64,000 nt of DNA from Salinivibrio sharmensis. GTDB lineage: Bacteria > Pseudomonadota > Gammaproteobacteria > Enterobacterales > Vibrionaceae. Below, piece by piece: positions 1 to 64,000 of the stretch. The notes beneath the pieces were generated by a model that did not search any database, had not been told where the DNA came from, and was given only the letters and a program-made list of their open reading frames with translations. The stretch spans positions 59,693-123,692 of the forward strand of contig NZ_MUFC01000009.1 of assembly GCF_001995985.1 (NCBI RefSeq), read 5' to 3'. How positions within the stretch are numbered: position 1 is the stretch's first letter; every line of letters starts with the position of its first letter. A program made the translations under genes and the position numbers.

Positions 1-42
1 TAATTTTTTTTGTACAATTTTGATCTATCTTCTACGCTTAGT

Positions 43-66
43 TGTACAACATATTATAAATGTACA
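43..66 (+). promoter_or_regulatory. LitR/CarH-type MerR operator (TGTACA-N12-TGTACA)
   Basis: Two TGTACA hexamers separated by exactly 12 bp lie 42 bp upstream of the first gene of the photolyase operon; a third copy (TTGTACAA) sits at 10-17. The AT-rich spacer carries possible -10 hexamers TATTAT (52-57) and TATAAA (55-60), so bound protein would cover the promoter. From memory, light-responsive LitR-family MerR regulators of Pseudomonas bind T(G/A)TACA-N12-TGTA(C/T)A. The second gene of the operon encodes such a regulator, so autoregulation is inferred. Confidence 0.7.
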
Positions 67-107
67 ACTCCGTAGCAAATGCTGCGCGGTCAGTGTAGAG
101 GTGAGAC

Positions 108-1061
108 ATGTCATTCCCTGTAGGTGTTAGCGCCTGTGTTATTGGCGAAAAAGTGCGATTTGACAGTGGTCATAAACGTAGCCCATTTGTCACCAAAGAG
201 TTGGCACCGTATGTAGATTTTGTGCCAGTGTGCCCCGAAGTCGGAATTGGGCTCCCAGTGCCGCGCCCCGCCATTCGCTTGGTCGACAAAGGAGATTTGT
301 CGGTCAGGTTAGTCGAAACCAAAGATCAACAAAAAGACTACACGGACAAAATGCAGGCGTTCAGTGAGCAAAAAGCGGAAGAGCTGGCGCACAAAGCACT
401 GCGTGGCTATATAGTCTGTGCCAAGTCACCGACTTGTGGCATGGAGCGGGTAAAAGTCTACCGCGAGAATGGTTACGCCTCAGATATTTCCGGGGTAGGG
501 CTTTACACTCAGGCACTGATGGCGCGCATGCCTTGGTTGCCTGTTGAAGAAGATGGCCGGCTTAACGATCCTATTCTCAAAGAGAACTTTGTTTTTCGGC
601 TGTTTGCGCTTGATGATCTTTACAAGAGTGTCGAGCAAGGGGTGACTAAGAAAGCCCTCGTTGATTTCCACTCACGCTATAAGTTGGTACTGATGGCGCA
701 TTCGCCCGAAAAATACCGTGAACTTGGGCGATTTATGGCCAACATTGGCCATTACGATCTGGATCGCTTTTTCGAGCAGTACCGCACCGCGTTTATGCAA
801 GCCATTGCCATTCGTGCGACGCGTAAAAAACACACCAACGTGTTAATGCACCTGCAAGGCTATTTTAAAAACAACCTCGATAAACATCAGAAAGCTGAGT
901 TAGCGAATCTTATCCATGCGTATCGTCAGGGCACCATGCCTTTATTAGCACCGCTGACGTTGATTTCGCATCATCTTCATAATCACCCCGATGAGTACTT
1001 AGCTAACCAAGCTTATCTCAAGCCTTATCCTGATGCGCTGAGGCTTCGCTATGGCCTATAA
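108..1061 (+). CDS. DUF523 + YbgA (DUF1722) fusion protein
   Basis: The 317-residue protein has two parts. The N-terminal DUF523 part (about 1-150) carries conserved cysteines in CPEVGIGLPVPRP and CAKSPTCGME. The C-terminal YbgA/DUF1722 part (about 180-315) has the MAHSPEKYRELGR and LLAPLTLI stretches. Biochemical function is unknown; the family is widely linked to photolyase genes. It is the first gene of the operon, preceded by a GAGGTGAG ribosome-binding site and by the TGTACA operator. Its 3' end overlaps the MerR gene by 11 bp, so the two are probably translationally coupled. A role in the light or photo-oxidative response is inferred from context only. Confidence 0.9.
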   Translation: MSFPVGVSACVIGEKVRFDSGHKRSPFVTKELAPYVDFVPVCPEVGIGLPVPRPAIRLVDKGDLSVRLVETKDQQKDYTDKMQAFSEQKAEELAHKALRGYIVCAKSPTCGMERVKVYRENGYASDISGVGLYTQALMARMPWLPVEEDGRLNDPILKENFVFRLFALDDLYKSVEQGVTKKALVDFHSRYKLVLMAHSPEKYRELGRFMANIGHYDLDRFFEQYRTAFMQAIAIRATRKKHTNVLMHLQGYFKNNLDKHQKAELANLIHAYRQGTMPLLAPLTLISHHLHNHPDEYLANQAYLKPYPDALRLRYGL

Positions 1062-1881
1062 GACACCTCACACTCTGACTATCAGCCAAGTGGCTGAGCA
1101 GACAGGTGTTAACCCTGTCACGCTGCGCGCATGGCAACGGCGCTATGGATTGCTTTCACCGGAGAGAACGGCAAAAGGGCACCGGCTTTATCGCCAGGAA
1201 GATGTAGAGACTATCGCTCATATTCTCCAGTGGTTAGATAAGGGGGTGCCGATCAGCAAGGTTAAACCTCTGCTTGCTCACAGTCCTACGGCGGCCGACA
1301 CGGAAGACGACAGCGTGGCACGTGAACTGATTGACTGTATTCATACATTCTCAGTCAAACGGCTCGGGAAAGTCCTAGACATGATTTTAAAAGAGTATCC
1401 CTTTTATTGGTTAGTTGAACATGCCTTTACACCGGTCGACCAATGGTTAGGTGACGAGGAGGAAGCGGTTCGTTTATTACAGCGCGATCTGTGGCATAGC
1501 GCTGTGATTGAGCGATGCCGAACGGCGCTGGCGGCAAATGCCAAACGACATGCCCAGTCTCGATGCTGGCTTGTCTCATTAACTGTCACCAATGAATACC
1601 AACGCGTGCTTATGGCGATGGCACTCAACGATAAGGGTTACAGTGTCACAATATTGTCCAGTCCGCATCAACAATTGAATTTGGTCGTTGAGGTGATGCG
1701 CGAGCAGGGGGTGACAACATTGGCCTTGATGGCTAATCGTCGTCTCGATCGCGCCCAAATCAATCAAGTACGCCTTTGTCTTGCTCAAAATGACATTGAC
1801 GTTGTGAGCCAAGCTTTTATCTGCTCCGTACACGGTGATGAGCTCGAAGAACTTAAGGAGAACAAAACGTTATGCATCTAG
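1051..1881 (+). CDS. MerR-family regulator, LitR/CarH-like, without a cobalamin site
   Basis: This 276-residue protein begins with a MerR winged-helix domain (LTISQVAEQTGVNPVTLRAW, then RRYGLLSP), typical of CarA/CarH/LitR regulators of light-induced genes. The C-terminal half aligns by eye with the cobalamin-binding fold: a helical segment, then a Rossmann-like part (WLVSLTVTNEYQRVLMAMAL). The ExHxxG-type B12 motif is absent; the His and Gly positions read Gln and Leu. Direct AdoCbl light sensing is therefore unlikely, and a partner such as a LOV protein may be needed, as described for Pseudomonas. It overlaps both neighbours and probably represses its own operon through the TGTACA sites. 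Confidence 0.85.
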   Translation: MAYKTPHTLTISQVAEQTGVNPVTLRAWQRRYGLLSPERTAKGHRLYRQEDVETIAHILQWLDKGVPISKVKPLLAHSPTAADTEDDSVARELIDCIHTFSVKRLGKVLDMILKEYPFYWLVEHAFTPVDQWLGDEEEAVRLLQRDLWHSAVIERCRTALAANAKRHAQSRCWLVSLTVTNEYQRVLMAMALNDKGYSVTILSSPHQQLNLVVEVMREQGVTTLALMANRRLDRAQINQVRLCLAQNDIDVVSQAFICSVHGDELEELKENKTLCI

Positions 1882-3314
1882 TCTGGTTTCGGCGCGATTT
1901 ACGTGGGCTGGATAACCGAGCGTTGAGCGCAGCCAGCGACGCGTCCGATCCCGTGGTCGGGATATTTGTTGAGACACCGGAACAGTGGGCGTCACACCAG
2001 CTTGCCCCCAAACAAGCGGGCCTTATCAAAGCTCGGCTAGAGGCGTTACGTGAAGAGCTTAGTGCGCGAAATATTCCCTTAGTGGTTGAGCGTGCAGCTG
2101 ATTTTCCTCAATCGGCGGAAAAAGTGGCGGATTATGCCCACCGCATTGGTGCAACAGCGGTGTTTGCTAACAAGGAATATGAACTTAATGAAAGCAAACG
2201 TGATGAACAAGTGTGCGCAGCGTTAGCAAACAAAGGCATCGCATGGTATGCCTATGATGACCGCAATTTGTTTGCACCAGGCACCATAAAATCGGGAAAA
2301 GGCGAACCGTATAAGGTGTTCACGCCCTTCAAAAAAGCCTGTCTACGTGCTTTAGACGGCATGGATGTTTCACCCTGCCAAAAACCATCCAAACGCGAGA
2401 CAAACGCGGCTATCGACACGATCTTTTCACAGCTAAAACCGATTCACTTTGATTATCCGACTGAGGATGTCTCGGACTGGGCGACCGATGAGACAGGGAT
2501 CCTCGAGCACATGCGTCGTTACTGCCGCGAGCAAGTGGCTGATTATAAAAGACAGCGTGACTTTCCCGCGGTTGATGCCACCAGTCAGCTTTCTCCTTAT
2601 TTGGCCATTGGCGCGTTATCTCCACGTCAATGCTTGGCGCGTTTACAAGAAGAGCAAGCCGATTGGCGCGAGCCCGATACAGGGGCAGCTACCTGGCTTT
2701 CGGAACTTATTTGGCGTGATTTCTATCAGGAAGTGAGTGCACAAAATCCGGCAATCAGCAAAAAGTATAGCTTTATAGCTTGGGGCGAATCAGTGGTATG
2801 GGATAACGACCCTTCCTTGTTTGAGGCTTGGAAGACGGGAAAAACCGGTTTTCCCATTGTTGATGCCGCGATGCACCAGCTTAATCAAACAGGCTGGATG
2901 CATAACCGATTGAGAATGATTGTGGCCAGCTTTTTGACTAAAGATCTGCTTATCGATTGGCGCTGGGGAGAAGACTACTTTATGTCCAAGCTGATTGATG
3001 GCGATTTTGCCTCTAACAACGGGGGCTGGCAATGGTCTGCGTCGGTAGGGACCGATGCTCAACCTTACTTTCGGATCTTTAATCCGACCACACAGGGAGA
3101 GCGGTTTGATAGTGATGGGCGCTTTATTCGTCGCTGGCTCCCCGCGCTTAAACAGGTGCCGGGCAAGCATATTCACCAGCCTTGGCAATGGGCGGATCAA
3201 TACGCCCAAGCGCTAGATTATCCGCGTCCGGTGGTGGATCACGCCACTCAGCGCAAAAAGGCGCTGGCCATTTTTGAAGCGGCGAAGAATCAGCCGCAGG
3301 AGCAAACACCATGA
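1872..3314 (+). CDS. phrB: Deoxyribodipyrimidine photolyase
   Basis: The 480-residue protein repairs cyclobutane pyrimidine dimers using blue light and FADH-. It has the N-terminal antenna-binding alpha/beta domain (LVWFRRDLRGLDNRAL) and the C-terminal FAD-binding helical domain with WLSELIWRDFY, GFPIVDAAM, GWMHNRLRM and DWRWGEDYF. The signature continues with DGDFASNNGGWQW and RIFNPTTQGERFD. This is standard class I CPD photolyase length and motif content rather than cryptochrome-DASH. The start overlaps the MerR gene by 10 bp, and the stop overlaps the next start as ATGA. Confidence 0.97.
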   Translation: MHLVWFRRDLRGLDNRALSAASDASDPVVGIFVETPEQWASHQLAPKQAGLIKARLEALREELSARNIPLVVERAADFPQSAEKVADYAHRIGATAVFANKEYELNESKRDEQVCAALANKGIAWYAYDDRNLFAPGTIKSGKGEPYKVFTPFKKACLRALDGMDVSPCQKPSKRETNAAIDTIFSQLKPIHFDYPTEDVSDWATDETGILEHMRRYCREQVADYKRQRDFPAVDATSQLSPYLAIGALSPRQCLARLQEEQADWREPDTGAATWLSELIWRDFYQEVSAQNPAISKKYSFIAWGESVVWDNDPSLFEAWKTGKTGFPIVDAAMHQLNQTGWMHNRLRMIVASFLTKDLLIDWRWGEDYFMSKLIDGDFASNNGGWQWSASVGTDAQPYFRIFNPTTQGERFDSDGRFIRRWLPALKQVPGKHIHQPWQWADQYAQALDYPRPVVDHATQRKKALAIFEAAKNQPQEQTP

Positions 3315-3751
3315 CTCGTTCGCCAACCCATGCTGGTGTGTCACAGTTTGTGACGACCTATCAAGCGCTCAATAAAGATAACTTGTCATCACTGGCGACG
3401 ATTTATCACCCCAAGATTGTGTTTGTCGACCCAGCGCATGAGATAACCGGCTTAGAGGCGTTTATCCAGTATTTTTCGCTGCTGTACGAAAACGTAACAG
3501 ATTGTCAATTTCATATACACACGACCGCGGTAGACGGAGACGATGCCTTTGTGACCTGGACCATGATGTTATCGCACCCCAAGTTGGATGGGGGGAAAAC
3601 GCGACAAGTTCAGGGCTGCTCTCACCTACGTTTTTATGACGGCAAAATCATTCGGCATCGTGATTACTTCGACTTAGGTGAAATGCTGTACGAAGCGCTA
3701 CCTGTGATAGGTCGCCTGCTCAAACATATCAAAACGAGGCTAGGACAATGA
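3311..3751 (+). CDS. NTF2-like (SnoaL-type) domain protein
   Basis: A 146-residue single-domain protein with the cone-shaped NTF2/SnoaL fold pattern: an N-terminal helix (VTTYQALNKDNLSSLATIYH), then FVDPAHEITGLEAFIQYF, then beta strands ending in HLRFYDGKIIRHRDYFDLG. Such proteins bind small hydrophobic molecules, or act as isomerases or hydrolases; no catalytic assignment can be made from sequence. It is joined by 4-bp ATGA overlaps to photolyase and SDR, and it is a regular member of photolyase/Cfa-type clusters. A role in processing an oxidised lipid is speculation from context. Confidence 0.85.
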   Translation: MTRSPTHAGVSQFVTTYQALNKDNLSSLATIYHPKIVFVDPAHEITGLEAFIQYFSLLYENVTDCQFHIHTTAVDGDDAFVTWTMMLSHPKLDGGKTRQVQGCSHLRFYDGKIIRHRDYFDLGEMLYEALPVIGRLLKHIKTRLGQ

Positions 3752-4473
3752 AACACGTATTGATCACCGGCGCCACGTCGGGAATTGGTGAGCAATTGGC
3801 AAGAGACTATGCGCGTCAAGGTTGGCAGGTGACAGCCTGTGGGCGAAACCAAGACAAGCTTAACGCCATGGCTAGCGATCACGCATCATTAGACGCATTG
3901 GCGTTTGATGCCACAGATGGCGAACAAACGCATCAAGCGCTGAGTAACTTAAGCGTCTTTCCCGATTTGATTATTCTAAATGCGGGAACGTGTGAATACA
4001 TCGACCATGGCGAAATCGATGTGGCGCTGTTTAAACGCGTTTTTGATATTAACGTTTTTGGCGTACTGAACTGTATTGAAGCGTTGCAAGCAAAATTCAC
4101 TGACAACACCCACCTTGCCATTGTCGGCTCGTCGGCCAGTTATATGCCGTTGCCACGCGCGGAGGCATACGGAGGATCGAAGGCGGCGATCAGCTACATC
4201 GCCAACACGCTATCTGCTGACTTGGCACACCGAGGGGTGACGGTGTCACTTATTTCACCGGGGTTTGTAAAGACACCATTAACCGACCAAAACGACTTTT
4301 CGATGCCAATGCGCATTACGGTGGAGCAAGCCTCTGCCGCTATTCAAAACGGGTTGGCTAAAGGGAAAACGGAAATCCATTTTCCGCGAAAATTTACCTT
4401 TATTCTCAAGTTTCTCGCGCTATTGCCTATGTCCTGGCAGCGAGCCCTCGCACGACGTATGACAAGGAACTAA
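3748..4473 (+). CDS. Short-chain dehydrogenase/reductase (SDR)
   Basis: A 241-residue classical SDR. It has the NAD(P)-binding TGATSGIGEQ at the N terminus, NAG in LILNAGTCEY, the catalytic Ser in IVGSSASYMPLP and the YGGSK Tyr-Lys pair, followed by the SPGFVKTPLT segment. ATGA overlap with the preceding gene and a 3-bp gap to the next indicate one transcript. The substrate is unknown. In this operon of fatty-acyl modifying enzymes a lipid-derived carbonyl or alcohol is a reasonable guess, but nothing in the sequence proves it. Confidence 0.93.
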   Translation: MKHVLITGATSGIGEQLARDYARQGWQVTACGRNQDKLNAMASDHASLDALAFDATDGEQTHQALSNLSVFPDLIILNAGTCEYIDHGEIDVALFKRVFDINVFGVLNCIEALQAKFTDNTHLAIVGSSASYMPLPRAEAYGGSKAAISYIANTLSADLAHRGVTVSLISPGFVKTPLTDQNDFSMPMRITVEQASAAIQNGLAKGKTEIHFPRKFTFILKFLALLPMSWQRALARRMTRN

Positions 4474-4476
4474 ATC

Positions 4477-5736
4477 ATGAAAATTGCCATCATCGGCTCA
4501 GGCATTGCCGGTTTGACGTGTGCTCATTATCTCAATAAACAGCATGACATCACCTTGTTTGAAGCGAATGATTATTTGGGGGGCCATACGGCCACGGTCG
4601 ATGTCGACGTCGCCAGTGGACAGTACGCGATTGATACCGGCTTTATCGTTTTTAACGATCGTACCTACCCGAATTATGAACGTTTACTCAACGAAATTGG
4701 TGTGGGTCGCCAACCTTCTCAAATGAGCTTTAGTGTTCGCAATGATGCGAATGGACTGGAGTATAACGGGCATAGCCTGTCCTCGTTATTTGCGCAGAAA
4801 CGCAATGTTATTAATGTGCGCTTCTACCGCTTTTTGGCGGAGATCATGCGATTCAATCGCCTCGCTCGTGAAGCACATGCCGCGGGTGAGGCCGAGCGGC
4901 AAGGCGCACTCAACACCCTGGGCGATTTTCTCAATCAACATGGGTTCAGTGATTATTTTTGTCAAAACTATATTCTTCCCATGGGCGCGGCGATTTGGTC
5001 ATCCACCTTGTCGGATATGCGTGGTTTTCCCTTGTCGTTCTTTCTGCGTTTTTTCCAAAATCACGGCCTGTTGGATATCACTAATCGGCCGCAATGGTAT
5101 GTGATCCCCGGAGGCTCACGTGAGTACGTTAAAAAGCTCACGCCTGCCTTCGAGGATAAAATTCATCTCAACTCACCGGTAAAAAGCGTGCGCCGAACGC
5201 CGGAGGCAGTGTTCGTCACCACCGACACGAGTGAGCATCAGTTTGATCAAGTGATATTCGCTTGTCATAGCGATCAGGCGCTCTCTATGCTGGCCGATCC
5301 CAGTGAAGCGGAACAACAGGTGCTTGGGGCGATCCCTTATCAAGACAATGAGGTCGTGCTTCACACTGACACGTCGCTGTTGCCTAAGCGTCAAGGCGCG
5401 TGGGCAAGTTGGAACTATCATTTACCGTTGTCAGATAAAATAGACACAGAACCAGCCGCTTTGACCTACAATATGAATATATTGCAGTCAATTCAGGCGC
5501 CTGAGACATTTTGTGTGACGCTAAATCAAACCGACAGGATCGAGCCGAGTAAAATTCTTAAGCAATTTGTCTATGCTCACCCCGTGTTTAATACCGAGAG
5601 TGTGGCAGCGCAACAACAGCGCCACCGCGTCAATGGTAAGCACCGGAGTTGGTTCTGCGGCGCGTATTGGTACAACGGCTTTCACGAAGATGGTGTACGC
5701 AGTGCGCTTGACGTAGTGGAGGGAATTAAAGCGTGA
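4477..5736 (+). CDS. FAD-dependent oxidoreductase of the amine-oxidase family
   Basis: The 419-residue protein opens with a dinucleotide-binding motif (IIGSGIAGLTCAHYL, acidic Glu in LFEAND, then LGGHT) and continues with DTGFIVFNDRTYPNY, typical of the amine-oxidase-like proteins encoded beside DUF1365 and Cfa-like genes. It ends with WFCGAYWYNGFHEDGVRSAL. In plants the equivalent domain is fused in front of the cyclopropane fatty-acid synthase domain, and in alpha-proteobacteria related clusters are linked to furan or cyclopropane fatty-acid synthesis. A role as an acyl-chain dehydrogenase or oxidase is likely but unproven. The GTG start of the next gene overlaps its stop. Confidence 0.9.
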   Translation: MKIAIIGSGIAGLTCAHYLNKQHDITLFEANDYLGGHTATVDVDVASGQYAIDTGFIVFNDRTYPNYERLLNEIGVGRQPSQMSFSVRNDANGLEYNGHSLSSLFAQKRNVINVRFYRFLAEIMRFNRLAREAHAAGEAERQGALNTLGDFLNQHGFSDYFCQNYILPMGAAIWSSTLSDMRGFPLSFFLRFFQNHGLLDITNRPQWYVIPGGSREYVKKLTPAFEDKIHLNSPVKSVRRTPEAVFVTTDTSEHQFDQVIFACHSDQALSMLADPSEAEQQVLGAIPYQDNEVVLHTDTSLLPKRQGAWASWNYHLPLSDKIDTEPAALTYNMNILQSIQAPETFCVTLNQTDRIEPSKILKQFVYAHPVFNTESVAAQQQRHRVNGKHRSWFCGAYWYNGFHEDGVRSALDVVEGIKA

Positions 5737-6479
5737 GTGCGTCGACACCGTCACTGAATAGCGGCTTATATGTGGGGCAAGTGCGGCATCGGCGCTTTAG
5801 CCCGATAAAACACACGTTTAATTACCCTGTGTTCATGCCCGTGATTGATCTCGATGAACTGGATCAGTTGGCGTTCAATGTTAAGGGCTTTCGCTTGGGT
5901 AAATGGGGATTAGCGGCATTCGATCACCGCGACTATCTCAATGGTCAAAAAGATACCAAAGCGGCGTGCTTTGACAAGCTCGAGGAATTAACCGGAGAGC
6001 GTATCGAAGGAAAAGTGTACGCACTGTGCCAATTACGCTATTTGGGCGTGTATTTTAGCCCAGCTAATTTCTATTACCTATACGACCAAGCCCATAACTG
6101 GCGTTACTTATTAGCCGAAGTGAGTAATACCCCGTGGGGTGAACGGCATTATTATGCCGTGCCGGCGGGCCAAAGGTATGAACACGAAAAAGCATTTCAT
6201 GTTTCGCCTTTTAACCCGATAGAGCAACGCTACCACTGGCGTCTGCGCCCTTTGGGGGAGCGAGTGCATCTTCACCTTGAGGCTCATCGACAGCAAAAAG
6301 AGTTTGACGCCACACTAGGGCTTCAACGACGCCCATTTACATCAAAAACACTGAATAAGTTATTGATCCGGACGCCGATGGAGACAGTAAAAGTTCTCAT
6401 TGGTATTTATTGGCAAGCGCTCAAACTTTGGATAAAGGGCGCACCGTTTTATCCGCACCCGAGTGCGAAGAAGGAGTAA
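5733..6479 (+). CDS. DUF1365 family protein
   Basis: A 248-residue protein of the DUF1365 family, recognised by GLYVGQVRHRRFSPIKHTFNY, the RLGKWGLAAFDHRDYLNG region, LRYLGVYFSPANFYYLYD and EVSNTPWGERHYYAVP. Function is unknown; the family is nearly always next to an FAD amine-oxidase-like gene and a Cfa-like gene, and all three parts are combined in plant cyclopropane synthases. Translation starts at GTG overlapping the previous stop as GTGA, suggesting coupling. It acts presumably on or with the acyl substrate of its neighbours. Confidence 0.88.
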   Translation: MSASTPSLNSGLYVGQVRHRRFSPIKHTFNYPVFMPVIDLDELDQLAFNVKGFRLGKWGLAAFDHRDYLNGQKDTKAACFDKLEELTGERIEGKVYALCQLRYLGVYFSPANFYYLYDQAHNWRYLLAEVSNTPWGERHYYAVPAGQRYEHEKAFHVSPFNPIEQRYHWRLRPLGERVHLHLEAHRQQKEFDATLGLQRRPFTSKTLNKLLIRTPMETVKVLIGIYWQALKLWIKGAPFYPHPSAKKE

Positions 6480-6481
6480 TT

Positions 6482-7723
6482 ATGTCTGCAACGGACGTCC
6501 CTCAGAGTCAACGCACACTGACACGTAAAGAGCACTATGCGAAACAATTGGTGTATACGTTGCTGGCGCACGTAAAAGACGCCTGCATTTCATTGGTGGA
6601 TGAACAGGGCCAAACCCTGCAGTGCGGTGATCCACAGGCAAAATTACACGCATCCGTGCTGGTACACGACCCACGCTTTTACACCAGGATTTTAACAGGC
6701 GGCAGTATCGCGGCGGCGGAGGCTTACATCGACGGCTGGTGGGAGTCTCCAAACTTAACGGATGTGATACGCGTTTTTGCCCGCAACCTGCCCGCTATCG
6801 ACAGAATTGAAAAGCACACTGGCTGGCTGGTGGGACTAGGGAACAAGCTTGCTCACTGGCGCAATCGCAATGAAAAAGAGACCGCGCGCCGCAATATCGC
6901 AGCACATTATGACCTCGGCAACGACTTGTACCGTCATTTTCTTGATGAGCAAATGCTGTATTCCAGTGCTATTTACACTGACAAAGAAATGACCCTAGAG
7001 CAGGCCCAAGTGGAAAAGATGGACCGGCTCTGCCGGCAGCTTTCGCTGACCTCTAACGATCATTTGCTCGAGATTGGCACGGGCTGGGGAGGCATGGCGG
7101 TCTACGCGGCTAAGCATTACGGTTGCCGCGTGACCACCACCACGATTTCACAAGAGCAATATGCTTGGGCAAAAGCCTGTGTCGAGCGAGAAGGGTTGGA
7201 AGATAAGATCACGCTGCTACAAAAAGACTACCGCGATCTGACCGGTGAATACGATAAACTGGTATCGATTGAAATGATTGAAGCGGTGGGGAAAGAGTAC
7301 TTGGACACTTTTGTGCGTCAATGTCAGGCCTTGCTTAAGCCTGATGGTTTGATGGCTATCCAAGCGATCACCATTGCTGATCAGCGTTACGAACACTACA
7401 GCCGGAACGTCGACTTTATCCAAAAGCATATTTTCCCCGGAGGATTCTTACCTTCAGTGAGTGTGTTGTTGTCTCACCTCACCGCTCAAACTGATTTTGT
7501 GATCAGAGACTTAAAAGACATCGGCTTGGATTACGCACAAACGCTGGCTGACTGGCACACACGCTTCAATCAGCAGACGGAGGTACTGCGTGATTACGGC
7601 TATGACGAACGTTTTGCACGTCTGTGGCGCTACTACTTTTGTTATTGCGAGGGAGGCTTTAAGGAACGAACCATCAGTGCCGTACAGCTACTCCTGAGTC
7701 GCCCCGCTTGGCGAGAGGCATAA
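6482..7723 (+). CDS. cfa: Cyclopropane-fatty-acyl-phospholipid synthase-like SAM methyltransferase
   Basis: The start is the ATG at 6482, placed by the AAGGAG at 6471, giving 413 residues; a longer in-frame start lies inside DUF1365. It has the AdoMet motif LLEIGTGWGGMAVYA and the Cfa-type regions NIAAHYDLGNDLYRHFLD, KYIFPGG-like KHIFPGGFLPS and WRYYFCYCEGGF. Compared with E. coli Cfa as I recall it, the active-site Cys is Ser (LYSSAIY) and the bicarbonate-site His is Gln (IQAIT), while the Glu in SIEMIEAVG is kept. This is the paralogue type shared with plant cyclopropane synthases. It probably methylates or methylenates unsaturated acyl chains of membrane phospholipids. Confidence 0.9.
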   Translation: MSATDVPQSQRTLTRKEHYAKQLVYTLLAHVKDACISLVDEQGQTLQCGDPQAKLHASVLVHDPRFYTRILTGGSIAAAEAYIDGWWESPNLTDVIRVFARNLPAIDRIEKHTGWLVGLGNKLAHWRNRNEKETARRNIAAHYDLGNDLYRHFLDEQMLYSSAIYTDKEMTLEQAQVEKMDRLCRQLSLTSNDHLLEIGTGWGGMAVYAAKHYGCRVTTTTISQEQYAWAKACVEREGLEDKITLLQKDYRDLTGEYDKLVSIEMIEAVGKEYLDTFVRQCQALLKPDGLMAIQAITIADQRYEHYSRNVDFIQKHIFPGGFLPSVSVLLSHLTAQTDFVIRDLKDIGLDYAQTLADWHTRFNQQTEVLRDYGYDERFARLWRYYFCYCEGGFKERTISAVQLLLSRPAWREA

Positions 7724-7726
7724 TTC

Positions 7727-8245
7727 GTGCGCTTTGTCGTTATTTCTTTATTGTTCAATGTTTACTGGTTTTCGGCGGCGCTCGGTCCGCCGAGCTTTCA
7801 GTGGTTGATGGTCGCGATGTTGCTGGGCGCGATCCTTTATGACCGCAGCGTGATGTGGGCAATGGCCGTACTCACGCCTGTTGGGTTAATTGGAGATAGC
7901 CTATTACTTCACACACAGTGGTTGGCAGTTGAGGCCGAGTACGTTGTGATGCCGCTGTGGCTACTATTACTGTGGCTAGGGTTTTGCAGTTTTGCCTGGT
8001 TAATGCGTGATCTGATCCTCGCACGAGCATTATGGTTTATGGCGGCGCTGGGCAGTTTCGGAGGCGCGAGCAGTTACTGGGCAGGAGAGCGTTTAGGGGT
8101 ATTAAGCTTCCCACAATCAATATGGGTCACTGGTGCGGTGCTGATTGGGACGTGGTTAGTATACAGCATCGTCCTAATTAACCTGATGCAATGGCTGCAA
8201 CACCAATTAGATGTCCGTTCTGCCGCGACAAGGAGAGAGCCATGA
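7727..8245 (+). CDS. DUF2878 family inner-membrane protein
   Basis: A 172-residue, very hydrophobic protein with about five predicted membrane spans (for example MVAMLLGAILYD, VMPLWLLLLWLGFCSFAWL, LWFMAALGSFGGASSYW and WVTGAVLIGTWLVYSIVL). It fits DUF2878, a family found with Cfa and photolyase clusters. The start is GTG, three bases after the cfa stop; no better ATG is available. Its stop overlaps the next gene as ATGA. Function is unknown; the position suggests a membrane partner of the lipid-modifying enzymes. Confidence 0.8.
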   Translation: MRFVVISLLFNVYWFSAALGPPSFQWLMVAMLLGAILYDRSVMWAMAVLTPVGLIGDSLLLHTQWLAVEAEYVVMPLWLLLLWLGFCSFAWLMRDLILARALWFMAALGSFGGASSYWAGERLGVLSFPQSIWVTGAVLIGTWLVYSIVLINLMQWLQHQLDVRSAATRREP

Positions 8246-8775
8246 AAAAGTGGATGAAACACCTTGTATTAATGCTCTCTCTTGCAACGCCTTACGCCAC
8301 CATGGGGACGACGTCGCCGTCAATGAAATGGCAAAGCTGGCCACAGGTTGGGGAAGCAACGTTAACCTGGGGCTGGTGGACCATTTATCAATCATCATTA
8401 CGCTCGCCATCGGGCCACTATCAACCGCAATCGCCTCATGCTTTAGTCATTACCTATGCGCGTGATATCAGTGACCAACGACTGATGAAAGCGACTCAGG
8501 ATCAGTGGGAGCATCTCGGCTTTCCTAGCGCTCAGCGAGCACGTTGGGAAAAAGCGCTAGACAAAGCGTGGGGGGATATTAAAGAAGGTGACCGTTTGGC
8601 ATTCGTGCGCCACGCACAAAAAGGGGTATTTTACGCCCAGCCAAAAGAGAAAGACTGGGAAGAGACCTTGACGGTCAAGGACATCGAGTTGGCAGATGCA
8701 TTTCTCGCAATCTGGTTATCAGAAGACACTGACTATCCAGACCATCGTCGAGCATTATTAGGAGAAACGCCATGA
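8242..8775 (+). CDS. Secreted chalcone-isomerase-like domain protein
   Basis: The start at 8242 is supported by GGAGAG just upstream and an ATGA overlap, giving 177 residues. A signal peptide is visible (MKKWMKHLVLMLSLATPYATM), so the mature protein is periplasmic. The rest fits the bacterial chalcone-isomerase-like domain: VGEATLTWGWWTIYQSSL, the ALVITYARDIS strand, WEKALDKAWGDIKEGDRLAF and KGVFYAQ. In plants this fold also includes fatty-acid-binding proteins, so lipid binding is a reasonable inference here. It lies between a membrane protein and a lipoprotein gene in the light-response operon. Confidence 0.85.
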   Translation: MKKWMKHLVLMLSLATPYATMGTTSPSMKWQSWPQVGEATLTWGWWTIYQSSLRSPSGHYQPQSPHALVITYARDISDQRLMKATQDQWEHLGFPSAQRARWEKALDKAWGDIKEGDRLAFVRHAQKGVFYAQPKEKDWEETLTVKDIELADAFLAIWLSEDTDYPDHRRALLGETP

Positions 8776-9320
8776 GACAAGTGACGCAGACGATAGGCAA
8801 AATTCTAACGGTATTGGTGAGTGCTGTGCTATTGGCAGCGTGCTCGGCAGACATTGAGGATTACCAAGGTCAGAAGCCTGATTTTAACTTGTTTGAGTAC
8901 TTTGAAGGGCAAACCAAAGCGTGGGGGATGGTACAAGATTTCACCGGTGAGCAAACCCGACGCTTCGTTGTCGATATCGAAGGTGTGGTAGAAGGGGATA
9001 CATTAACGCTGGATGAGTCCTTTGTGTATGCCGATGGCGAAACACAAACTCGAGTGTGGACGATTAAACGTCACCCTGATGGGACTTACACGGGGACGGC
9101 TGGCGATATCGTCGGAACCGCAACAGGTATTGTGGCGGGTAATGCGCTTAATTGGCGCTATGATTTGGTGGTTCCTGTCGGCGATAGCGAATATCAGCTT
9201 CACTTCGACGACTGGATGTTTCGCCAAGACCAAGATCGCCTTTTTAACGTCACCTCAATGCGCAAGTGGGGAATCGAAGTAGGCAAAGTCACGCTTTTCT
9301 TTGAGCGGGTGGCGCAATAG
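8772..9320 (+). CDS. DUF3833 family lipoprotein
   Basis: A 182-residue lipoprotein with a type II signal peptide and lipobox LLAAC at about residue 24. The remainder is the DUF3833 domain: FNLFEYFEGQTKAWGMVQD, FVVDIEGVVEGDTLTLDE and DDWMFRQDQDRLFNVTSM. It looks like a lipocalin-like beta-rich protein, though the function is not established. It is the last gene of the operon, overlapping its neighbour by ATGA, and is followed by convergent ybjD. The C-terminal trio of membrane, periplasmic and lipoprotein products points to an envelope function. Confidence 0.9.
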   Translation: MRQVTQTIGKILTVLVSAVLLAACSADIEDYQGQKPDFNLFEYFEGQTKAWGMVQDFTGEQTRRFVVDIEGVVEGDTLTLDESFVYADGETQTRVWTIKRHPDGTYTGTAGDIVGTATGIVAGNALNWRYDLVVPVGDSEYQLHFDDWMFRQDQDRLFNVTSMRKWGIEVGKVTLFFERVAQ

Positions 9321-9336
9321 TTCGCGAATAGAGCGC

Positions 9337-9364
9337 GCCAGAGGCGTTAACCAACCCCTCTGGC
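9337..9364. terminator. Hairpin between convergent genes
   Basis: An 8-bp perfect stem (GCCAGAGG/CCTCTGGC) with a 12-nt loop lies just after the DUF3833 stop and reaches into the 3' end of ybjD. There is no strong T-run, so it would be a weak or factor-assisted bidirectional terminator. Confidence 0.4.
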
Positions 9365-10978
9365 TAAACCGATTGCGCGTTGGATAATCCAGCGCAGCAA
9401 TTTGGGGATCGGGGCTTTTAATTCGTTCTCGGTATAGGCGATTATCGCCAGCGCGGCGTCAGGCTTGGCATAGCGTTTTAACGCCTTGGCGATAATACGT
9501 TTGTCGTTCATATGCGGCTGCTGACTGGTCACGCCCGCCATCTCACGAAACAAAGGCGCATAACCGTTGTTGTACAAGTAGTGTTCAATATCTCTATCCG
9601 GCAGCACGGTTAAACGCGCGCCCTCTGGTTGATGCTCTATTTGCCCGCGCGCCGTCGCGGCGTACTTCTTACCAGCCATATCACCATCCGCCACCAGATG
9701 CCATTCAATGCCCAAGGCCTTGGCGGCCTTGATCAGCGGTCGCAAACCGCTTTGTGCAAATTCAATCAGGTGCACACCTTCTGCAGCTAAGTCATAACCT
9801 TGCAATCGCGCCAGCTCGTTAAACAGCCAAATCTCCGTTTCACCCTCGACCAATAGCCAACAGCGAGCAAACAGTGCACTGGGTCGGTGAAACCGAACAT
9901 GGAAAGTGACACGCCGGCGTTCGTCCTGGCTAAGAAGATGAGACGGTACTTGGTGGCTGTGGGTTTCGGTAGGATGCCGCACTAGGCGGCGAATATGATC
10001 CAGTTGTACGCCTGCGAGCAAATCACCGCTGTTTGTGGTGAGCAACTTTTGCATTGGCATCAACTGAATCAAGCGCCACGCTTGATTCAATAAGGTTGGA
10101 TGAAGTCGCCCTTCTGGATCTTCAAATAGCATCACTGGCCGCGCATTACGTTTGAGCTGTTTTGGCCCGCGCGCCCGGACAAATGCACTCAATAAGCCCA
10201 TGAGCACGAGCCGACTTTGATTAGAGGTATTGGCGGCCACCGCTTCGAGCGGGTGCATTTGGTTATGAGTGATGGCTAATGCGCCCGGGGCATGAATGGG
10301 ATAAGGATCGCGGTCATGCTCGTAGGCGGCAAAATAGTGATCGAGCAATTGACGCATGGCATGCAGGCCACTTTTTATCTCGCCTTTATTCACATGGCCG
10401 GGCATCATCAACAGGCGGCGATAGGTGTTGTCTAGCCGCTGCTCAAGGCGGGTGTTATCTTTTGTCACTGCTTGCCCTGGTACGCGCATGCGTCTGGCAT
10501 CACGCACACGAACGACTGGGTGAATTTGCATGAGGTGGCTGGCGAGCGCGTCGCTGTCTGCTTGCTCAATAATATCGCCTTGTGAGGATAAAAATTCTCT
10601 CCGTACCGCGACTTTACTTTCTTGGATGGTGGCGCTTAAGCAATAATCAAGGGTTCGACACCCCGCGTTGTTCCCATTCCAAACGGGTTTAAAACGACGA
10701 TAGCGGCGCGCTTTATGCTCACCGGGAAAGCTCTCTTGCCAGCGAAGGATGATTTGAAACTGTTGTTCAGGCAAGACACCTAAGACATGGTCAACGTGAA
10801 AGTCCGACCGTTTAAACTGGGGTTTATCGCCACTTGGGTGCAATGCAATTTCTAGCGCATCAAGCAGAGACGATTTTCCCCATGCGTTTTCACCGATTAA
10901 AACGGTCAGTTCATCTACTTGCAGTGACAGGCGATTGATACCACGGAAGCCTGCTATTTCAATTCGGTCTAGTCTCAT
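9347..10978 (-). CDS. ybjD: YbjD-like OLD-family ATP-dependent endonuclease
   Basis: The start is the ATG at 10978 (MRLDRIEIAGFRG) preceded by AGAGGTGA, giving 543 residues, close to E. coli YbjD. The N-terminal SMC-like ATPase has Walker A GENAWGKSS and a late MLFEDPEGRLHP segment corresponding to Walker B. The C-terminal TOPRIM domain has LLVEGETEIWLFNELARL and HLVADGDMAGKKY, giving the Glu and DxD metal ligands. OLD proteins are DNA nucleases or nickases; the cellular role of YbjD is not well defined. No Gabija-type helicase partner is present, so a dedicated defence system is not supported. Confidence 0.9.
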   Translation of the reverse strand: MRLDRIEIAGFRGINRLSLQVDELTVLIGENAWGKSSLLDALEIALHPSGDKPQFKRSDFHVDHVLGVLPEQQFQIILRWQESFPGEHKARRYRRFKPVWNGNNAGCRTLDYCLSATIQESKVAVRREFLSSQGDIIEQADSDALASHLMQIHPVVRVRDARRMRVPGQAVTKDNTRLEQRLDNTYRRLLMMPGHVNKGEIKSGLHAMRQLLDHYFAAYEHDRDPYPIHAPGALAITHNQMHPLEAVAANTSNQSRLVLMGLLSAFVRARGPKQLKRNARPVMLFEDPEGRLHPTLLNQAWRLIQLMPMQKLLTTNSGDLLAGVQLDHIRRLVRHPTETHSHQVPSHLLSQDERRRVTFHVRFHRPSALFARCWLLVEGETEIWLFNELARLQGYDLAAEGVHLIEFAQSGLRPLIKAAKALGIEWHLVADGDMAGKKYAATARGQIEHQPEGARLTVLPDRDIEHYLYNNGYAPLFREMAGVTSQQPHMNDKRIIAKALKRYAKPDAALAIIAYTENELKAPIPKLLRWIIQRAIGLARGVG

Positions 10979-11176
10979 CGTCACCTCTGTTTTACAGTAT
11001 GACACCTTCTTGAAAAAGGAAACCAAGTCCTTTGTGGTTTTGTGCTATATGCCTGATTTATTGCACTTAACCAAGTAGGTACTAGGGTATATTTACAATA
11101 GGGTGGCGAGCGAAACCCTGATATAGTGTTCAAAGTTAATAACGCAGCCCGATTGGGCGATCATCAAGAGACAGTC

Positions 11177-12088
11177 ATGCTATCGTTTGAAGCCCTACAA
11201 GTGCTGGATGCCATTGAAAGAAAAGGAAGTTTTGCTGCGGCAGCTGAGTCACTGAATCGTGCGCCGTCATCGTTAAGCTACCAGGTTCAAAAACTAGAAG
11301 ACGAGCTGGGTTTGGTGATTTTTGATCGCTCCGGACATCGCGCTACATTTACCGATGCGGGGCATTTATTAGTTGAACGTGGACGGATGTTATTGAATGC
11401 CGCCGATGAGATGGTTGCCGATGCGGCCTCCTTGGCACACGGGTGGGAGTTGGAAATTTGCTTGGCTTATGATGGCCTGTTTAAAAGCCACTTCTTTTTT
11501 CCCTTGATTGAGCGCTTGGCGAAAAAAAGCAATACACGCCTTAAGTTGACTGAGCAAATCTTGGCTGGATGCTGGGAAGCGCTGGCTCAAGATCGCGCTG
11601 ATGTACTGGTCGCACCTATTCCCGACACTGTGCCGCAGGGTATAAAAGTGCAGCCTTTGGGCGAGATGAGCGCCTATTGGGTAGCCGCGCCCGACCATCC
11701 CATTCACAAAGAGGCGCGTCCCGTTGAGCCTGATGTGCGTGCCAAATACCGCGGGGTGGCGGTGGCGGATACTGCGCGTGGTATGCAACCTAAAACCTTT
11801 AATGTGTTAGAAGACCAGCCGCGGCTCACCGTCAGTTCAATGCACGATAAATACGCGGCGATCTTAAACGGACAAGGGATCGGGACGCTGCCTTGGTTTT
11901 GGATACAAGATGATCTCAATGCAGGTCGTTTAAAACGCTTGAAAGGCGGAGAACCATTCGAGCTAACGCTTGGGGTGGCGTGGAAACGCAACCGGATGGG
12001 TAATGCTAAATCATGGTTAGTACGCCAACTTCCCAAGCTGCTTGAACCCTACTTGCAAGCTGGGGACATGCCTATAGGTCACAAGTAG
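11177..12088 (+). CDS. LysR-family transcriptional regulator, YhaJ-like
   Basis: The 303-residue form starts at the ATG at 11177 (MLSFEALQVLDAIERKGSF), which fits LysR N termini better than the upstream in-frame ATG. The helix-turn-helix region reads SFAAAAESLNRAPSSLSYQV followed by QKLEDELGLVIFDRSGHR, closely resembling E. coli YhaJ. A LysR substrate-binding domain fills the remainder. The gene is divergent from ybjD and convergent with the acetyltransferase. Its inducer and targets cannot be read from sequence. Confidence 0.9.
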   Translation: MLSFEALQVLDAIERKGSFAAAAESLNRAPSSLSYQVQKLEDELGLVIFDRSGHRATFTDAGHLLVERGRMLLNAADEMVADAASLAHGWELEICLAYDGLFKSHFFFPLIERLAKKSNTRLKLTEQILAGCWEALAQDRADVLVAPIPDTVPQGIKVQPLGEMSAYWVAAPDHPIHKEARPVEPDVRAKYRGVAVADTARGMQPKTFNVLEDQPRLTVSSMHDKYAAILNGQGIGTLPWFWIQDDLNAGRLKRLKGGEPFELTLGVAWKRNRMGNAKSWLVRQLPKLLEPYLQAGDMPIGHK

Positions 12089-12167
12089 GTGATACAGGGG
12101 CGATGCTCGCATTGAGACGCGACCGGTGAGGCGGTGATGAACACAGCCCAAGACGGCTATGGCGCCC

Positions 12168-14873
12168 CTAATCGTTACCTGGCGGATGCGCTCGCAAAGG
12201 CAGTTGCATATCGACAATGCCATCTTCCATTTGCACATCAATACTAAACCCACACTTTTGTGCCAATGCGATCATTCCGCGGTTATTAGGCATGGTCATC
12301 CCGGTGATCCGCGATAACCCTGCTTGGCGACCATAATCGATGATTGCCTGCATCAGTACACTGCCCAAGCCAACCCCTTTTAGATCGGAGCGCACCAACA
12401 CGGCGAACTCTGCTTCGGTGTTTTGTGGGTCAGCCAGCAAACGTGCCACTCCCCAGATTTCTTCTCGGCCTGAAGGAAGATGATAAGTGGCAACGAGCGC
12501 CATTTCACGGTCATAATCAATTTGCGTCAGGTTTGCCAGCGCTTCATGATTCAGCTCGCCAACGTCAGAAAAAAAGCGACGGTACAAATCCTCTTCGGAC
12601 ACTTTTTCCACAAAGGCTTTATGGGTCGGTTCGTCCTCGGGCAAAATAGGGCGCAACAAAATCGTTTGGCCGTTTTTCAGTTTAATCGATTGCTCCAGAT
12701 CTTTTGGATAAGGGCGAATCGCTAACCGTTTTTGCTGGCTGCCCGCGTAATCACGTAGCCGCAAAGAAGCATCAAGAATCGTGAGCTCATCGCCAGACAC
12801 CAATAAAGGATGAATATCGAGCTCATCAATCTCCGGGCAGTCGATGATCATCTGTGACAGGGTCACTAAAAAACGGCATAAACTGGGAATGTCGATCGAT
12901 ATGGGAAAGCCACGTTGTTTGATTTTACCGCTTTTTATCGCACCAATGACGAGATAGCGCGCCAATGCCATGTTCAATGGCGGGATCGCGACCGCGGCAT
13001 CTTTAGTGACATCCCAATCCGATCCCCCTTCACCCAGCAGAATAATGGTGCCAAACACGGGATCATTGCTGATCGTCACCCGCAATTCTTGCGCGCCAGC
13101 GCGAGAGGCCATGGATTGGACTAACAAGCCCTCAATACGTGCTTCTGGAAACGTCACGGCGACACGATCCAAGATTGCTTGGGCGGCATTGGCAACTTCA
13201 GCGCCAGTGCGTAAATTGAGCATTACCCCTTGTACATCCGATTTATGGCGGATGTCAGGTGAGCGCAATTTTGCCGCTACCGGGTAGCCAACCTGTTCAG
13301 CTATTTGCGCGGCTTCGACCGAATCGGTAGCCAACCAGGTTGATATTACCTGCATGCTATAGGCTTCGAGTAACGGACGCACTTCGTGGGTGGTTAGGGT
13401 TAAGTGCTCAATGTCTTCTGCTTGGTCGATAAACGCGCGAGCAGCGGGTAAGTCGTAGTCCATACTCCCAGTAGAGGTGGGGGTTTCCATCAATTGCTTT
13501 TGGTTGCGCCGGTATTCTACAAGGTGCATATAGGCAGTGACGGCACTTTCGGGGGTGCGATAGGTCGGAAACCCAGCGTGAGTAAAGGCGAGACGCGCAA
13601 CCGTGGCATCATCGCCTTCACCTTGCCAGTTGGTGAGTATGTTAAATCGTCGCGCGCGTGGATTTTCTTTGAGTGAATGGATTATCGCCTTAGCGGTCGC
13701 CAGTCCTGGTGCCGTGACAGAAGGAGAGTGCATGATGAGCACGGCATCGGCATCGTCACTGTTTAGCACGATATCAATCACTGCTTGATACCGTTGCGTG
13801 TCGGCGTCACCAACAATGTCAATGGGGTTAGTTTGCGACCAACTTTTGGGGAGTACTTGATGTAAGGCCTCGAGCGTTTGCTCGCTGAGCGTCGCTAACT
13901 TGCCGCCAGCATCCATCAGGGTGTCGACAGCCATCACCGCCGGCCCACCCCCATTGGTAATAATCGCAAGGCGTTCTCCGCGAAGTGGTACCGAGTGAGA
14001 AAGGGTTTCCACGGCCGCAAACAGTTCATGAGTATTGTTAACGCGAAGCATACCAGAGCGACGAATCGCCGCATCGTAGGCGGCATCTAAGCCTATGTTG
14101 ATATGACTGAGTTGTTCAAGCGCCACCGAGCCACCCCGTGTGCGGCCGCTTTTTAGTACCAGGATCCGCCGATTACGGGCAGCGGCCCGCGCGGCTGATA
14201 TAAACCGGCGCGCGTCGCGGATTGAGTCAACATAGAGCAAGATCGCATCGGTTTTACTGTCGCGACAAAGAAAGTCGAGTAATTCGGGAAAGTCGATATC
14301 ACTTGCTTCACCCAGTGAAATAAAAGTAGAAAACCCAATGCGCTTGTTGCGTGCCCAATCCAGGATAGTGGTGCATACCGCGGCTGATTGAGAGACAAAC
14401 GCAATATTGCCTTTATTGGCGGGTACTGGCGCAAACGACGCATTGAGATTGAGCCAAGGTAAGATCATGCCAAGGCTATTGGGCCCGAGAACGCGCATGG
14501 TATATTTTTCCGCAATCTGTTGCATGGCGTCGTACTGACTCACCCCCTCAGCATTTAATTGCCCCCGCATTCCCGCTGCTAACACAATCACGAGCTTTAC
14601 CCCGCGCTCGCCAAGCTGCTCAATAAGAGGGGGCGTGGTCTCGCCACGCGTACAGAGGATGGCTAAATCAGGCACCAAGGGGAGATCAGCCACTGTTTTG
14701 TAGGCCAAGATACCGGCGACCGCTTGGTATTTGGGTGTCACTGGCATAATAGGGCCTTGGAAGCCGCCGGATTGCAAATTACGCGTAACAACGTAGCCTG
14801 CTCGACCACTGTGATCAGAGGCGCCCACCACCGCGATGGACTTTGGCTTGAGGAGTTGATCGATACCGGCCAT
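12168..14873 (-). CDS. patZ: PatZ-type protein lysine acetyltransferase (acyl-CoA synthetase-like + GNAT)
   Basis: The 901-residue protein contains an NDP-forming acyl-CoA synthetase-like region (LLKPKSIAVVGASDHSGRAG, GPNSLGMILPWLNLNASFAP, FVSQSAAVCTTILDWA), an ATP-grasp part (about 480-700) and a C-terminal GNAT domain (RYRRFF-like DLYRRFFSDVGELN, then VRSDLKGVGLGSVLMQ). Length and order match enterobacterial Pat/PatZ (YfiQ), which acetylates Acs and other enzymes using acetyl-CoA. The synthetase His motif SHTGA is not cleanly present (LSHINIGLD), in line with a regulatory rather than catalytic synthetase part. The start is set by a GGAGG six bases upstream of the ATG. Confidence 0.93.
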   Translation of the reverse strand: MAGIDQLLKPKSIAVVGASDHSGRAGYVVTRNLQSGGFQGPIMPVTPKYQAVAGILAYKTVADLPLVPDLAILCTRGETTPPLIEQLGERGVKLVIVLAAGMRGQLNAEGVSQYDAMQQIAEKYTMRVLGPNSLGMILPWLNLNASFAPVPANKGNIAFVSQSAAVCTTILDWARNKRIGFSTFISLGEASDIDFPELLDFLCRDSKTDAILLYVDSIRDARRFISAARAAARNRRILVLKSGRTRGGSVALEQLSHINIGLDAAYDAAIRRSGMLRVNNTHELFAAVETLSHSVPLRGERLAIITNGGGPAVMAVDTLMDAGGKLATLSEQTLEALHQVLPKSWSQTNPIDIVGDADTQRYQAVIDIVLNSDDADAVLIMHSPSVTAPGLATAKAIIHSLKENPRARRFNILTNWQGEGDDATVARLAFTHAGFPTYRTPESAVTAYMHLVEYRRNQKQLMETPTSTGSMDYDLPAARAFIDQAEDIEHLTLTTHEVRPLLEAYSMQVISTWLATDSVEAAQIAEQVGYPVAAKLRSPDIRHKSDVQGVMLNLRTGAEVANAAQAILDRVAVTFPEARIEGLLVQSMASRAGAQELRVTISNDPVFGTIILLGEGGSDWDVTKDAAVAIPPLNMALARYLVIGAIKSGKIKQRGFPISIDIPSLCRFLVTLSQMIIDCPEIDELDIHPLLVSGDELTILDASLRLRDYAGSQQKRLAIRPYPKDLEQSIKLKNGQTILLRPILPEDEPTHKAFVEKVSEEDLYRRFFSDVGELNHEALANLTQIDYDREMALVATYHLPSGREEIWGVARLLADPQNTEAEFAVLVRSDLKGVGLGSVLMQAIIDYGRQAGLSRITGMTMPNNRGMIALAQKCGFSIDVQMEDGIVDMQLPLRAHPPGND

Positions 14874-15156
14874 GATGCCCTCCGTTGGTTTGACGAGTGC
14901 TTGCTTGTGGTGCGAAATGGCGCAAGCGTCTTTACACGCCAGTTTATCGGTTCACGCTTGAATTCAACGGTTTTTTTTAACGCAATGTGATCTCGACATG
15001 GCAGAAAGTAGAGTCTGAGATAGACTAAAAAGCGTCTTTCCACGTGACTATCTGTGAGCTGTAGCCGGAAACCTCGTGCGAGAGGGTAACTTTTGGTTGA
15101 ATGGCTATAAGGTCGGGGGCACAATGAAACAAACTTGGATAACTGACAGAATCACA

Positions 15157-15642
15157 ATGAAAAAATTGGGCTTACTGGCTATCGCTATACTGTTGACTGG
15201 GTGCAGTAGCGGTGGCGTTACCACTGAAATCTACAGTCAGACGATTGAATCAACCGACAAACGCGATACCGCGCAAACGGCAGACGCCGAGCCAATGATG
15301 AACACGGCCAAGCCTGAGCCGAAGCCGGCACCGAAAAAGCAAACGGTGAAAGCGGCGACGCAAGGCCCTGGCTACACCATCCAAGTGGTGGCGCTGAGTC
15401 ATGATCGAGGGTTTAGTGATTACGCTAAACGCCTGCCCAGTGACCAGCCATTGTGGAGTAACAAAAAAATGGTAGATGGCTTGCCTTGGTACACCTTGTT
15501 ATACGGGGAATATCCAAGCCGTGATGCTGCAAAACGTGCGATTAAAGCGCTACCACAAACCATTCAGCAATATGGTCCTTTTGTACGCGATATTGGTAAA
15601 ATTAAACGCTCTTCCACACCTGAAATGACCCGTATAAATTAA
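15157..15642 (+). CDS. SPOR-domain lipoprotein
   Basis: I chose the ATG at 15157 because it gives a compact lipoprotein signal (MKKLGLLAIAILLTGC) with Cys as residue 16; an in-frame ATG at 15124 would add 11 residues. A Pro/Lys-rich linker (EPKPAPKKQTVKAA) follows, and the C-terminal half is a SPOR-like domain (GYTIQVVALSHDRGFSDYA through WYTLLYGEYPSRDAAKRAI). SPOR domains bind denuded glycan strands of septal peptidoglycan, so an outer-membrane lipoprotein acting at division or cell-wall sites is likely. A strong terminator follows. Confidence 0.85.
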   Translation: MKKLGLLAIAILLTGCSSGGVTTEIYSQTIESTDKRDTAQTADAEPMMNTAKPEPKPAPKKQTVKAATQGPGYTIQVVALSHDRGFSDYAKRLPSDQPLWSNKKMVDGLPWYTLLYGEYPSRDAAKRAIKALPQTIQQYGPFVRDIGKIKRSSTPEMTRIN

Positions 15643-15666
15643 TAAACGGGAAAAGGGTGCGGACAA

Positions 15667-15690
15667 AAGCTGGCTGATGCCAGCTTTTTT
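15667..15690 (+). terminator. Rho-independent terminator after the SPOR lipoprotein
   Basis: AAGCTGGC/GCCAGCTT forms an 8-bp stem with loop TGAT and a following T6 tract, 25 bp after the stop codon. Confidence 0.9.
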
Positions 15691-15873
15691 GTTGAGTGAT
15701 GTTCGTCGCCCGCATTGTCTTGGATAATTTGGCTGCCGAGATTGAACAAACCTGCAGCAAATGGTTTCTAATCACTGCATAAACGACGTTTGATAGATGA
15801 AAGCCTGTCAGCATTTGTCTACTATGGCGATAGAGTCCAGATAGCGCCTGTAAGCGCGTGATGAGAGAAGAAA

Positions 15874-16878
15874 ATGACCAAACTTAACCTGCTTTTGTTA
15901 TGCGGCGGTGGCGGTGCAGAGCACGATATTTCCCTCGTGTCTGCACGATATATTGAGTCACAGCTGGCAAAATTACCGCGTATCAAGGTACACAAAGTTG
16001 AAATGACCCAAGACGGTTGGCGCCTTGATGATGGTATGCGCTGCCATCTTGATACCGACGGGAACCTGTGTAGTAAAGTGGAACACACGCAAATTCACTA
16101 TGTCATTCCTTGTTTACATGGCTTCCCTGGGGAAACAGGTGATATTCAGTCATTACTCACGATTACAGGGTTACCCTATTTGGGGTGTGATGCCGAAGGA
16201 AGCCAGATTTGCTTTAACAAGATCACCTCCAAGTTGTGGTTTGATGCGCTGGGGATCCCAAACACCCCTTACGTATTTATTACTGACCAAGGTGAACACA
16301 GTCAGGCGAGCGCATCAGCATTTTTTGCTGAGCACCAAACCGTGTTTGTTAAGGCGGCCAGTCAGGGCTCCAGTGTTGGTTGTTACCGCGTAACAGAAGA
16401 AGAGCAGTTACAGGCACGCATTACCGATGCATTCACCTTCTCAGACCAAGTATTGATCGAAAAAGCCATCAAGCCGCGTGAATTAGAAGTGGCAGCGTTT
16501 CAAGTCGGCGATGAAATAATCGTGACACGCCCTGGGGAAATCCGCTGCCCTGAAGGGAGTTTTTACACATTCGAAGAAAAGTATAGCGATGGCAGCCACA
16601 GCAATACCTACATCGAGGCGGAAGATCTGACCGAAGATCAGGTTGAGGCAATCCGTACCTATGCCCACCAAGCGTTCAAACAACTGCGTTTAAAAGACAT
16701 GTCGCGTATCGATTTCTTCTTAACGGAAGACAACGACATCTTAGTTAATGAAATCAATACGTTTCCTGGTATGACGCCTATTTCAATGTTCCCCAAACTG
16801 ATGGAGCACCATGGCTTGGCATTCCATGAATACCTAGCATCGTGCATCACGTATGCCACAGGGCGACGCGTGAACTAA
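15874..16878 (+). CDS. ddl: D-alanine--D-alanine ligase
   Basis: The 334-residue ATP-grasp enzyme joins two D-alanines for peptidoglycan precursor synthesis. The N terminus LLLLCGGGGAEHDISLVSA is the Ddl glycine-rich motif. CLHGFPGETGDIQSLL and ASQGSSVGCYRV match the substrate and ATP loops, and RIDFFLTEDNDILVNEINTF the metal-binding end. Length equals that of the Vibrio DdlA type. A GAGAGAAG site precedes the ATG. It is monocistronic, and its stop codon directly abuts the stop of the convergent recombinase gene, with no room for a terminator between them. Confidence 0.95.
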   Translation: MTKLNLLLLCGGGGAEHDISLVSARYIESQLAKLPRIKVHKVEMTQDGWRLDDGMRCHLDTDGNLCSKVEHTQIHYVIPCLHGFPGETGDIQSLLTITGLPYLGCDAEGSQICFNKITSKLWFDALGIPNTPYVFITDQGEHSQASASAFFAEHQTVFVKAASQGSSVGCYRVTEEEQLQARITDAFTFSDQVLIEKAIKPRELEVAAFQVGDEIIVTRPGEIRCPEGSFYTFEEKYSDGSHSNTYIEAEDLTEDQVEAIRTYAHQAFKQLRLKDMSRIDFFLTEDNDILVNEINTFPGMTPISMFPKLMEHHGLAFHEYLASCITYATGRRVN

Positions 16879-17832
16879 TTACTCGCTCAGCTTTTTACGT
16901 CGGTAACGCGACTTGGCTTGCTCACTGGCCACCGTGTTACCGACATACTGTGCGGGCATCGCTGGGCTCTTCCAACGTCCCATGTGTTGGATTTGTTTTA
17001 TCGTCATGCCTTTTTTCGCGAGCGACCGACTTGCTCCCACTCTGGGTGACTGACCAGAAAAGGTAACCGACTCGTCTAAAAGTGTACTGGCTCGCCGAAA
17101 GACACGATAAATCGATGAGGGGTCAAGGGGCGCTTCTCCTAAGTGGCCGTGCTTGTTGATTCGCCGCAGTAGGGGACCTTGACGAATCCCTGTTTTGTCT
17201 AACCAATCCATCAATAGCCTCGCGACGGATTCAGACAGTGGCACGCGCTGGTCCTTCACCATAATGAATGCTTGCTCCTCGGCCGTGATCAGGTCATCCA
17301 CCGACAGGGCGGCTAATTCACTTCGCTTTAATAACCCTTCGTATGAGAGAGACCAAACCAAACGGTCGCGTATATCCTTTAATCGTTTTGAACTTGCAAG
17401 CTGTTGGTTTAACGCCGTCAAATGATGAGATTGAAAAGGTGTGGCTTCTCGGCTTTCTGGTAACTTCGCGTGGAGTAAACGCGCCATTGCGTACTTCACT
17501 TCTCGATGCTTGCTCGGGTCTTTGAATTGGTGAAGCTTGTGAACCAAGCCAACGGTGATAACCATCCTACGAACGGCCGAAATCTTACGTCGATTTGCTG
17601 TGATTTCAGCAAAGCGGCGCAGTGTGGTGACAGCACAAGGGAGTGGCGTCACGTTTTGCTCCTGGCAGAAGGTAACAAACACGCGCCAGTCGTTGCGATA
17701 ACTCAATAGCGAGTTTTTGCTGTAGGCGTCTTGTGTGATGGACGACCATTCTTCAATGCTCAATATACCGGTGTTAAAGCGAGCTTGACTGGTTTCAATC
17801 TCACTTGGTTCTAATGGTAATAGTCTTTTCAT
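16879..17832 (-). CDS. Tyrosine recombinase/integrase
   Basis: A 317-residue tyrosine recombinase. The N-terminal SAM-like DNA-binding domain (about 30-125) carries SLLSYRNDWRVFVTFCQEQ. The catalytic domain has Arg I in EGLLKRSELAALS, a Lys in the beta-hairpin (FIMVKDQRVPL), box II SPRVGASRSLAKKG, HMGRW and the nucleophile in PAQYVG. The box II His of the usual HxxR is replaced by Ser, as in a number of related Vibrio and plasmid recombinases. It is a lone gene: no excisionase, cargo or obvious direct att repeats are visible. It may be a domesticated recombinase or the remnant of an island. Confidence 0.9.
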   Translation of the reverse strand: MKRLLPLEPSEIETSQARFNTGILSIEEWSSITQDAYSKNSLLSYRNDWRVFVTFCQEQNVTPLPCAVTTLRRFAEITANRRKISAVRRMVITVGLVHKLHQFKDPSKHREVKYAMARLLHAKLPESREATPFQSHHLTALNQQLASSKRLKDIRDRLVWSLSYEGLLKRSELAALSVDDLITAEEQAFIMVKDQRVPLSESVARLLMDWLDKTGIRQGPLLRRINKHGHLGEAPLDPSSIYRVFRRASTLLDESVTFSGQSPRVGASRSLAKKGMTIKQIQHMGRWKSPAMPAQYVGNTVASEQAKSRYRRKKLSE

Positions 17833-18045
17833 AACGCACTATAACTTGTTTACTAATAATACAGTATATTAGACATCGATGAAAATTGTTTGAAATATAT
17901 CTCAGTTTGCCTATCACTTGGTCTATCAGCGGATTAGGCTGATGAAATTGCTCGAACAACGCGTGATAATAGTCTAAAAATGAAGAATGTTCGTAATCCA
18001 TTGCATATATAGCTAGCGGATTATTGTTCGGGAAAGGAGAAAGGT

Positions 18046-18414
18046 ATGACTCGACGCCTTTTTCATCGCGGATATGCGATTGAAAAAACCGAGGGCAGTG
18101 GAGATATCACAGAAGAATACCGCGCTAGGTTGGGTGGAAAGGTGATATCAGGCAGCCTACAAGCAGTGAAGAAATCAATTGAATGGTGGGCCGATACCAG
18201 CACGTTGGTTGACCCTGCGGATCTCGAGGAGGACGATGCAGACGGTGCCGGAACGCGTCAGGTCGAGGAATATAAAGGTTTTCGCATCATGAACGACAAC
18301 CCGGATAAAGATGACAAGGGTTGGTACATGATTGTACGCGGTAACTTGATGAAAGGCTCGCTGCCTGCGCTCAAACAATTTATTGATAAAAATGCAGAGC
18401 AATTACGTGCTTAA
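18046..18414 (+). CDS. DUF3319 domain protein with two repeated modules
   Basis: A 122-residue soluble protein of a Vibrio-type family (DUF3319), preceded by AAAGGAGAAAGG. Two copies of a similar module can be seen: FHRGYAIEKT to GGKVISGSLQAVKKSIEWW in the first half, and YKGFRIMND to VRGNLMKGSLPALKQFID in the second, joined by an acidic linker (LEEDDADGAG). Function is unknown. It stands alone between the recombinase promoter region and yciH. Confidence 0.8.
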   Translation: MTRRLFHRGYAIEKTEGSGDITEEYRARLGGKVISGSLQAVKKSIEWWADTSTLVDPADLEEDDADGAGTRQVEEYKGFRIMNDNPDKDDKGWYMIVRGNLMKGSLPALKQFIDKNAEQLRA

Positions 18415-18503
18415 CGCTCCACGATATCCTCGAGCAGCGTCACCAGCTGCGAAGTGCTGCGGCCTTTGATATAGTGAGAGAAACTTTTTAACGACCTAAC
18501 TTT

Positions 18504-18827
18504 ATGTCTGACGATAATCATCTAGTCTACTCAACCGAAACGGGCAGGATTAAAGCCGAGCCAGAAAAACCGAGTCGCCCTAAAGGCGACGGTATCGTTC
18601 GTATTCAGCGACAAACAAAAGGGCGCAAAGGCAAAGGTGTCAGCCTTGTAACGGGCCTCGACCTTGATGACAGTGCGCTGAAACTGCTCGCCGCTGAGCT
18701 TAAAAAAGTGTGTGGTTGTGGTGGCGCAGTCAAAGAGGGAGTCATTGAAATCCAAGGGGATAAGCGAGATACCCTCAAGGCGCATCTAGAAAAGAAAGGT
18801 CATACGGTGAAGCTGGCGGGTGGTTAA
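18504..18827 (+). CDS. yciH: YciH, SUI1/eIF1-like translation factor
   Basis: A 107-residue protein of the bacterial eIF1-like family. It has the flexible N-terminal tail followed by the SUI1 fold: VRIQRQTKGRKGKGVSLVTG, LKLLAAELKKVCGCGGAVK, then VIEIQGDKRDTLKAHLEKKG. E. coli YciH affects initiation fidelity and discriminates against leaderless or non-canonical initiation. No Shine-Dalgarno sequence is visible ahead of the ATG, so translation may be weak or start differently. A strong bidirectional terminator follows. Confidence 0.93.
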   Translation: MSDDNHLVYSTETGRIKAEPEKPSRPKGDGIVRIQRQTKGRKGKGVSLVTGLDLDDSALKLLAAELKKVCGCGGAVKEGVIEIQGDKRDTLKAHLEKKGHTVKLAGG

Positions 18828-18856
18828 GCTTTCGAAGGCGTCACAACAGCAAGTAA

Positions 18857-18880
18857 AAAGGCAGCGTAGGCTGCCTTTTT
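18857..18880. terminator. Bidirectional terminator between yciH and the TPR gene
   Basis: AAAGGCAGC/GCTGCCTTT is a 9-bp stem with loop GTAG. A-run upstream and T-run downstream let it serve both convergent genes. Confidence 0.9.
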
Positions 18881-18891
18881 GTGTTCAGTGC

Positions 18892-19782
18892 TTAGACATG
18901 ACCTTCAGAGTCAATCAAGGCATCAAAGCGCTCATTACCATGCAATGATTCAAAGTCCGCTTCCTCGCGCGCCGCTTCGCGCAACGATGCACTTTCTGCA
19001 ACCGCCAGCTCTAAGTCAGACACCGCTTGATCTTCAGCCCCCAATCGCGCATAGGCGCACGCACGCTGGAAGAGGGCATTGGCATTGCGTTCATCCACTT
19101 CCAGCACACGGTTACTGATACTCAGCGCCCAGTGATATTCGCCCATTTCCATTGCCGCATCCGCTTTATGGGTGAGCGCCTCGAGGTCACCAGGGCGGAT
19201 TTTCAGGATTTCATTGTAAATTTCCATCCGCTGTTCAGGCGTCTGCGAGTGCTGAGCGCGTAGCCATAAGTTATGGATCTCGTTGATACGCTCAATCTCT
19301 TTGTTGTTTTCTGCAATAATGCGCGTTTTACGCTTCAAGTCGCGCTCCAAGGCTTGGAACTTGCGTTCATATTGCTCTGCAATTTCTGATAGCTGCTGAT
19401 CCGCCAACTCTTTGGTATTGGTTTTTATATCGCGCAACGATTGCCAACCCACCAACGCAATCAATGAAGCCGCGCCGGCAATCAGATAAAAGAAGTAGGT
19501 GACCGTCACATTGGCATAGTTCAGTGACTTATCCGCTACATCTAACTCACGATCGGTAATTTCCGTCACCATTCGCTTTTCTAGCGCCTGGAAATCTGTT
19601 CTTAAGTTTCGGATTTCATCCAAAACATACCTTTCCATCAACGGCTTATCGTAAATGCTTTGCTCAGCATACGAGGTCGGCTCTTTTGCCGCTTTGGTAT
19701 GCTTGACATCGTTTTCATCTTCAGCACTAGCACTGAAGCTTGCCAACGCCACGAGCAAACAAGCCCAAATGTGCGCTTTCAT
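18892..19782 (-). CDS. Membrane-anchored TPR protein
   Basis: A 296-residue protein with a cleavable signal (MKAHIWACLLVALASFSASA), a periplasmic segment with a helical stretch (YVLDEIRNLRTDFQALEKRM), one transmembrane helix (TYFFYLIAGAASLIALVGW, about 95-115), a long charged coiled coil (about 120-175) and two or three TPR motifs (EIYNEILKIRPGDLEALTHK, HWALSISNRVLEVDERNANA, ALFQRACAYARLGAEDQAVS). The TPR repeats would lie on the cytoplasmic side if the signal is cleaved. I do not recognise a characterised homologue. A scaffold role is the most that can be inferred. Confidence 0.75.
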   Translation of the reverse strand: MKAHIWACLLVALASFSASAEDENDVKHTKAAKEPTSYAEQSIYDKPLMERYVLDEIRNLRTDFQALEKRMVTEITDRELDVADKSLNYANVTVTYFFYLIAGAASLIALVGWQSLRDIKTNTKELADQQLSEIAEQYERKFQALERDLKRKTRIIAENNKEIERINEIHNLWLRAQHSQTPEQRMEIYNEILKIRPGDLEALTHKADAAMEMGEYHWALSISNRVLEVDERNANALFQRACAYARLGAEDQAVSDLELAVAESASLREAAREEADFESLHGNERFDALIDSEGHV

Positions 19783-19945
19783 GGTTATCCTTATGTAACG
19801 AATCAGTTTAAAACTAGCGAGACTGTAGCAAACCTTCTGCAGACTAAAAAGGCTAACGAGTGGAAATCGCCGATAAGATGACGTTTCGCAATCCGTCGCC
19901 CCACACGTGCCATGATTGATACGCTACGCACAGCGGATACTCGCC

Positions 19946-19974
19946 TTGACAATAACGATAGTGACAATCATATT
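19946..19974 (+). promoter_or_regulatory. Possible sigma-70 promoter of the Xre/RES pair
   Basis: A perfect -35 TTGACA (19946-19951) is followed after 17 bp by CATATT (19969-19974), about 40 bp upstream of the antitoxin start. A second TTGACA lies at 19998. This is a sequence match only. Confidence 0.4.
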
Positions 19975-20014
19975 GGATGTATATAGGTCAAATACTATTG
20001 ACATGGTGAGCCAA

Positions 20015-20377
20015 ATGAACCAATCCATTTTAGATGCAGTCATGAACGCAGAAGGTATCGTCGAACCCAGCAAAATGGCGGCGTTCTTCCATACCAATTT
20101 GAAAGAAATTGCGTCTTTGTCTGGATTACCTTATTCCACGTTAAGCCGCACAGAGCGATACTCAACGATCAAGGCACAGCAACAACTGCGTAACTGCACA
20201 GAAGTGATCAACCGAATCCTTCCGTGGACGGGAAATGAATTTCATGCCTACGCATGGTATCGGAGCGAAGGGCTACCAGAGTTTGGCGGATTAACCGCAG
20301 AGCAACTGGTTAAACATGATCGAATGGACGCGCTGAGAGCCTACCTCAACCATACGAGCGAAGGCGGTTATGCGTAA
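20015..20377 (+). CDS. Xre/MbcA/ParS-type antitoxin
   Basis: The ATG at 20015 is chosen because GGTGAG lies at good spacing, giving 120 residues; an ATG at 20003 is an alternative. The N-terminal part resembles an Xre helix-turn-helix (FFHTNLKEIASLSGLPYSTL) and the C-terminal part is the toxin-binding domain (INRILPWTGNEFHAYAWYRS, then FGGLTAEQLVKHDRMDAL). It overlaps the RES toxin gene by 8 bp, the normal order for Xre-RES modules. It is expected to neutralise the toxin and repress the pair's own promoter. Confidence 0.88.
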   Translation: MNQSILDAVMNAEGIVEPSKMAAFFHTNLKEIASLSGLPYSTLSRTERYSTIKAQQQLRNCTEVINRILPWTGNEFHAYAWYRSEGLPEFGGLTAEQLVKHDRMDALRAYLNHTSEGGYA

Positions 20378-20909
20378 AGAAAAGCTACAGGAATACCTAT
20401 TTCGCTTTGAAGGTGCGGTATTTCGTGGCCATAACCCTCGCTGGTCATACGCGCCTAACAGTGGGGAGGGAGCAAGACGCAATGGTGGGCGCTTTAACCC
20501 CAAAGGTGTTGCCGCGCTGTACACCTCATTGTCTCAATCGGGCGCATGGGTAGAGGCTCAGCAGGGATTTCGTTTTAAAGCCCAGCCTTTGACAATATGT
20601 CAGTATGATGTCGACTGTGACAATGTACTCGACCTGACCGATGAGACAGTGCTGCTAAACTGTGGCATCAAGCCCTCGACGCTAAGCGGTGCTTGGTTAG
20701 ATCAAGTGACCCAGAACCAAATCCCCGATAGTTGGCACTTATCGAAACAGCTTATCAGTGCAAAGGTCAACGCCATTATTGTGCCCAGTTTTGCACGTGG
20801 TGCCACCCGAGAGATGAAAAACATCGTATTTTGGCGATGGAGTGATACGCCACCCAACATGGTTAAAGTGATTGATGACTTCGAACGCCTGCCGCCATCA
20901 CCTTACTAG
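20370..20909 (+). CDS. RES-domain toxin (NAD+-degrading family)
   Basis: A 179-residue RES-domain protein. Recognisable parts are LFRFEGAVFRGHNPRW, GGRFNPKGVAALYTS (the Arg- and Tyr-containing core), CQYDVDCDNVLDLTD, and VNAIIVPSFARGA with NIVFWRW near the end. RES toxins of this family consume NAD+ by an ADP-ribosyltransferase-like fold, causing growth arrest. The intact antitoxin immediately upstream indicates a complete type II module. The toxin looks full-length and in frame. It lies 2.2 kb from the solitary tyrosine recombinase. Confidence 0.88.
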   Translation: MRKEKLQEYLFRFEGAVFRGHNPRWSYAPNSGEGARRNGGRFNPKGVAALYTSLSQSGAWVEAQQGFRFKAQPLTICQYDVDCDNVLDLTDETVLLNCGIKPSTLSGAWLDQVTQNQIPDSWHLSKQLISAKVNAIIVPSFARGATREMKNIVFWRWSDTPPNMVKVIDDFERLPPSPY

Positions 20910-21464
20910 CGGCACCCGCCGAGCTAAGTGAAGCCAGCGGGTGCCCAAGGTGGCTTGCCGTTGCCGACAAAGCAGTCCCGTCTGGCTTATCACCGCGCGC
21001 TTGAAGCACCTTAGGTCAAGCGGAGCACTTGAGCTGAGTTGACTAAAGAAAGTTGTGATTAGCTACTTTATGGTAAATAGTAAGTTATGTTGAATCGTCG
21101 CGTCAGAATACTGAAGAGGGAGAGAAAATGGAGGTGAGGAATCAAGCTGCTTGTCTTATCGATGCCAATATTCACCTATCAAACACTTTATTTAACATAA
21201 CATACATAATGCGCACCAATGGTTGATTTGTTAACATACCGCCATATCGACTAGCCCATTGCGTAAATCTTCTCAACCTGACTAATCTCTTTCCCGTTCC
21301 AAATCCTTCCTTCATTTCGCACTGAGTTATTGTTGATATAACCGCATTGTATGCCTTTATGCATTAAATAGTGATGAGTTATCACACCACACCTCGCTTG
21401 GATTGATTGGCATGTCGATGTCCGATAAAGTGCTGATAATACGTCGTCAATGCGAGTGAGCTTT
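20910..21464. other. Gene-free stretch downstream of the RES toxin
   Basis: About 555 bp with no credible gene. It begins with a 9-bp inverted repeat (GGCACCCGC at 20911, GCGGGTGCC ending at 20945) without a T-run, so it may be a weak or factor-dependent terminator. The right part turns AT-rich and must hold the promoter of the following oxidoreductase; GATAAT near 21434 could be its -10. No tRNA, att repeat or insertion-sequence end is visible. Confidence 0.5.
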
Positions 21465-22499
21465 ATGATAAAAACAGCTTTGGTGGGTTTTGGCTTTTCT
21501 GCCAACACATTTCATGTCCCTTTTCTGAGTGCAATTTCTGAGTTTGCGATTTCAGCCGTTGTGTCCAGTAAACCCGATCAAGTTGCACAGCGATTGCCTA
21601 AAGCTGCCTGCTTTGATGATCTCAGCACATTACTAACGCAACAAACCCCGGACTTAGTGGTGATCACCACCCCCAACCATCTCCACTATCAGCATGTTAA
21701 ACAAGCTTTAGAAGCCGGTTGTCATGTCTTAGTGGAAAAGCCTTTTGTTACCAATAGCCGTGATGGCCTTAAGCTCGCCGCGCTAGCCAAGCAAAAAGGT
21801 TTAGTATTGTGCCCCTACCATAACCGCCGCTGGGATGGTGATTTTCTCACTCTGAAAGGCTTACACCTTGCAGGCGAGCTCGGCGACATCAAAGTCATGC
21901 ACTCTAGCTTTAATCGCTACCGCCCAGAGGTTCGTCAACGCTGGCGTGAGATGCCAGGTGAAGGCGCCGGTATCTTATATGATTTGGGTTCACATTTAAT
22001 TGACCAAGCACTGCACTTATTAGGGGATCCGAATGCGGTTTCAGCCAGTTGCCGCGCACTCCGCCCAGGCAGTGAAACGACCGACTACTTTCAGGTGACT
22101 CTGCATTACCCAGACAAAGAGGTGGTTCTTTCCTCAAGCCCCTATCGATCTGGCACCACAGAACGCTTTGTTGTTCATGGTGAAAAAGCGACCTTCAGTA
22201 CTGTGGGGCTAGATATTCAAGAAGAGCAACTACGGGCTGGTCTGATGGTGACTGTCTCTGATTTTGGTGAACAAGCGTATCAAGGGATGCTCGAGGTTGG
22301 TGACAGCGTCACACCTGACCCACTCACGCTTGAAGATGGCCAATACCACCGCCTATTCGATGAGCTAGCAAAGGCAATTTCTGATAACCAGCCCTCGCCG
22401 GTTTGTCCCATTTCAGCCAGCAAAGTCATCTACGCCATCGAACTGGCACAAACAGCCTCTGACTCGGGCATTCGCCAACCTTGGCAGTTCCAAGACTAA
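21465..22499 (+). CDS. ydgJ: Gfo/Idh/MocA-family oxidoreductase, YdgJ-like
   Basis: The 344-residue form starts at the ATG at 21465 (MIKTALVGFGFSANTFHVPF); an in-frame ATG lies 15 bp upstream. The N-terminal Rossmann fold is followed by the EKPF motif in VLVEKPFVTNS, then the catalytic-domain signature NRRWDGDFLTLKGL and YDLGSHLIDQALHLLG. The layout matches E. coli YdgJ, reported as an NADP-dependent scyllo-inositol dehydrogenase; the exact substrate here is uncertain. The gene is monocistronic and followed by a strong terminator. Confidence 0.9.
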   Translation: MIKTALVGFGFSANTFHVPFLSAISEFAISAVVSSKPDQVAQRLPKAACFDDLSTLLTQQTPDLVVITTPNHLHYQHVKQALEAGCHVLVEKPFVTNSRDGLKLAALAKQKGLVLCPYHNRRWDGDFLTLKGLHLAGELGDIKVMHSSFNRYRPEVRQRWREMPGEGAGILYDLGSHLIDQALHLLGDPNAVSASCRALRPGSETTDYFQVTLHYPDKEVVLSSSPYRSGTTERFVVHGEKATFSTVGLDIQEEQLRAGLMVTVSDFGEQAYQGMLEVGDSVTPDPLTLEDGQYHRLFDELAKAISDNQPSPVCPISASKVIYAIELAQTASDSGIRQPWQFQD

Positions 22500-22524
22500 C
22501 TCCCTTTAAAAGATTAAACCTAGC

Positions 22525-22556
22525 CTAGTCACATCATCGGTGTGACTAGTATTTTT
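22525..22556 (+). terminator. Terminator of the YdgJ-like gene
   Basis: A perfect 9-bp stem CTAGTCACA/TGTGACTAG with a 7-nt loop is followed by TATTTTT. Confidence 0.88.
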
Positions 22557-22592
22557 GCTCCAGAATATAAAGTTATAGTGCATTATGGTGTT

Positions 22593-22622
22593 AAAAAATA
22601 GCCCAGGACATGACTGGGCTAT
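22593..22622 (-). terminator. Terminator of chrA
   Basis: Read on the minus strand, ATAGCCCAG/CTGGGCTAT forms a 9-bp stem with a 7-nt loop, followed by a T5 run, 16 bp after the chrA stop. Confidence 0.85.
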
Positions 22623-22637
22623 GAAGCAGAGTGCGAT

Positions 22638-23783
22638 TTAGGCGATGGTAAACTGATAGATCATCATCAATAACAGCAACCAAAACACTGAGACGCGCCA
22701 CTTGATGAGAGCAACCAAACCTAGCCCTATCGGCAACAAATCAAGCGGTTGTGTGTAAGCAGACACCCATACCGGTTGGTACAATGCGGCAGCTAGCAGC
22801 CCCACAACACAGGCGTTGATCAGGCTAATTGCACCCGCTAGACGAGGTTGCGTCTTCACTGCATCCCAAACGGGCAACACGCCAAACATCAGCAATGCGC
22901 CAGGCAAGAAAACTGCAATCGTGGCGATAATGCTGCCCCAAACGGGTGACAGCCCCTCAATACTCGCCCCCAAGTAGCTTGCCATAGTGAACATTGGCCC
23001 AGGCACGAGCTGTGCCGCGGCATACCCTTCAATCAAAGCCGAGTCAGTGACAACGTCACCAACTATTGGCTCAAGTAAAGGTAAGACTACATGGCCTCCA
23101 CCAAACACAAAGCTTCCCGCTTGATAGAAAAGATTAAATACTTGCACCCAGAGTGTTTGGTTGAATAACCAAGGTACGGTCAGTAACAGCAGAAACAAAC
23201 CAGTGATGGTGCCACTACGACGCCATGCAATGGTGACCGGCGCTTGGCGCTGCTGTGGTTTAGCAAAACCAATCGCCCCCACGACACCGGCAATCAGAAT
23301 TGGTAACACCTGATACAACACGCCGGATGGGGTAAATAACAACCATAACGTCGTCATCACCGCTATCGAGGCGGTCGCCCATGAGTTAATAAATTTCTTA
23401 CCCATCGACATCGTCGCATCAATCACGACCACCACCGCCAATAACTTCGCCGCACTGATGATGGTTGCCACCCAGTCTGCTGCCTGCGCGCCACTGTTTA
23501 ATACCGCTGCCGCAGTCAATAGCGCAAACGAAGGTAAGGTAAAAGCCACAAAAGCACCCAACGCCCCGATATAACCGGCACGTTGATAGCCAATGTACAT
23601 CCCCAACTGGCTACTTCCCGGCCCGGGTAAAAACTGGCTAATTGCCAGGCCTGAAGCAAATGTTTCTTCGCTTAACCATCGCTTATTTTTGACGAATACC
23701 CTTTCAAAATAACCCACATGGGCGGCAGGTCCACCAAAGGACATACACCCCAAGAGAAAAAACTGTTTGATTAGTTCTATCAT
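22638..23783 (-). CDS. chrA: Chromate transporter ChrA
   Basis: A 381-residue polytopic inner-membrane protein of the CHR family, which exports chromate by proton motive force. Signatures are FFLLGCMSFGGPAAHVGYF near the N terminus, ISQFLPGPGSSQLGMYIG, and their counterparts in the second half (YQAGSFVFGGGHVVLPLL, AAQLVPGPMFTMASYLGA), showing the usual two-domain duplication. An AGGAGG site precedes the ATG. It is divergent from a LysR gene 467 bp away. The true substrate (chromate or another oxyanion) is not decided by sequence. Confidence 0.93.
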   Translation of the reverse strand: MIELIKQFFLLGCMSFGGPAAHVGYFERVFVKNKRWLSEETFASGLAISQFLPGPGSSQLGMYIGYQRAGYIGALGAFVAFTLPSFALLTAAAVLNSGAQAADWVATIISAAKLLAVVVVIDATMSMGKKFINSWATASIAVMTTLWLLFTPSGVLYQVLPILIAGVVGAIGFAKPQQRQAPVTIAWRRSGTITGLFLLLLTVPWLFNQTLWVQVFNLFYQAGSFVFGGGHVVLPLLEPIVGDVVTDSALIEGYAAAQLVPGPMFTMASYLGASIEGLSPVWGSIIATIAVFLPGALLMFGVLPVWDAVKTQPRLAGAISLINACVVGLLAAALYQPVWVSAYTQPLDLLPIGLGLVALIKWRVSVFWLLLLMMIYQFTIA

Positions 23784-24250
23784 TGCTTACCTCCTATTGA
23801 AGAGTGTAAGCGAACCTAACAATGAACAAAAACAAGCCTTTTTGATTATATAAATCGATAATATTAATACGCATGCAAGCTAAAAGAGCGCAGAAACTCA
23901 TTTTGTAACTTAAAAACAAAAATGAAAGTAAGCACTTACCATTTGTCATATTTATCGTTTATAACAAGAAACAATTGGAATTAAATTGCTAATAAACAGT
24001 ACGTTAAAAGGATAGGTGTCGGTTATTCAGAATAATGAGACTTCCCACTTCCGTACCCTAGTCAGGTAAGATTTCACCACCCTCCTCTAGCTCGTTACGT
24101 CACAGTTAGTAGCCATTTAATAAAATATTGTCCTGGGGCCATGTAAGGATGGATTGGAGGTGGCGATAAGCGTGACAACGTCACTATTATTCCTGATGGC
24201 AAGTGTTGTGTGGTAATCTCTTCTTACAACAAATATGGATGTGCTCAGAA
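23784..24250. other. Intergenic region between chrA and a LysR gene
   Basis: About 467 bp, AT-rich at the chrA side. It contains the short palindrome GTAAG-CA-CTTAC at 23928-23939. No supported gene was found. The chrA and LysR promoters must both lie here, but no -35/-10 pair stands out. An unusually protein-like stretch near 24153-24240 is discussed among the rejected items. Confidence 0.5.
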
Positions 24251-25171
24251 ATGCTCGAATACCTTCAACAAATCGTGGTGTTGGCCGCAGTCGCGCAGGA
24301 GCAACACTTTACTCGCGCAGCAGAAAGACTGGGGATTTCTAAATCTCAAGTGAGTAAACAAGTTCGCTATCTCGAAGATCGCTTAGGCGTGCAGTTAGTG
24401 CAGCGCAATACTCGCTCTGTTTCGCTTACCGAAGTGGGCAGCAGATACGCGGAATACGGCAGTCAATTGATCGCTACCTTAGACGAAGCGGAAGCGATGG
24501 TGGCAGGCTATCGCAATGAAGTGACAGGGAAACTCAAAATTGGCGTCGCACAGTCATTTGGCAATACATTAATGACTCGTCATTTCGCGAAATTTCGGCA
24601 AGCCTATCCCGACCTCAATCTAAACATTAACCTCTTTGATCACCGCCCTAACCTTGTCGAAGAAGGCTATGATTGCTGGGTGGCTATTCATGAGCATCCT
24701 CCGGAGGGGATGGTGGCAAGAAAACTGGCGGATTGTCAGTTCAAGCTTGTCGCGGCACCCTGCTATCTTGAAGCTCGAGGTACACCGCAACAGCTGAGCG
24801 AGTTGCGCCATCACGACTGTATAACCTACCAAAGCCGCGAGCGCCGCTACGATAAATGGCCGTTTGTGAAAAGTGGCAATGAGCAGGTGGTGCATGTAAG
24901 CGGACAGTACACAATAAATAACGCGCCCGCTGTGCTAGAGGCGGTAAAGGCGGGGTTGGGTATCGCCTATTTGGCGACGTATCTTATTAACGAGGAAATA
25001 GAGAAAGGTGAACTCGTTGAGCTACTGCCCGAATGGCAACCTTGTCTTGAGCTGCCCATATATATTGTGTACCCAAGACGCAAACACCTTGCCCCCAAAG
25101 TCAGAGAGTTTGTCGACTTTATGCTACACGAAGTGGGCGATCCCCCGATTTGGGATCGCCACCATGAGTGA
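24251..25171 (+). CDS. LysR-family transcriptional regulator
   Basis: The start at 24251 gives 306 residues with a normal LysR N terminus (MLEYLQQIVVLAAVAQEQHF); two in-frame ATGs lie upstream. The helix-turn-helix reads FTRAAERLGISKSQVSKQVR, and the DGYDCWVAIHE-like region with GLGIAYLATYLIN marks the effector domain. It is divergent from chrA, but the long gap makes regulation of chrA only possible. It is convergent with the acyltransferase gene, five bases away. Confidence 0.9.
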   Translation: MLEYLQQIVVLAAVAQEQHFTRAAERLGISKSQVSKQVRYLEDRLGVQLVQRNTRSVSLTEVGSRYAEYGSQLIATLDEAEAMVAGYRNEVTGKLKIGVAQSFGNTLMTRHFAKFRQAYPDLNLNINLFDHRPNLVEEGYDCWVAIHEHPPEGMVARKLADCQFKLVAAPCYLEARGTPQQLSELRHHDCITYQSRERRYDKWPFVKSGNEQVVHVSGQYTINNAPAVLEAVKAGLGIAYLATYLINEEIEKGELVELLPEWQPCLELPIYIVYPRRKHLAPKVREFVDFMLHEVGDPPIWDRHHE

Positions 25172-25176
25172 CGCTG

Positions 25177-26340
25177 TCACTTATTATTTTCAGCAGCGAT
25201 AAGACTATCCTGGCTGGTATTGTCTGAGCTCGTAGCACACTGATTAAGCACGGGGTTTGCATACATTTCACGTAAATAGTCACGCGCTGCTTCGGGGGCC
25301 TGTGCAAGCTTTTGCTCATATAAGCGCTGCTCGGCTGGCGTGACACTGTCATGCTCCACCCCAGCTGCAATGTAGTTGGCCGGATAGAGGCGGTATAGCT
25401 GATGGATTTGCGCATCTATTTTCGCTGCCATCGACTCTGGCGTATCTTGTGACAACGTCACAGGCTCGCCAAAGGCCACGTGCACATGCCGTTTGTCACC
25501 GACAATCCCTTTCACGATGGTTTGAATGTCTTCAAATTCGCTTTTCTCGTAAGCACCGAGGCGGTTGACGGCGTCTAATTCAGTTGCTTTATCCAGATCG
25601 CACGGATCGTTTTGGTAGGAGATAGCCACAGGCACCACGTTCAGCGCTTCCATATAGCTGTCAAAGTCTTGCTTACGTTTTCGCCCTTCCATGAAGAACA
25701 TTTTTAAGATGGCCGGATCGGTGACATCTTGGCCGGTCTTGGCTCGCCCTTCTCGCTGAGCAATCCAGATCGACTGCCCCTCATCAAGGGACAAGCGCAA
25801 ATAGGCCGATAGCTGTGATAATGACTTCATCATTTCACGTGGCGCTTTGGCTGAACGTTTGACAATAAAGCTTTTGTTGAGCTTCATCAGCTCAGTCGCA
25901 CAAGGCTTGCGTAACAGATTATCACCGATAGCGATTCTCACCGTATCGAGCCCCTGTTGGTGCAAGCACCAGTTTACCAGTGCAGGGTCCATCGCAATGT
26001 CTCTGTGATTGGAGACAAATAGGTAGGCTTTATTCGGATCGAGTTTTTCGACGCCAGAGACCGTAACTTTGTCGCACGTTGTTTTGATCATCTTACGCAT
26101 GTAGCTGGCGACATGCAGTTGGACATCCTGCACCGTTTTAATATTGTTCCACTTTTTAGTTAGATACAATTTAAGAGCAGGCTTTAAAAGCCAACCAAGC
26201 GGACCAGACGCATGCGGATAGCGATAAGATAAGATCGCATTGATAAACTCGTCATCTTGGATGAGTCGCTGAATTGCACTGGGGACTTCGTCGTCATGAT
26301 AAGGACGAATTTCTTGATAAGGATCGTTAACTGTCTGCAC
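25177..26340 (-). CDS. Glycerol-3-phosphate/lysophosphatidate acyltransferase-like protein
   Basis: A 387-residue protein with a PlsC-like acyltransferase domain in its middle: block I SNHRDIAMDPAL, followed by IVKRSAKAPREMMKSL and IWIAQREGRAKTG, the usual EGxRS-like region. The His and Asp of block I are separated by five residues here. There is no obvious transmembrane helix, so it is probably a peripheral membrane enzyme of phospholipid metabolism, distinct from PlsB and PlsC. The C-terminal 60 residues are charged and family-specific. Substrate is not determined. Confidence 0.8.
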   Translation of the reverse strand: MQTVNDPYQEIRPYHDDEVPSAIQRLIQDDEFINAILSYRYPHASGPLGWLLKPALKLYLTKKWNNIKTVQDVQLHVASYMRKMIKTTCDKVTVSGVEKLDPNKAYLFVSNHRDIAMDPALVNWCLHQQGLDTVRIAIGDNLLRKPCATELMKLNKSFIVKRSAKAPREMMKSLSQLSAYLRLSLDEGQSIWIAQREGRAKTGQDVTDPAILKMFFMEGRKRKQDFDSYMEALNVVPVAISYQNDPCDLDKATELDAVNRLGAYEKSEFEDIQTIVKGIVGDKRHVHVAFGEPVTLSQDTPESMAAKIDAQIHQLYRLYPANYIAAGVEHDSVTPAEQRLYEQKLAQAPEAARDYLREMYANPVLNQCATSSDNTSQDSLIAAENNK

Positions 26341-26528
26341 TTTTTTCCATTATATCTAGTAAAAACCGCGCCATTCTACGCAGTCAACAAAGGATTCAAA
26401 GTGAACCCATCGAAATTTTACACAGGTTGGAGGTCAGACCTTCAGCCTGGTTAAGAGTTCCCTTTACCGCCATTGACTTGACCTTAACAGCAAAAGTGCT
26501 CACCATTGCCGCCTTATTACGATGAGAC

Positions 26529-27206
26529 ATGGCTATGAAGACCACAAGCGAACATACTCTTTATCACTCAACACCCCTGATTTTTACGCCTCGAAAGCGC
26601 CGGTATACAGCGAACCTGCTGTACGTTGAGGACGGTCTAGTGTTAGTTCGCTTGGGAAAAGCGGACATTCCTGTGTACGCTGGTCAGGGCTTTTGGCTGC
26701 CTTTTGAGTGCCTTCATGCACTCACCATTACGCCTAGTACGCGCTTGCATCAGCTGGCCATATCACCGCGCACACAGCACCTGCTCCCTGAAAACGTCGG
26801 CCATGTTGCTTTGCCGCCATTGGTCACTGCCAGCTTTATCGAATTGGGGGCTCCGTTCGCATCGACGTTGACCACAAAACAGACCCATCAGATTCAAGCC
26901 GTGATGCTTGATCAAATCACCCATCTCGCGCCGACTCAACAACTCGATGCGCGCACGCAAGCGCTGGCAGACTGTGTGGCGTGCGCCCAAACAGGTCAGC
27001 CAGCGGTGAGCGCAGCGCAACACTACCAATTACAAGCACTCACCCAACTGACTATGGCGCAGTTACAAGAGTATTTTACCGTTCGGCAACTGAGGGCCGC
27101 GATAAAGTCCGGGAAAAGCCGAGAAAACGCAGCGGTGGCTGTTGGGCTCACGCCTGGCGACGCCGAATCGCTTTACGCCCGCTACGCCAGTACATTTGCC
27201 AGCTAA
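26529..27206 (+). CDS. AraC-like regulator with a reduced DNA-binding domain
   Basis: A 225-residue protein. The N-terminal 130 residues look like the AraC-type cupin (LLYVEDGLVLVRLGKADIPV, then YAGQGFWLPFECLHALTI). The C-terminal part keeps only what resembles the second AraC helix-turn-helix (FTVRQLRAAIKSGKSRENAA, then VAVGLTPGDAESLYARYAST); the segment for the first one is only about 20 residues, where about 50 are expected. It may bind DNA weakly, as a dimer, or act by protein contact. No partner gene is apparent. Confidence 0.65.
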   Translation: MAMKTTSEHTLYHSTPLIFTPRKRRYTANLLYVEDGLVLVRLGKADIPVYAGQGFWLPFECLHALTITPSTRLHQLAISPRTQHLLPENVGHVALPPLVTASFIELGAPFASTLTTKQTHQIQAVMLDQITHLAPTQQLDARTQALADCVACAQTGQPAVSAAQHYQLQALTQLTMAQLQEYFTVRQLRAAIKSGKSRENAAVAVGLTPGDAESLYARYASTFAS

Positions 27207-27257
27207 CTCTCAATACTCATGGTGAGACCATGAGCACTCGCGGCAAATCGATAATCA

Positions 27258-27776
27258 CTAGCGGTCAAAAGCCGACGCTGTCAGTTGCGCTGCAATAGTG
27301 GGTGTGGTGAGCTCTTTAATAGGTAAACCCTGTTTCAGGCGCTCGCGAATGTGGGTGCTGCGCACGACTACCTTTTCTGGCACCCCTAACACCGACCACC
27401 GCGATAATATTTCCTCGCTCTGGGCAAATTGACCAAACTTAACCAGGTTGTCTGGGCCCACAACGAAGGTCAAGGCCGCCTCAGGATAGTCTCGTTGCAA
27501 CGCAGTAAGCAACATAAAAGTTGTGATGGCGTCACCTTTTTTACCCAGAGACGCCTCTCTCTGACACAGCTGCAAATTGGGCAACCGTAAATCATCAATG
27601 AATGCACGAACCCACTCGCATCGCACCTCATAAGGTGCCATCATTTTTCCCCATGCATGCTTATAGCTTGGTACTAACAAGACGCGGTCAAAATGACACA
27701 GCTGCCTCAGGACAGACACATGTCCTTGCGTAGGTGGATTAAACGCACTACCAAAAACTGCGATTTGCTCGGCCAT
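27258..27776 (-). CDS. NadD-like nicotinate-nucleotide adenylyltransferase
   Basis: A 172-residue nucleotidyltransferase with the HxGH-type motif in FGSAFNPPTQGHVSVL, LLVPSYKHAWGK and the C-terminal ISxxxIR-like RSTHIRERLKQG. It fits the family that adenylylates nicotinate mononucleotide in NAD synthesis. It is shorter than housekeeping NadD (about 210) and is probably a second copy. It is divergent from nadE, sharing a 197-bp promoter region, so the pair may be co-regulated for NAD production. Confidence 0.85.
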   Translation of the reverse strand: MAEQIAVFGSAFNPPTQGHVSVLRQLCHFDRVLLVPSYKHAWGKMMAPYEVRCEWVRAFIDDLRLPNLQLCQREASLGKKGDAITTFMLLTALQRDYPEAALTFVVGPDNLVKFGQFAQSEEILSRWSVLGVPEKVVVRSTHIRERLKQGLPIKELTTPTIAAQLTASAFDR

Positions 27777-27973
27777 TATGCTCTCTTTGCTAGGTTTTCG
27801 TGATTAAACGTTGCGACGAAATGATGCCATGAATCAAACCAAATACCTAACTCGTCGCCATCGAAGCGATCAGTTAGCTTGGCCTATACCCAAGCCAACA
27901 GAGATCATGCACAATAACCCACAGTAAAGTCTTCACTTAAGCCGTACGCTAGAGTTATTGAGAGGAACATAGA

Positions 27974-28813
27974 ATGGAACACCAGATCCGCGAAGAAATG
28001 CGCGTCCAACCCAATATCGATCCGGAAACGGAGATCCGCCGTCGTATCGCCTTTATCAAAACCATGTTGCAACGTTCAGGCACGCGTAGCCTAGTGCTAG
28101 GTATTAGTGGTGGTGTCGACTCTTCAACATGTGGACGTATCGCCCAACTAGCGGTTGAAGAGCTCAATCACGAAGCCAATCACGAGCATTATCAGTTTAT
28201 CGCGGTTAGGCTTCCTTACGGCGAACAAAAAGATGAAGACGAAGCACAGTTGGCATTGTCTTTTATCAAGCCAAGTAAAACCGTCACCGTCAACGTCAAA
28301 CCGGGTGTTGATGGTACCCATCAATCGGTATTAGACGCCGTGTCTGAGGTAGGGCTTTTACCCGATAGCGACAGCCGTATCGATTTTGCCAAAGGTAACG
28401 TCAAAGCACGCGCAAGAATGGTCGCCCAATATGAGATTGCTGGGTTAACCCAAGGGTTAGTGATCGGCACCGATCATTCCGCCGAAAACATCACGGGTTT
28501 TTATACCAAATTCGGTGATGGTGCATGTGACCTGGCCCCACTGTTTGGCTTAAGCAAGCGCCAAGTGCGCCAACTGGCGGCCACATTGGGGGCTCCTGAG
28601 GTGTTGGTGAACAAGACACCGACGGCTGATCTGGAGGATCTGTCGCCGCAAAAAGCCGATGAAGAGGCCCTACAACTGACCTATGATCAAATCGATGATT
28701 TTCTTGAAGGTAAGCCGGTTGAAGACGCGGTTAAAGAGAAGATTATTCGGGTTTATCAAGCCACACAGCACAAGCGCCAACCGATTCCGACAATTTACGA
28801 CCTTGATAGCTGA
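27974..28813 (+). CDS. nadE: NH3-dependent NAD+ synthetase
   Basis: The 279-residue enzyme amidates nicotinate adenine dinucleotide to NAD+ using ammonia and ATP. It has the PP-loop [24 protein letters not shown], and [20 protein letters not shown], and [17 protein letters not shown] near the C terminus. No glutaminase domain is present; length matches E. coli NadE. A GAGAGGAA site precedes the ATG. Together with the divergent NadD-like gene it covers the last two steps of NAD synthesis. Confidence 0.96.
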
Positions 28814-28856
28814 TAGATATGGGGCAAAGAGGGACGCCTATCGCTATGACTCTGTA

Positions 28857-29411
28857 TCATGAGATAGATGCGTGGAGCTGATGATCGGGATGCCGGTCTG
28901 CCTGTTGGCCGGCATCAATCAAGCCATCAAGCTCACGCCATAAATGATCACACAGTCCCGGTCGATAAACGGCAATCCGAAAGCCACCATGCTCGCGCTG
29001 ATATTGTTGAAAGCGTGGTGGGCTATGCTCACTGCTGGCAATCACATTAGCTAAACGGTCACAAGTTTTCACCACTAACGCTAACCACGCGGCTTCATCA
29101 CTTGGATCAAGCGCGATCAACCGTTGGTTCAGCGCTCGCTTTCTCTCTTCACGGCTAGGCCGCCGCGGGTCAGTGACCAACATCACCGCTCTGGCGACGG
29201 TTGGGCCAAACAGTGCTGAGATTTCATCAACACGTGTTGCCGTGTCTTCCAAAATGTCATGCAATTGCGCCACAATACACGCCTGTTCGCCAAAGGGGGC
29301 AGCAATTCGCTCAACATGATCGAGGTGACAACGATAAGGCTGCGCGCCATAGCGCTGAAGGGCATGCCTTACTCTCGCCCACTCGCGTGCCTTTTCAAGC
29401 CGATTGCTCAT
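28857..29411 (-). CDS. Small HD-domain hydrolase, SpoT/MESH1-like
   Basis: A 184-residue single HD domain. Motifs follow the hydrolase half of SpoT: HLDHVERIAAPFG, AQLHDILEDT, then FGPTVARAVMLVTDP and KTCDRLANVIAS, giving the His, His-Asp, Glu-Asp and Asn positions expected for Mn-dependent (p)ppGpp hydrolysis. There is no synthetase or TGS domain, so it would be a small alarmone hydrolase or a related nucleotidase. An AGGAGT site precedes the ATG. Function is inferred from motifs only. Confidence 0.75.
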   Translation of the reverse strand: MSNRLEKAREWARVRHALQRYGAQPYRCHLDHVERIAAPFGEQACIVAQLHDILEDTATRVDEISALFGPTVARAVMLVTDPRRPSREERKRALNQRLIALDPSDEAAWLALVVKTCDRLANVIASSEHSPPRFQQYQREHGGFRIAVYRPGLCDHLWRELDGLIDAGQQADRHPDHQLHASIS

Positions 29412-29496
29412 CCGACACTCCTTTTACTGCTCTCCTTTAAATAAATCAGGGATCGGAGGAATTGTAAATAAAAAGGCGATTTGTTTGCAGCTTGTC

Positions 29497-29655
29497 TCAC
29501 TGTTCAGACGAAGATGCCTGAGCCGCTTGTGTCCTGATTTCGTTGGCAACCTGCATGATGGCCTCGCCACTGCTCATCCCTTCCGCCATCAGCGCATGGA
29601 TACGCTCTGCCGCTTCTTGTTGTTGTTCATGGTTTAACGTGACGCCATCAAACAT
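29497..29655 (-). CDS. yoaH: YoaH family (UPF0181) small protein
   Basis: A 52-residue ORF. The protein starts [19 protein letters not shown] and continues [20 protein letters not shown], the conserved core of E. coli YoaH/UPF0181 (HEQQQ, ERIQELM, GMSSGxAI). Function is unknown. It lies between the HD hydrolase and the TraF-family gene on the same strand and is followed by 85 bp without features. Confidence 0.88.
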
Positions 29656-29687
29656 AGGTGGGGCTCTCTTGGTAGTAAATCGTGATC

Positions 29688-29720
29688 AAAAAAGGCAGGC
29701 CATTTTAGGGCCTGCCTTTT
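29688..29720. terminator. Bidirectional terminator downstream of the TraF-family gene
   Basis: AAAAGGCAGGCC/GGCCTGCCTTTT makes a 12-bp stem with a 7-nt loop. A-tracts and T-tracts flank both sides; it would end the minus-strand vxr-side transcript 24 bp after the stop. Confidence 0.88.
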
Positions 29721-29743
29721 CATTTGTCATCCCAAATGCAGCG

Positions 29744-30874
29744 TTAGAACGTAAACGCCAGCTGTGCCGAGCCCCCATAGCTGTTGCTATCGATAATGCT
29801 GGCAGCAATATCGAAGTTAGCGACACCAAAGGGAGATAAGCCTAAGCCGAGCGTAAACGCATTATCGACGTTATCTTCAAGGTCTGCACGGTAACCAGTA
29901 CGTAACTGCGCATGGCCAAAGGCATCAAATTCTGCGCCAACGCGGAAAAACTGGGTGTCATCATCCACATCCAAGGAACCTTTGAAACCTTTCTTCTTGT
30001 TCAGATCCAAGTCTGCCGCCAAGGTGACAAAGTCAGACACAAACGCCGAGCCAAGCGTAAACTGTGGCCCTACCTCATAGGTAAAGCTGTGACCCGTTGT
30101 ACTACTTGTCACTGTGTCCACATCGTTACTGATCAGGTTTTTACCGGCTAAGCCGACGCGATAAGGACCTGTCTGCCACACCGCCCCAACATCAATATTA
30201 AAAGTGTTATCTTCCTCACGGTAACGACTATCATTCCAGTCATCGGTATCATAATCATCAACCGAGACACCATAGTTATAGGTATTGAACCGTTGTAGTT
30301 TAGGCGTCAAACCCACGGCTACACGTTGTCCAGCCAGTTCTAGATTAGTGGCCAGCGCAACGCCCAATTCACTGATACCGGCGGCAATGATCGTCGCATT
30401 TGAATTGGGCTTGGAGGTGAGGCCAAAGTCACTGGGGTCGATATCAGGTAACACCGCGCCTTCAATTAGCCCCAATGTATAAAGAGTGGCAGAGACAGAG
30501 CCTGTGGGAATCCCCACCGCCGCGCCTATACCGGCATCCAGATACGCTTTATCACCTTGCACCGCTCGTAATGATTGTTCAATTTGATTGGCATCGTTAG
30601 TATCATAGGCGTCTGCCACATCACCGAGTCCATCGACGAGTTCATCGGGATCACGTACCTCAGCGCCGAGATAAGGCACGAGGACACCAAACGCGCTCTC
30701 CGGATCGAGCGCCGCCAGTGCAGGATTATGAAAGCCAGCAGAGAGATAGTCGCCCGATGCCACGCCCACTCCGCCCATGGCATTGCCACGCGCATCGGTT
30801 GGATTGGTCGCGGCCATCACACTGGCAGAGCACGTGGCTAACGCTAGAACAAGCGCTTTTGTTTTAAAGGTCAT
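29744..30874 (-). CDS. TraF-family outer-membrane beta-barrel protein
   Basis: The start at 30874 gives 376 residues with a signal peptide (MTFKTKALVLALATCSASVMA). The N-terminal GNAMGGVGVASGDYLSAGFHNPAL is typical of FadL/TraF_2-like barrels, in which small-residue loops precede an NPA motif. The C terminus ends in aromatic Phe (AQLAFTF), the usual Bam recognition signature. The family name 'conjugal transfer protein TraF' does not imply conjugation here, as no transfer genes are present. It follows vxrCBA on the same strand after 124 bp and may belong to that regulon. Confidence 0.82.
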   Translation of the reverse strand: MTFKTKALVLALATCSASVMAATNPTDARGNAMGGVGVASGDYLSAGFHNPALAALDPESAFGVLVPYLGAEVRDPDELVDGLGDVADAYDTNDANQIEQSLRAVQGDKAYLDAGIGAAVGIPTGSVSATLYTLGLIEGAVLPDIDPSDFGLTSKPNSNATIIAAGISELGVALATNLELAGQRVAVGLTPKLQRFNTYNYGVSVDDYDTDDWNDSRYREEDNTFNIDVGAVWQTGPYRVGLAGKNLISNDVDTVTSSTTGHSFTYEVGPQFTLGSAFVSDFVTLAADLDLNKKKGFKGSLDVDDDTQFFRVGAEFDAFGHAQLRTGYRADLEDNVDNAFTLGLGLSPFGVANFDIAASIIDSNSYGGSAQLAFTF

Positions 30875-30998
30875 TGCGTTACCCTTATGTTTTGACTTGC
30901 TATTTAACACGCGATTGTATAGGTAAAAGTGAATAATTAGACCGACCTCACTAAAAAAGTGTGAACTTTATCAAATTAACTACAACGATAATGTCTAT

Positions 30999-31916
30999 TT
31001 ATTCGTCACCTTGTTTGTCAGAGTCACTCGGCGCTATCCTATTTAAAGCACCAGGCTCCAAGTCCGGTAAATCAATCGCACGCCCGATACGTTGCACTTC
31101 TTCTATCGATAACGCGCCTTGCCAGCGACGCTCAATCAAGGCAACACTGAACCAATACTGTCCATTGGGTACATCCAGCATGGGTAACTGAGTCGGCAGT
31201 CGTTTGTGCTTCTCTGCCGACCAAATCGGTGCGCCATCAGTTTGGTTTTGCGGATAAAGATTAAGCGTCAAAAAAGGACGCTGACAGGTTGAGTTAAAAT
31301 CATCAAAAGGTGCAATATGCCAACTGCGAGTGTCTTTCCAACTTAGCGTTTGCCGCGGCTGAGGTTGGGTCATCAACAGCCAGCTAGACCAGGTATCCCC
31401 CTCCACTGATTCCGCGGTTAACTGATAAAGCCCTTCAGAAACCGGCTCTGATAGCCCATCTTTCACAAGACGCCAGCGATGTTGTTGCTCAGCGGCTAAT
31501 TCGTCACTGATGACAACCTCATCTGGCCATTTTTTCAATGTAAAAGCCTCAACGCCAGGCTGCGACTCTCCCGCCACTTGGACGCGATAATAAACGCGAC
31601 TGGTAGTCTGCACCGTTTCTCGACGAATGGAGACATTATTCAGCCAATCTGGCAATGTCTGACGACTCAAACTGCGGCCACAATCTTCAGTAATAGCCAG
31701 TGCCAATAACTGAGCCAGATGATCCTGACGCGACGCTGAAAGGCTAGGCTGTTGCCAAGCCTCAATCATCGATTCGATACTGGCCGCGGTTTTCCCCTCC
31801 AACAGGCGCTGATGGGCACTGGTTAATGCATCATTGCCATCAAACCATGCTGCATGCACGCCACTTGCAGTCAAAATCGTCAGTAATGTTCCAGAAACGA
31901 CCCACTTTTTCATCAT
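30999..31916 (-). CDS. vxrC: VxrC, DUF2861 family periplasmic protein
   Basis: A 305-residue protein with a signal peptide (VSGTLLTILTASGVHAAWF) and the DUF2861 features: LLEGKTAASIESMIEAWQQP, WDxDxPFDDFN-like SWHIAPFDDFNSTCQRP, and LMLDVPNGQYWFSVALIE near the C terminus. It overlaps vxrB as ATGA. In V. cholerae vxrC lies in the vxrABCDE operon for cell-wall stress and type VI secretion control, where VxrC modulates the sensor pathway. Its precise biochemical role is unknown. Confidence 0.88.
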   Translation of the reverse strand: MMKKWVVSGTLLTILTASGVHAAWFDGNDALTSAHQRLLEGKTAASIESMIEAWQQPSLSASRQDHLAQLLALAITEDCGRSLSRQTLPDWLNNVSIRRETVQTTSRVYYRVQVAGESQPGVEAFTLKKWPDEVVISDELAAEQQHRWRLVKDGLSEPVSEGLYQLTAESVEGDTWSSWLLMTQPQPRQTLSWKDTRSWHIAPFDDFNSTCQRPFLTLNLYPQNQTDGAPIWSAEKHKRLPTQLPMLDVPNGQYWFSVALIERRWQGALSIEEVQRIGRAIDLPDLEPGALNRIAPSDSDKQGDE

Positions 31917-32578
31917 GCTTTCATACGGTAGCCAACGCCACGCAATGTTTCGATATTGACCGAAGGTAGCTTTTGCCGCAACTGTAATATGTGGGTATCC
32001 ACGGTGCGAGTGGTAGGATAATGGTTATAGCCCCACACTTGATCCAATAGTTCATCACGCGTAAATACCCGTCCCGCATTCTTGGCCAAAAAGTGTAAAA
32101 GGTCGAACTCAGTTCGTGTCAAAGTCATCTCTTCTTCGCCACAAAATACCGCTCGGCTCGCGGTATCAATACGCACATCATTGATAATGAGGTCATCGCT
32201 TGAGACCTCTACCTCGCCCACGGGATGACGAAGGTGCACACGCACACGCGCGAGCAGCTCTGCTTCGGCAAAAGGTTTGGTGATATAATCAGTGGCTCCC
32301 GAATCCAAGCCGCCAACACGATCGCGTACCGAGACCATGGCTGTCAGTAAAATCACAGGAATAGTTTTAAGCTTATTCCAATCCGCTAGCCACTCAATTG
32401 AATCTCCTTCTGGCAATTGGCGGTCGAGGATCACGAGATCAGCATCTCTCCATAATTCGGCCACTTTTGTCGCGTTCTCTGCATATAAGCAGCGGTAGCC
32501 TGCTTGTTCCAAGCTTGCCAGTAACCCGTCAGCCAGGTTGGCATCATCTTCAACCAGAAGTAACGTCGCTTGCGTCAC
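31913..32578 (-). CDS. vxrB: VxrB, OmpR-type response regulator
   Basis: A 221-residue regulator with a receiver domain (LLVEDDANLADGLLASLEQA, phosphoacceptor Asp52 in LVILDRQLPEGD, Lys101 in YITKPFAEAE) and a C-terminal winged helix (LTRTEFDLLHFLAKNAGRVF, TRTVDTHILQLRQKLP). The start overlaps vxrA by 29 bp. In V. cholerae VxrB controls peptidoglycan synthesis genes, iron uptake and T6SS; the synteny with vxrA and pntAB supports orthology. Confidence 0.93.
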   Translation of the reverse strand: MTQATLLLVEDDANLADGLLASLEQAGYRCLYAENATKVAELWRDADLVILDRQLPEGDSIEWLADWNKLKTIPVILLTAMVSVRDRVGGLDSGATDYITKPFAEAELLARVRVHLRHPVGEVEVSSDDLIINDVRIDTASRAVFCGEEEMTLTRTEFDLLHFLAKNAGRVFTRDELLDQVWGYNHYPTTRTVDTHILQLRQKLPSVNIETLRGVGYRMKA

Positions 32579-33989
32579 AATGAATCTCCAAAGTAAATGT
32601 GGTGGGTGGGCCAGATAGAATTAACTTCCCCCCCATTCGCTCAATCATGGATTCTACAATCGTCAGCCCCAGTCCAAGTCCACTTTGGCTGACAAACGGT
32701 TTACGTATATGTTTCCAGTCCTTGGCCGTCAGTTCCCCTTGATCGCGTATCGCGATCGTAAAACGATCCTCAAACACGTGAGCATGAACATCGACAGGTG
32801 CTACGCCATATTTGACCGCATTAGCAATCAAATTGTTCAATGATGTTGTTAACCAATAAACATTCGCTCGCACCGCCCCATCTTGGCTTACGTGTAACGT
32901 AACTTGGTGTTCATCGCAAATATAACCCAACCACTCTTCAACAGACGGAATTGTCTCTTTACTGAGAGGCTTCTGGTTGGATTGTAAATAATCTTTACTT
33001 GCCTCCGCCAATTGTTTTAGACGTCGCGAATCCTCGCAAAGCCGGCGAAATTCTTCATAAAAATCATCGGGTAAACTATCAAATTTGCGCCGAAAGCCCT
33101 CCACTGTCATGGATAAGCTAGCAATCGGGGTACGAAGCTCATGAGTGAGGATTTGCAACACCAGCATACGCTCTTGCATCAAACGGCGCTGGACTGTCCA
33201 GCGGTTAAACGCCCATCCTCCCAGCGCCACAAGGTTGATGACGATTAACGCCCCCACTAAGTAAGGCCAATAACTGGGCGCTTTTTCTTCGTTCCAACAC
33301 AGATTACCCACGCGTGCCAAGCAAAAATCTTGCGCTCCTCGTGGTGTGACGGTTAGGTCAAATTCGGCAAGCAACGGCTGCCATTGCGACGCTTTGTACA
33401 AATGATAGTAGCTGCCAACACGCACCCACATTTCATTTTGGCTCATCAGCGACTTAGCGCCACTGTTCAAGGCATCCACGGCGTCGGATTCCATGCGCTG
33501 TAAACGACCCAATAGACTATCGGCTTCCGCCTGAGGGCGTTCCTGTATATGAAAAAAGCGCATGAGTTCACTGCGGCGCTCAGGAAACTGCTCGGCATAT
33601 TTTGCCGCATAGCTACCACCGCCAGGATGAATAAAACCCGATCGAGAAAACCATGCCACAGGGAGCTGGGTGTTATTACACATCGCTCGCGTGAACACCA
33701 ACGGCTCTGTCACTTGCGGATTAACTGGCCAAGGCCCTTGACACTTTTGGGCGGCTTGATACAGGCGGCGGATGTCTTTTAACGGGTATTTAGCACTCTG
33801 CGGCAGCAAACTCTCTGGGCTTAGCAATACACGTGGAAACGCTCGGTTAATGCCGATCAGGTTATAGCGAGCGATAGGATCGGCAAGCAATAACTGCGCG
33901 CGAAAGGCAGTCATCTGCTCTGAAAATGTACTTGCCGCCAACGATGGCCAGCCAGTTAGTGTGAGAATGATTAGCAGCAGAATTCGCAT
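32550..33989 (-). CDS. vxrA: VxrA, sensor histidine kinase with DUF3404 sensor domain
   Basis: The 479-residue form starts at the ATG at 33989 (MRILLLIILTLTGWPSLAAS, a signal peptide); a TTG ten codons upstream is less likely. A periplasmic DUF3404 domain (about 20-240) is followed by a transmembrane helix (WPYLVGALIVINLVALGGW), the H box ILTHELRTPIASL with the phosphorylated His, the N box NNLIANAVKYG and GLGLTIVESMIERMGG of the ATPase. The G1 box is atypical (RDQGEL). In Vibrio it senses cell-wall damage and phosphorylates VxrB. The stop overlaps no upstream gene; a pntB terminator lies between. Confidence 0.92.
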   Translation of the reverse strand: MRILLLIILTLTGWPSLAASTFSEQMTAFRAQLLLADPIARYNLIGINRAFPRVLLSPESLLPQSAKYPLKDIRRLYQAAQKCQGPWPVNPQVTEPLVFTRAMCNNTQLPVAWFSRSGFIHPGGGSYAAKYAEQFPERRSELMRFFHIQERPQAEADSLLGRLQRMESDAVDALNSGAKSLMSQNEMWVRVGSYYHLYKASQWQPLLAEFDLTVTPRGAQDFCLARVGNLCWNEEKAPSYWPYLVGALIVINLVALGGWAFNRWTVQRRLMQERMLVLQILTHELRTPIASLSMTVEGFRRKFDSLPDDFYEEFRRLCEDSRRLKQLAEASKDYLQSNQKPLSKETIPSVEEWLGYICDEHQVTLHVSQDGAVRANVYWLTTSLNNLIANAVKYGVAPVDVHAHVFEDRFTIAIRDQGELTAKDWKHIRKPFVSQSGLGLGLTIVESMIERMGGKLILSGPPTTFTLEIHCDASDVTSG

Positions 33990-34073
33990 GGTCGCAAGCT
34001 TACCATCGATTTTTATCAAAATGTCAGTACCGTGTAAGTTCCATCATCGGACGTTGACTCGATAACACCAAAC

Positions 34074-34102
34074 AAAAAAGAGCCAGTCGAAACTGGCTCT
34101 TT
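34074..34102 (-). terminator. Terminator of pntAB
   Basis: On the minus strand AAAGAGCCAGT/ACTGGCTCTTT forms an 11-bp stem with a 4-nt loop, followed by a T-run, about 30 bp after the pntB stop. It separates pntAB from vxrA. Confidence 0.92.
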
Positions 34103-34130
34103 ACCACAGCGTATCAAGCATTAGGGCTAA

Positions 34131-35507
34131 TTATAGCGCTTTAAAAATCGCTTCTACACTTTGTTTCGCGTCACCGAACAACATGCTGCTATTGTCTTTA
34201 AAGAACAGCGGGTTTTGCACCCCGGCATAACCTGTGTTCATTGAGCGCTTAAACACCACAACATTTTTGGCATTCCAAACCTCAAGGACCGGCATGCCTG
34301 CAATCGGACTCGATGGGTCGTCTGTGGCCGCTGGGTTAACAGTGTCGTTAGCACCGATCACCAGAACCGTGTCGGTTTCAGGAAAATCATCATTAATTTC
34401 ATCCATTTCCAATACGATGTCATACGGGACTTTCGCCTCCGCCAACAACACGTTCATGTGACCAGGCAAACGGCCTGCTACAGGGTGTATCGCAAAGCGA
34501 ACCTCAACGCCCATGCTACGCAGTTTTTCTGTCACCTCGTACACAGGATACTGCGCCTGCGCGACCGCCATCCCGTAACCAGGCGCGATGACCACACTGT
34601 TTGAGTCTTTGAGCATTTCAGCCACGTCTTCAGCGGTGCTCTCACGGTACTCACCGACTTCATCATCACCCGAAGATGCGGCACCATCGGAGCCAAAGCC
34701 ACCGGCGATAACACTAATGAAAGAGCGGTTCATCGCTTTACACATGATGTAAGACAGAATCGCACCCGACGACCCGACTAAGGCACCGGTGACAATCAAC
34801 AGATCGTTCGCTAGCATAAAGCCAGCAGCCGCAGCCGCCCAGCCTGAATAGGAGTTGAGCATCGATACCACCACAGGCATGTCTGCACCACCAATCGAGG
34901 CTACCAGGTGATAACCAAACGCTAACGCAATCACGGTCACAATCAGCAGTGCCGCCGTTGAACCTTCTGCGTTGACAAAGCTGATTAGCAACAGGAACGA
35001 CACAACCACAGCGGCCAAGTTAAGCTTGTGGCGATGTGGCAACATCAGCGCCTTGGAAGAAATCACCCCACGTAGCTTACCAAAGGCGACAATCGAGCCG
35101 GTGAAAGTAATCGCACCGATAAAGACACCGAGGAAAATCTCAACCAAATGGATATTCAACATCGCACCGGTTAATGGTGGATGGTCAATATAGGTATTAA
35201 AACCCACGAGTACCGCAGCCAGACCCACAAAACTGTGCAGCATTGCCACCAGCTCGGGCATTTCGGTCATTTCCACGCGTTTTGCATAATAAATACCGAT
35301 CGCGCCACCAATGACCATGGCTAGAATAATCCAGCCCACACCTTGTACTTCTGGCCCCCAGATGGTCGCAACCAATGCGATCGCCATCCCGGTAATCCCG
35401 TAATAGTTACCTGCGCGTGCTGACTCTTGCTTTGATAGCCCAGCCAAACTGAGAATAAAACAAAGCGCAGCGACAATATACGCAGCTTGTACCAATCCTT
35501 CAGACAT
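34131..35507 (-). CDS. pntB: NAD(P) transhydrogenase subunit beta
   Basis: The 458-residue inner-membrane subunit has about nine transmembrane helices in the first 250 residues and a C-terminal NADP(H)-binding domain with [39 protein letters not shown], and [14 protein letters not shown]. With PntA it forms the proton-translocating transhydrogenase that makes NADPH from NADH. It follows pntA after 9 bp. Length and motifs match E. coli PntB. Confidence 0.97.
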
Positions 35508-35516
35508 TGTTTCTCC

Positions 35517-37070
35517 TTACCCTTTACGGAACATTTCAAGCATGCGCTTTGTAACTGTAAAGCCGCCAAATATATTGATGCTGGCGATCAACACGGCAAT
35601 GAAAGCAAGGAAGGTTACAAAGCCAATGCCTTGTCCTACCTGCAATAAGGCCCCAACGATGATGATGCCTGAGATCGCATTGGTAACGGACATCAGCGGG
35701 GTATGCAGCGCGTGAGTAACATTCCATACCACGTAGTAGCCCACCACACAGGCCAGTACGAAAACGGTAAAGTGTGAGAGGAATTCACTGGGAGCGTAGT
35801 TCGCCAGCCAACCAAACGCACCGGCCGCCGCGGCCATCAGGCCATATTTGGTGGCACGAGAGGTTTTTTTAGCTTCCGGCTTCGCAGCAGGTTCCGCTTT
35901 GGGCTCAGCTTTAGGTTGCGCGGAGACTTGAATCGGTGGCGCCGGCCAGGTGACCTCACCCTCTTTGATCACGGTAACGCCACGCACAACTACATCGTCA
36001 AAGTCGATGTTGATGCTGCCATCTTTTTCTTTACACAGCAGCTTGGTGAGGTTGACTAGGTTAGTCGCATAAAGCTGTGACGATTGGGTTGGCAAACGGC
36101 CCACCATGTCGGTGTAGCCGATCACTTTCACGCCATTGGGCGTGGTGATCACTTGGTCTTTTTCTGTGTACTCGCAGTTACCGCCATTGGCTGCTGCCAA
36201 ATCAACAATTACACTGCCCGGCTTCATGCTGTCGACCATTTCCTTGGTGATCAGTTTCGGTGCCGGCTTCCCTGGGATGAGCGCGGTTGTGATAATAATA
36301 TCAACATCTTCAGCCTGCTGCGCATACAGCTTTTCCGCCGCCTTATTAAACTCATCAGACATTTCTTTGGCATATCCATCGCCACTACCTGAGTTGTCTT
36401 GTTTAAAATCGGCTTCTAAAAACTCGGCGCCCATGCTCTCGACTTGTTCTTTTACTTCAGGGCGAACATCAAAAGCACGAACAATCGCCCCTAAGCTACC
36501 GGCTGCACCAATTGCCGCCAGCCCGGCAACGCCGGCCCCCGCAACAAACACTTTCGCAGGCGGCACTTTACCCGCCGCGGTTATTTGTCCGGTAAAGAAG
36601 CGTCCAAATTCGTGCGCCGCTTCCACCACTGCCCGATAACCGGCGATGTTCGCCATCGAACTTAGCGCATCCAATGACTGCGCTCGTGAAATACGTGGAA
36701 CCGCATCCATGGCCATCACGTTCACGTTCTGCGCTGACAGACGCTCGAGTAATTCTTCGTTTTGAGCGGGCCAAATAAAGCTCACCAAGGTGGTACCTGA
36801 TTGCAGCAATGCCACTTCATCTTGGCCAGTTTCTTCAATCACGCCTGGTGCATTAACTTTAAAGATGATGTCAGACTGCCAGGCAGCGTCTGTATCAACA
36901 ATGCTCGCCCCAGCTTGTTCGTACGCAGTGTCTTCAAAGCTTGCTTTTTCGCCTGCTCCCTTCTCTACTACGACGTCAAAACCGAGCTTGATAAGCTGCT
37001 CAACCGACTTAGGTGTCGCAGCTACCCTCGTTTCATTAACGAGCCTCTCTTTTGGAACACCAATCTGCAT
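35517..37070 (-). CDS. pntA: NAD(P) transhydrogenase subunit alpha
   Basis: The 517-residue subunit has the N-terminal NAD(H)-binding alanine-dehydrogenase-like domain ([40 protein letters not shown]), a low-complexity Lys/Pro/Ala/Glu linker ([18 protein letters not shown], about 385-405) and a C-terminal membrane part with several helices. Order and length match E. coli PntA. It is the first gene of pntAB; a long 11-bp inverted repeat lies upstream. The linker is somewhat longer than usual. Confidence 0.97.
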
Positions 37071-37190
37071 AGCTATTCCCTGAATGTTGGCTTATAAGAA
37101 ATTTTTTTGGTTATCACAGGCGCTAAAACCGCGGCCTGAAATAGGTTCACTGACAAAAATAAGCATTCCAAGCGGTTTTATTCGCTTATC

Positions 37191-37241
37191 ACACTGTTGC
37201 GGTCTGTTGTCAGTGTTTCGTGCTTAGCAACGCAACAGTGT
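37191..37241. repeat. 11-bp inverted repeat upstream of pntA
   Basis: ACACTGTTGCG (37191-37201) and its exact complement CGCAACAGTGT (37231-37241) are separated by 29 bp in the 312-bp gene-free stretch 37071-37382. The spacing suits a dimeric regulator with two half-sites or a cruciform; no T-run makes a terminator unlikely. No other feature is evident in the stretch. Confidence 0.6.
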
Positions 37242-37382
37242 TAACTTAACGAGTTTATTCCTTAATCACCACAGGGCGAGGATCGCTATTGGGGCATAAA
37301 TGTGATCTGGGCTACACTTTATCCGAATTAATTGCTCATATTTATGCATTATTTTTGCTATCGCGCGATTCGTTGACGCCCC

Positions 37383-37664
37383 TCAATCAAATAGTCGATC
37401 ACCGTTTTGATCAATCATCATTTTTGCTTTTGTGACCATCAAGCTGTTGGCATCTTCCTGACTTCCCAGCAAATCTGAGCGAATAAACGTATGGGTGAGC
37501 ACTTTGCCATCAAGTGATTTGCAAATACGGCCACTAACACGATATTGCCCGTTTTCGGCGGTCGATTCAGGATAAATTAAATAGCCTTGGTATTCTGTCG
37601 GGGTGACTGACGCCTGTGATTGTTTGTCGCTTCCCTTAGAAAACAGTGCAGAGAACCATCCCAT
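37383..37664 (-). CDS. HlyU-family (PF10115) small protein
   Basis: A 93-residue protein of the family named after HlyU in Pfam, found alone in many proteobacteria: EYQGYLIYPESTAENGQYRV, GRICKSLDGK, THTFIRSD and MMIDQNGDRLF. It has no helix-turn-helix of the ArsR type seen in true Vibrio HlyU, so a transcriptional role should not be assumed. A GAGGAGT site precedes the ATG. Monocistronic. Confidence 0.8.
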   Translation of the reverse strand: MGWFSALFSKGSDKQSQASVTPTEYQGYLIYPESTAENGQYRVSGRICKSLDGKVLTHTFIRSDLLGSQEDANSLMVTKAKMMIDQNGDRLFD

Positions 37665-37745
37665 CTTTTGTACTCCTCAATTGATCGCATTCGTCGGCTG
37701 GTGAGCCACTTATTTTAAGTTAACGCTTGAGGACGATTAAACCAT

Positions 37746-37779
37746 AAAAAAAACGCCACATCTCGGTGATGTGGCGTTT
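37746..37779 (-). terminator. Terminator of the 57-aa DUF1127-like gene
   Basis: AAACGCCACATC/GATGTGGCGTTT makes a perfect 12-bp stem with a 5-nt loop, followed on the minus strand by a T-run, 26 bp after the small gene's stop. It supports that gene being real. Confidence 0.9.
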
Positions 37780-37804
37780 CGTGTTCTATCCGTTTTAAGT
37801 CGTC

Positions 37805-37978
37805 TTATCGGTTTATACCAATATCACGCTGCAAATGTGCCGGTAAACGACTGGCATCATAAGCGGGAGCGTGCGTGCTGCGAGTAAACAGCACATCCAT
37901 GGCGTGAGCGATCAGTCCTTTGATTGTTACCGCGTAAGATCGACGAGAACGGGGCATATTAACCGTTGCAGTCGTCAT
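37805..37978 (-). CDS. Small DUF1127-like basic protein (57 aa)
   Basis: A 57-residue ORF. The N terminus is basic (MPRSRRSYAVTIKG) and the C terminus reads LPAHLQRDIGINR, resembling the RDIGL ending of DUF1127/YjiS-like proteins. An AGGA site lies at the right distance before the ATG and a strong terminator follows the stop. Small DUF1127 proteins have been linked to RNA turnover and phosphate or membrane physiology in alpha-proteobacteria. The assignment is moderate because the family is short. Confidence 0.7.
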   Translation of the reverse strand: MTTATVNMPRSRRSYAVTIKGLIAHAMDVLFTRSTHAPAYDASRLPAHLQRDIGINR

Positions 37979-38064
37979 AAGATCCTCGCTTTGTTGTCTT
38001 AATCACTCGCCGCAAATTATAAGGTGCTGCCCCGAGATTTAAACTGATGAAAATTAAACCAGTG

Positions 38065-38081
38065 GATTAGTTTTTCTAATC
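38065..38081. promoter_or_regulatory. GcvA-type LysR box (GATTAG-N5-CTAATC)
   Basis: A perfect palindrome GATTAG-TTTTT-CTAATC lies in the 347-bp divergent region (37979-38325) between the small DUF1127-like gene and the transporter. ATTAG-N5-CTAAT is the core seen by GcvA/AmpR-type LysR regulators. No such regulator gene is adjacent. The rest of the region shows no gene. Confidence 0.5.
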
Positions 38082-38325
38082 TAAAGTGCTTGCCGGTTAT
38101 CACGTATTCATTATGTTAAGTTGCAGTAAAATAAGCTAATCACTTACCTGACATACAAACCATCAATGAATTCAGTTTGTCTGTTTGAATTCACTGCTCG
38201 CTCCCTTATCCTGTCTGACTTTTTATACGACACAGTGTATTAATCATTGAAAAGACTATTTTTCACTCGATTAGTTGTGTAAACCTGATAACATCGTGAT
38301 TACACATGTGACCAAGGTGTTGACC

Positions 38326-39258
38326 ATGCTCGCGTTTCTCGCCAAACATTCAGCGTTGTGTCTTTTTATTGCCGCATTGATTGGCTTTGCCTTTCCGAGC
38401 GTCTCGTTAGCCTTATTTCCGTTTTTACCTTATGTACTATTCGCCTTGATGCTGTTTACTCTACTTGGCATTCATCAAGGCCTATTAGTGAAAGCGTTAG
38501 CTCAGTGGCAGGTCTGGGTGTACGCATTGGTTCACTCAGTGCTACTTACCGTACTCACTTGTTCTCTCGCGTGGCTACTCGGCGCGTCTGCACCTTTGTT
38601 GCTTGCAATCAGTGGAATTTGCGCCACTGGGTCTTTGTTTGCAACGCCAGCTATCATTCGTTCTTTGGGGATGGATGCGCTCATCGCCATGGCCTATACC
38701 ATTGCTTCAACGTTGCTGATGCCCGTGGTCTTGTTTATTAATCTCACGGTGCTATCCGGTGACTCATTTTCACTGGATCTGCAAAGCTATGCCGTGCGAT
38801 TGGTGATCTTCATTTTTGGTCCCATGCTGTTTGCCGCGCTTTTTCACGCGCTGATCAAACCAGAAAAACTCAAACGCATTCACAGCAAACTGTCACAGTT
38901 TACGATTGTGCTGGTATTCAGTTTTCCTTTGGGTCTGGTCGGTCCATTCGGGGCAATGTGGCAAAACGATTCTGGCTATGCGTTAGAACTTTTAGCCATT
39001 TCAGTTGCAATTTGCATACTTTTTTTCATCATTGCGTATGGGCTATATCGCAAACGGGGGCGGGAGGCGAGCATGATCGCCGCGGTGTCGGCGGTCAATC
39101 GGAATGTACTGCTAACGTACACCGTTGCCGGTGCCGCGCTCGGGCCGGCATTTCTGCCATTAATCGGCGCGATACAGCTGCCAATCTATTTACAACCGTT
39201 GTTAGTGCGTTGGGGAACCCGGCTCAAACAGGTTCCCCCGCAATCCGCGGATCAGTAA
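38326..39258 (+). CDS. BASS/SBF-like membrane transporter
   Basis: The start at 38326 is chosen for the AAGGTG site six bases upstream, giving 310 residues; longer forms would need TTG or GTG. There are about nine or ten hydrophobic helices. The fold suggests the bile-acid:sodium-symporter-like (SBF/BASS) group: ISGICATGSLFATPAIIRSL in the first half and AAVSAVNRNVLLTYTVAGAA in the second, resembling the paired core helices. The substrate is unknown. It could be an anion or organic-acid transporter. Confidence 0.7.
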   Translation: MLAFLAKHSALCLFIAALIGFAFPSVSLALFPFLPYVLFALMLFTLLGIHQGLLVKALAQWQVWVYALVHSVLLTVLTCSLAWLLGASAPLLLAISGICATGSLFATPAIIRSLGMDALIAMAYTIASTLLMPVVLFINLTVLSGDSFSLDLQSYAVRLVIFIFGPMLFAALFHALIKPEKLKRIHSKLSQFTIVLVFSFPLGLVGPFGAMWQNDSGYALELLAISVAICILFFIIAYGLYRKRGREASMIAAVSAVNRNVLLTYTVAGAALGPAFLPLIGAIQLPIYLQPLLVRWGTRLKQVPPQSADQ

Positions 39259-39263
39259 ATGGG

Positions 39264-39353
39264 TTAAATGACCGGCACAAAGTAGACAATCGATGCCCAA
39301 GCCACCAACCAAAAACTGATCAAGCCGATATCAAACCAGTCACGTTTTTCCAT
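39264..39353 (-). CDS. Putative 29-aa single-span membrane protein
   Basis: A short ORF with a strong GGTGAGGGG site before the ATG. It begins MEKRDWFDIGLISFW and ends VAWASIVYFVPVI: a charged N terminus followed by one hydrophobic helix. Its stop lies six bases from the stop of the convergent transporter gene. It is not recognised as a known family. The evidence is the good ribosome-binding site and typical membrane microprotein composition; translation is unproven. Confidence 0.5.
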   Translation of the reverse strand: MEKRDWFDIGLISFWLVAWASIVYFVPVI

Positions 39354-39487
39354 AACCCCTCACCTTTCGATAGTGTGTCGAACAATTCAGGTTCACTCTT
39401 TGTATCGACAATCTTGTCAAAAACTTAAACGGCAATTGTCTGCCGTCAACACCAAGTTCACTATCAATAAGCAAGGGGTAGGCCAAG

Positions 39488-41236
39488 TTATTCTCCCCAA
39501 CAGTTTTTCATCTCACCGGGTGTTGGGAGATAACACACTAAAGGCGCTGTGGGCAGTGATAAAACCGGCTGCTGACGTGCATAGTGAATAAAGCACTCTG
39601 CCATTGAAAGGCCAATAGAGCGACGTTCACCGGTTTGAATAGCATCGTACCCTTCTTTTCCTTGCGCGGTATAAGATGACGACACACCCGTGTATTGTCG
39701 CTCATCATCCATGGCTATCCAGTGATTGCCGCGCTTTATCTCCAGTTGCGTTACTCGCATGCCCATCGGCTGCCACGCTTCGTAGCGATAGCGTATATCG
39801 GCGCAATACGGAAAACTGCCCGAGCCAAGGCCGATGACACCATTATCAGTGGCATTATTGATCGCCCCTTCTATTGCACAACGTATTTGTGCGCCGGTTA
39901 CCTGGTAGGCGATCACGTCGATAGCAAACGGTAACAACGCGCCTGCAATTAAAGCGGCCGAGAGTGGCCCGGCGTTTAAACTGACTCTCACGCCACCTGC
40001 ATTATGAATAGCAAAATCGGCTTCAATCCCTTGCTCACGCGCGGCCCACAGAAAGCTTTCTGTCACCAATGGGGCCACTTCACTGCCCCCCTCGCTGTCA
40101 GGCACACGCACATGACGGAGTCGTTGCGGCACATGTGTGACAATGTCACTTTCTAGTTGCGCCACATGGGGACGGTAGGTCCGCTGTATATACTGCTTCA
40201 ACGCGAGATCACTGGGTAAAATCAATACATTGTCTTGTCGGTTGAGATAGGCTCTCACTGCTTGATACGAGCCTTCGGTCAATTGCTGCTCCCGCGAGGC
40301 ATCCATCGCAAGGCTGCGACCGAGCAACAAGTAGTTTTGGCCATCAAAGGCAGCTGGTCGACCGTTTTCATCAATAGATAACGTAAACCGTCCAATGGCT
40401 TGCGCATGGCAGCCCGCTTGCACAATCCAGGTATCGTTGACTTTATAGCCGTAGGGATCTTCTTTCGCCAAACCAAGGTTTTGAAAATCGCCTTGCAACA
40501 CATGGGTATGGCCTCCCACAATCACATCAATCCCCTTGACCGCAGCCGCTAACTCCTTGTCTTTGTCATAACCCAAATGACTCAACAAAATAATGGTGTT
40601 CACGCCTTGTTGACGCAAAAAAGCCACGGTGTTTTCGGCGATGCGTGTTGCCGGCAAGAAAGGGGTATCGGGATCAGGGTGTGCCAATGCGGCCATTTGC
40701 TCGACCGCCAAACTAAAGATGCCCACTTTGTGCCCGGCATAGGTTTTGATGAGTGTACTCGCACGCTCCTCCGGAGCAATGTATGGCAGTAAAGCAGGCT
40801 TATCACTGACGCGCTTATCCTTGTCTTTTGATTCATCCGCCACATGCCAATTACCCGCAAGCAATGGGAATTGAATATCATCAAGAAAGTCGGCCACGGG
40901 TCCATTCCCTTGGTCAAGCTCGTGATTACCAATCGCCATCGCATCAATGCCGAGTCGATTCAGCAAATCTGCATTCGCTTTACCTTTGAATAGTGAGTAA
41001 TACAGAGTCCCTTGAAAGCAATCCCCAGCATGTAAAAAAAGGAAGGCATGATCATCCTGCTTAGCCTGCTCGCGAAAATGTGATACCGCAGATGCAATGC
41101 GTGCGAACCCGCCGCTATTGGCATAAACCGGTGTCGCCTTGTCGTCCAGGTTCAGTGAGACAGGGGTGGACTCAAAGTGAGAGTGGGTGTCGTTAATATG
41201 CGCGATCGTTAACGAGAAAGGTTGTCGTGCTGTCAT
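39488..41236 (-). CDS. Bifunctional metallophosphatase/5'-nucleotidase (UshA family)
   Basis: The start at 41236 gives 582 residues. The N-terminal dimetal phosphoesterase domain shows AHINDTHSH, HAGDCFQGT, IGNHELDQG and VGGHTHVLQG; the C-terminal substrate domain has HNAGGVRVSLNAG and LGSGSFPYCADIRYRYEA. UshA-type enzymes hydrolyse 5'-nucleotides and UDP-sugars. Unlike UshA, no signal peptide is visible at either candidate start (MARIIM or MTARQPFSL), so the enzyme may be cytoplasmic, as in some YfkN-related or SAM-type nucleotidases. It is monocistronic. Confidence 0.9.
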   Translation of the reverse strand: MTARQPFSLTIAHINDTHSHFESTPVSLNLDDKATPVYANSGGFARIASAVSHFREQAKQDDHAFLFLHAGDCFQGTLYYSLFKGKANADLLNRLGIDAMAIGNHELDQGNGPVADFLDDIQFPLLAGNWHVADESKDKDKRVSDKPALLPYIAPEERASTLIKTYAGHKVGIFSLAVEQMAALAHPDPDTPFLPATRIAENTVAFLRQQGVNTIILLSHLGYDKDKELAAAVKGIDVIVGGHTHVLQGDFQNLGLAKEDPYGYKVNDTWIVQAGCHAQAIGRFTLSIDENGRPAAFDGQNYLLLGRSLAMDASREQQLTEGSYQAVRAYLNRQDNVLILPSDLALKQYIQRTYRPHVAQLESDIVTHVPQRLRHVRVPDSEGGSEVAPLVTESFLWAAREQGIEADFAIHNAGGVRVSLNAGPLSAALIAGALLPFAIDVIAYQVTGAQIRCAIEGAINNATDNGVIGLGSGSFPYCADIRYRYEAWQPMGMRVTQLEIKRGNHWIAMDDERQYTGVSSSYTAQGKEGYDAIQTGERRSIGLSMAECFIHYARQQPVLSLPTAPLVCYLPTPGEMKNCWGE

Positions 41237-41352
41237 AATTATCCGTGCCACAACACAAAAGAAGATGATACAAGCTTATCATCGACAAATACAACAAAGG
41301 TTAAGTTTCTGATAAATTAACCCCAAATTAACGACAAGGAAGCAAGATAACC

Positions 41353-42249
41353 ATGCAACTCAACAATACCAAGGTAGCCTTTATTGGCCTAGGCGTGATG
41401 GGCTTTCCAATGGCCGGGCACCTTCAACGCCACGGCTACCCAACTCGCGTCTATAACCGCACCACCCGCAAAGCCGAAGCGTGGTGCGACACCTATTCAG
41501 GCACATATGGAATGACGCCCGCCGAAGCTGTGGCTGATGCTGATATCGTCTTTATGTGCGTGGGAAACGATGATGACGTACGCAGTGTGGTGTATGGCGA
41601 TATTGGTGTGTTAGCCAATATGAAAAAAGGCAGTACGCTGGTCGATCACACCACCACCTCTGCCGAGCTAGCCCTTGAGTTGGCACAAGTATGCGAGCGT
41701 CAAGGCCTGAGCTTTCTCGATGCCCCCGTCTCAGGCGGCCAAGCCGGTGCGGAAAAAGGCGCACTCACCATTATGGTCGGTGGCAACCCGACTGTGTTCA
41801 GTGACGTTGAACCAGTAATGAACGTCTATGCCAGCGCCATCCAGCATATAGGCCCGCATGGCAGTGGCCAGCGCTGTAAAATGGCCAATCAAATATGTAT
41901 TGCCGGTGTCTTACAAGGCTTATCCGAGGCACTCACCTTCGCGCAATCCGCTGATCTCGATATCGAAAAGATGATCAATGCCATTAAGCATGGTGCCGCA
42001 GGCTCTTGGCAAATGGAAAATCGTGCTTTGACCATGGCGGAAGACAGGTTTGACTTTGGCTTTGCGATTGATTGGATGCGTAAAGATCTGGGCTTTTGTT
42101 TAGAAGAAGCCACCAAGTTAGGCGTGGGGCTTCCCTTAACCGAGCAAGTGGATCAACAATACAACAAGTTACAAGCGCGCGGCTATGGTCGTTGTGACAC
42201 CTCGGTCCTGATCAAGCAGTTTGATACAGATACCAAACCATCTTCATAA
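41353..42249 (+). CDS. NAD(P)-dependent beta-hydroxyacid dehydrogenase
   Basis: A 298-residue member of the 3-hydroxyisobutyrate dehydrogenase/GarR family. It has the Rossmann motif VAFIGLGVMGFPMAGHL, the substrate-binding DAPVSGGQAGAEKG and the catalytic Lys in GQRCKMANQICIAG, then DFGFAIDWMRKDLG. The start is supported by GGAAG upstream. The specific substrate (tartronate semialdehyde, 3-hydroxyisobutyrate or other) cannot be decided by eye. Confidence 0.92.
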   Translation: MQLNNTKVAFIGLGVMGFPMAGHLQRHGYPTRVYNRTTRKAEAWCDTYSGTYGMTPAEAVADADIVFMCVGNDDDVRSVVYGDIGVLANMKKGSTLVDHTTTSAELALELAQVCERQGLSFLDAPVSGGQAGAEKGALTIMVGGNPTVFSDVEPVMNVYASAIQHIGPHGSGQRCKMANQICIAGVLQGLSEALTFAQSADLDIEKMINAIKHGAAGSWQMENRALTMAEDRFDFGFAIDWMRKDLGFCLEEATKLGVGLPLTEQVDQQYNKLQARGYGRCDTSVLIKQFDTDTKPSS

Positions 42250-42341
42250 ACCTGACCCACAAAGCGGCAATCCTCGGCACCTGAGGCCGAGGAAAGGCTA
42301 AACAAGGTGTATACTAAAGTTAACCAATAAGGAGGGTTGCA

Positions 42342-42461
42342 ATGACAGCTATCTATGTAATCTGCGTCATCGCCATGATGATTGGCCTGTTCACCTTATA
42401 CGCACCTTCTATTGAAAAATGGTGTGATAAGCAGTTGAGTACGGGAAAGAAAGATAAGTAA
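42342..42461 (+). CDS. Putative 39-aa membrane protein
   Basis: An ORF with a textbook AAGGAGGG site nine bases before the ATG. The protein starts MTAIYVICVIAMMIGLFTLY, one transmembrane span, followed by a charged tail with WCDKQLSTGKKDK. It lies between a hydroxyacid dehydrogenase and rbgA. The family is not recognised; the strong site and amphipathic layout support translation. Confidence 0.65.
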   Translation: MTAIYVICVIAMMIGLFTLYAPSIEKWCDKQLSTGKKDK

Positions 42462-42579
42462 CTATTCAAGGCTGCCCTCGCTTTTCTCATCCCTCTGATT
42501 AAGTGGTATGATGCGCGCCATTATCGCGCCACTGACTGGTATCGTGTTGGCGCATTAGCATCAGCAAGGTTGTACAAAC

Positions 42580-43524
42580 ATGGTTAACAACAAGATCCAG
42601 TGGTTTCCTGGGCATATGCATAAAGCGCGCAAGGAGATCGAAGAAGTCATCCCTAAGATCGACGTGATCATCGAAGTGATCGACGCGCGTATTCCGTTTA
42701 GTAGCGAAAATCCCCTGATCCGCACGCTGCGTGGCGAAAAGCCGGTGATCAAAGTCCTAAATAAACGCGATCTGGCCGATCCGGCGATGACCGAGGTGTG
42801 GATGGCGCACCTAGAAAAAGAGCAAGGCGTATCAGCGATGGCAATCACTACTTCGCACCAGCATGAAGTGAACCAAATTATGGACCGCTGCCGTGCTCTC
42901 GCTCCGCATCGCGAAACCATGGGGAAAAACATTCGCTCAATGATCATGGGGATCCCCAACGTCGGGAAGTCCACCATCATTAATAGCCTTGCCGGCCGAG
43001 TGATTGCAAAAACCGGCAACCAACCCGCGGTGACGCGCCAGCAACAGCGGATCAACCTGCAAAATGGCGTGGTGCTTTCCGATACCCCGGGGATTTTGTG
43101 GCCAAAGGTAGAAAACCCACACAGCGGCTTCCGCCTCGCGGCAACCGGCGCCGTGAAAGACACGGCAATGGATTATGACGAAGTCGCCTTTTATACCGTG
43201 GAATACTTGGCTAGCGCCTACCCCGAGCGGCTAAAAGAACGCTATCAACTTGATGCGTTACCCGAAACAGATATTGAGTTGATGGAAGCGATTGGTGCCA
43301 AGCGCGGTTGTCTGCGTGCGGGTGGACGGGTTGACTTGCATAAAGCCTCAGAAGTGCTGTTGCACGACTTACGCGCCGGTGCGTTAGGTGGCCTCACTTT
43401 AGAGAAACCGGACATGATTGAAACCGAGCTAGTGCAGGTTGAAGAAGACAACGCCCGCCGAGAGCAAGAAAAAGCCGCTAAAAAAGAGGCGCGCCGCAAG
43501 CGGTACCTCAAAAACAAACGGTGA
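42580..43524 (+). CDS. rbgA: Ribosome biogenesis GTPase RbgA/YlqF
   Basis: The 314-residue GTPase has circularly permuted motifs: G4 NKRDL near residue 65, then G1 GIPNVGKSTIIN and G3 SDTPGILWP. The N-terminal WFPGHMHKARKEIEE is the YlqF signature. It assists late assembly of the 50S subunit in Bacillus; the function is expected to be alike here. The C terminus is a Lys/Arg/Glu-rich helix (EQEKAAKKEARRKRYLKNKR). A strong terminator follows. Confidence 0.95.
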   Translation: MVNNKIQWFPGHMHKARKEIEEVIPKIDVIIEVIDARIPFSSENPLIRTLRGEKPVIKVLNKRDLADPAMTEVWMAHLEKEQGVSAMAITTSHQHEVNQIMDRCRALAPHRETMGKNIRSMIMGIPNVGKSTIINSLAGRVIAKTGNQPAVTRQQQRINLQNGVVLSDTPGILWPKVENPHSGFRLAATGAVKDTAMDYDEVAFYTVEYLASAYPERLKERYQLDALPETDIELMEAIGAKRGCLRAGGRVDLHKASEVLLHDLRAGALGGLTLEKPDMIETELVQVEEDNARREQEKAAKKEARRKRYLKNKR

Positions 43525-43541
43525 TGTAAAAATTAAGGATG

Positions 43542-43570
43542 AAAAAAGGGGCGCAATGCCCCTTTTTTTT
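43542..43570 (+). terminator. Terminator of rbgA
   Basis: GGGGC/GCCCC with loop GCAAT is flanked by A6 and T8 tracts, which would also pair; it ends rbgA and could serve the convergent aminotransferase. Confidence 0.88.
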
Positions 43571-43599
43571 CCGTCTCGACCCGTCGCGCGCGACGACAG

Positions 43600-44790
43600 T
43601 TAGCCGTTGCGCGTCACATCCACCAGCGCATCGGCCAGTTTATCAATGTGACGCTCAGCCAAGCCAGCAATATTAATCCGGCTATCACCCACTGCGTACA
43701 CGCCATGTCGGTCTCGTAGCTGATTCACCTGATCAACCGTTAATCCGAGGACAGAGAACATACCACGGTGGTGCTGAATAAAGTCAAAATAACCATCGCC
43801 GGTACGGTCGCGCAGTGCTGCTGTTAACCCTTCACGTAATGTATTGATCCGAGTGTTCATCGCTTCAATTTCATCACGCCACTGTTTGGTGAGGACATCG
43901 TCGGTGAGGATGGTTTCAACAATCGCGGCACCATGATCAGGCGGCATGGTATAGGTGCTTCGCGCAAGCTGAAGGATACGACCTTTTGCGTTTTGTGCTT
44001 CTTTGGCGGACTTACCCACCACAATCGCCGCCCCTGTACGCTCACGATAGAGACCAAAGCTCTTTGAGCAAGACGTGGCAATGAGCATCTCTTCAACGTT
44101 ATCGGCAAGAATACGTAAACCACGCGCATCTTCCTCTACCCCATCACCGAAGCCCTGGTAGGCAATATCAACAAACGGTGTAAAGCCATTACGGTTAGCA
44201 AGCTCGGTAATCGCTTCCCATTCTTTCAGGCTGATATCTGCCCCGGTTGGGTTATGACAACAACCGTGTAGCAAGACCACATCGTCAGCACCGGCCTGTG
44301 ACAAGGCGTTAAGCATCGCATCGGTATCCACCATTTTGGTGTCGCGATTAAAGTAGGGATAGAATTTTACCGTCAGGCCTGCCGCTTCCATGACAGGTTT
44401 GTGATTCACATAGCTAGGATCAGTCAGCCACACAGTGGTCACCGGCTTAGCCAAGTTCATCAAATCGGCCAGCATACGCAGCGCACCACTTGCGCCTGGT
44501 GTTTGTACCGCAGCGCAGCGATCATAGGCATCTGTCCCTTTGAGCAGAAGATCGACCATGGCTTGGTTGAAATTTTCATTACCTGCCAGCCCAACATAGG
44601 CTTTGGTTTGTTGGTTTTGTGCCAGTGATTGTTGCGCCGCTTTAACCGCTTGCATGATCGGCGTTTGACCGTGACTGTCACGATAAACGCCAATGCCCAA
44701 GTCCATTTTATGCTCGCGTGGATCGTCACGATACGCCAATGACAAGGAGAGAATCGGATCCTGCTGAGCAGGCGAGAGCAGATCTAACAT
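43600..44790 (-). CDS. tyrB: Aromatic/aspartate aminotransferase
   Basis: A 396-residue class I PLP-dependent aminotransferase of the TyrB/AspC type: DLGIGVYRDSHGQTPIMQAV at the N terminus, CCHNPTGADISLKEWE, DIAYQGFGDG, and the PLP-binding Lys in ATSCSKSFGLYRERTG. It transfers amino groups between aromatic amino acids or aspartate and 2-oxoglutarate. Its size and motifs match; substrate preference between TyrB and AspC is not settled by eye. Confidence 0.92.
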   Translation of the reverse strand: MLDLLSPAQQDPILSLSLAYRDDPREHKMDLGIGVYRDSHGQTPIMQAVKAAQQSLAQNQQTKAYVGLAGNENFNQAMVDLLLKGTDAYDRCAAVQTPGASGALRMLADLMNLAKPVTTVWLTDPSYVNHKPVMEAAGLTVKFYPYFNRDTKMVDTDAMLNALSQAGADDVVLLHGCCHNPTGADISLKEWEAITELANRNGFTPFVDIAYQGFGDGVEEDARGLRILADNVEEMLIATSCSKSFGLYRERTGAAIVVGKSAKEAQNAKGRILQLARSTYTMPPDHGAAIVETILTDDVLTKQWRDEIEAMNTRINTLREGLTAALRDRTGDGYFDFIQHHRGMFSVLGLTVDQVNQLRDRHGVYAVGDSRINIAGLAERHIDKLADALVDVTRNG

Positions 44791-44864
44791 AGTATTACGT
44801 CCTTTTAAGCTTGGATGCTCAAGATACGCTATACCCTACCCCATGCGGGAAAATTGGCAACCTC

Positions 44865-45362
44865 TCAACAGTGATTCTCTTGCCCTTTTCGCGCACGCTC
44901 GGACAGAAAGTGTACGCATTGGTTGGCACTTCCACGCCACACCAAGTTGGGGTCTGCTTCGTCTTGGATATATTTTCCATCAATCAGTACATCGACATAC
45001 GCAATAACATCTCGCTGTTTTGACGACAATTCTGCCAATGTATAGCCTGTCCACAGCCAAATGTCTTTGCTCGGCGCGCGGCTGACCACCTCTTGTAACA
45101 ATTTTTTTACGTCGTCAAGATTAGCAGGGTGAAGCGGCTCACCACCGCTTAATGATAACCCTCGTCGCGGGATCCGAGAATCGAGTAAGTCTTGAACAAT
45201 CTGCTCTTGCATCAGATCGGTGAAAGGATGGCCGCTCTTCAGCGGCCAGGTGGCTTTGTTGTAACAACCACGGCATTGATGTTCACACCCCGATACAAAC
45301 AAGGTACAACGTGTGCCGGGCCCGTTGACCACATCAACGGGAAGGTATTGGTGATAATTCAC
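44865..45362 (-). CDS. nrdG: Anaerobic ribonucleotide reductase-activating protein
   Basis: A 165-residue radical SAM enzyme. The 4Fe-4S motif is CEHQCRGCYN near residue 26, with SLSGGEPL downstream as the SAM-binding GGE motif. It generates the glycyl radical on NrdD. It follows nrdD after 8 bp, a standard operon. Length matches E. coli NrdG (154) with a slightly longer C terminus. Confidence 0.95.
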   Translation of the reverse strand: MNYHQYLPVDVVNGPGTRCTLFVSGCEHQCRGCYNKATWPLKSGHPFTDLMQEQIVQDLLDSRIPRRGLSLSGGEPLHPANLDDVKKLLQEVVSRAPSKDIWLWTGYTLAELSSKQRDVIAYVDVLIDGKYIQDEADPNLVWRGSANQCVHFLSERARKGQENHC

Positions 45363-45370
45363 GCTTCCCC

Positions 45371-47512
45371 CTACATGTGCTTCACACGGCGAATCACTTC
45401 TTGTTGTTTGCCCGGATTAAAAGGCCGCGTATCTGGGCTTCCTAAATAACCGCATACCCGCCGTGTCACCGACACACGTGCCGGATCATGATTGCCACAA
45501 GCCGGACAGGTAAAGCCTTTGCTCGTACAATCAAACTCGCCGGTAAACCCGCACTCGTAGCACTCGTCTATGGGCGTGTTGGTTCCGTAATAAGGCACGC
45601 GATCGTAGCTGTAGTCCCAGACATTTTCGAGCGCTTCGATATTGTGCTGCATGTTTGGGTATTCGCCGTAGCAAATAAAGCCGCCGTTGGCCAAGCGCGG
45701 GTAATCCATCTCAAAGTCAATTTTATCGTAAGGGGTGACCTGCTTTTCTACATCTAAATGAAAACTGTTGGTGTAATAGCCTTTGTCCGTCACACCCTCA
45801 ATCACGCCAAATGCTTGTGTATCGAGTTGGCAAAAGCGGCTGCATAAGTTTTCACTTGGAGTACTGTACAAACTAAACCCGTAACCCGTTTCATCTTTCC
45901 AACACTCAGTAGCATCGTGTAGATAAGCAACAATCGCCTTAGCTTTCTTCTGTTTTACCGCGCTGTCATAGATGTGTGGCGTGTTGCCGTACAGCGCGTT
46001 GACGGTCTCGTGTAAGCCAATATAGCCTAACGAAATAGACGCGCGCCCGTGTTTAAAAATCTCACTGACATCATCATCTGGTTTCAAACGAATACCACAT
46101 GCGCCTTCCATATAAAGAATCGGCGCCACGCGCGCTTTCACCCCTTTAAAACGAGCAATCCGGGTATCAAGTGCTTGGCGAGCTATATTTAGTGTCGCAT
46201 CAAGACGCGCATAGAATTCTTCTTCATCCCCTTCCGCTTCAATGGCCAAACGCGGCAGGTTTACACTAACAACCCCTAAATTGTTTCGCCCTTCATGCAC
46301 CAGTGCGCCGTCTTCTTCATAGGCGCTTAAAAAACTTCGACACCCCATTGGTGTTTTGAAAGACCCCGTGACTGATACCACTTGGTCATAGTTAAGAATA
46401 TCGGGGTACATACGCTTAGACGCGCATTCGAGCGCCAATTGCTTGATATCGTAATTGGGGTCATCGGGCTGCCGATTTAATCCCTCTCGGATACAGAATA
46501 CGAGTTTTGGGAATACCGCTGTTTTACGATTTTCGCCCAGGCCCGCAATGCGGTTGGCTAAAATAGCACGTTGCACCGCACGCGCCGCCCAGGACTCACC
46601 GAGGCCCAAGCCAAAGGTCACAAAAGGAGTCTGCCCATTGGCGGTATGTAAGGTGTTAACCTCATACTCCAACGATTGAAAGGCATCAAAACACTCTTTG
46701 TCGGCGCGCGCACGCGCATACGCTTCGGGCTCCTTAATTGCCCACTCACGCGCGACCAGCAAGTGCTTTTGATAACTGGCTTCCACATAGGGTGCCAGCA
46801 CTTCATCAATGCGGTTAATCGTGGTGCCACCGTATATATGGCTGGCCACTTGTGCGATGATTTGTGCGGTCACCGCGGTCGCGGTTGAGATAGATTTGGG
46901 CGGCGCAATTTCCGCATTACCCATCTTAAAGCCTTTTTGCAACATGCCCGCCAAATCAATCAGCATGCAGTTAAACATTGGGAAGAAAGGCGAATAGTCC
47001 AAATCATGATAGTGAATTTCACCTGACTCATGGGCTCTTACCACCGCACTGGGCAGCATATGTAGCTTGGCATAGTGTTTGGCCACAATCCCCGCAAGCA
47101 AGTCGCGTTGCGTCGGGATCACTTTACTGTCTTTGTTGGCGTTTTCGTGCAGTAGCTCGGTGTTGGTTTGTCCTACCAGCCCTTGTACTTCGTGGTTCAG
47201 GCGACCACGGCGCTCACGAGCAATGTCTCTATCATGACGGTACTCAATATAGGCACGTGCCACCGCTTTGTGCGGCCCAGCCATCAGTACATCCTCAACG
47301 GCATATTGGATATGATCGATATCCACTTCGGCATCATCGGTAAACTGTGTCGCAATGGTATCGGCTAACTGTCGAATCTCATTGTCACTCAGTTGACATT
47401 GCTCAGCATCACGCATCGATTGCGCCGACTCACGCGCACAAGTCACCGCCTGGACGATTCGATCTGCATCAAATGGGACGCGTGTTCCATCGCGCTTAAT
47501 TACCGCTGGCAT
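45371..47512 (-). CDS. nrdD: Anaerobic ribonucleoside-triphosphate reductase
   Basis: The start is the ATG at 47512 with GGAGGG just before it, giving 713 residues, near the 712 of E. coli. An N-terminal ATP-cone (MPAVIKRDGTRVPFDADRIV) regulates activity. The catalytic barrel includes HEGRNNLGVVSVNLP; near the C terminus are the four-Cys zinc site (CYECGFTGEFDCTSKGFTC to CPAC) and the glycyl radical site in RRVCGYLG. It reduces NTPs to dNTPs under anaerobic conditions with formate. Candidate NrdR boxes sit in the leader. Confidence 0.96.
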   Translation of the reverse strand: MPAVIKRDGTRVPFDADRIVQAVTCARESAQSMRDAEQCQLSDNEIRQLADTIATQFTDDAEVDIDHIQYAVEDVLMAGPHKAVARAYIEYRHDRDIARERRGRLNHEVQGLVGQTNTELLHENANKDSKVIPTQRDLLAGIVAKHYAKLHMLPSAVVRAHESGEIHYHDLDYSPFFPMFNCMLIDLAGMLQKGFKMGNAEIAPPKSISTATAVTAQIIAQVASHIYGGTTINRIDEVLAPYVEASYQKHLLVAREWAIKEPEAYARARADKECFDAFQSLEYEVNTLHTANGQTPFVTFGLGLGESWAARAVQRAILANRIAGLGENRKTAVFPKLVFCIREGLNRQPDDPNYDIKQLALECASKRMYPDILNYDQVVSVTGSFKTPMGCRSFLSAYEEDGALVHEGRNNLGVVSVNLPRLAIEAEGDEEEFYARLDATLNIARQALDTRIARFKGVKARVAPILYMEGACGIRLKPDDDVSEIFKHGRASISLGYIGLHETVNALYGNTPHIYDSAVKQKKAKAIVAYLHDATECWKDETGYGFSLYSTPSENLCSRFCQLDTQAFGVIEGVTDKGYYTNSFHLDVEKQVTPYDKIDFEMDYPRLANGGFICYGEYPNMQHNIEALENVWDYSYDRVPYYGTNTPIDECYECGFTGEFDCTSKGFTCPACGNHDPARVSVTRRVCGYLGSPDTRPFNPGKQQEVIRRVKHM

Positions 47513-47521
47513 ATGCCCTCC

Positions 47522-47569
47522 ACACCATATATAGGATACACAATAGACTAAAAACACAAGATGTGGCAT
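47522..47569 (-). promoter_or_regulatory. Tandem NrdR-like boxes upstream of nrdD
   Basis: Two 16-bp elements resembling the ACAC-AT-rich-GTGT NrdR box are found 10 bp upstream of the nrdD start: ACACCATATATAGGAT (47522-47537) and ACACAAGATGTGGCAT (47554-47569). They start 32 bp apart, i.e. three helical turns, the normal arrangement for NrdR. The second is a weak match, so this is a candidate. Confidence 0.5.
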
Positions 47570-47821
47570 TAGATAGCAATTAAGGGATCCATTGTGTTGA
47601 CACAGATCATCGAAGTCTCGAATAACCACCGCGACGCGAACTAAATGCCTATCTATGCCGCAAACTGACTGATCTTTGTTGTGATGGTTATCAGTTAAAA
47701 TCAAAGACTGTCCGCAAACTGCTACAATGCTCCACTGAAGGCGTAACATTTCCAGTAGGATCACAGTGGAACGCGTAATAATGAGGTATCCACCATCGTA
47801 CTTCGAGTTTTAAGTCTGCTC

Positions 47822-48715
47822 GTGCTTGTCGGGGTATTTTCAGCCCCTAGTTATGGACTGACAGTGGCAACATGGAATTTTGAGTGGCTGACCTTAAAAG
47901 ACGATCAGCGTGCAGGCATTCGCCATCAAGATGATTATCAACAGCTTTCGTCGATCTTTGTTCAACTCGCCCCCGATGTATTGGCTTTTCAAGAGGCTGA
48001 TAGCCCTGAGGCGCTGGCACGTGTCGTTCCCACAGAGGATTATACGGTCTATTTTTCCGACCGCTATGCAGAACTTAAAGCACGAGCCCAAAGCCAGCAA
48101 CTCACCGGGATTGCCGTACGCAAAGGTTGGAAGGTGGAAGATCCCAAGGATCTGCGTCAAATCGCACTACCGGGCTTTTTTGGTGTTCCATCGCTGCGGT
48201 ATGGCACCTATGTTGTGGTCACACCGCCGGGTCAAGAACCGGTTCATATGCTGTCGGTGCATCTTAAGTCCGGCTGTTTTAAGCAAGCTCAAGCCTCACG
48301 AAGCTGCGCAAAGCTACGCAAGCAATTCAGTGTGTTAGCCGATTGGGTGCGTGAACATGGTGATAAAAACATCCTCATTGCTGGCGACTTCAATCGCTAT
48401 ATCAGTGACAAACAGGATCCCTATTGGCAACAATTTCGCCAAACCCTCCTTGAAAATACCTCCACCCCAACAGATATTGTTAATGTCACTCAAAGTGTGC
48501 GTGCACGGTGCAAAGCGAGGCGCTATAACTGGCGCACCCAGACGTGGAATCAAGTGATGTATAGCCGTTTGGTCGATCATATTTTGGTGTCTGAATACTT
48601 GGCATCTCAGTGGCAATATAGTTATCAACACCATTTTGCTTATCACAAGGTGATGAATTATCGACTGAGCGATCACTGCCCGGTAGTGACGACCTTTAAA
48701 GCCAATGAGCGCTAA
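47822..48715 (+). CDS. Secreted endonuclease/exonuclease/phosphatase-family protein
   Basis: The GTG at 47822 is the first canonical start of the frame (297 residues), but the frame remains open upstream and the real N terminus probably begins at an ATC codon at 47795, eight bases after GAGG, which would give a complete signal peptide (VLRVLSLLVLVGVFSAPSYG). The EEP motifs are ATWNFEWL, FQEADSPEAL, MLSVHLKSGC, AGDFNRY and YRLSDHCPVV, including the catalytic His pair and Asp. Several cysteines suggest disulfides. It is likely a periplasmic or secreted DNase or phosphodiesterase; no known homologue is named with certainty. Confidence 0.85.
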   Translation: MLVGVFSAPSYGLTVATWNFEWLTLKDDQRAGIRHQDDYQQLSSIFVQLAPDVLAFQEADSPEALARVVPTEDYTVYFSDRYAELKARAQSQQLTGIAVRKGWKVEDPKDLRQIALPGFFGVPSLRYGTYVVVTPPGQEPVHMLSVHLKSGCFKQAQASRSCAKLRKQFSVLADWVREHGDKNILIAGDFNRYISDKQDPYWQQFRQTLLENTSTPTDIVNVTQSVRARCKARRYNWRTQTWNQVMYSRLVDHILVSEYLASQWQYSYQHHFAYHKVMNYRLSDHCPVVTTFKANER

Positions 48716-48744
48716 AAGCGATTGACCTACCCAAAAGATTGCGA

Positions 48745-48826
48745 GAGGCTAGCGTACTGTCATGGTGATGACAGAAAGGGTCGTTAGCCTCCTATCTCAT
48801 AAGGGCGTTTCAGATTACCCTAGGAG
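48745..48826 (+). promoter_or_regulatory. RNA structure that may mask the ribosome-binding site of the next small gene
   Basis: A hairpin CTGTCAT-GGTG-ATGACAG (48757-48774) lies inside a second pairing of GAGGCTAGCG (48745-48754) with CGTTAGCCTC (48782-48791). The right arm overlaps CTCCTA (48789-48794), the exact complement of the TAGGAG ribosome-binding site at 48821-48826 of the 47-aa gene. The two pairings are mutually exclusive, as in a regulatory RNA switch. No known riboswitch class is recognised. Confidence 0.5.
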
Positions 48827-48831
48827 AAAAA

Positions 48832-48975
48832 ATGGATATTTTACAACATCAAGTGATCCCAACCGATGACGATTTATTAGCAGATTACCTCGGCGATACA
48901 GGCGCACATCCTCAGCCAGATGCGCTGTGTCACAATGACGTATTCAGCGACGACATCGAGGACGCCACACGATAG
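48832..48975 (+). CDS. Putative 47-aa acidic protein
   Basis: An ORF with TAGGAG five bases before the ATG. The product begins MDILQHQVIPTDDDLLADYL and ends with NDVFSDDIEDATR; it is strongly acidic (about 11 Asp or Glu). No family is recognised. The upstream region folds into alternative RNA structures that could control its translation. Protein status rests on the good ribosome-binding site and composition. Confidence 0.6.
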   Translation: MDILQHQVIPTDDDLLADYLGDTGAHPQPDALCHNDVFSDDIEDATR

Positions 48976-49067
48976 GCATCGATGCTGCGTTTCTAACATC
49001 ACGCTGACAACCACACTCTCGTGCCGTAGTAGGTTGTTAGTACATTCACCCACATACCTGATGCACT

Positions 49068-49385
49068 ATGAAAAAACGTCTTTCTACTGCGCTATTTGTT
49101 CTTTCTTTTTTATCATTCCACGCCTCTGCCGCGCCTGAACTTATCGCCAAATCCACACTCGATTTTGGCGACTTTGAAGAAACTACCAACGTGGAGATAC
49201 AAGGTGATATTCAAGAAGATGTTTTGCGCTTAGCCGAGCGCGGGGTGCAAAAAGAACAAGCGGATTATTTCGTGATTGATCAGGTTAGCGAAGACACTAA
49301 AAACGATCTTCTCGTCGTATCGGTAACCCTATACCGTGAACGCACCACTGACACACAAAAAAGCATAGAAGCGCGTCTAGGCTAA
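49068..49385 (+). CDS. Small periplasmic protein, DUF1471-like
   Basis: A 105-residue protein with a clear signal peptide (MKKRLSTALFVLSFLSFHASA). The mature part (EIQGDIQEDVLRLAERGVQK, then ADYFVIDQVSEDT and LVVSVTLYRE) resembles the alpha/beta fold of the YdgH/BhsA/McbA group (DUF1471), which are stress-related envelope proteins. The similarity is modest. No strong ribosome-binding site is visible. It is transcribed alone or with the DUF2797 gene 100 bp downstream. Confidence 0.6.
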   Translation: MKKRLSTALFVLSFLSFHASAAPELIAKSTLDFGDFEETTNVEIQGDIQEDVLRLAERGVQKEQADYFVIDQVSEDTKNDLLVVSVTLYRERTTDTQKSIEARLG

Positions 49386-49485
49386 TCTCGTTCTGTAACA
49401 GGCAGGTTGTCGCTTGCCTGTTTTCCTCTCTGCCTTACTCCGCTCTCTCCCATTTGCTACACTTGCCGCTCTTAATAAAACTAGA

Positions 49486-50313
49486 ATGAGCAATGCCGTG
49501 ATTGGAACCTTAGATAAGATGCGCACAGAAGCCGGCGCAGAGGTACAATACTTTCTGCGTGTCGGTGACGAAGAGCTGCATCTCAACCCTCTTCTTGGAC
49601 AAACACTAACCCTGACCCACACTGGCAATATCTTTTGCGATGCCTGTGGGCGAAAAACCAAGAAAAGCTATTCGCAAGGTCACTGCTACCCTTGCATGAA
49701 AAAACTCGCGCGCTGCGATATGTGCATAATGAAGCCGGAAACCTGCCACTATGCGCAAGGAACCTGTCGCGAGCCCGAGTGGGGAGAACAATTTTGTATG
49801 ACCGATCATATTGTTTATCTTGCCAACACATCGGGATTGAAAGTAGGCATTACTCGCGCCAACCAAATGCCAACACGTTGGCATGATCAAGGGGCGACGC
49901 AAGCTCTCCCTTTGTTTCGGGTTAAGACTCGCCACATATCAGGATTAGTTGAAGTGGCAATCGCACAACATGTGGCGGATAAAACCAATTGGCGTGCTCT
50001 TTTAAAAGGCGATAATGGTCAGCTTGATCTCCACGCTGAAGCGACGCGTCTGACCCAAGCCATTGAGTCAGAGCTCGCTGATATTCGCCTACAGTATGGT
50101 AGCGATGCTGTTTTGCCTGCCGAGCTGGACGCCCTGAGCTTTAGTTACCCTGTCACTGAACACCCTACCAAGATAAACTCACACAATTTTGATAAAAATC
50201 CGGAAGTGGGTGGAGTGTTGCAAGGCATTAAAGGTCAGTATCTGATATTTGATACAGGCGTGATCAACGTGCGTAAGTTTACCAGCTACGAAATCAGTGC
50301 GTCGCACAGTTAA
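49486..50313 (+). CDS. DUF2797 family zinc-ribbon protein
   Basis: The ATG at 49486 (MSNAVIGTLDKMRTEAG) gives 275 residues, the usual family length; an upstream in-frame start would add 24 less typical residues. It has several cysteine pairs (FCDACGRKTK, HCYPCMKKLARCDMC, and ETCHYAQGTC) suggesting metal binding, then DHIVYLANTSGLKVGITRAN resembling a GIY-YIG-like strand pattern. Function is unknown. A 13-bp hairpin follows. Confidence 0.82.
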   Translation: MSNAVIGTLDKMRTEAGAEVQYFLRVGDEELHLNPLLGQTLTLTHTGNIFCDACGRKTKKSYSQGHCYPCMKKLARCDMCIMKPETCHYAQGTCREPEWGEQFCMTDHIVYLANTSGLKVGITRANQMPTRWHDQGATQALPLFRVKTRHISGLVEVAIAQHVADKTNWRALLKGDNGQLDLHAEATRLTQAIESELADIRLQYGSDAVLPAELDALSFSYPVTEHPTKINSHNFDKNPEVGGVLQGIKGQYLIFDTGVINVRKFTSYEISASHS

Positions 50314-50334
50314 CCGCGCGCCCAGTCCGCCACC

Positions 50335-50375
50335 CACCGTGCAAGTGATGATTAACACTTGCACGGTGCATCTTT
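50335..50375 (+). terminator. Terminator hairpin after the DUF2797 gene
   Basis: A perfect 13-bp stem CACCGTGCAAGTG/CACTTGCACGGTG with an 8-nt loop, followed by CATCTTT. The T-run is weak but the stem is long. Confidence 0.7.
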
Positions 50376-50420
50376 CTCGCGACCTACACAGGACGATACT
50401 GTCTGTTCGTTTCAGTCAGC

Positions 50421-50645
50421 TTATTGCGGTTGGATACCCGTAATATCTGAGATCAGCGCGATATGCTGTGCACTTAACGGCAGTGACCAACGCACGTCAC
50501 CGGCATCAGCCACCAGCACATTGGCGTCGGCGATAATCTGTAGCGAGTCAGATTGAACCTGCATGCTCAATTTCATTGCGGGCAATTTGATCACCACCTC
50601 ATGGGCGGTCACGATCAACTTGCCCTGCTCGATATCAACCACCAT
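50421..50645 (-). CDS. DUF3389 family protein
   Basis: A 74-residue protein of the Vibrio family DUF3389: MVVDIEQGKLIVTAHEVVIK, then KLSMQVQSDSLQIIADANVL. Beta-strand rich, no signal peptide. Its start overlaps the thioesterase stop (TAATG), so it is the second gene of a pair. Function is unknown. Confidence 0.8.
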   Translation of the reverse strand: MVVDIEQGKLIVTAHEVVIKLPAMKLSMQVQSDSLQIIADANVLVADAGDVRWSLPLSAQHIALISDITGIQPQ

Positions 50646-51097
50646 TAAGCGCGTTCCTCCAAAGACTTATCGGCGCGTTTATCGCTGAGCACCGCCATCG
50701 TAAGTCGGCTCACGCACACATCCCGGCCTCGTTCATCTTGGATGGTGATATTCCACACCTGTGTTGTCGCTCCGAGATGTATAGGGCTTGCCACACCGGT
50801 GACCGTGCCTTCTCGCATCGCACGCAGGTGATTTGCATTGATGTCTAACCCAACGCAATATTTTCCTTCTGGTACACACATGTTTGCCGCCAAGGAGCCC
50901 AGTGTTTCAGCAAGTACAACTGACGCCCCACCATGGAGCATGCCAAGCGGCTGATGAGTATGCGGGGCAACCGGCATGGTGCCCGTTAAGCTGTTATCGT
51001 CAAATGCGGTGTATTCAATACCCAAATGCGCGACCAATGTATTGGCTGAAGAGGCATTTAACCCCACTAATGACATATCTTTTTTCCAAATACTCAC
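50645..51097 (-). CDS. Hotdog-fold acyl-CoA thioesterase (YdiI/MenI-like)
   Basis: A 150-residue thioesterase. I take GTG at 51097 as start because GGTGAG lies at the right distance and the product begins MSIWKKDM, like E. coli YdiI; ATG at 51112 is an alternative. HQPLGMLHGGASVVLAE contains the catalytic Glu and the HGG motif. It ends VCVSRLTMAVL. The family hydrolyses 1,4-dihydroxy-2-naphthoyl-CoA or aryl and acyl-CoAs; a role in menaquinone synthesis is possible but not shown by neighbours. Confidence 0.9.
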   Translation of the reverse strand: MSIWKKDMSLVGLNASSANTLVAHLGIEYTAFDDNSLTGTMPVAPHTHQPLGMLHGGASVVLAETLGSLAANMCVPEGKYCVGLDINANHLRAMREGTVTGVASPIHLGATTQVWNITIQDERGRDVCVSRLTMAVLSDKRADKSLEERA

Positions 51098-51287
51098 AAT
51101 ACTCTCACCCATTGCTACTTGTCCCGATGGAAAGAAAGTCGCTACACGAAACAGTGACGATCACACCGCGCCTAACGCTGCCTGCTCGCACCAGTAGACG
51201 TTAAGCCAAGAAGCCAGTACATTAGCACTCTGATATCTTTGCTTATATTCACTGCGACTGTGGCGCAAAACGATACAGGAAATGACC

Positions 51288-52106
51288 ATGCTACGCACTG
51301 TTAAAACAGTCATTCTGTCCTTGTGTATGACGGCTACCCTCTCATCATGCTCTCACTCACCGACGGGACGAAACCAGCTGTTGCTCTTTTCCGGTGATGA
51401 GATGGCGAACCTCGGACAACGCTCGTTTGAAGAGATGAAACAGTCACAACCTATCAGCGACGACAAAGCCATCAACGCCTACGTTCAATGCGTCACTCAC
51501 GCGATTTTAAAAGTGGTTCCCCCACAAGCTGACGTCTCAGAATGGGAAGTGGTGGTATTCGACAGTGATCAAGTCAACGCCTTTGCGCTTCCCGGCGGCA
51601 AAATCGGCGTTTATACCGGACTGCTCGATGTGGCACAAACGCCCGATCAATTGGCTGCGGTGATCGGTCACGAAATTGGGCACGTCCTCGCCGATCACAG
51701 TAATGAGCGCTTATCCCGCTCACAGCTCACGGCTTTAGGGCTGACCATCACCGGCATCACTCTTTCTGATAACCCCTATGGCGATATCGCCCTCGCAGGG
51801 CTTGGGCTTGGCGTCCAAGTGGGGATACTGCTTCCTTACAACCGCGCTCAAGAATCAGAATCCGACAAGATTGGTCTGCAGCTAATGCATCAAGCAGGAT
51901 TTGACCCAAGCGCCAGCGTTACCTTGTGGCAAAATATGGCAAAAGCGTCCAAAGGCGCGCCGCCGGAGTTGCTTTCAACCCATCCATCACCCGATACGCG
52001 TATTATTGCGTTACAAACAGGTGTCAATCAACTGCCTAACGTGCCCCATCGCTTGACGTCGTCGTGCCCTCGACCGCCATCACAGAAACAGAGTAAAAAC
52101 ATTTAA
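51288..52106 (+). CDS. M48-family lipoprotein metalloprotease
   Basis: The ATG at 51288 has AGGAA six bases upstream, giving 272 residues. A lipobox LSSC follows the signal region. The zinc motif is HEIGHVLADHSNE, with the Glu ligand in the later YNRAQESESDKIGLQLM, and HPSPDTRI near the end. It resembles E. coli LoiP/YcaL, periplasmic outer-membrane-anchored proteases involved in quality control of outer-membrane proteins. Confidence 0.92.
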   Translation: MLRTVKTVILSLCMTATLSSCSHSPTGRNQLLLFSGDEMANLGQRSFEEMKQSQPISDDKAINAYVQCVTHAILKVVPPQADVSEWEVVVFDSDQVNAFALPGGKIGVYTGLLDVAQTPDQLAAVIGHEIGHVLADHSNERLSRSQLTALGLTITGITLSDNPYGDIALAGLGLGVQVGILLPYNRAQESESDKIGLQLMHQAGFDPSASVTLWQNMAKASKGAPPELLSTHPSPDTRIIALQTGVNQLPNVPHRLTSSCPRPPSQKQSKNI

Positions 52107-52250
52107 ATAACATAGTGAGCATCATCACAAAGCCTTCATACAAACAAGGACAAAGCGTCGTCGCGTGAGAACAGCTCGTCGCCGTCACACAAAAACTTCA
52201 CCTATATGTTACGCTTAAGTTTTGATTGGGGACGAGTGACGACACGCGTG

Positions 52251-53801
52251 ATGAAGCCGTTTTTCATCTTATTTTTTTTTATACTGCAGGTGCCGTTTGC
52301 GTTCGCAACGACACAAGAGTCAAACGATCTTTTCGAACAGCTATTTGAAGAACATGCACTAGTCATGCTTCTCCTTGACCCAGATACCGGTGAAATCAAA
52401 GCCGCCAACCCAGCAGCTAGTGACTTTTACGGCTATTCACGGCAGACGCTGACCCAAATGAATATCGCCAGCATTAATGCCCTGCCCCCTGATGCCGTCG
52501 CTGAAGAACGTAAGCTGGCGGCATTAGAGGATCGAAACTATTTCGTTTTTAGCCATATATTATCGGACGGCACGACCAAAACCGTAAGGGTATCCTCGAT
52601 ACCCATTATCTACCGCGATGAACCAACCCTTTTTTCAATTATCACCGATATCAGTGATTATCGAGCCACACAGGCATCACTGTGGCACTATCAAAACCGG
52701 CTCGAGCAAATGGTGGCACAACAGACCGAGCAAATCGCCACGCAAAAAAATCACCAACTGATTATTACATCCTTGATTATCATTGTGCTCGGTGCAGGGC
52801 TCGCGACAATGTGGTTTGTTCTCACTAAATCACGACGTACCGAATATGAGCTGCAATTGGAGCGTAAACGCCTAGATGAAATAATCCGCGGCACCCATGT
52901 CGGCACTTGGGAGTGGCATATTCCTAGCGGAGAACTGGTTATCAACGAGCGCTGGGCAGAAATTTTAGGGTATCAAAAACACGAGCTGATACCTGCCTCA
53001 TTTGAAACCTGGAAAAAGCTTTGCCATAGCGAAGACTTTGCGCACGCGTCTAAAGAAATTGATGCCGCCTTTAACGACTCCAATCCTTTTTATGAATGTG
53101 AATTTCGCATGCTACATAAAGATGGGTTTTGGGTTTGGATCTTGGCCAAGGGTAAAATCATGGAGTGGGATCGCGACCAAAACCCAATTCGCATGGCGGG
53201 CACGCACCAAGATATCAACGAAACCAAGCGGCTTTACCTTCAGTTTGAGCATATGGCGCATACCGACACCCTGACAGGCGCGCTTAACCGCGTTTCCTTT
53301 AATCAGCGTGCGGATATTGTGCTGGCGCAAGCACGTCAGCAAGGCGCACATTTTGCCCTACTGTTTATCGACCTCGACGGCTTTAAGAAAATAAACGATA
53401 CCTATGGCCATGACGCTGGAGACAGTGTGTTAGTGGAAACGACTAAGCGGATGGGCCAAAGCATCCGTAACTCAGACACCCTCGCTCGCCTGGGCGGCGA
53501 CGAATTCGCGGTGATTTTAGAGTATACCAGCCACTCAGAAGACGCAGCACGCGTCGCTGAGAAAATTATCTCGAGTCTCAATCAGCCATTTGCAATAGAT
53601 GACCAGCAACACGCACACCTTTCCGCCAGCATCGGCATCGCTTGCTATCCAGATCATGGAGAATCGGTCGAACAGCTGCTCAATTGCTCAGATGCCGCCA
53701 TGTATTATGCGAAGAAATCGCTAAAAGGCGGCACTTATGCCGTCTGTGACCCTGATAATCATGCAACCACGAGTAACAACCGCGGGAAACAATCACTCTA
53801 G
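52251..53801 (+). CDS. PAS-PAS-GGDEF diguanylate cyclase
   Basis: The 516-residue protein starts MKPFFILFFFILQVPFAFA, a signal peptide or first helix. A PAS domain (about 25-140) is predicted periplasmic, a transmembrane helix (TSLIIIVLGAGLATMWFVLT) follows at about 180-200, then a cytoplasmic PAS/PAC (about 215-335) and a GGDEF domain with LGGDEFAV. An RNSD I-site sits five residues before GGDEF, so product feedback inhibition by c-di-GMP is likely. It should be an active cyclase. Confidence 0.92.
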   Translation: MKPFFILFFFILQVPFAFATTQESNDLFEQLFEEHALVMLLLDPDTGEIKAANPAASDFYGYSRQTLTQMNIASINALPPDAVAEERKLAALEDRNYFVFSHILSDGTTKTVRVSSIPIIYRDEPTLFSIITDISDYRATQASLWHYQNRLEQMVAQQTEQIATQKNHQLIITSLIIIVLGAGLATMWFVLTKSRRTEYELQLERKRLDEIIRGTHVGTWEWHIPSGELVINERWAEILGYQKHELIPASFETWKKLCHSEDFAHASKEIDAAFNDSNPFYECEFRMLHKDGFWVWILAKGKIMEWDRDQNPIRMAGTHQDINETKRLYLQFEHMAHTDTLTGALNRVSFNQRADIVLAQARQQGAHFALLFIDLDGFKKINDTYGHDAGDSVLVETTKRMGQSIRNSDTLARLGGDEFAVILEYTSHSEDAARVAEKIISSLNQPFAIDDQQHAHLSASIGIACYPDHGESVEQLLNCSDAAMYYAKKSLKGGTYAVCDPDNHATTSNNRGKQSL

Positions 53802-53829
53802 ATACTCACGGTTGGCTATTTTGAGAGGC

Positions 53830-54297
53830 TTATTTTTGCGCGGCTTGTTGTGATGATGCGGTGGCACGCGGCGTTTGGCTCGCCAACGCCTCATTAGTCA
53901 CATCCTGGATGGAGATAAACATGTGATTGACCTCCCCGCGCGTATTCGCCATTGGGTGCATGGTGACGTTTTGATACATAAAGGGGAGCTGACCGGTGAT
54001 CGGGCGAACATGACGACAACGGAACAAATACGGGCGTTGCTGCCAGACAATAAAACTGCGACAACGGAGATCGAACACGGGTTGGGACTTGGCACGAAAC
54101 CAAGGCTCATTGATCTCCGGAAACACCTCGAATAACGAGCGGTTTTGCACATCTTTAGCGTGTTTACCGCTATGGTGAACCATAAAGCCATTCCACATTT
54201 GAATGTGGAAATCTCTGTCTAACACAATCAATCCCATGTCGATGTGCTGTACCATGTCGAGCATCCAATGGAATTGGTCAAAATCTTCTGTGCTCAT
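53830..54297 (-). CDS. Single PAS-domain protein
   Basis: A 155-residue protein starting at the ATG at 54297 with GAGGAGT upstream. It is one PAS fold: MLDMVQHIDMGLIVLDRDFH, IQMWNGFMVHHSG, then SLFEVFPEINEPWF and ISIQDVTNEAL. There is no output domain. It follows the response-regulator gene after 4 bp and should act with it, possibly binding a cofactor or partner. The Ala/Gln/Ser-rich C-terminal tail is disordered. Confidence 0.82.
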   Translation of the reverse strand: MSTEDFDQFHWMLDMVQHIDMGLIVLDRDFHIQMWNGFMVHHSGKHAKDVQNRSLFEVFPEINEPWFRAKSQPVFDLRCRSFIVWQQRPYLFRCRHVRPITGQLPFMYQNVTMHPMANTRGEVNHMFISIQDVTNEALASQTPRATASSQQAAQK

Positions 54298-54301
54298 CGC
54301 A

Positions 54302-55303
54302 TTACTCCTCATCCATTAGGTAGGCCAACTTCGCATCGAGCAGCGGCAAAGACTCATCCAGTAGCAATAGTAACAAATCGCATTTTATATCTGTCCCATC
54401 AATTTGATAACTGACTTCAATGGTCACTGTACGTTTCCATGACCCTTTCATCGCGGCAATCAACTGATCCACTTCAGCGTGCTGACCCAAGAGCGCCGGA
54501 TAGCTTTGCGAAAACTCTAACGCGCCTTGATCGCCTAAGCCCTTTAAAAAGGCACTAATCAGAATATTGCTAATATCGACCAGCAATTCGAGCTCGTTGT
54601 CGACCGACCCATCCTCGGGATAGTCCAACAATTTCACCATCTCGGTAATACTGGAATCACTAATCAGCATCAGCGCTTCGCCAGCGATCCCTTCCCCACT
54701 AAAACCCTGACACACACCGTTCATGGTATTTGATTGGGCCAAGTGCCGGATAGTCATGGTCAACTCTGTCACTTCAAACACATTGACCTGTGGCAGTGGC
54801 ATGTGCACAAACACCCCGCAATGTCGGGCAAGTTTATCTGCTGCCTGCCCCATCGCAATGTTCACCACTTCCATGTAAATGTCTCGGCGACTGAGTTTTT
54901 CTTTGGGCGCGTGTGAACGCTCGGTCTCTGACGCAGAAGCAGTAGGTAAATACGCCTTGATCAATGCATCGACGCGCTCACGACTGATGGGCTTTTTAAC
55001 AAAGTCTTTGGCGCCACGCTCTAAGACCTGCTGCTGGGCAAGCGGTTGGATGTCACCAGATACCACCACCACGGGTACCGTCATGCCAGCCTCTTGCATT
55101 GCTTCGAGCGTTTGGTATCCATCAAGTTCGGGCATAGTGAGGTCTAGGAACATGATGTCGATCGACTGACTACTTAAAACGTCCAACGCCACGTTGCCAT
55201 TTTCAGCAAAGTGTACATCGGCATCCAAATCGTTGGGTAAGGTTCGCGCTAATTGCTTACGCGCGAGCGCAGAGTCGTCAGTGATCAGAATTTGTGTGGT
55301 CAA
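54302..55303 (-). CDS. Response regulator with CheC/CheX-like phosphatase domain
   Basis: A 333-residue protein. The N-terminal receiver domain has ITDDSALARKQLA, the phosphoacceptor Asp54 in MFLDLTMPELDG and the Lys of FVKKPISRE. The C-terminal part is CheC-like with two half-motifs: YMEVVNIAMGQAADKLA and LELLVDISNILISAFLKGLG, which correspond to the paired active-site helices. CheC-type proteins dephosphorylate CheY~P or related receivers. It forms an operon with the PAS protein and may include the 521-aa gene upstream. Confidence 0.87.
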   Translation of the reverse strand: MTTQILITDDSALARKQLARTLPNDLDADVHFAENGNVALDVLSSQSIDIMFLDLTMPELDGYQTLEAMQEAGMTVPVVVVSGDIQPLAQQQVLERGAKDFVKKPISRERVDALIKAYLPTASASETERSHAPKEKLSRRDIYMEVVNIAMGQAADKLARHCGVFVHMPLPQVNVFEVTELTMTIRHLAQSNTMNGVCQGFSGEGIAGEALMLISDSSITEMVKLLDYPEDGSVDNELELLVDISNILISAFLKGLGDQGALEFSQSYPALLGQHAEVDQLIAAMKGSWKRTVTIEVSYQIDGTDIKCDLLLLLLDESLPLLDAKLAYLMDEE

Positions 55304-55427
55304 AAGCCTCTCCTTTCCTACATCTTTACTGAGAGTATGGCTGGGTAAACACTGTAAGCATAAACCAATATCGCGAGGAATGAGGGCAAACCAGTCAAAA
55401 TCTAATGATTCTTTTCACGTCAGCGGA

Positions 55428-56993
55428 CTAGCTTTGTTCCTGACACAAATAGGTAAGACGATCGGCGCGACTAATCAGTTCGGGGGCAGTCAAATAGAAA
55501 TGATGCAAACACGTTAAGCAAAGCTGAACACAGGCGTACACTTTTTCACTAACAATTTCAGGAGGGGCGTCAAACTCGCCAGAGAGCAAGGCGCGCCAAT
55601 CTTGTGCGAGTTCATCAATCATGCTCACATCGACGTCTTGTTTAACCAGGCGGCTGATCGCCCCTTTGATGGGAATAATATCCTCGCTGGCCGCAAAAAT
55701 ATTTCTCAGCGCAATGATGACATCCACTAGCGCATCTTGCGTGTCTGGCTGTTTTGCGGCAGCGTAGAGACGAGACATCGCCAAGCGAATACCGCTCGAG
55801 TCCGTATCATCGACCAGCATACTCCAGCGCTCAATATCAACTAAATCTGCCTCACTGATCGCCACAGGATCGTCCGTTTCTGCCACTGAACCAAAGTCTT
55901 GGCGCCGGTTATCAAGCGAGAATGGATCAATGCGCCAAACCCACTCCGGAGCAACGAAGGCTTTGTGTTCTCCGAGGTAACAAAGCGCCATACACAACAC
56001 AATGTTGAGCTCAGTGGTTTGTTGCTCATTTTTAGCTTCTAAGACGTCCTCTGGCCAATCATCGTCTTCAAGAAAATCACCAAAGTTGATCGCAAAAGCG
56101 TAGCCAGATTCCAACATAAAACCGTTATCGCGACGTTTGGCCATTAACCCCGCGGCTTGCAACACATACTCAGCAATACCCGGGGTGTAGCGACGGACAC
56201 TCCCCCACTTGGTATCCAATTCAGCCAAATTGGTGAGTGCCGCATTACGAAATCCAACAAACATCGGAATATGAGCAACTTCACCATCAGCTAAGCTGCG
56301 TGCCATTTCTAGCATTTCTTGCACCGTTTCCACGAACGTGTCAGGGCTAACCACTCCGCGAATGCGCATCAAATCATAGCTATTAACCAAAATCGATACA
56401 GGCAAACTGGCTAAGCTGACCACACCACGGTGACCACTGGCATCCTTATAGTCACCACAGGTTTGCTGCGGCTCTTTTCCCGTTGTAGTAAATAACCGAG
56501 ATAGCGCCGGATCGGCTGCCATGCGTTTTTGTACTTGTTTACTGACCGGGAATTGCTCAATGGCTGCGGTGAGATAACCGGCACCTCGGTAGAAAAGATG
56601 CGGCCGTTGTCCGGCTTTAATAAGAAATAGCGGATAGAGTTCGCCCGCCAGTTGGCAAAAAGCACTGGTTAACGGGTCTGAACTATTAACGAGCGTCGCC
56701 AGCTCACCGCCCTGTTGCGCTCGCCAAACATTAAAGACGTGGCGGCCATTTTGCATCACGTGCGGCAACCGATAGAAGAAAGATTGCTCACTCTCTCCCT
56801 GTTCCACCGCAGACACACGCAGCTGGCGACATAACTCAATATATTGATTAAGTGTGTCGCGTTGTATCCGGCTCAACCCCAGTTTTTGCATCAAAATTAA
56901 GCGGCCTTCCGCTTCCGTAACGTTGAGAATGTAGCTCACCACGCGGTGGCCCATCGCTTTGACAAAATGCGGAATGGCCGGATAGGACATCAT
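55428..56993 (-). CDS. Uncharacterised 521-aa protein, possible degenerate HEPN-like C terminus
   Basis: I do not recognise this 521-residue soluble protein. The N-terminal part (about 1-120) is helical with basic patches (MHGHRVVSYIL-like HRVVSYILNVTEAEGRLI), the middle is mixed and rich in acidic stretches (NFGDFLEDDDWPEDVLEAKN), and the C-terminal 130 residues are helical. The C-terminal IRLAMSRLYAAAKQ, ALVDVIIALRNIFAAS and ISRLVKQ pattern resembles Apea-like HEPN domains, but no RxxxxH is seen. A TAGGAAA site precedes the start. It lies 124 bp upstream of the CheC-response-regulator gene on the same strand. Confidence 0.6.
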   Translation of the reverse strand: MMSYPAIPHFVKAMGHRVVSYILNVTEAEGRLILMQKLGLSRIQRDTLNQYIELCRQLRVSAVEQGESEQSFFYRLPHVMQNGRHVFNVWRAQQGGELATLVNSSDPLTSAFCQLAGELYPLFLIKAGQRPHLFYRGAGYLTAAIEQFPVSKQVQKRMAADPALSRLFTTTGKEPQQTCGDYKDASGHRGVVSLASLPVSILVNSYDLMRIRGVVSPDTFVETVQEMLEMARSLADGEVAHIPMFVGFRNAALTNLAELDTKWGSVRRYTPGIAEYVLQAAGLMAKRRDNGFMLESGYAFAINFGDFLEDDDWPEDVLEAKNEQQTTELNIVLCMALCYLGEHKAFVAPEWVWRIDPFSLDNRRQDFGSVAETDDPVAISEADLVDIERWSMLVDDTDSSGIRLAMSRLYAAAKQPDTQDALVDVIIALRNIFAASEDIIPIKGAISRLVKQDVDVSMIDELAQDWRALLSGEFDAPPEIVSEKVYACVQLCLTCLHHFYLTAPELISRADRLTYLCQEQS

Positions 56994-57242
56994 AGTTTCC
57001 TAACCTTGTGTTAATAAATCGCTGATATCAATGAATGTCGAGGCATCTATCAATGCTATCGGCAATGTGGCGTAAAACTATACCGAACAGAAGCATCGAC
57101 CCATTAAAGACATGAACCCTGTGGGTGATGTTAAAAAGTATAGCGCTTCCATTGACTTGGCAAGCTGAGACAAACCCTGAAACACTTTTGCGCACAAAGG
57201 CGACAGTGAGGGCTTGACCAAGCTGTAGCACGCACCTATTCT

Positions 57243-57260
57243 AGCGTACAAGTGTACGCT
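57243..57260 (+). promoter_or_regulatory. FabR/DesT-like palindrome upstream of the desaturase
   Basis: AGCGTACA-AG-TGTACGCT is a perfect 8-2-8 palindrome 20 bp before the desaturase start. The arms match the FabR box as I remember it, the TetR-family repressor of unsaturated fatty-acid genes. It suggests control of the desaturase by the saturated/unsaturated balance. No FabR gene is adjacent. Confidence 0.65.
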
Positions 57261-57279
57261 TAAATAAAGATAACGAATT

Positions 57280-58428
57280 ATGGATACCAAGGCTTCAACC
57301 TCTCCCCCTCAGAAACCACGCTTAATCTGGTTAAACATAAGCGTGTTTACCCTGACTTTTTTGATTGCGGTGATTGGAACGCCACTATGGGCGTGGCACC
57401 ACGGTTTTGATTGGGTGCAAATCACTGCGCTGATTGTCGCATTCAGCTTTTGTGGCCTGTCAATCACCGCCGGTTATCACCGGTTGTGGGCCCACAAAAC
57501 CTATCAGGCCCATCCGGCTCTGCGCTTTATCTTCGCCATTGGTGGAGCATTTGCGCTACAAAACAGCGCGCTTCATTGGTCGTCAGATCACCGCATTCAC
57601 CATCGCCATGTCGATGACAACGATGTTGACCCGTACTCGGCCAAACGCGGCTTTTGGTTCTCACACCTTGGCTGGATGCTTCGCGAGTACCACCCCAACC
57701 GTTACGGCGATTACAGCAACTGCCGCGATCTGCAAAAAGATAAGATCGTGATGTGGCAACACAAGCACTACCTTGCGCTGACACTGGCAACCAACTTTGG
57801 CTTCCCTATCGCGTTTGGTTTGCTTCATGGCGATGTTTGGGGCGCGATTTTACTGGTCGGCTTTACTCGATTGGTGCTAAGCCACCACACCACCTTTTTC
57901 ATCAACTCGCTGGCGCATGTGTGGGGCAGCCAACCTTATACCGATAAGAACACCGCGCGGGATAATGGCGTGCTCGCCTTGATGACCTTTGGCGAGGGCT
58001 ATCACAACTTTCACCATATCTTTGAGAATGACTACCGCAATGGCATTCGCTGGTGGCAGTTTGATCCGACTAAATGGCTGATCAAAACCGCATCTTGGCT
58101 GGGCCTGGCGGCAAAACTGCGCGTGACCCCCGAAGAGAAGATTGAAAAAGCGCGTGCGACCATGCAATTGCAGCGTGTCACACAGCAGCTTAGTGACAAG
58201 CCACACGCATCGCATCGTCTGCAAATTTTGCAACAAGAGTATGATGCCTTGGTCGCCAAAATGGCGGATTACTACACGCTGAAAAAACAGCTGTTGGCGC
58301 TCGAGCGTGACAAACTGCGCGAAAAAGTCGAAAACGCCGAGTTGACTCAGCAATACAAAGATTTAAAGGTGCGTTTTCAGCAACAAAAACGCAGCTGGCA
58401 GGTGCTCACCGCCAAATATGCCAGCTAG
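57280..58428 (+). CDS. Acyl-CoA delta-9 desaturase
   Basis: A 382-residue integral-membrane fatty-acid desaturase with all three His boxes: HRLWAH (GYHRLWAHKTYQAHP), HRIHHRHVDD and GYHNFHHIFEN. Four hydrophobic helices include the first (LIWLNISVFTLTFLIAVIG). It uses di-iron to insert a cis double bond in saturated acyl chains. The C-terminal 80 residues form a charged coiled coil (QRVTQQLSDKPH to LLALERDKLREKV) that is not part of the catalytic fold. A FabR-like palindrome sits upstream and a strong terminator follows. Confidence 0.95.
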   Translation: MDTKASTSPPQKPRLIWLNISVFTLTFLIAVIGTPLWAWHHGFDWVQITALIVAFSFCGLSITAGYHRLWAHKTYQAHPALRFIFAIGGAFALQNSALHWSSDHRIHHRHVDDNDVDPYSAKRGFWFSHLGWMLREYHPNRYGDYSNCRDLQKDKIVMWQHKHYLALTLATNFGFPIAFGLLHGDVWGAILLVGFTRLVLSHHTTFFINSLAHVWGSQPYTDKNTARDNGVLALMTFGEGYHNFHHIFENDYRNGIRWWQFDPTKWLIKTASWLGLAAKLRVTPEEKIEKARATMQLQRVTQQLSDKPHASHRLQILQQEYDALVAKMADYYTLKKQLLALERDKLREKVENAELTQQYKDLKVRFQQQKRSWQVLTAKYAS

Positions 58429-58453
58429 CCGTGACGAACAAGCGACACACGAC

Positions 58454-58480
58454 AAACCGGCCACGTGGGCCGGTTTTTTT
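58454..58480 (+). terminator. Terminator of the desaturase gene
   Basis: AAACCGGCC/GGCCGGTTT forms a 9-bp GC-rich stem with loop ACGTG, followed by T7. Confidence 0.92.
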
Positions 58481-58513
58481 ATCTAGCACGGACGCGCCGC
58501 TAGCAAGATCTCT

Positions 58514-59497
58514 TTAGACTCTTTGGCTAGACGGGGTAAGGAAAGAAAGCAGGATCGACTCCAGCTCATCCCAAGGTAAGGCGTCGGTATCGATCACTTC
58601 GATGCGCGACTCGGCCTGTTCAATCGACATAGGCGTCACGGTAACCACCTGATTGGCCACGTTAAACGCGTAAAAGCCCTCGTCAGTATTAACCACCGCT
58701 TTAATACGTTGGGCGTTGATGTTGCTCAATAGCCCATATAAAGCATCAAAGGGAAAGCAACAGTTCGCAGCAAATAACCAGCCGCAGCTGACATAGCCCT
58801 GCCCTTGGTTTTCTTTGCGCGTATCGGTATCGTCCGGACCCAGAGCTAATGTGATCATCGGCTCGGCATCGTTGTGATGGTGATGATAGTGCGCTTGACG
58901 AGCGTGACGCGGTAACGCAAGCCACGCGGTCTCGAGCGCCCCCTGCTCAACGCCGGTTACCAAGCTCTTCTCGCCATCAAACGCAGCGACATAATCATAA
59001 AAGGTGGCGATTTGCGCCTCACTACATTGGTCAAGCTTGTTGGCCACCACCACATCCGCGAGCGCGATTTGATCATGAAAGTTTTGATTTTCACGATAGC
59101 GCACATCGTCAATACAACGCGGATCCACCAAAGTAATGGTCGCGCCCAGCGACAAGGTGGTGTCGAACGGCGGCTGCGTCAGCTTACCGATAATGTCTTT
59201 AGGATGACCGAGTCCGGTCGGCTCAATCAAAATCCGATCCGGCTGCTCAGCGAGCAAGGTATTTAGCCCCACCGTCATGGGTAGGCCAGCCACACAACAC
59301 ATGCATCCGCCCGGCACTTCCTTTACCAGCGCACCTTGTTCAGAGAGGATAGCGCCATCGACACCCACCTCACCAAACTCGTTCACCAAGATAGCCCAAC
59401 GCTCATGCTCGGGTTTATTCGCTAATAAATGACGAATCGCCGTGGTTTTCCCCACGCCAAGAAATCCAGTGATAATGTTGGCTGCGATCTGACTCAT
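58514..59497 (-). CDS. CobW/YjiA-family metal-binding GTPase
   Basis: A 327-residue G3E GTPase. Walker A is ITGFLGVGKTTAIRHL, the CxCC metal motif is GGCMCC, IEPTGLGHP is the Walker-B-side motif and ANKLDQ is G4. A His-rich loop (YHHHHNDAE) at about residue 205 suggests metal storage or delivery. It resembles E. coli YjiA. It likely acts as a zinc or cobalt chaperone; the client is unknown. No zinc-responsive promoter motif was noted. Confidence 0.92.
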   Translation of the reverse strand: MSQIAANIITGFLGVGKTTAIRHLLANKPEHERWAILVNEFGEVGVDGAILSEQGALVKEVPGGCMCCVAGLPMTVGLNTLLAEQPDRILIEPTGLGHPKDIIGKLTQPPFDTTLSLGATITLVDPRCIDDVRYRENQNFHDQIALADVVVANKLDQCSEAQIATFYDYVAAFDGEKSLVTGVEQGALETAWLALPRHARQAHYHHHHNDAEPMITLALGPDDTDTRKENQGQGYVSCGWLFAANCCFPFDALYGLLSNINAQRIKAVVNTDEGFYAFNVANQVVTVTPMSIEQAESRIEVIDTDALPWDELESILLSFLTPSSQRV

Positions 59498-59709
59498 GAT
59501 TCTATCCGCTCCTTACTTGTATCGGCGTAGTGTAACGGATTGCGCCACACTCGTCGCCTTTTGGTCACACGCATGGAAAGTGTCCATGTGCAGGTCAGTG
59601 AATGGCACAAAAAATGATGAAATATCATGCACTCACTGCAAGTGGTGATCATTACCAATAAAAGCTTGGTAGAATGAAAGGTTCGCTAACACACTTCTTA
59701 GGAGGAAGT

Positions 59710-61098
59710 ATGCTGAATCCATCAACGGCAAAGTCGGTGATTGACCATGCCCTGTTTTTAGGCGCGGATTTCGCCGAACTCTTTGTCGAACGCCATCACT
59801 CAGGCAACGTAGAGCTGTTGTCTGGTGAGGTGGATAAAGTGAGCTCAGGGATTGATTTTGGTATTGGTATCCGGTTGTTTTTCGGTCATAAAGTGCTTTA
59901 TGGCTACACCAACAGCCGCGATGAAGAACAATTGAAAAAAGTCACCAGCTTGCTGTGCGCGCGTGACAAACGCGATCAAATTGCCACCGCGGGACCGCTC
60001 AATTTATCCCATTTAAATGACAAGCACCCGGTGTCTGAGCCGTTATCGTCGGATCAACATGTCGCCGATAAGGTGGCGTTCTTACGTCAAGTGGATGCTC
60101 GCATTCGTGCCGAGAGCGATAAAATCGCCCAAATTATTGGTCGTGTCGGCCAACGTGAGCAACAGGTCGAAATTTTTAACTCTCATGGCCTGCATGTCAC
60201 AGATACCCGCCACTACACCCGTATTGCCGCCACGGCGGTCGCCACTAACGGCGAGGAGCAATCAACGGGCTTTGATGCCCCCGGCGCGCTCACAGGCTGG
60301 GAGTTCCATCAGGATATCGATCCGGTTGAGCTTGGCGAGCGTGTCGCACGACAAGCGCTGGTTAAACTCGGTGCCCAAGCCTGCCCATCGGGCGAAATGC
60401 CGGTGGTGATTGGCAACGGCTTTGGTGGAGTGATTTTCCATGAAGCCTGTGGCCACTTGTTAGAAACCACCTCGGTTGCGAAGCAAGCTTCCGTCTTCCA
60501 TGACCAAATGGGCGAAATGATTGCAAGCCCTGTGGTGAGCGCGGTGGACGATGGCACCTTGGCGAATGCATGGGGCTCAATCAATATCGATGATGAAGGC
60601 ATGGAAACCCAGCATACCCAGTTGATCAAAGACGGTAAGCTCACCTCCTTTATGGTCGATCACATGGGGAGCCTGAAAACCGGTTATGCGCGCACCGGCT
60701 CTGGCCGACGTGAGTCTTATAAATTCGCACCGACCTCGCGGATGCGAAACACCTTTATTGAGCCCGGTAACGACAGCTTAGATGCCATGATTGGCTCCAT
60801 GGAGCGTGGCATCTACGCCAAGAAGATGGGGGGCGGCTCAGTACAACCCGGCACCGGCGAGTTTAACTTTGCGGTCCAAGAAGCTTACTTGGTCGAAGAC
60901 GGTAAGATCACCGTGCCACTCAAGTCTGCCACCTTAATCAGTACGGGGCCTAAGGTGCTTAAAGAAATCAGCATGGTCGGCAAAGATCTTGCCCTTGCCG
61001 CCGGTATGTGTGGCTCGGTGAGCGGCTCAGTCCCCACCACCGTGGGCCAACCTGCATTGAAAGTCGATAACATCCTAGTAGGAGGCGGTAACGCATGA
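59710..61098 (+). CDS. tldD: TldD-like metalloprotease subunit
   Basis: The ATG at 59710 with AGGAGGA gives 462 residues. HEACGHLLE is the conserved zinc motif of TldD (Glu, two His), and YARTGSGRRESYKFAP and MRNTFIEPG are family signatures. The protein works with TldE/PmbA as a heterodimer processing peptides, known for microcin B17 and CcdA. The sequence differs noticeably from E. coli TldD, suggesting a second, tandem version of the pair. It overlaps pmbA by ATGA. Confidence 0.92.
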   Translation: MLNPSTAKSVIDHALFLGADFAELFVERHHSGNVELLSGEVDKVSSGIDFGIGIRLFFGHKVLYGYTNSRDEEQLKKVTSLLCARDKRDQIATAGPLNLSHLNDKHPVSEPLSSDQHVADKVAFLRQVDARIRAESDKIAQIIGRVGQREQQVEIFNSHGLHVTDTRHYTRIAATAVATNGEEQSTGFDAPGALTGWEFHQDIDPVELGERVARQALVKLGAQACPSGEMPVVIGNGFGGVIFHEACGHLLETTSVAKQASVFHDQMGEMIASPVVSAVDDGTLANAWGSINIDDEGMETQHTQLIKDGKLTSFMVDHMGSLKTGYARTGSGRRESYKFAPTSRMRNTFIEPGNDSLDAMIGSMERGIYAKKMGGGSVQPGTGEFNFAVQEAYLVEDGKITVPLKSATLISTGPKVLKEISMVGKDLALAAGMCGSVSGSVPTTVGQPALKVDNILVGGGNA

Positions 61099-62447
61099 GT
61101 GAGCAAACCATTAAAGCAACCCTAAGCGATGCAGTCGATCAGGTCCTCAGCTTGGTGGAACAGCAAGGTGCGCAAGCAGACGTGATTGCCAACGCCAGCG
61201 AAAGCTTGTCACTTAAAGCCGACCAAGGCGATCTCTCCGAGCACAAAGTCACCGCCGGTGAAGTGATCGGCGTGCGGGTGATCAAAGGGGATCAAGTCGC
61301 CACCAGCTATTCAGAATCGCTAGATAGCGACAGCCTTGCCAGTATGGTGAACGCCGCACTCATCAACGCAAGCTTTACCAAGGCCGATCCGGATCAGCAC
61401 ATTCGCGCTGAGGGGCAGCAAATTGATCAGCAAGATCCCAGCTTACTGCAAGCAGATAACACCCCGATTGAAGACAAGATCGCGTTGGCGCTGGCCCTTG
61501 AGCAAGAGGTAGTTAGCCAACCCCGTGCAACGGGTGCGCCCTATAATGGTTACAGTGAGCAAACCCAATATCAGTTGCTTGCCAATACCTTAGGCACACG
61601 CTGCTATCACAGCGAACGTAGCTTTAGTTGCTACACCGCAGCACTGCTCAATCACGACGGTAAGCAAGCGATGCATCTCGGCGCGTCAGTGTCACGCCGC
61701 TTTGCTGATCTAGATCTCGCCCATGCGACCCAACTGGCCTACCAAACCGCTGACGCCTTGCTTGAAGGGGGCCCAGTGAAAACCGGTTTGTATCCGGTGA
61801 TTTTTGAGCATGACTGTCTCAGCGAATTGCTGGGCGCCTTTGGTAGCTGCTTCTCCGGTGATGCCGCCAAGCGCGGAACCAACCCGTGGCGTGAAAAAGT
61901 CGGCAAGCCGATTGCAGATAGCGCGCTCACTATCACCGATGTAGCAAGGCTTGATGGCGGGATGCGTATTAAAGCGTTTGATAGCGAGGGCTTTGCCACC
62001 GCCAACACGCCTTTAATTGAGAACGGCGTCTTAGTCGGCTTTTTACACAACAGCGCCACGGCGCATCATTTTGGTGTTCCTCATACGGCTAACGCGGGCC
62101 GCAGCCCTAAAGGCGGTTTGGATGTTACTTCTCGTCATGATGTGATTGCCGCAGGTAAGCACAGTGATGCGGACGTGCATGCCGGTGAATACCTTGAGTT
62201 AGTGTCACTGCAAGGGGTGCATTCAGGCGCGAATGCCATCAGTGGCGACTTCTCTTTCGGTGCAAGTGGGTTTGTTTGCCGGGATGGAAAACGCGTTCGT
62301 CCAGTTCGCGGCATCACAGTGGCTGGTAACTTCTATACCATGCTCAATGAGATAGATGCGATCGGCAATACCGTGTTACCCAACTATGATGGTGCCTTCT
62401 TTGCGCCGCGCATCCGCTTCGCCCGCTTATCCATCGCGGGTGAATAA
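61095..62447 (+). CDS. pmbA: TldE/PmbA-like protease subunit
   Basis: A 450-residue partner of TldD, same length as E. coli PmbA, without the HExxxH motif, which is normal. FGSCFSGDAAKRGTNPWREK and GRSPKGGLDVTS are recognisable family features. The stop overlap with tldD gives coupled translation, expected to keep equal amounts of the two subunits. Its first gene tldD carries the zinc site. Usually these genes are apart in enterobacteria; here they are joined. Confidence 0.92.
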   Translation: MSEQTIKATLSDAVDQVLSLVEQQGAQADVIANASESLSLKADQGDLSEHKVTAGEVIGVRVIKGDQVATSYSESLDSDSLASMVNAALINASFTKADPDQHIRAEGQQIDQQDPSLLQADNTPIEDKIALALALEQEVVSQPRATGAPYNGYSEQTQYQLLANTLGTRCYHSERSFSCYTAALLNHDGKQAMHLGASVSRRFADLDLAHATQLAYQTADALLEGGPVKTGLYPVIFEHDCLSELLGAFGSCFSGDAAKRGTNPWREKVGKPIADSALTITDVARLDGGMRIKAFDSEGFATANTPLIENGVLVGFLHNSATAHHFGVPHTANAGRSPKGGLDVTSRHDVIAAGKHSDADVHAGEYLELVSLQGVHSGANAISGDFSFGASGFVCRDGKRVRPVRGITVAGNFYTMLNEIDAIGNTVLPNYDGAFFAPRIRFARLSIAGE

Positions 62448-62469
62448 CGTCGCATCTTCTAAAGGCACT

Positions 62470-62499
62470 AAAGGCATCGGTTTAGGCTGATGCCTTTTT
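62470..62499 (+). terminator. Terminator of tldD-pmbA
   Basis: AAAGGCATC/GATGCCTTT forms a 9-bp stem with a 10-nt loop and T-run, 22 bp after the pmbA stop, overlapping the 3' end of the convergent hydrolase gene. Confidence 0.8.
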
Positions 62500-63393
62500 A
62501 TTCTCAGTTTGTGCTTCAACACTTTGTACCGCAGGGTTCATTTTTGCCGCCAAGTCAGCAAATGCCTGCATGGCGATATCACTGGTAAGAATACGCCCAT
62601 GCCCCAACCCTTCGGTAGCTAACACAGTCACATGCGGGTAGTCAGTGGCTTTTTCGGTAACGGCAAAGGAGGCAAAACGATCATTTTTATCGTGGGCAAT
62701 CACCACCGGATGGCGGCGACGCGACAGCTTTTCAAGCGGCTCAATGGCTTCGATTGGGTAACCGTGCTGCTCGCCCACATCTTGAACAATTGCATCAAAC
62801 AGCTTCAGTGAATACCCAGACTTGCGCACTGTAGCGTATAAGTTTTCCCGATAGTTGAGCACAGGTGCGACCAAAAAGAGCGGTAAATCATCCATCTGCG
62901 GATGCTGGCTCTCGAGTACCGCGGCAGCGCCCATGCTATGCGCAATGATCCCAGACACATTATCGACTTGATCTAATACATCATTGATCGCCTGCACAAA
63001 GCCAGGAATATGACTCTCTGACCCACCACTTTGACCATGGGCAGGATGATCAAACGCGACCGCACGAAAGCCCAAGGACGCAATGTGCGCCATGAGTGGA
63101 AAAAACTGACTGGCAGACCCCGACCAACCGTGCGTGAGCAACCAGGTTGGTCCAGCGCCAAGGCTATACATTTGCAACCCCCCTTCTTGGCTTTGCACTT
63201 GAGAGTGCACCAAGCCGTCTGGCTCTGGGTTCACCATTGGGCTACGAGTGGGAGTGAGGAAGAGCTTACGCGCCACTTTTTTAGCATGACGAGGTGCCAA
63301 GCGATGATGACAACGGCTTACCGCCCCTACCAGAGAGCGTTTAACGCTAAAACGGCCCGGCGTTGAAAAATACACTTTTTTACTCATAGTCAT
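62482..63393 (-). CDS. Alpha/beta hydrolase
   Basis: A 303-residue hydrolase. The Ser nucleophile lies in IIAHSMGAAAV (GxSxG variant HSMGA), the Asp in AHDKNDRFAS and the His in EGLGHGRILT. The LLTHGWSGSASQFFPLM segment forms the oxyanion loop. A basic N-terminal region (RHAKKVARKLFLTPTRSP) precedes it. The substrate is unknown; lipid or ester is likely. It lies downstream of the TetR gene and may be its target. Confidence 0.88.
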   Translation of the reverse strand: MTMSKKVYFSTPGRFSVKRSLVGAVSRCHHRLAPRHAKKVARKLFLTPTRSPMVNPEPDGLVHSQVQSQEGGLQMYSLGAGPTWLLTHGWSGSASQFFPLMAHIASLGFRAVAFDHPAHGQSGGSESHIPGFVQAINDVLDQVDNVSGIIAHSMGAAAVLESQHPQMDDLPLFLVAPVLNYRENLYATVRKSGYSLKLFDAIVQDVGEQHGYPIEAIEPLEKLSRRRHPVVIAHDKNDRFASFAVTEKATDYPHVTVLATEGLGHGRILTSDIAMQAFADLAAKMNPAVQSVEAQTENKKASA

Positions 63394-63407
63394 TGAATCC
63401 TTAAAAT

Positions 63408-63421
63408 CGAACGAGTGTTCG
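63408..63421 (-). promoter_or_regulatory. TetR-type palindrome upstream of the hydrolase
   Basis: CGAAC-GAGT-GTTCG is a palindrome 15 bp before the hydrolase start, between it and the TetR gene. It fits a TetR operator in shape and position. Confidence 0.5.
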
Positions 63422-63484
63422 TTTTTACGCTGAAAAACAACCTCGTTGTTTTCAATGCGACACTCTCTTCATCTTGTTGGGTAA

Positions 63485-64000
63485 TTAGCGGCGGCTTTGC
63501 GCGAGCAATTGCTCAACACCATGCCAAAAGCGTGTTCCTTCCGGCGATTCGAGTGACAAGCGCAGAAATAACTGGCTACTTAAATAGTGCCCATACAACT
63601 GATACACAGCCTGCCAGGTATCAAGGTCGGCACGAAATTCGCCGACATGTTTGCCCTTTTCAAATTGTGCGGCTAGGTAGTCGAGCCACTGACGGGTAAC
63701 GTGCTGCAACGCTTGGTGGATGGGATCATTGCTCGCACGCTGCTCATGCCACGCATCTAAAAATAAGCACTGACCCTGAAAGTGCTGATGCCAGCCCATC
63801 CAATTGCGCAGCAAGTGTTGTAATTTGGCTTCAATACTCGCGTGGTCGGCGTCTCGACTCGGAGTGATCACCCGCTCGATAAAACGCTCGCCGGCAAAAT
63901 GCACCACCGCAATCTGCAAGTTTTCTCGCGAATTGAAATGGGCAAATAGACCACTTTTTGACATTTTCACGTCACGCGCCAAGCTACCAATCGTCAAGCT
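63485..64000 (-). CDS. TetR-family regulator, truncated by the window edge
   Basis: Only the C-terminal 171 residues are visible; the N terminus is cut by the window end. The visible start SLTIGSLARDVKMSKSGLF is the recognition helix region (LARDVKMSKSGLFAHF), and the remainder (VHFAGERFIERVITPSRDAD, WMGWHQHFQGQCLFLDAW) fits a YsiA/FadR-like ligand domain. It probably represses the downstream hydrolase through the CGAAC-N4-GTTCG palindrome. Confidence 0.87.
   Translation of the reverse strand, partial: SLTIGSLARDVKMSKSGLFAHFNSRENLQIAVVHFAGERFIERVITPSRDADHASIEAKLQHLLRNWMGWHQHFQGQCLFLDAWHEQRASNDPIHQALQHVTRQWLDYLAAQFEKGKHVGEFRADLDTWQAVYQLYGHYLSSQLFLRLSLESPEGTRFWHGVEQLLAQSRR

Follow-up and report, generated by a model that had tools for sequence, protein, structure and literature searches.

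A putative LitR double operator with a nested sigma-E-like element upstream of a rudS-litR-photolyase-lipid operon in Salinivibrio sharmensis

The intergenic region upstream of rudS, in which the 64,000-nucleotide window from Salinivibrio sharmensis analysed here begins, carries two TGTACA-N12-TGTACA modules with the sequence TGATC between them. We consider it probable that this array is the double operator of an autoregulated LitR repressor, with a sigma-E input nested at the promoter. This explanation is built on the sequence and the conservation of the array, its phasing, its co-occurrence with litR and the predicted fold of the regulator, from which we infer binding, repression, release by light and the use of the promoter by sigma-E. 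The assignment of the array to LitR in particular is strongly suggested, because the motif equals a published operator, the protein has a predicted CarH/LitR-like fold and relatives without LitR have no paired operator.

Each TGTACA-N12-TGTACA module would probably hold one LitR dimer, and the two modules, 50 bp apart, would bracket the promoter. By analogy with PmlR2 of Pseudomonas mendocina we propose that LitR represses the operon and itself: in the dark or unstressed state it would shut off the expression of RudS, LitR, photolyase and lipid genes, its own gene included, until a light or photo-oxidation signal releases it. That light or photo-oxidative stress is the signal appears likely from experiments in Vibrio cholerae. 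In Salinivibrio and in ChrR-bearing relatives with fused lipid genes the same DNA would also carry the -35 element TGATC of the singlet-oxygen sigma factor sigma-E, and the third LitR half-site would be placed where the -10 of this sigma factor is expected.

Layout of the array and the operon behind it

The sequence-only reading had placed a TGTACA-N12-TGTACA site at 43-66. This site matches the motif with zero mismatches (half-sites 43-48 and 61-66), and the exact motif was found in none of 100 dinucleotide shuffles of the window. The same reading had reported a third site, TTGTACAA at 10-17. It is present and contains a TGTACA half-site at 11-16, but it is one half of a second module, the left TGTACA of which was missed: reading the genome leftward, this fourth half-site lies outside the window edge, at -7 to -2 (contig positions C40:59685-59690). 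Because the edge cuts off the fourth TGTACA, the array is counted here as two modules (-7 to 16 and 43 to 66), which start exactly 50 bp apart and give half-site steps of 18/32/18. A single N inside module 1, one base left of the window (C40:59692), reads A or C in sister genomes.

Bare TGTACA is no more frequent in the window than expected (11 observed versus 13 expected); therefore the significance of the array lies in its spacing and its position. The missing enrichment could also speak for a chance occurrence without function. However, with no exact match in the shuffles and with the array kept in all eight Salinivibrio genomes and across genera, we reject a chance match and regard its probability as practically negligible. 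A genome scan for TGTACA-N12-TGTACA, as proposed with the first reading, returned the pair of modules upstream of rudS and, in the 3.33-Mb genome, only one further exact match, within the hemW coding sequence. A wider LitR regulon in this genome was considered and dropped, the remaining paired sites (the hemW interior and the recA SOS-box region) being judged chance.

The eleven genes downstream of the array (108-9320) overlap or abut, which is consistent with the operon containing a MerR regulator and a photolyase that had been called from the sequence (Table 1). By their predicted functions the gene content is that of repair of light damage to DNA, tRNA and membranes. The UfaO domain DUF1365 is also known from a Rhodobacter operon studied in a chrR mutant background (PMC7380195). 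The divergent neighbour (C40:57278-59521) encodes a GGDEF-EAL protein (cyclic-di-GMP) and starts about 160 bp away from the array.

Table 1. Predicted features of the array and of the operon, in window coordinates
Feature	Position	Strand	Basis or remark
Putative LitR operator module 1	1..16; left half-site outside (-7..-2), right half-site 11-16	.	kept in 8/8 Salinivibrio
Possible sigma-70-like promoter, TTGTAC (10-15, half-site 2)-17 nt-TACGCT (33-38)	10..38	+	weak match, inference
TGATC, candidate -35 of ChrR-controlled sigma-E (ECF11)	21..25	+	17 nt to TGTA 43-46
Putative LitR operator module 2	43..66; half-sites 43-48, 61-66	.	exact motif, kept in 8/8 Salinivibrio
rudS: TudS (DUF523) + DUF1722 fusion, tRNA 4-thiouridine desulfidase family	108..1061	+	Pfam; RudS family PMC11417400
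litR: MerR-family, CarH-like fold, no B12 ligand motifs; presumed repressor	1051..1881	+	Pfam, fold
phrB: DNA photolyase	1872..3314	+	NF007955, 644 bits vs cut-off 506
SnoaL-like protein	3311..3751	+	Pfam
SDR oxidoreductase	3748..4473	+	Pfam and further profile matches
FAD-dependent oxidoreductase, amine-oxidase fold	4477..5736	+	Pfam; UfaD-like by gene context (PMC7380195)
DUF1365 protein, family of UfaO (furan fatty acid synthesis)	5733..6479	+	Pfam; PMC7380195
CFA/UfaM-type fatty acid methyltransferase	6482..7723	+	Pfam and further profile matches
DUF2878 membrane protein	7727..8245	+	Pfam
Chalcone-isomerase-like protein	8242..8775	+	Chalcone_3, slightly under Pfam cut-off
DUF3833 lipoprotein-like protein, last operon gene	8772..9320	+	profile match

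Conservation of the array and its co-occurrence with litR

The array upstream of rudS has the same layout in the eight Salinivibrio genomes examined (8/8). In the alignment of these genomes the half-site columns and the TGATC between the modules are 100% invariant, compared with only 9% of the columns of the upstream 150 bp; the LitR protein is 95% identical to that of S. siamensis. The two-module layout recurs in Vibrio, Photobacterium, Grimontia, Enterovibrio and Veronia and is found in most Vibrionaceae with litR. Grimontia and Enterovibrio have the 18/32/18 spacing as well; in Photobacterium it is 17/32/18 and 17/31/18, and Vibrio sensu stricto has 17/30/17 or 17/31/17. A Pseudomonas fontis promoter has an 18/32/18 array with two mismatches, and its sequence includes TTGACT-N16-TATGAT, the -35/-10 reported for P. 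mendocina P6650.

In the LitR of Vibrio sensu stricto GVKPVTLRAWQRRYN/S replaces GVNPVTLRAWQRRYG, and the operator, about 17/30/17, tolerates TATACA/TGTATA. This residue change and the tolerant operator possibly represent a covariation of protein and operator. In Photobacterium sp. SKA34 and in P. lucens rudS and litR lie farther apart (about 3.9 kb in SKA34), and additional TGTACA pairs are located in this gap or upstream.

Six genomes without LitR, four of Vibrio and two of another Vibrionaceae genus, have the lipid genes directly behind rpoE-chrR; in the four Vibrio genomes RudS and phrB are encoded there as well. At these six rpoE-chrR-lipid loci no TRTACA-N10-13-TGTAYA pairs were found. 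The LitR-less relatives look as though regulator and operator had been exchanged together, as one unit. Outside the Vibrionaceae, most loci that lack litR have a sigma-E-like site, and their promoters carry no TGTACA; TRTACA elements are seen at several loci with litR. One locus, L234, has half-sites and no litR nearby. In Vibrio sensu stricto the lipid operon is located elsewhere and has its own run of TGTACA-type half-sites just upstream in 12/12 genomes (one mismatch allowed, commonly 16/28/17). Upstream of this separate operon TGATC-N16/17-CGTAW is present in ten of the twelve genomes, with CGTAC in the other two. In Erwinia rhapontici an MlrA-like MerR gene immediately precedes the same SnoaL-SDR-FAD lipid genes, and in a Pantoea sp. 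such a gene precedes part of them; the scanned region of both loci contains no TGTACA pairs.

Because TGTACA is a simple palindrome and the binding of LitR to the array is predicted, another regulator could be considered, e.g. a different MerR-family protein or one of the CrtJ/PpsR type. However, at E <= 1e-20 the genome encodes this one LitR-like protein alone, and the operator tracks litR across the relatives, so that a different regulator seems very improbable to us. Together with the predicted CarH/LitR fold, this tracking also agrees with the original description of the site as LitR-type. The CrtJ/PpsR site TGT-N12-ACA was rejected as a candidate: its orientation does not match, and the TGT at 43-45 is followed 12 nt later by AAA.

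The TGATC element and the promoter

The sequence-only reading had missed the sigma-E -35-like element between the modules. This TGATC is invariant in Salinivibrio and lies 22 nt from half-site 3. The sigma-E promoter consensus of V. cholerae is TGATC-N16-18-CGTAW (PMC5241685), and the distance of 17 nt to TGTA at 43-46 falls within the spacer of 16-18 nt that follows the -35 TGATC in ECF11 sigma-E promoters. This TGTA, the candidate non-canonical -10, is at the same time the start of half-site 3. In place of the -10 CGTA(W) the TGATC-bearing operons listed have TGTA, and therefore we do not call the promoter a canonical sigma-E promoter. ChrR is encoded in the Salinivibrio genome in a chrR-rpoE pair, and a canonical TGATC-N16/17-CGTA precedes rpoE-chrR and also the LON-domain gene next to it. 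The chrR-rpoE pair and the -35-like element lend further support to the control by photo-oxidation that the sequence-only reading had suggested for the operon.

In 32 distinct inter-module sequences the distance of TGATC to half-site 3 is 22 nt (28 sequences) or 23 nt (four sequences), while that to half-site 2 varies from 7 to 14 nt. Because of the fixed distance of 22/23 nt, TGATC is phased with half-site 3 like a -35 with its -10. The element occurs in 34 of 53 ChrR-positive and in none of 14 ChrR-negative genomes; the 19 ChrR-positive genomes without it are mostly Vibrio and some Photobacterium. It is found in 17/26 lipid-linked operons versus 2/29 short operons, counted after removal of one edge artefact. 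Fisher p-values for the association are overstated, because related genomes are not phylogenetically independent. Photobacterium carnosum, which is ChrR-less, and P. kishitanii have TGATT at this position. From these comparisons TGATC is probably a sigma-E input, the -10 of which is merged with a LitR half-site.

Alternatively, the array could be a LitR operator only, which controls a promoter of the sigma-70 type (TTGTAC-N17-TACGCT or similar), with TGATC being incidental or having another role, e.g. as Dam GATC. The non-canonical sigma-E -10 in the Salinivibrio array would fit this, as would the published P6650 promoter, which is a sigma-70 promoter (PMC9758184), and the fact that in the majority of short Vibrio operons this array lacks TGATC and shows an extended -10, e.g. 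TGCTATAA, at the aligned place. A scan of the Salinivibrio promoter region for consensus sigma-70 promoters found nothing. However, TGATC is genus-invariant, is phased to half-site 3 and not to half-site 2, has the right spacing for a sigma-E -35, is absent from all ChrR-less genomes (14/14) and is replaced by TGATT in one of these, P. carnosum, as also in P. kishitanii. We regard a pure LitR operator with a sigma-70 promoter as possible but doubtful.

In the preferred reading, a LitR double operator with a nested sigma-E input, half-site 3 may be read by two systems, so that sigma-E would fire only once singlet oxygen has freed it and LitR is gone. For this specific arrangement we would claim somewhat less than an even chance. 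If true, half-site 3 would be a built-in two-signal gate. Its cost would be a weakened -10, TGTA for CGTA, which is kept in several Vibrionaceae genera and was not found where chrR is absent.

The regulator and its relation to known systems

The N-terminal MerR helix-turn-helix (HTH) of LitR (Pfam MerR_1) is closest to CarH/LitR, with 3whp and 5c8d (Thermus LitR and CarH) as best PDB matches, and is also MlrA-like. An AlphaFold2 model from 51 sequences (mean pLDDT 88) consists of the HTH, a helical bundle and a Rossmann-like C-terminal domain. In a Foldseek search with this model the top 13 matches were full-length CarH (E down to 7.5e-11); TM-scores of about 0.4 and a high rmsd are consistent with a differing domain arrangement. 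Among close relatives the recognition region TGVNPVTLRAWQRRYGLL hardly varies, which fits an operator common to them. In a tree calculated without class reference sequences, Salinivibrio LitR forms a long branch without a resolved place among Vibrionaceae LitR.

The overall fold and the HTH are thus common to Salinivibrio LitR and CarH/LitR of Thermus thermophilus (5c8d, 5c8e, 3whp). However, there is no Pfam match to a B12-binding domain, and in a profile alignment the CarH columns W-x9-EH and E-x-H-x-x-G (ExHxxG) are not conserved. Direct AdoB12 photosensing by LitR is therefore unlikely, and a class I LitR (AdoB12 photosensor) was rejected. No BLUF domain protein, as in a BluF/BluR-type partnership, was found in the genome. 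The sole exact match to the LOV motif NCRFLQ, a search which a divergent LOV could escape, is a 1594-aa multi-PAS hybrid histidine kinase. This kinase (C4:50310-55094) sits behind an EAL response regulator, and the locus is possibly a separate blue-light system.

The missing B12 motifs, the lack of a BLUF protein, the LOV match in a hybrid kinase and not in a short LOV protein, and the resemblance of the HTH to MlrA would also agree with an operon that is not light-regulated and a LitR that answers another signal, as its MerR relative MlrA does in enterobacteria. However, the operon genes are those of photo-damage repair and the orthologues in V. cholerae are part of its response to blue light (PMC5241685), so that we consider this unlikely.

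Already known are the operator type, the LitR family, the links of the operon to light and singlet oxygen and, from V. cholerae, the joint role of MerR and ChrR. We found no description in the literature of a Vibrionaceae LitR operator, of its two-module layout or of a sigma-E -35 within it, which is weak evidence since most subscription journals were not covered. The functions of class IV (Vibrio-type) LitR were called unknown in 2022 (PMC9758184). The array provides a concrete candidate operator for the MerR/LitR regulator across the Vibrionaceae, and it shows how the LitR and ChrR/sigma-E inputs may meet on one promoter.

Salinivibrio shares with class II LitR of Pseudomonas, which acts at promoters of light-induced genes, the operator, two modules flanking the promoter, the MerR HTH and a degenerate B12 domain; class II LitR is reported not to need B12 (PMC9758184). 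The operator of PmlR2 of P. mendocina is T(G/A)TACA-N12-TGTA(C/T)A (PMC9758184), two copies of which are found at the Salinivibrio promoter, and PplR1 of P. putida is reported there to bind the same consensus. The P. mendocina promoter P6650 has two TGTACA-N12-TGTACA sites, over the -35 and downstream of +1; PmlR2 protects both and keeps transcription repressed until it is displaced by a LOV protein activated by light (PMC9758184). The 12-bp spacing, for which the sequence-only reading had named a Pseudomonas LitR operator as the match, is thus borne out by the PmlR2/PplR1 consensus and by the P6650 sites. According to the same source the PplR regulon includes pplR1, phrB and ufaM. Salinivibrio LitR is about 30% identical to the Pseudomonas LitR proteins with which it was compared. 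Unlike Pseudomonas class II, Salinivibrio has TGATC between the modules and a spacing of 18/32/18, and by exact NCRFLQ match no short LOV partner was found in its genome.

In Shewanella oneidensis the same ybgA-phrB-...-cfa operon (SO_3386-3374) is predicted to be RpoE2-ChrR/sigma-E dependent (PMC4336711). Its promoter there, TGATCCTTGTACAAGAATGGTCCGTAAT, also includes the TTGTACAA half-site; unlike in Salinivibrio, the half-site is located within the spacer and the -10 is the canonical CGTAAT instead of TGTA. No mention of a LitR operator for SO_3386-3374 was found in this source.

In V. cholerae the MerR-like VCA0056 and the phr gene VCA0057 represent the same family and the same merR-phr neighbourhood as in Salinivibrio. 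The MerR-like regulator and ChrR are together required for the blue-light response, the chrR merR double knockout is blue-light blind and, among the genes examined, MerR, phr and VCA0058 are highly up-regulated in the chrR mutant (PMC5241685). The operon of V. metoecus and V. mimicus, which are close to V. cholerae, differs from that of Salinivibrio in having no TGATC at its promoter and no lipid genes. The V. cholerae study described no MerR operator and left open whether MerR and ChrR share a pathway and what the DNA target of MerR is (PMC5241685). With the array as a candidate, this MerR-ChrR question becomes testable by a reporter with few point mutations.
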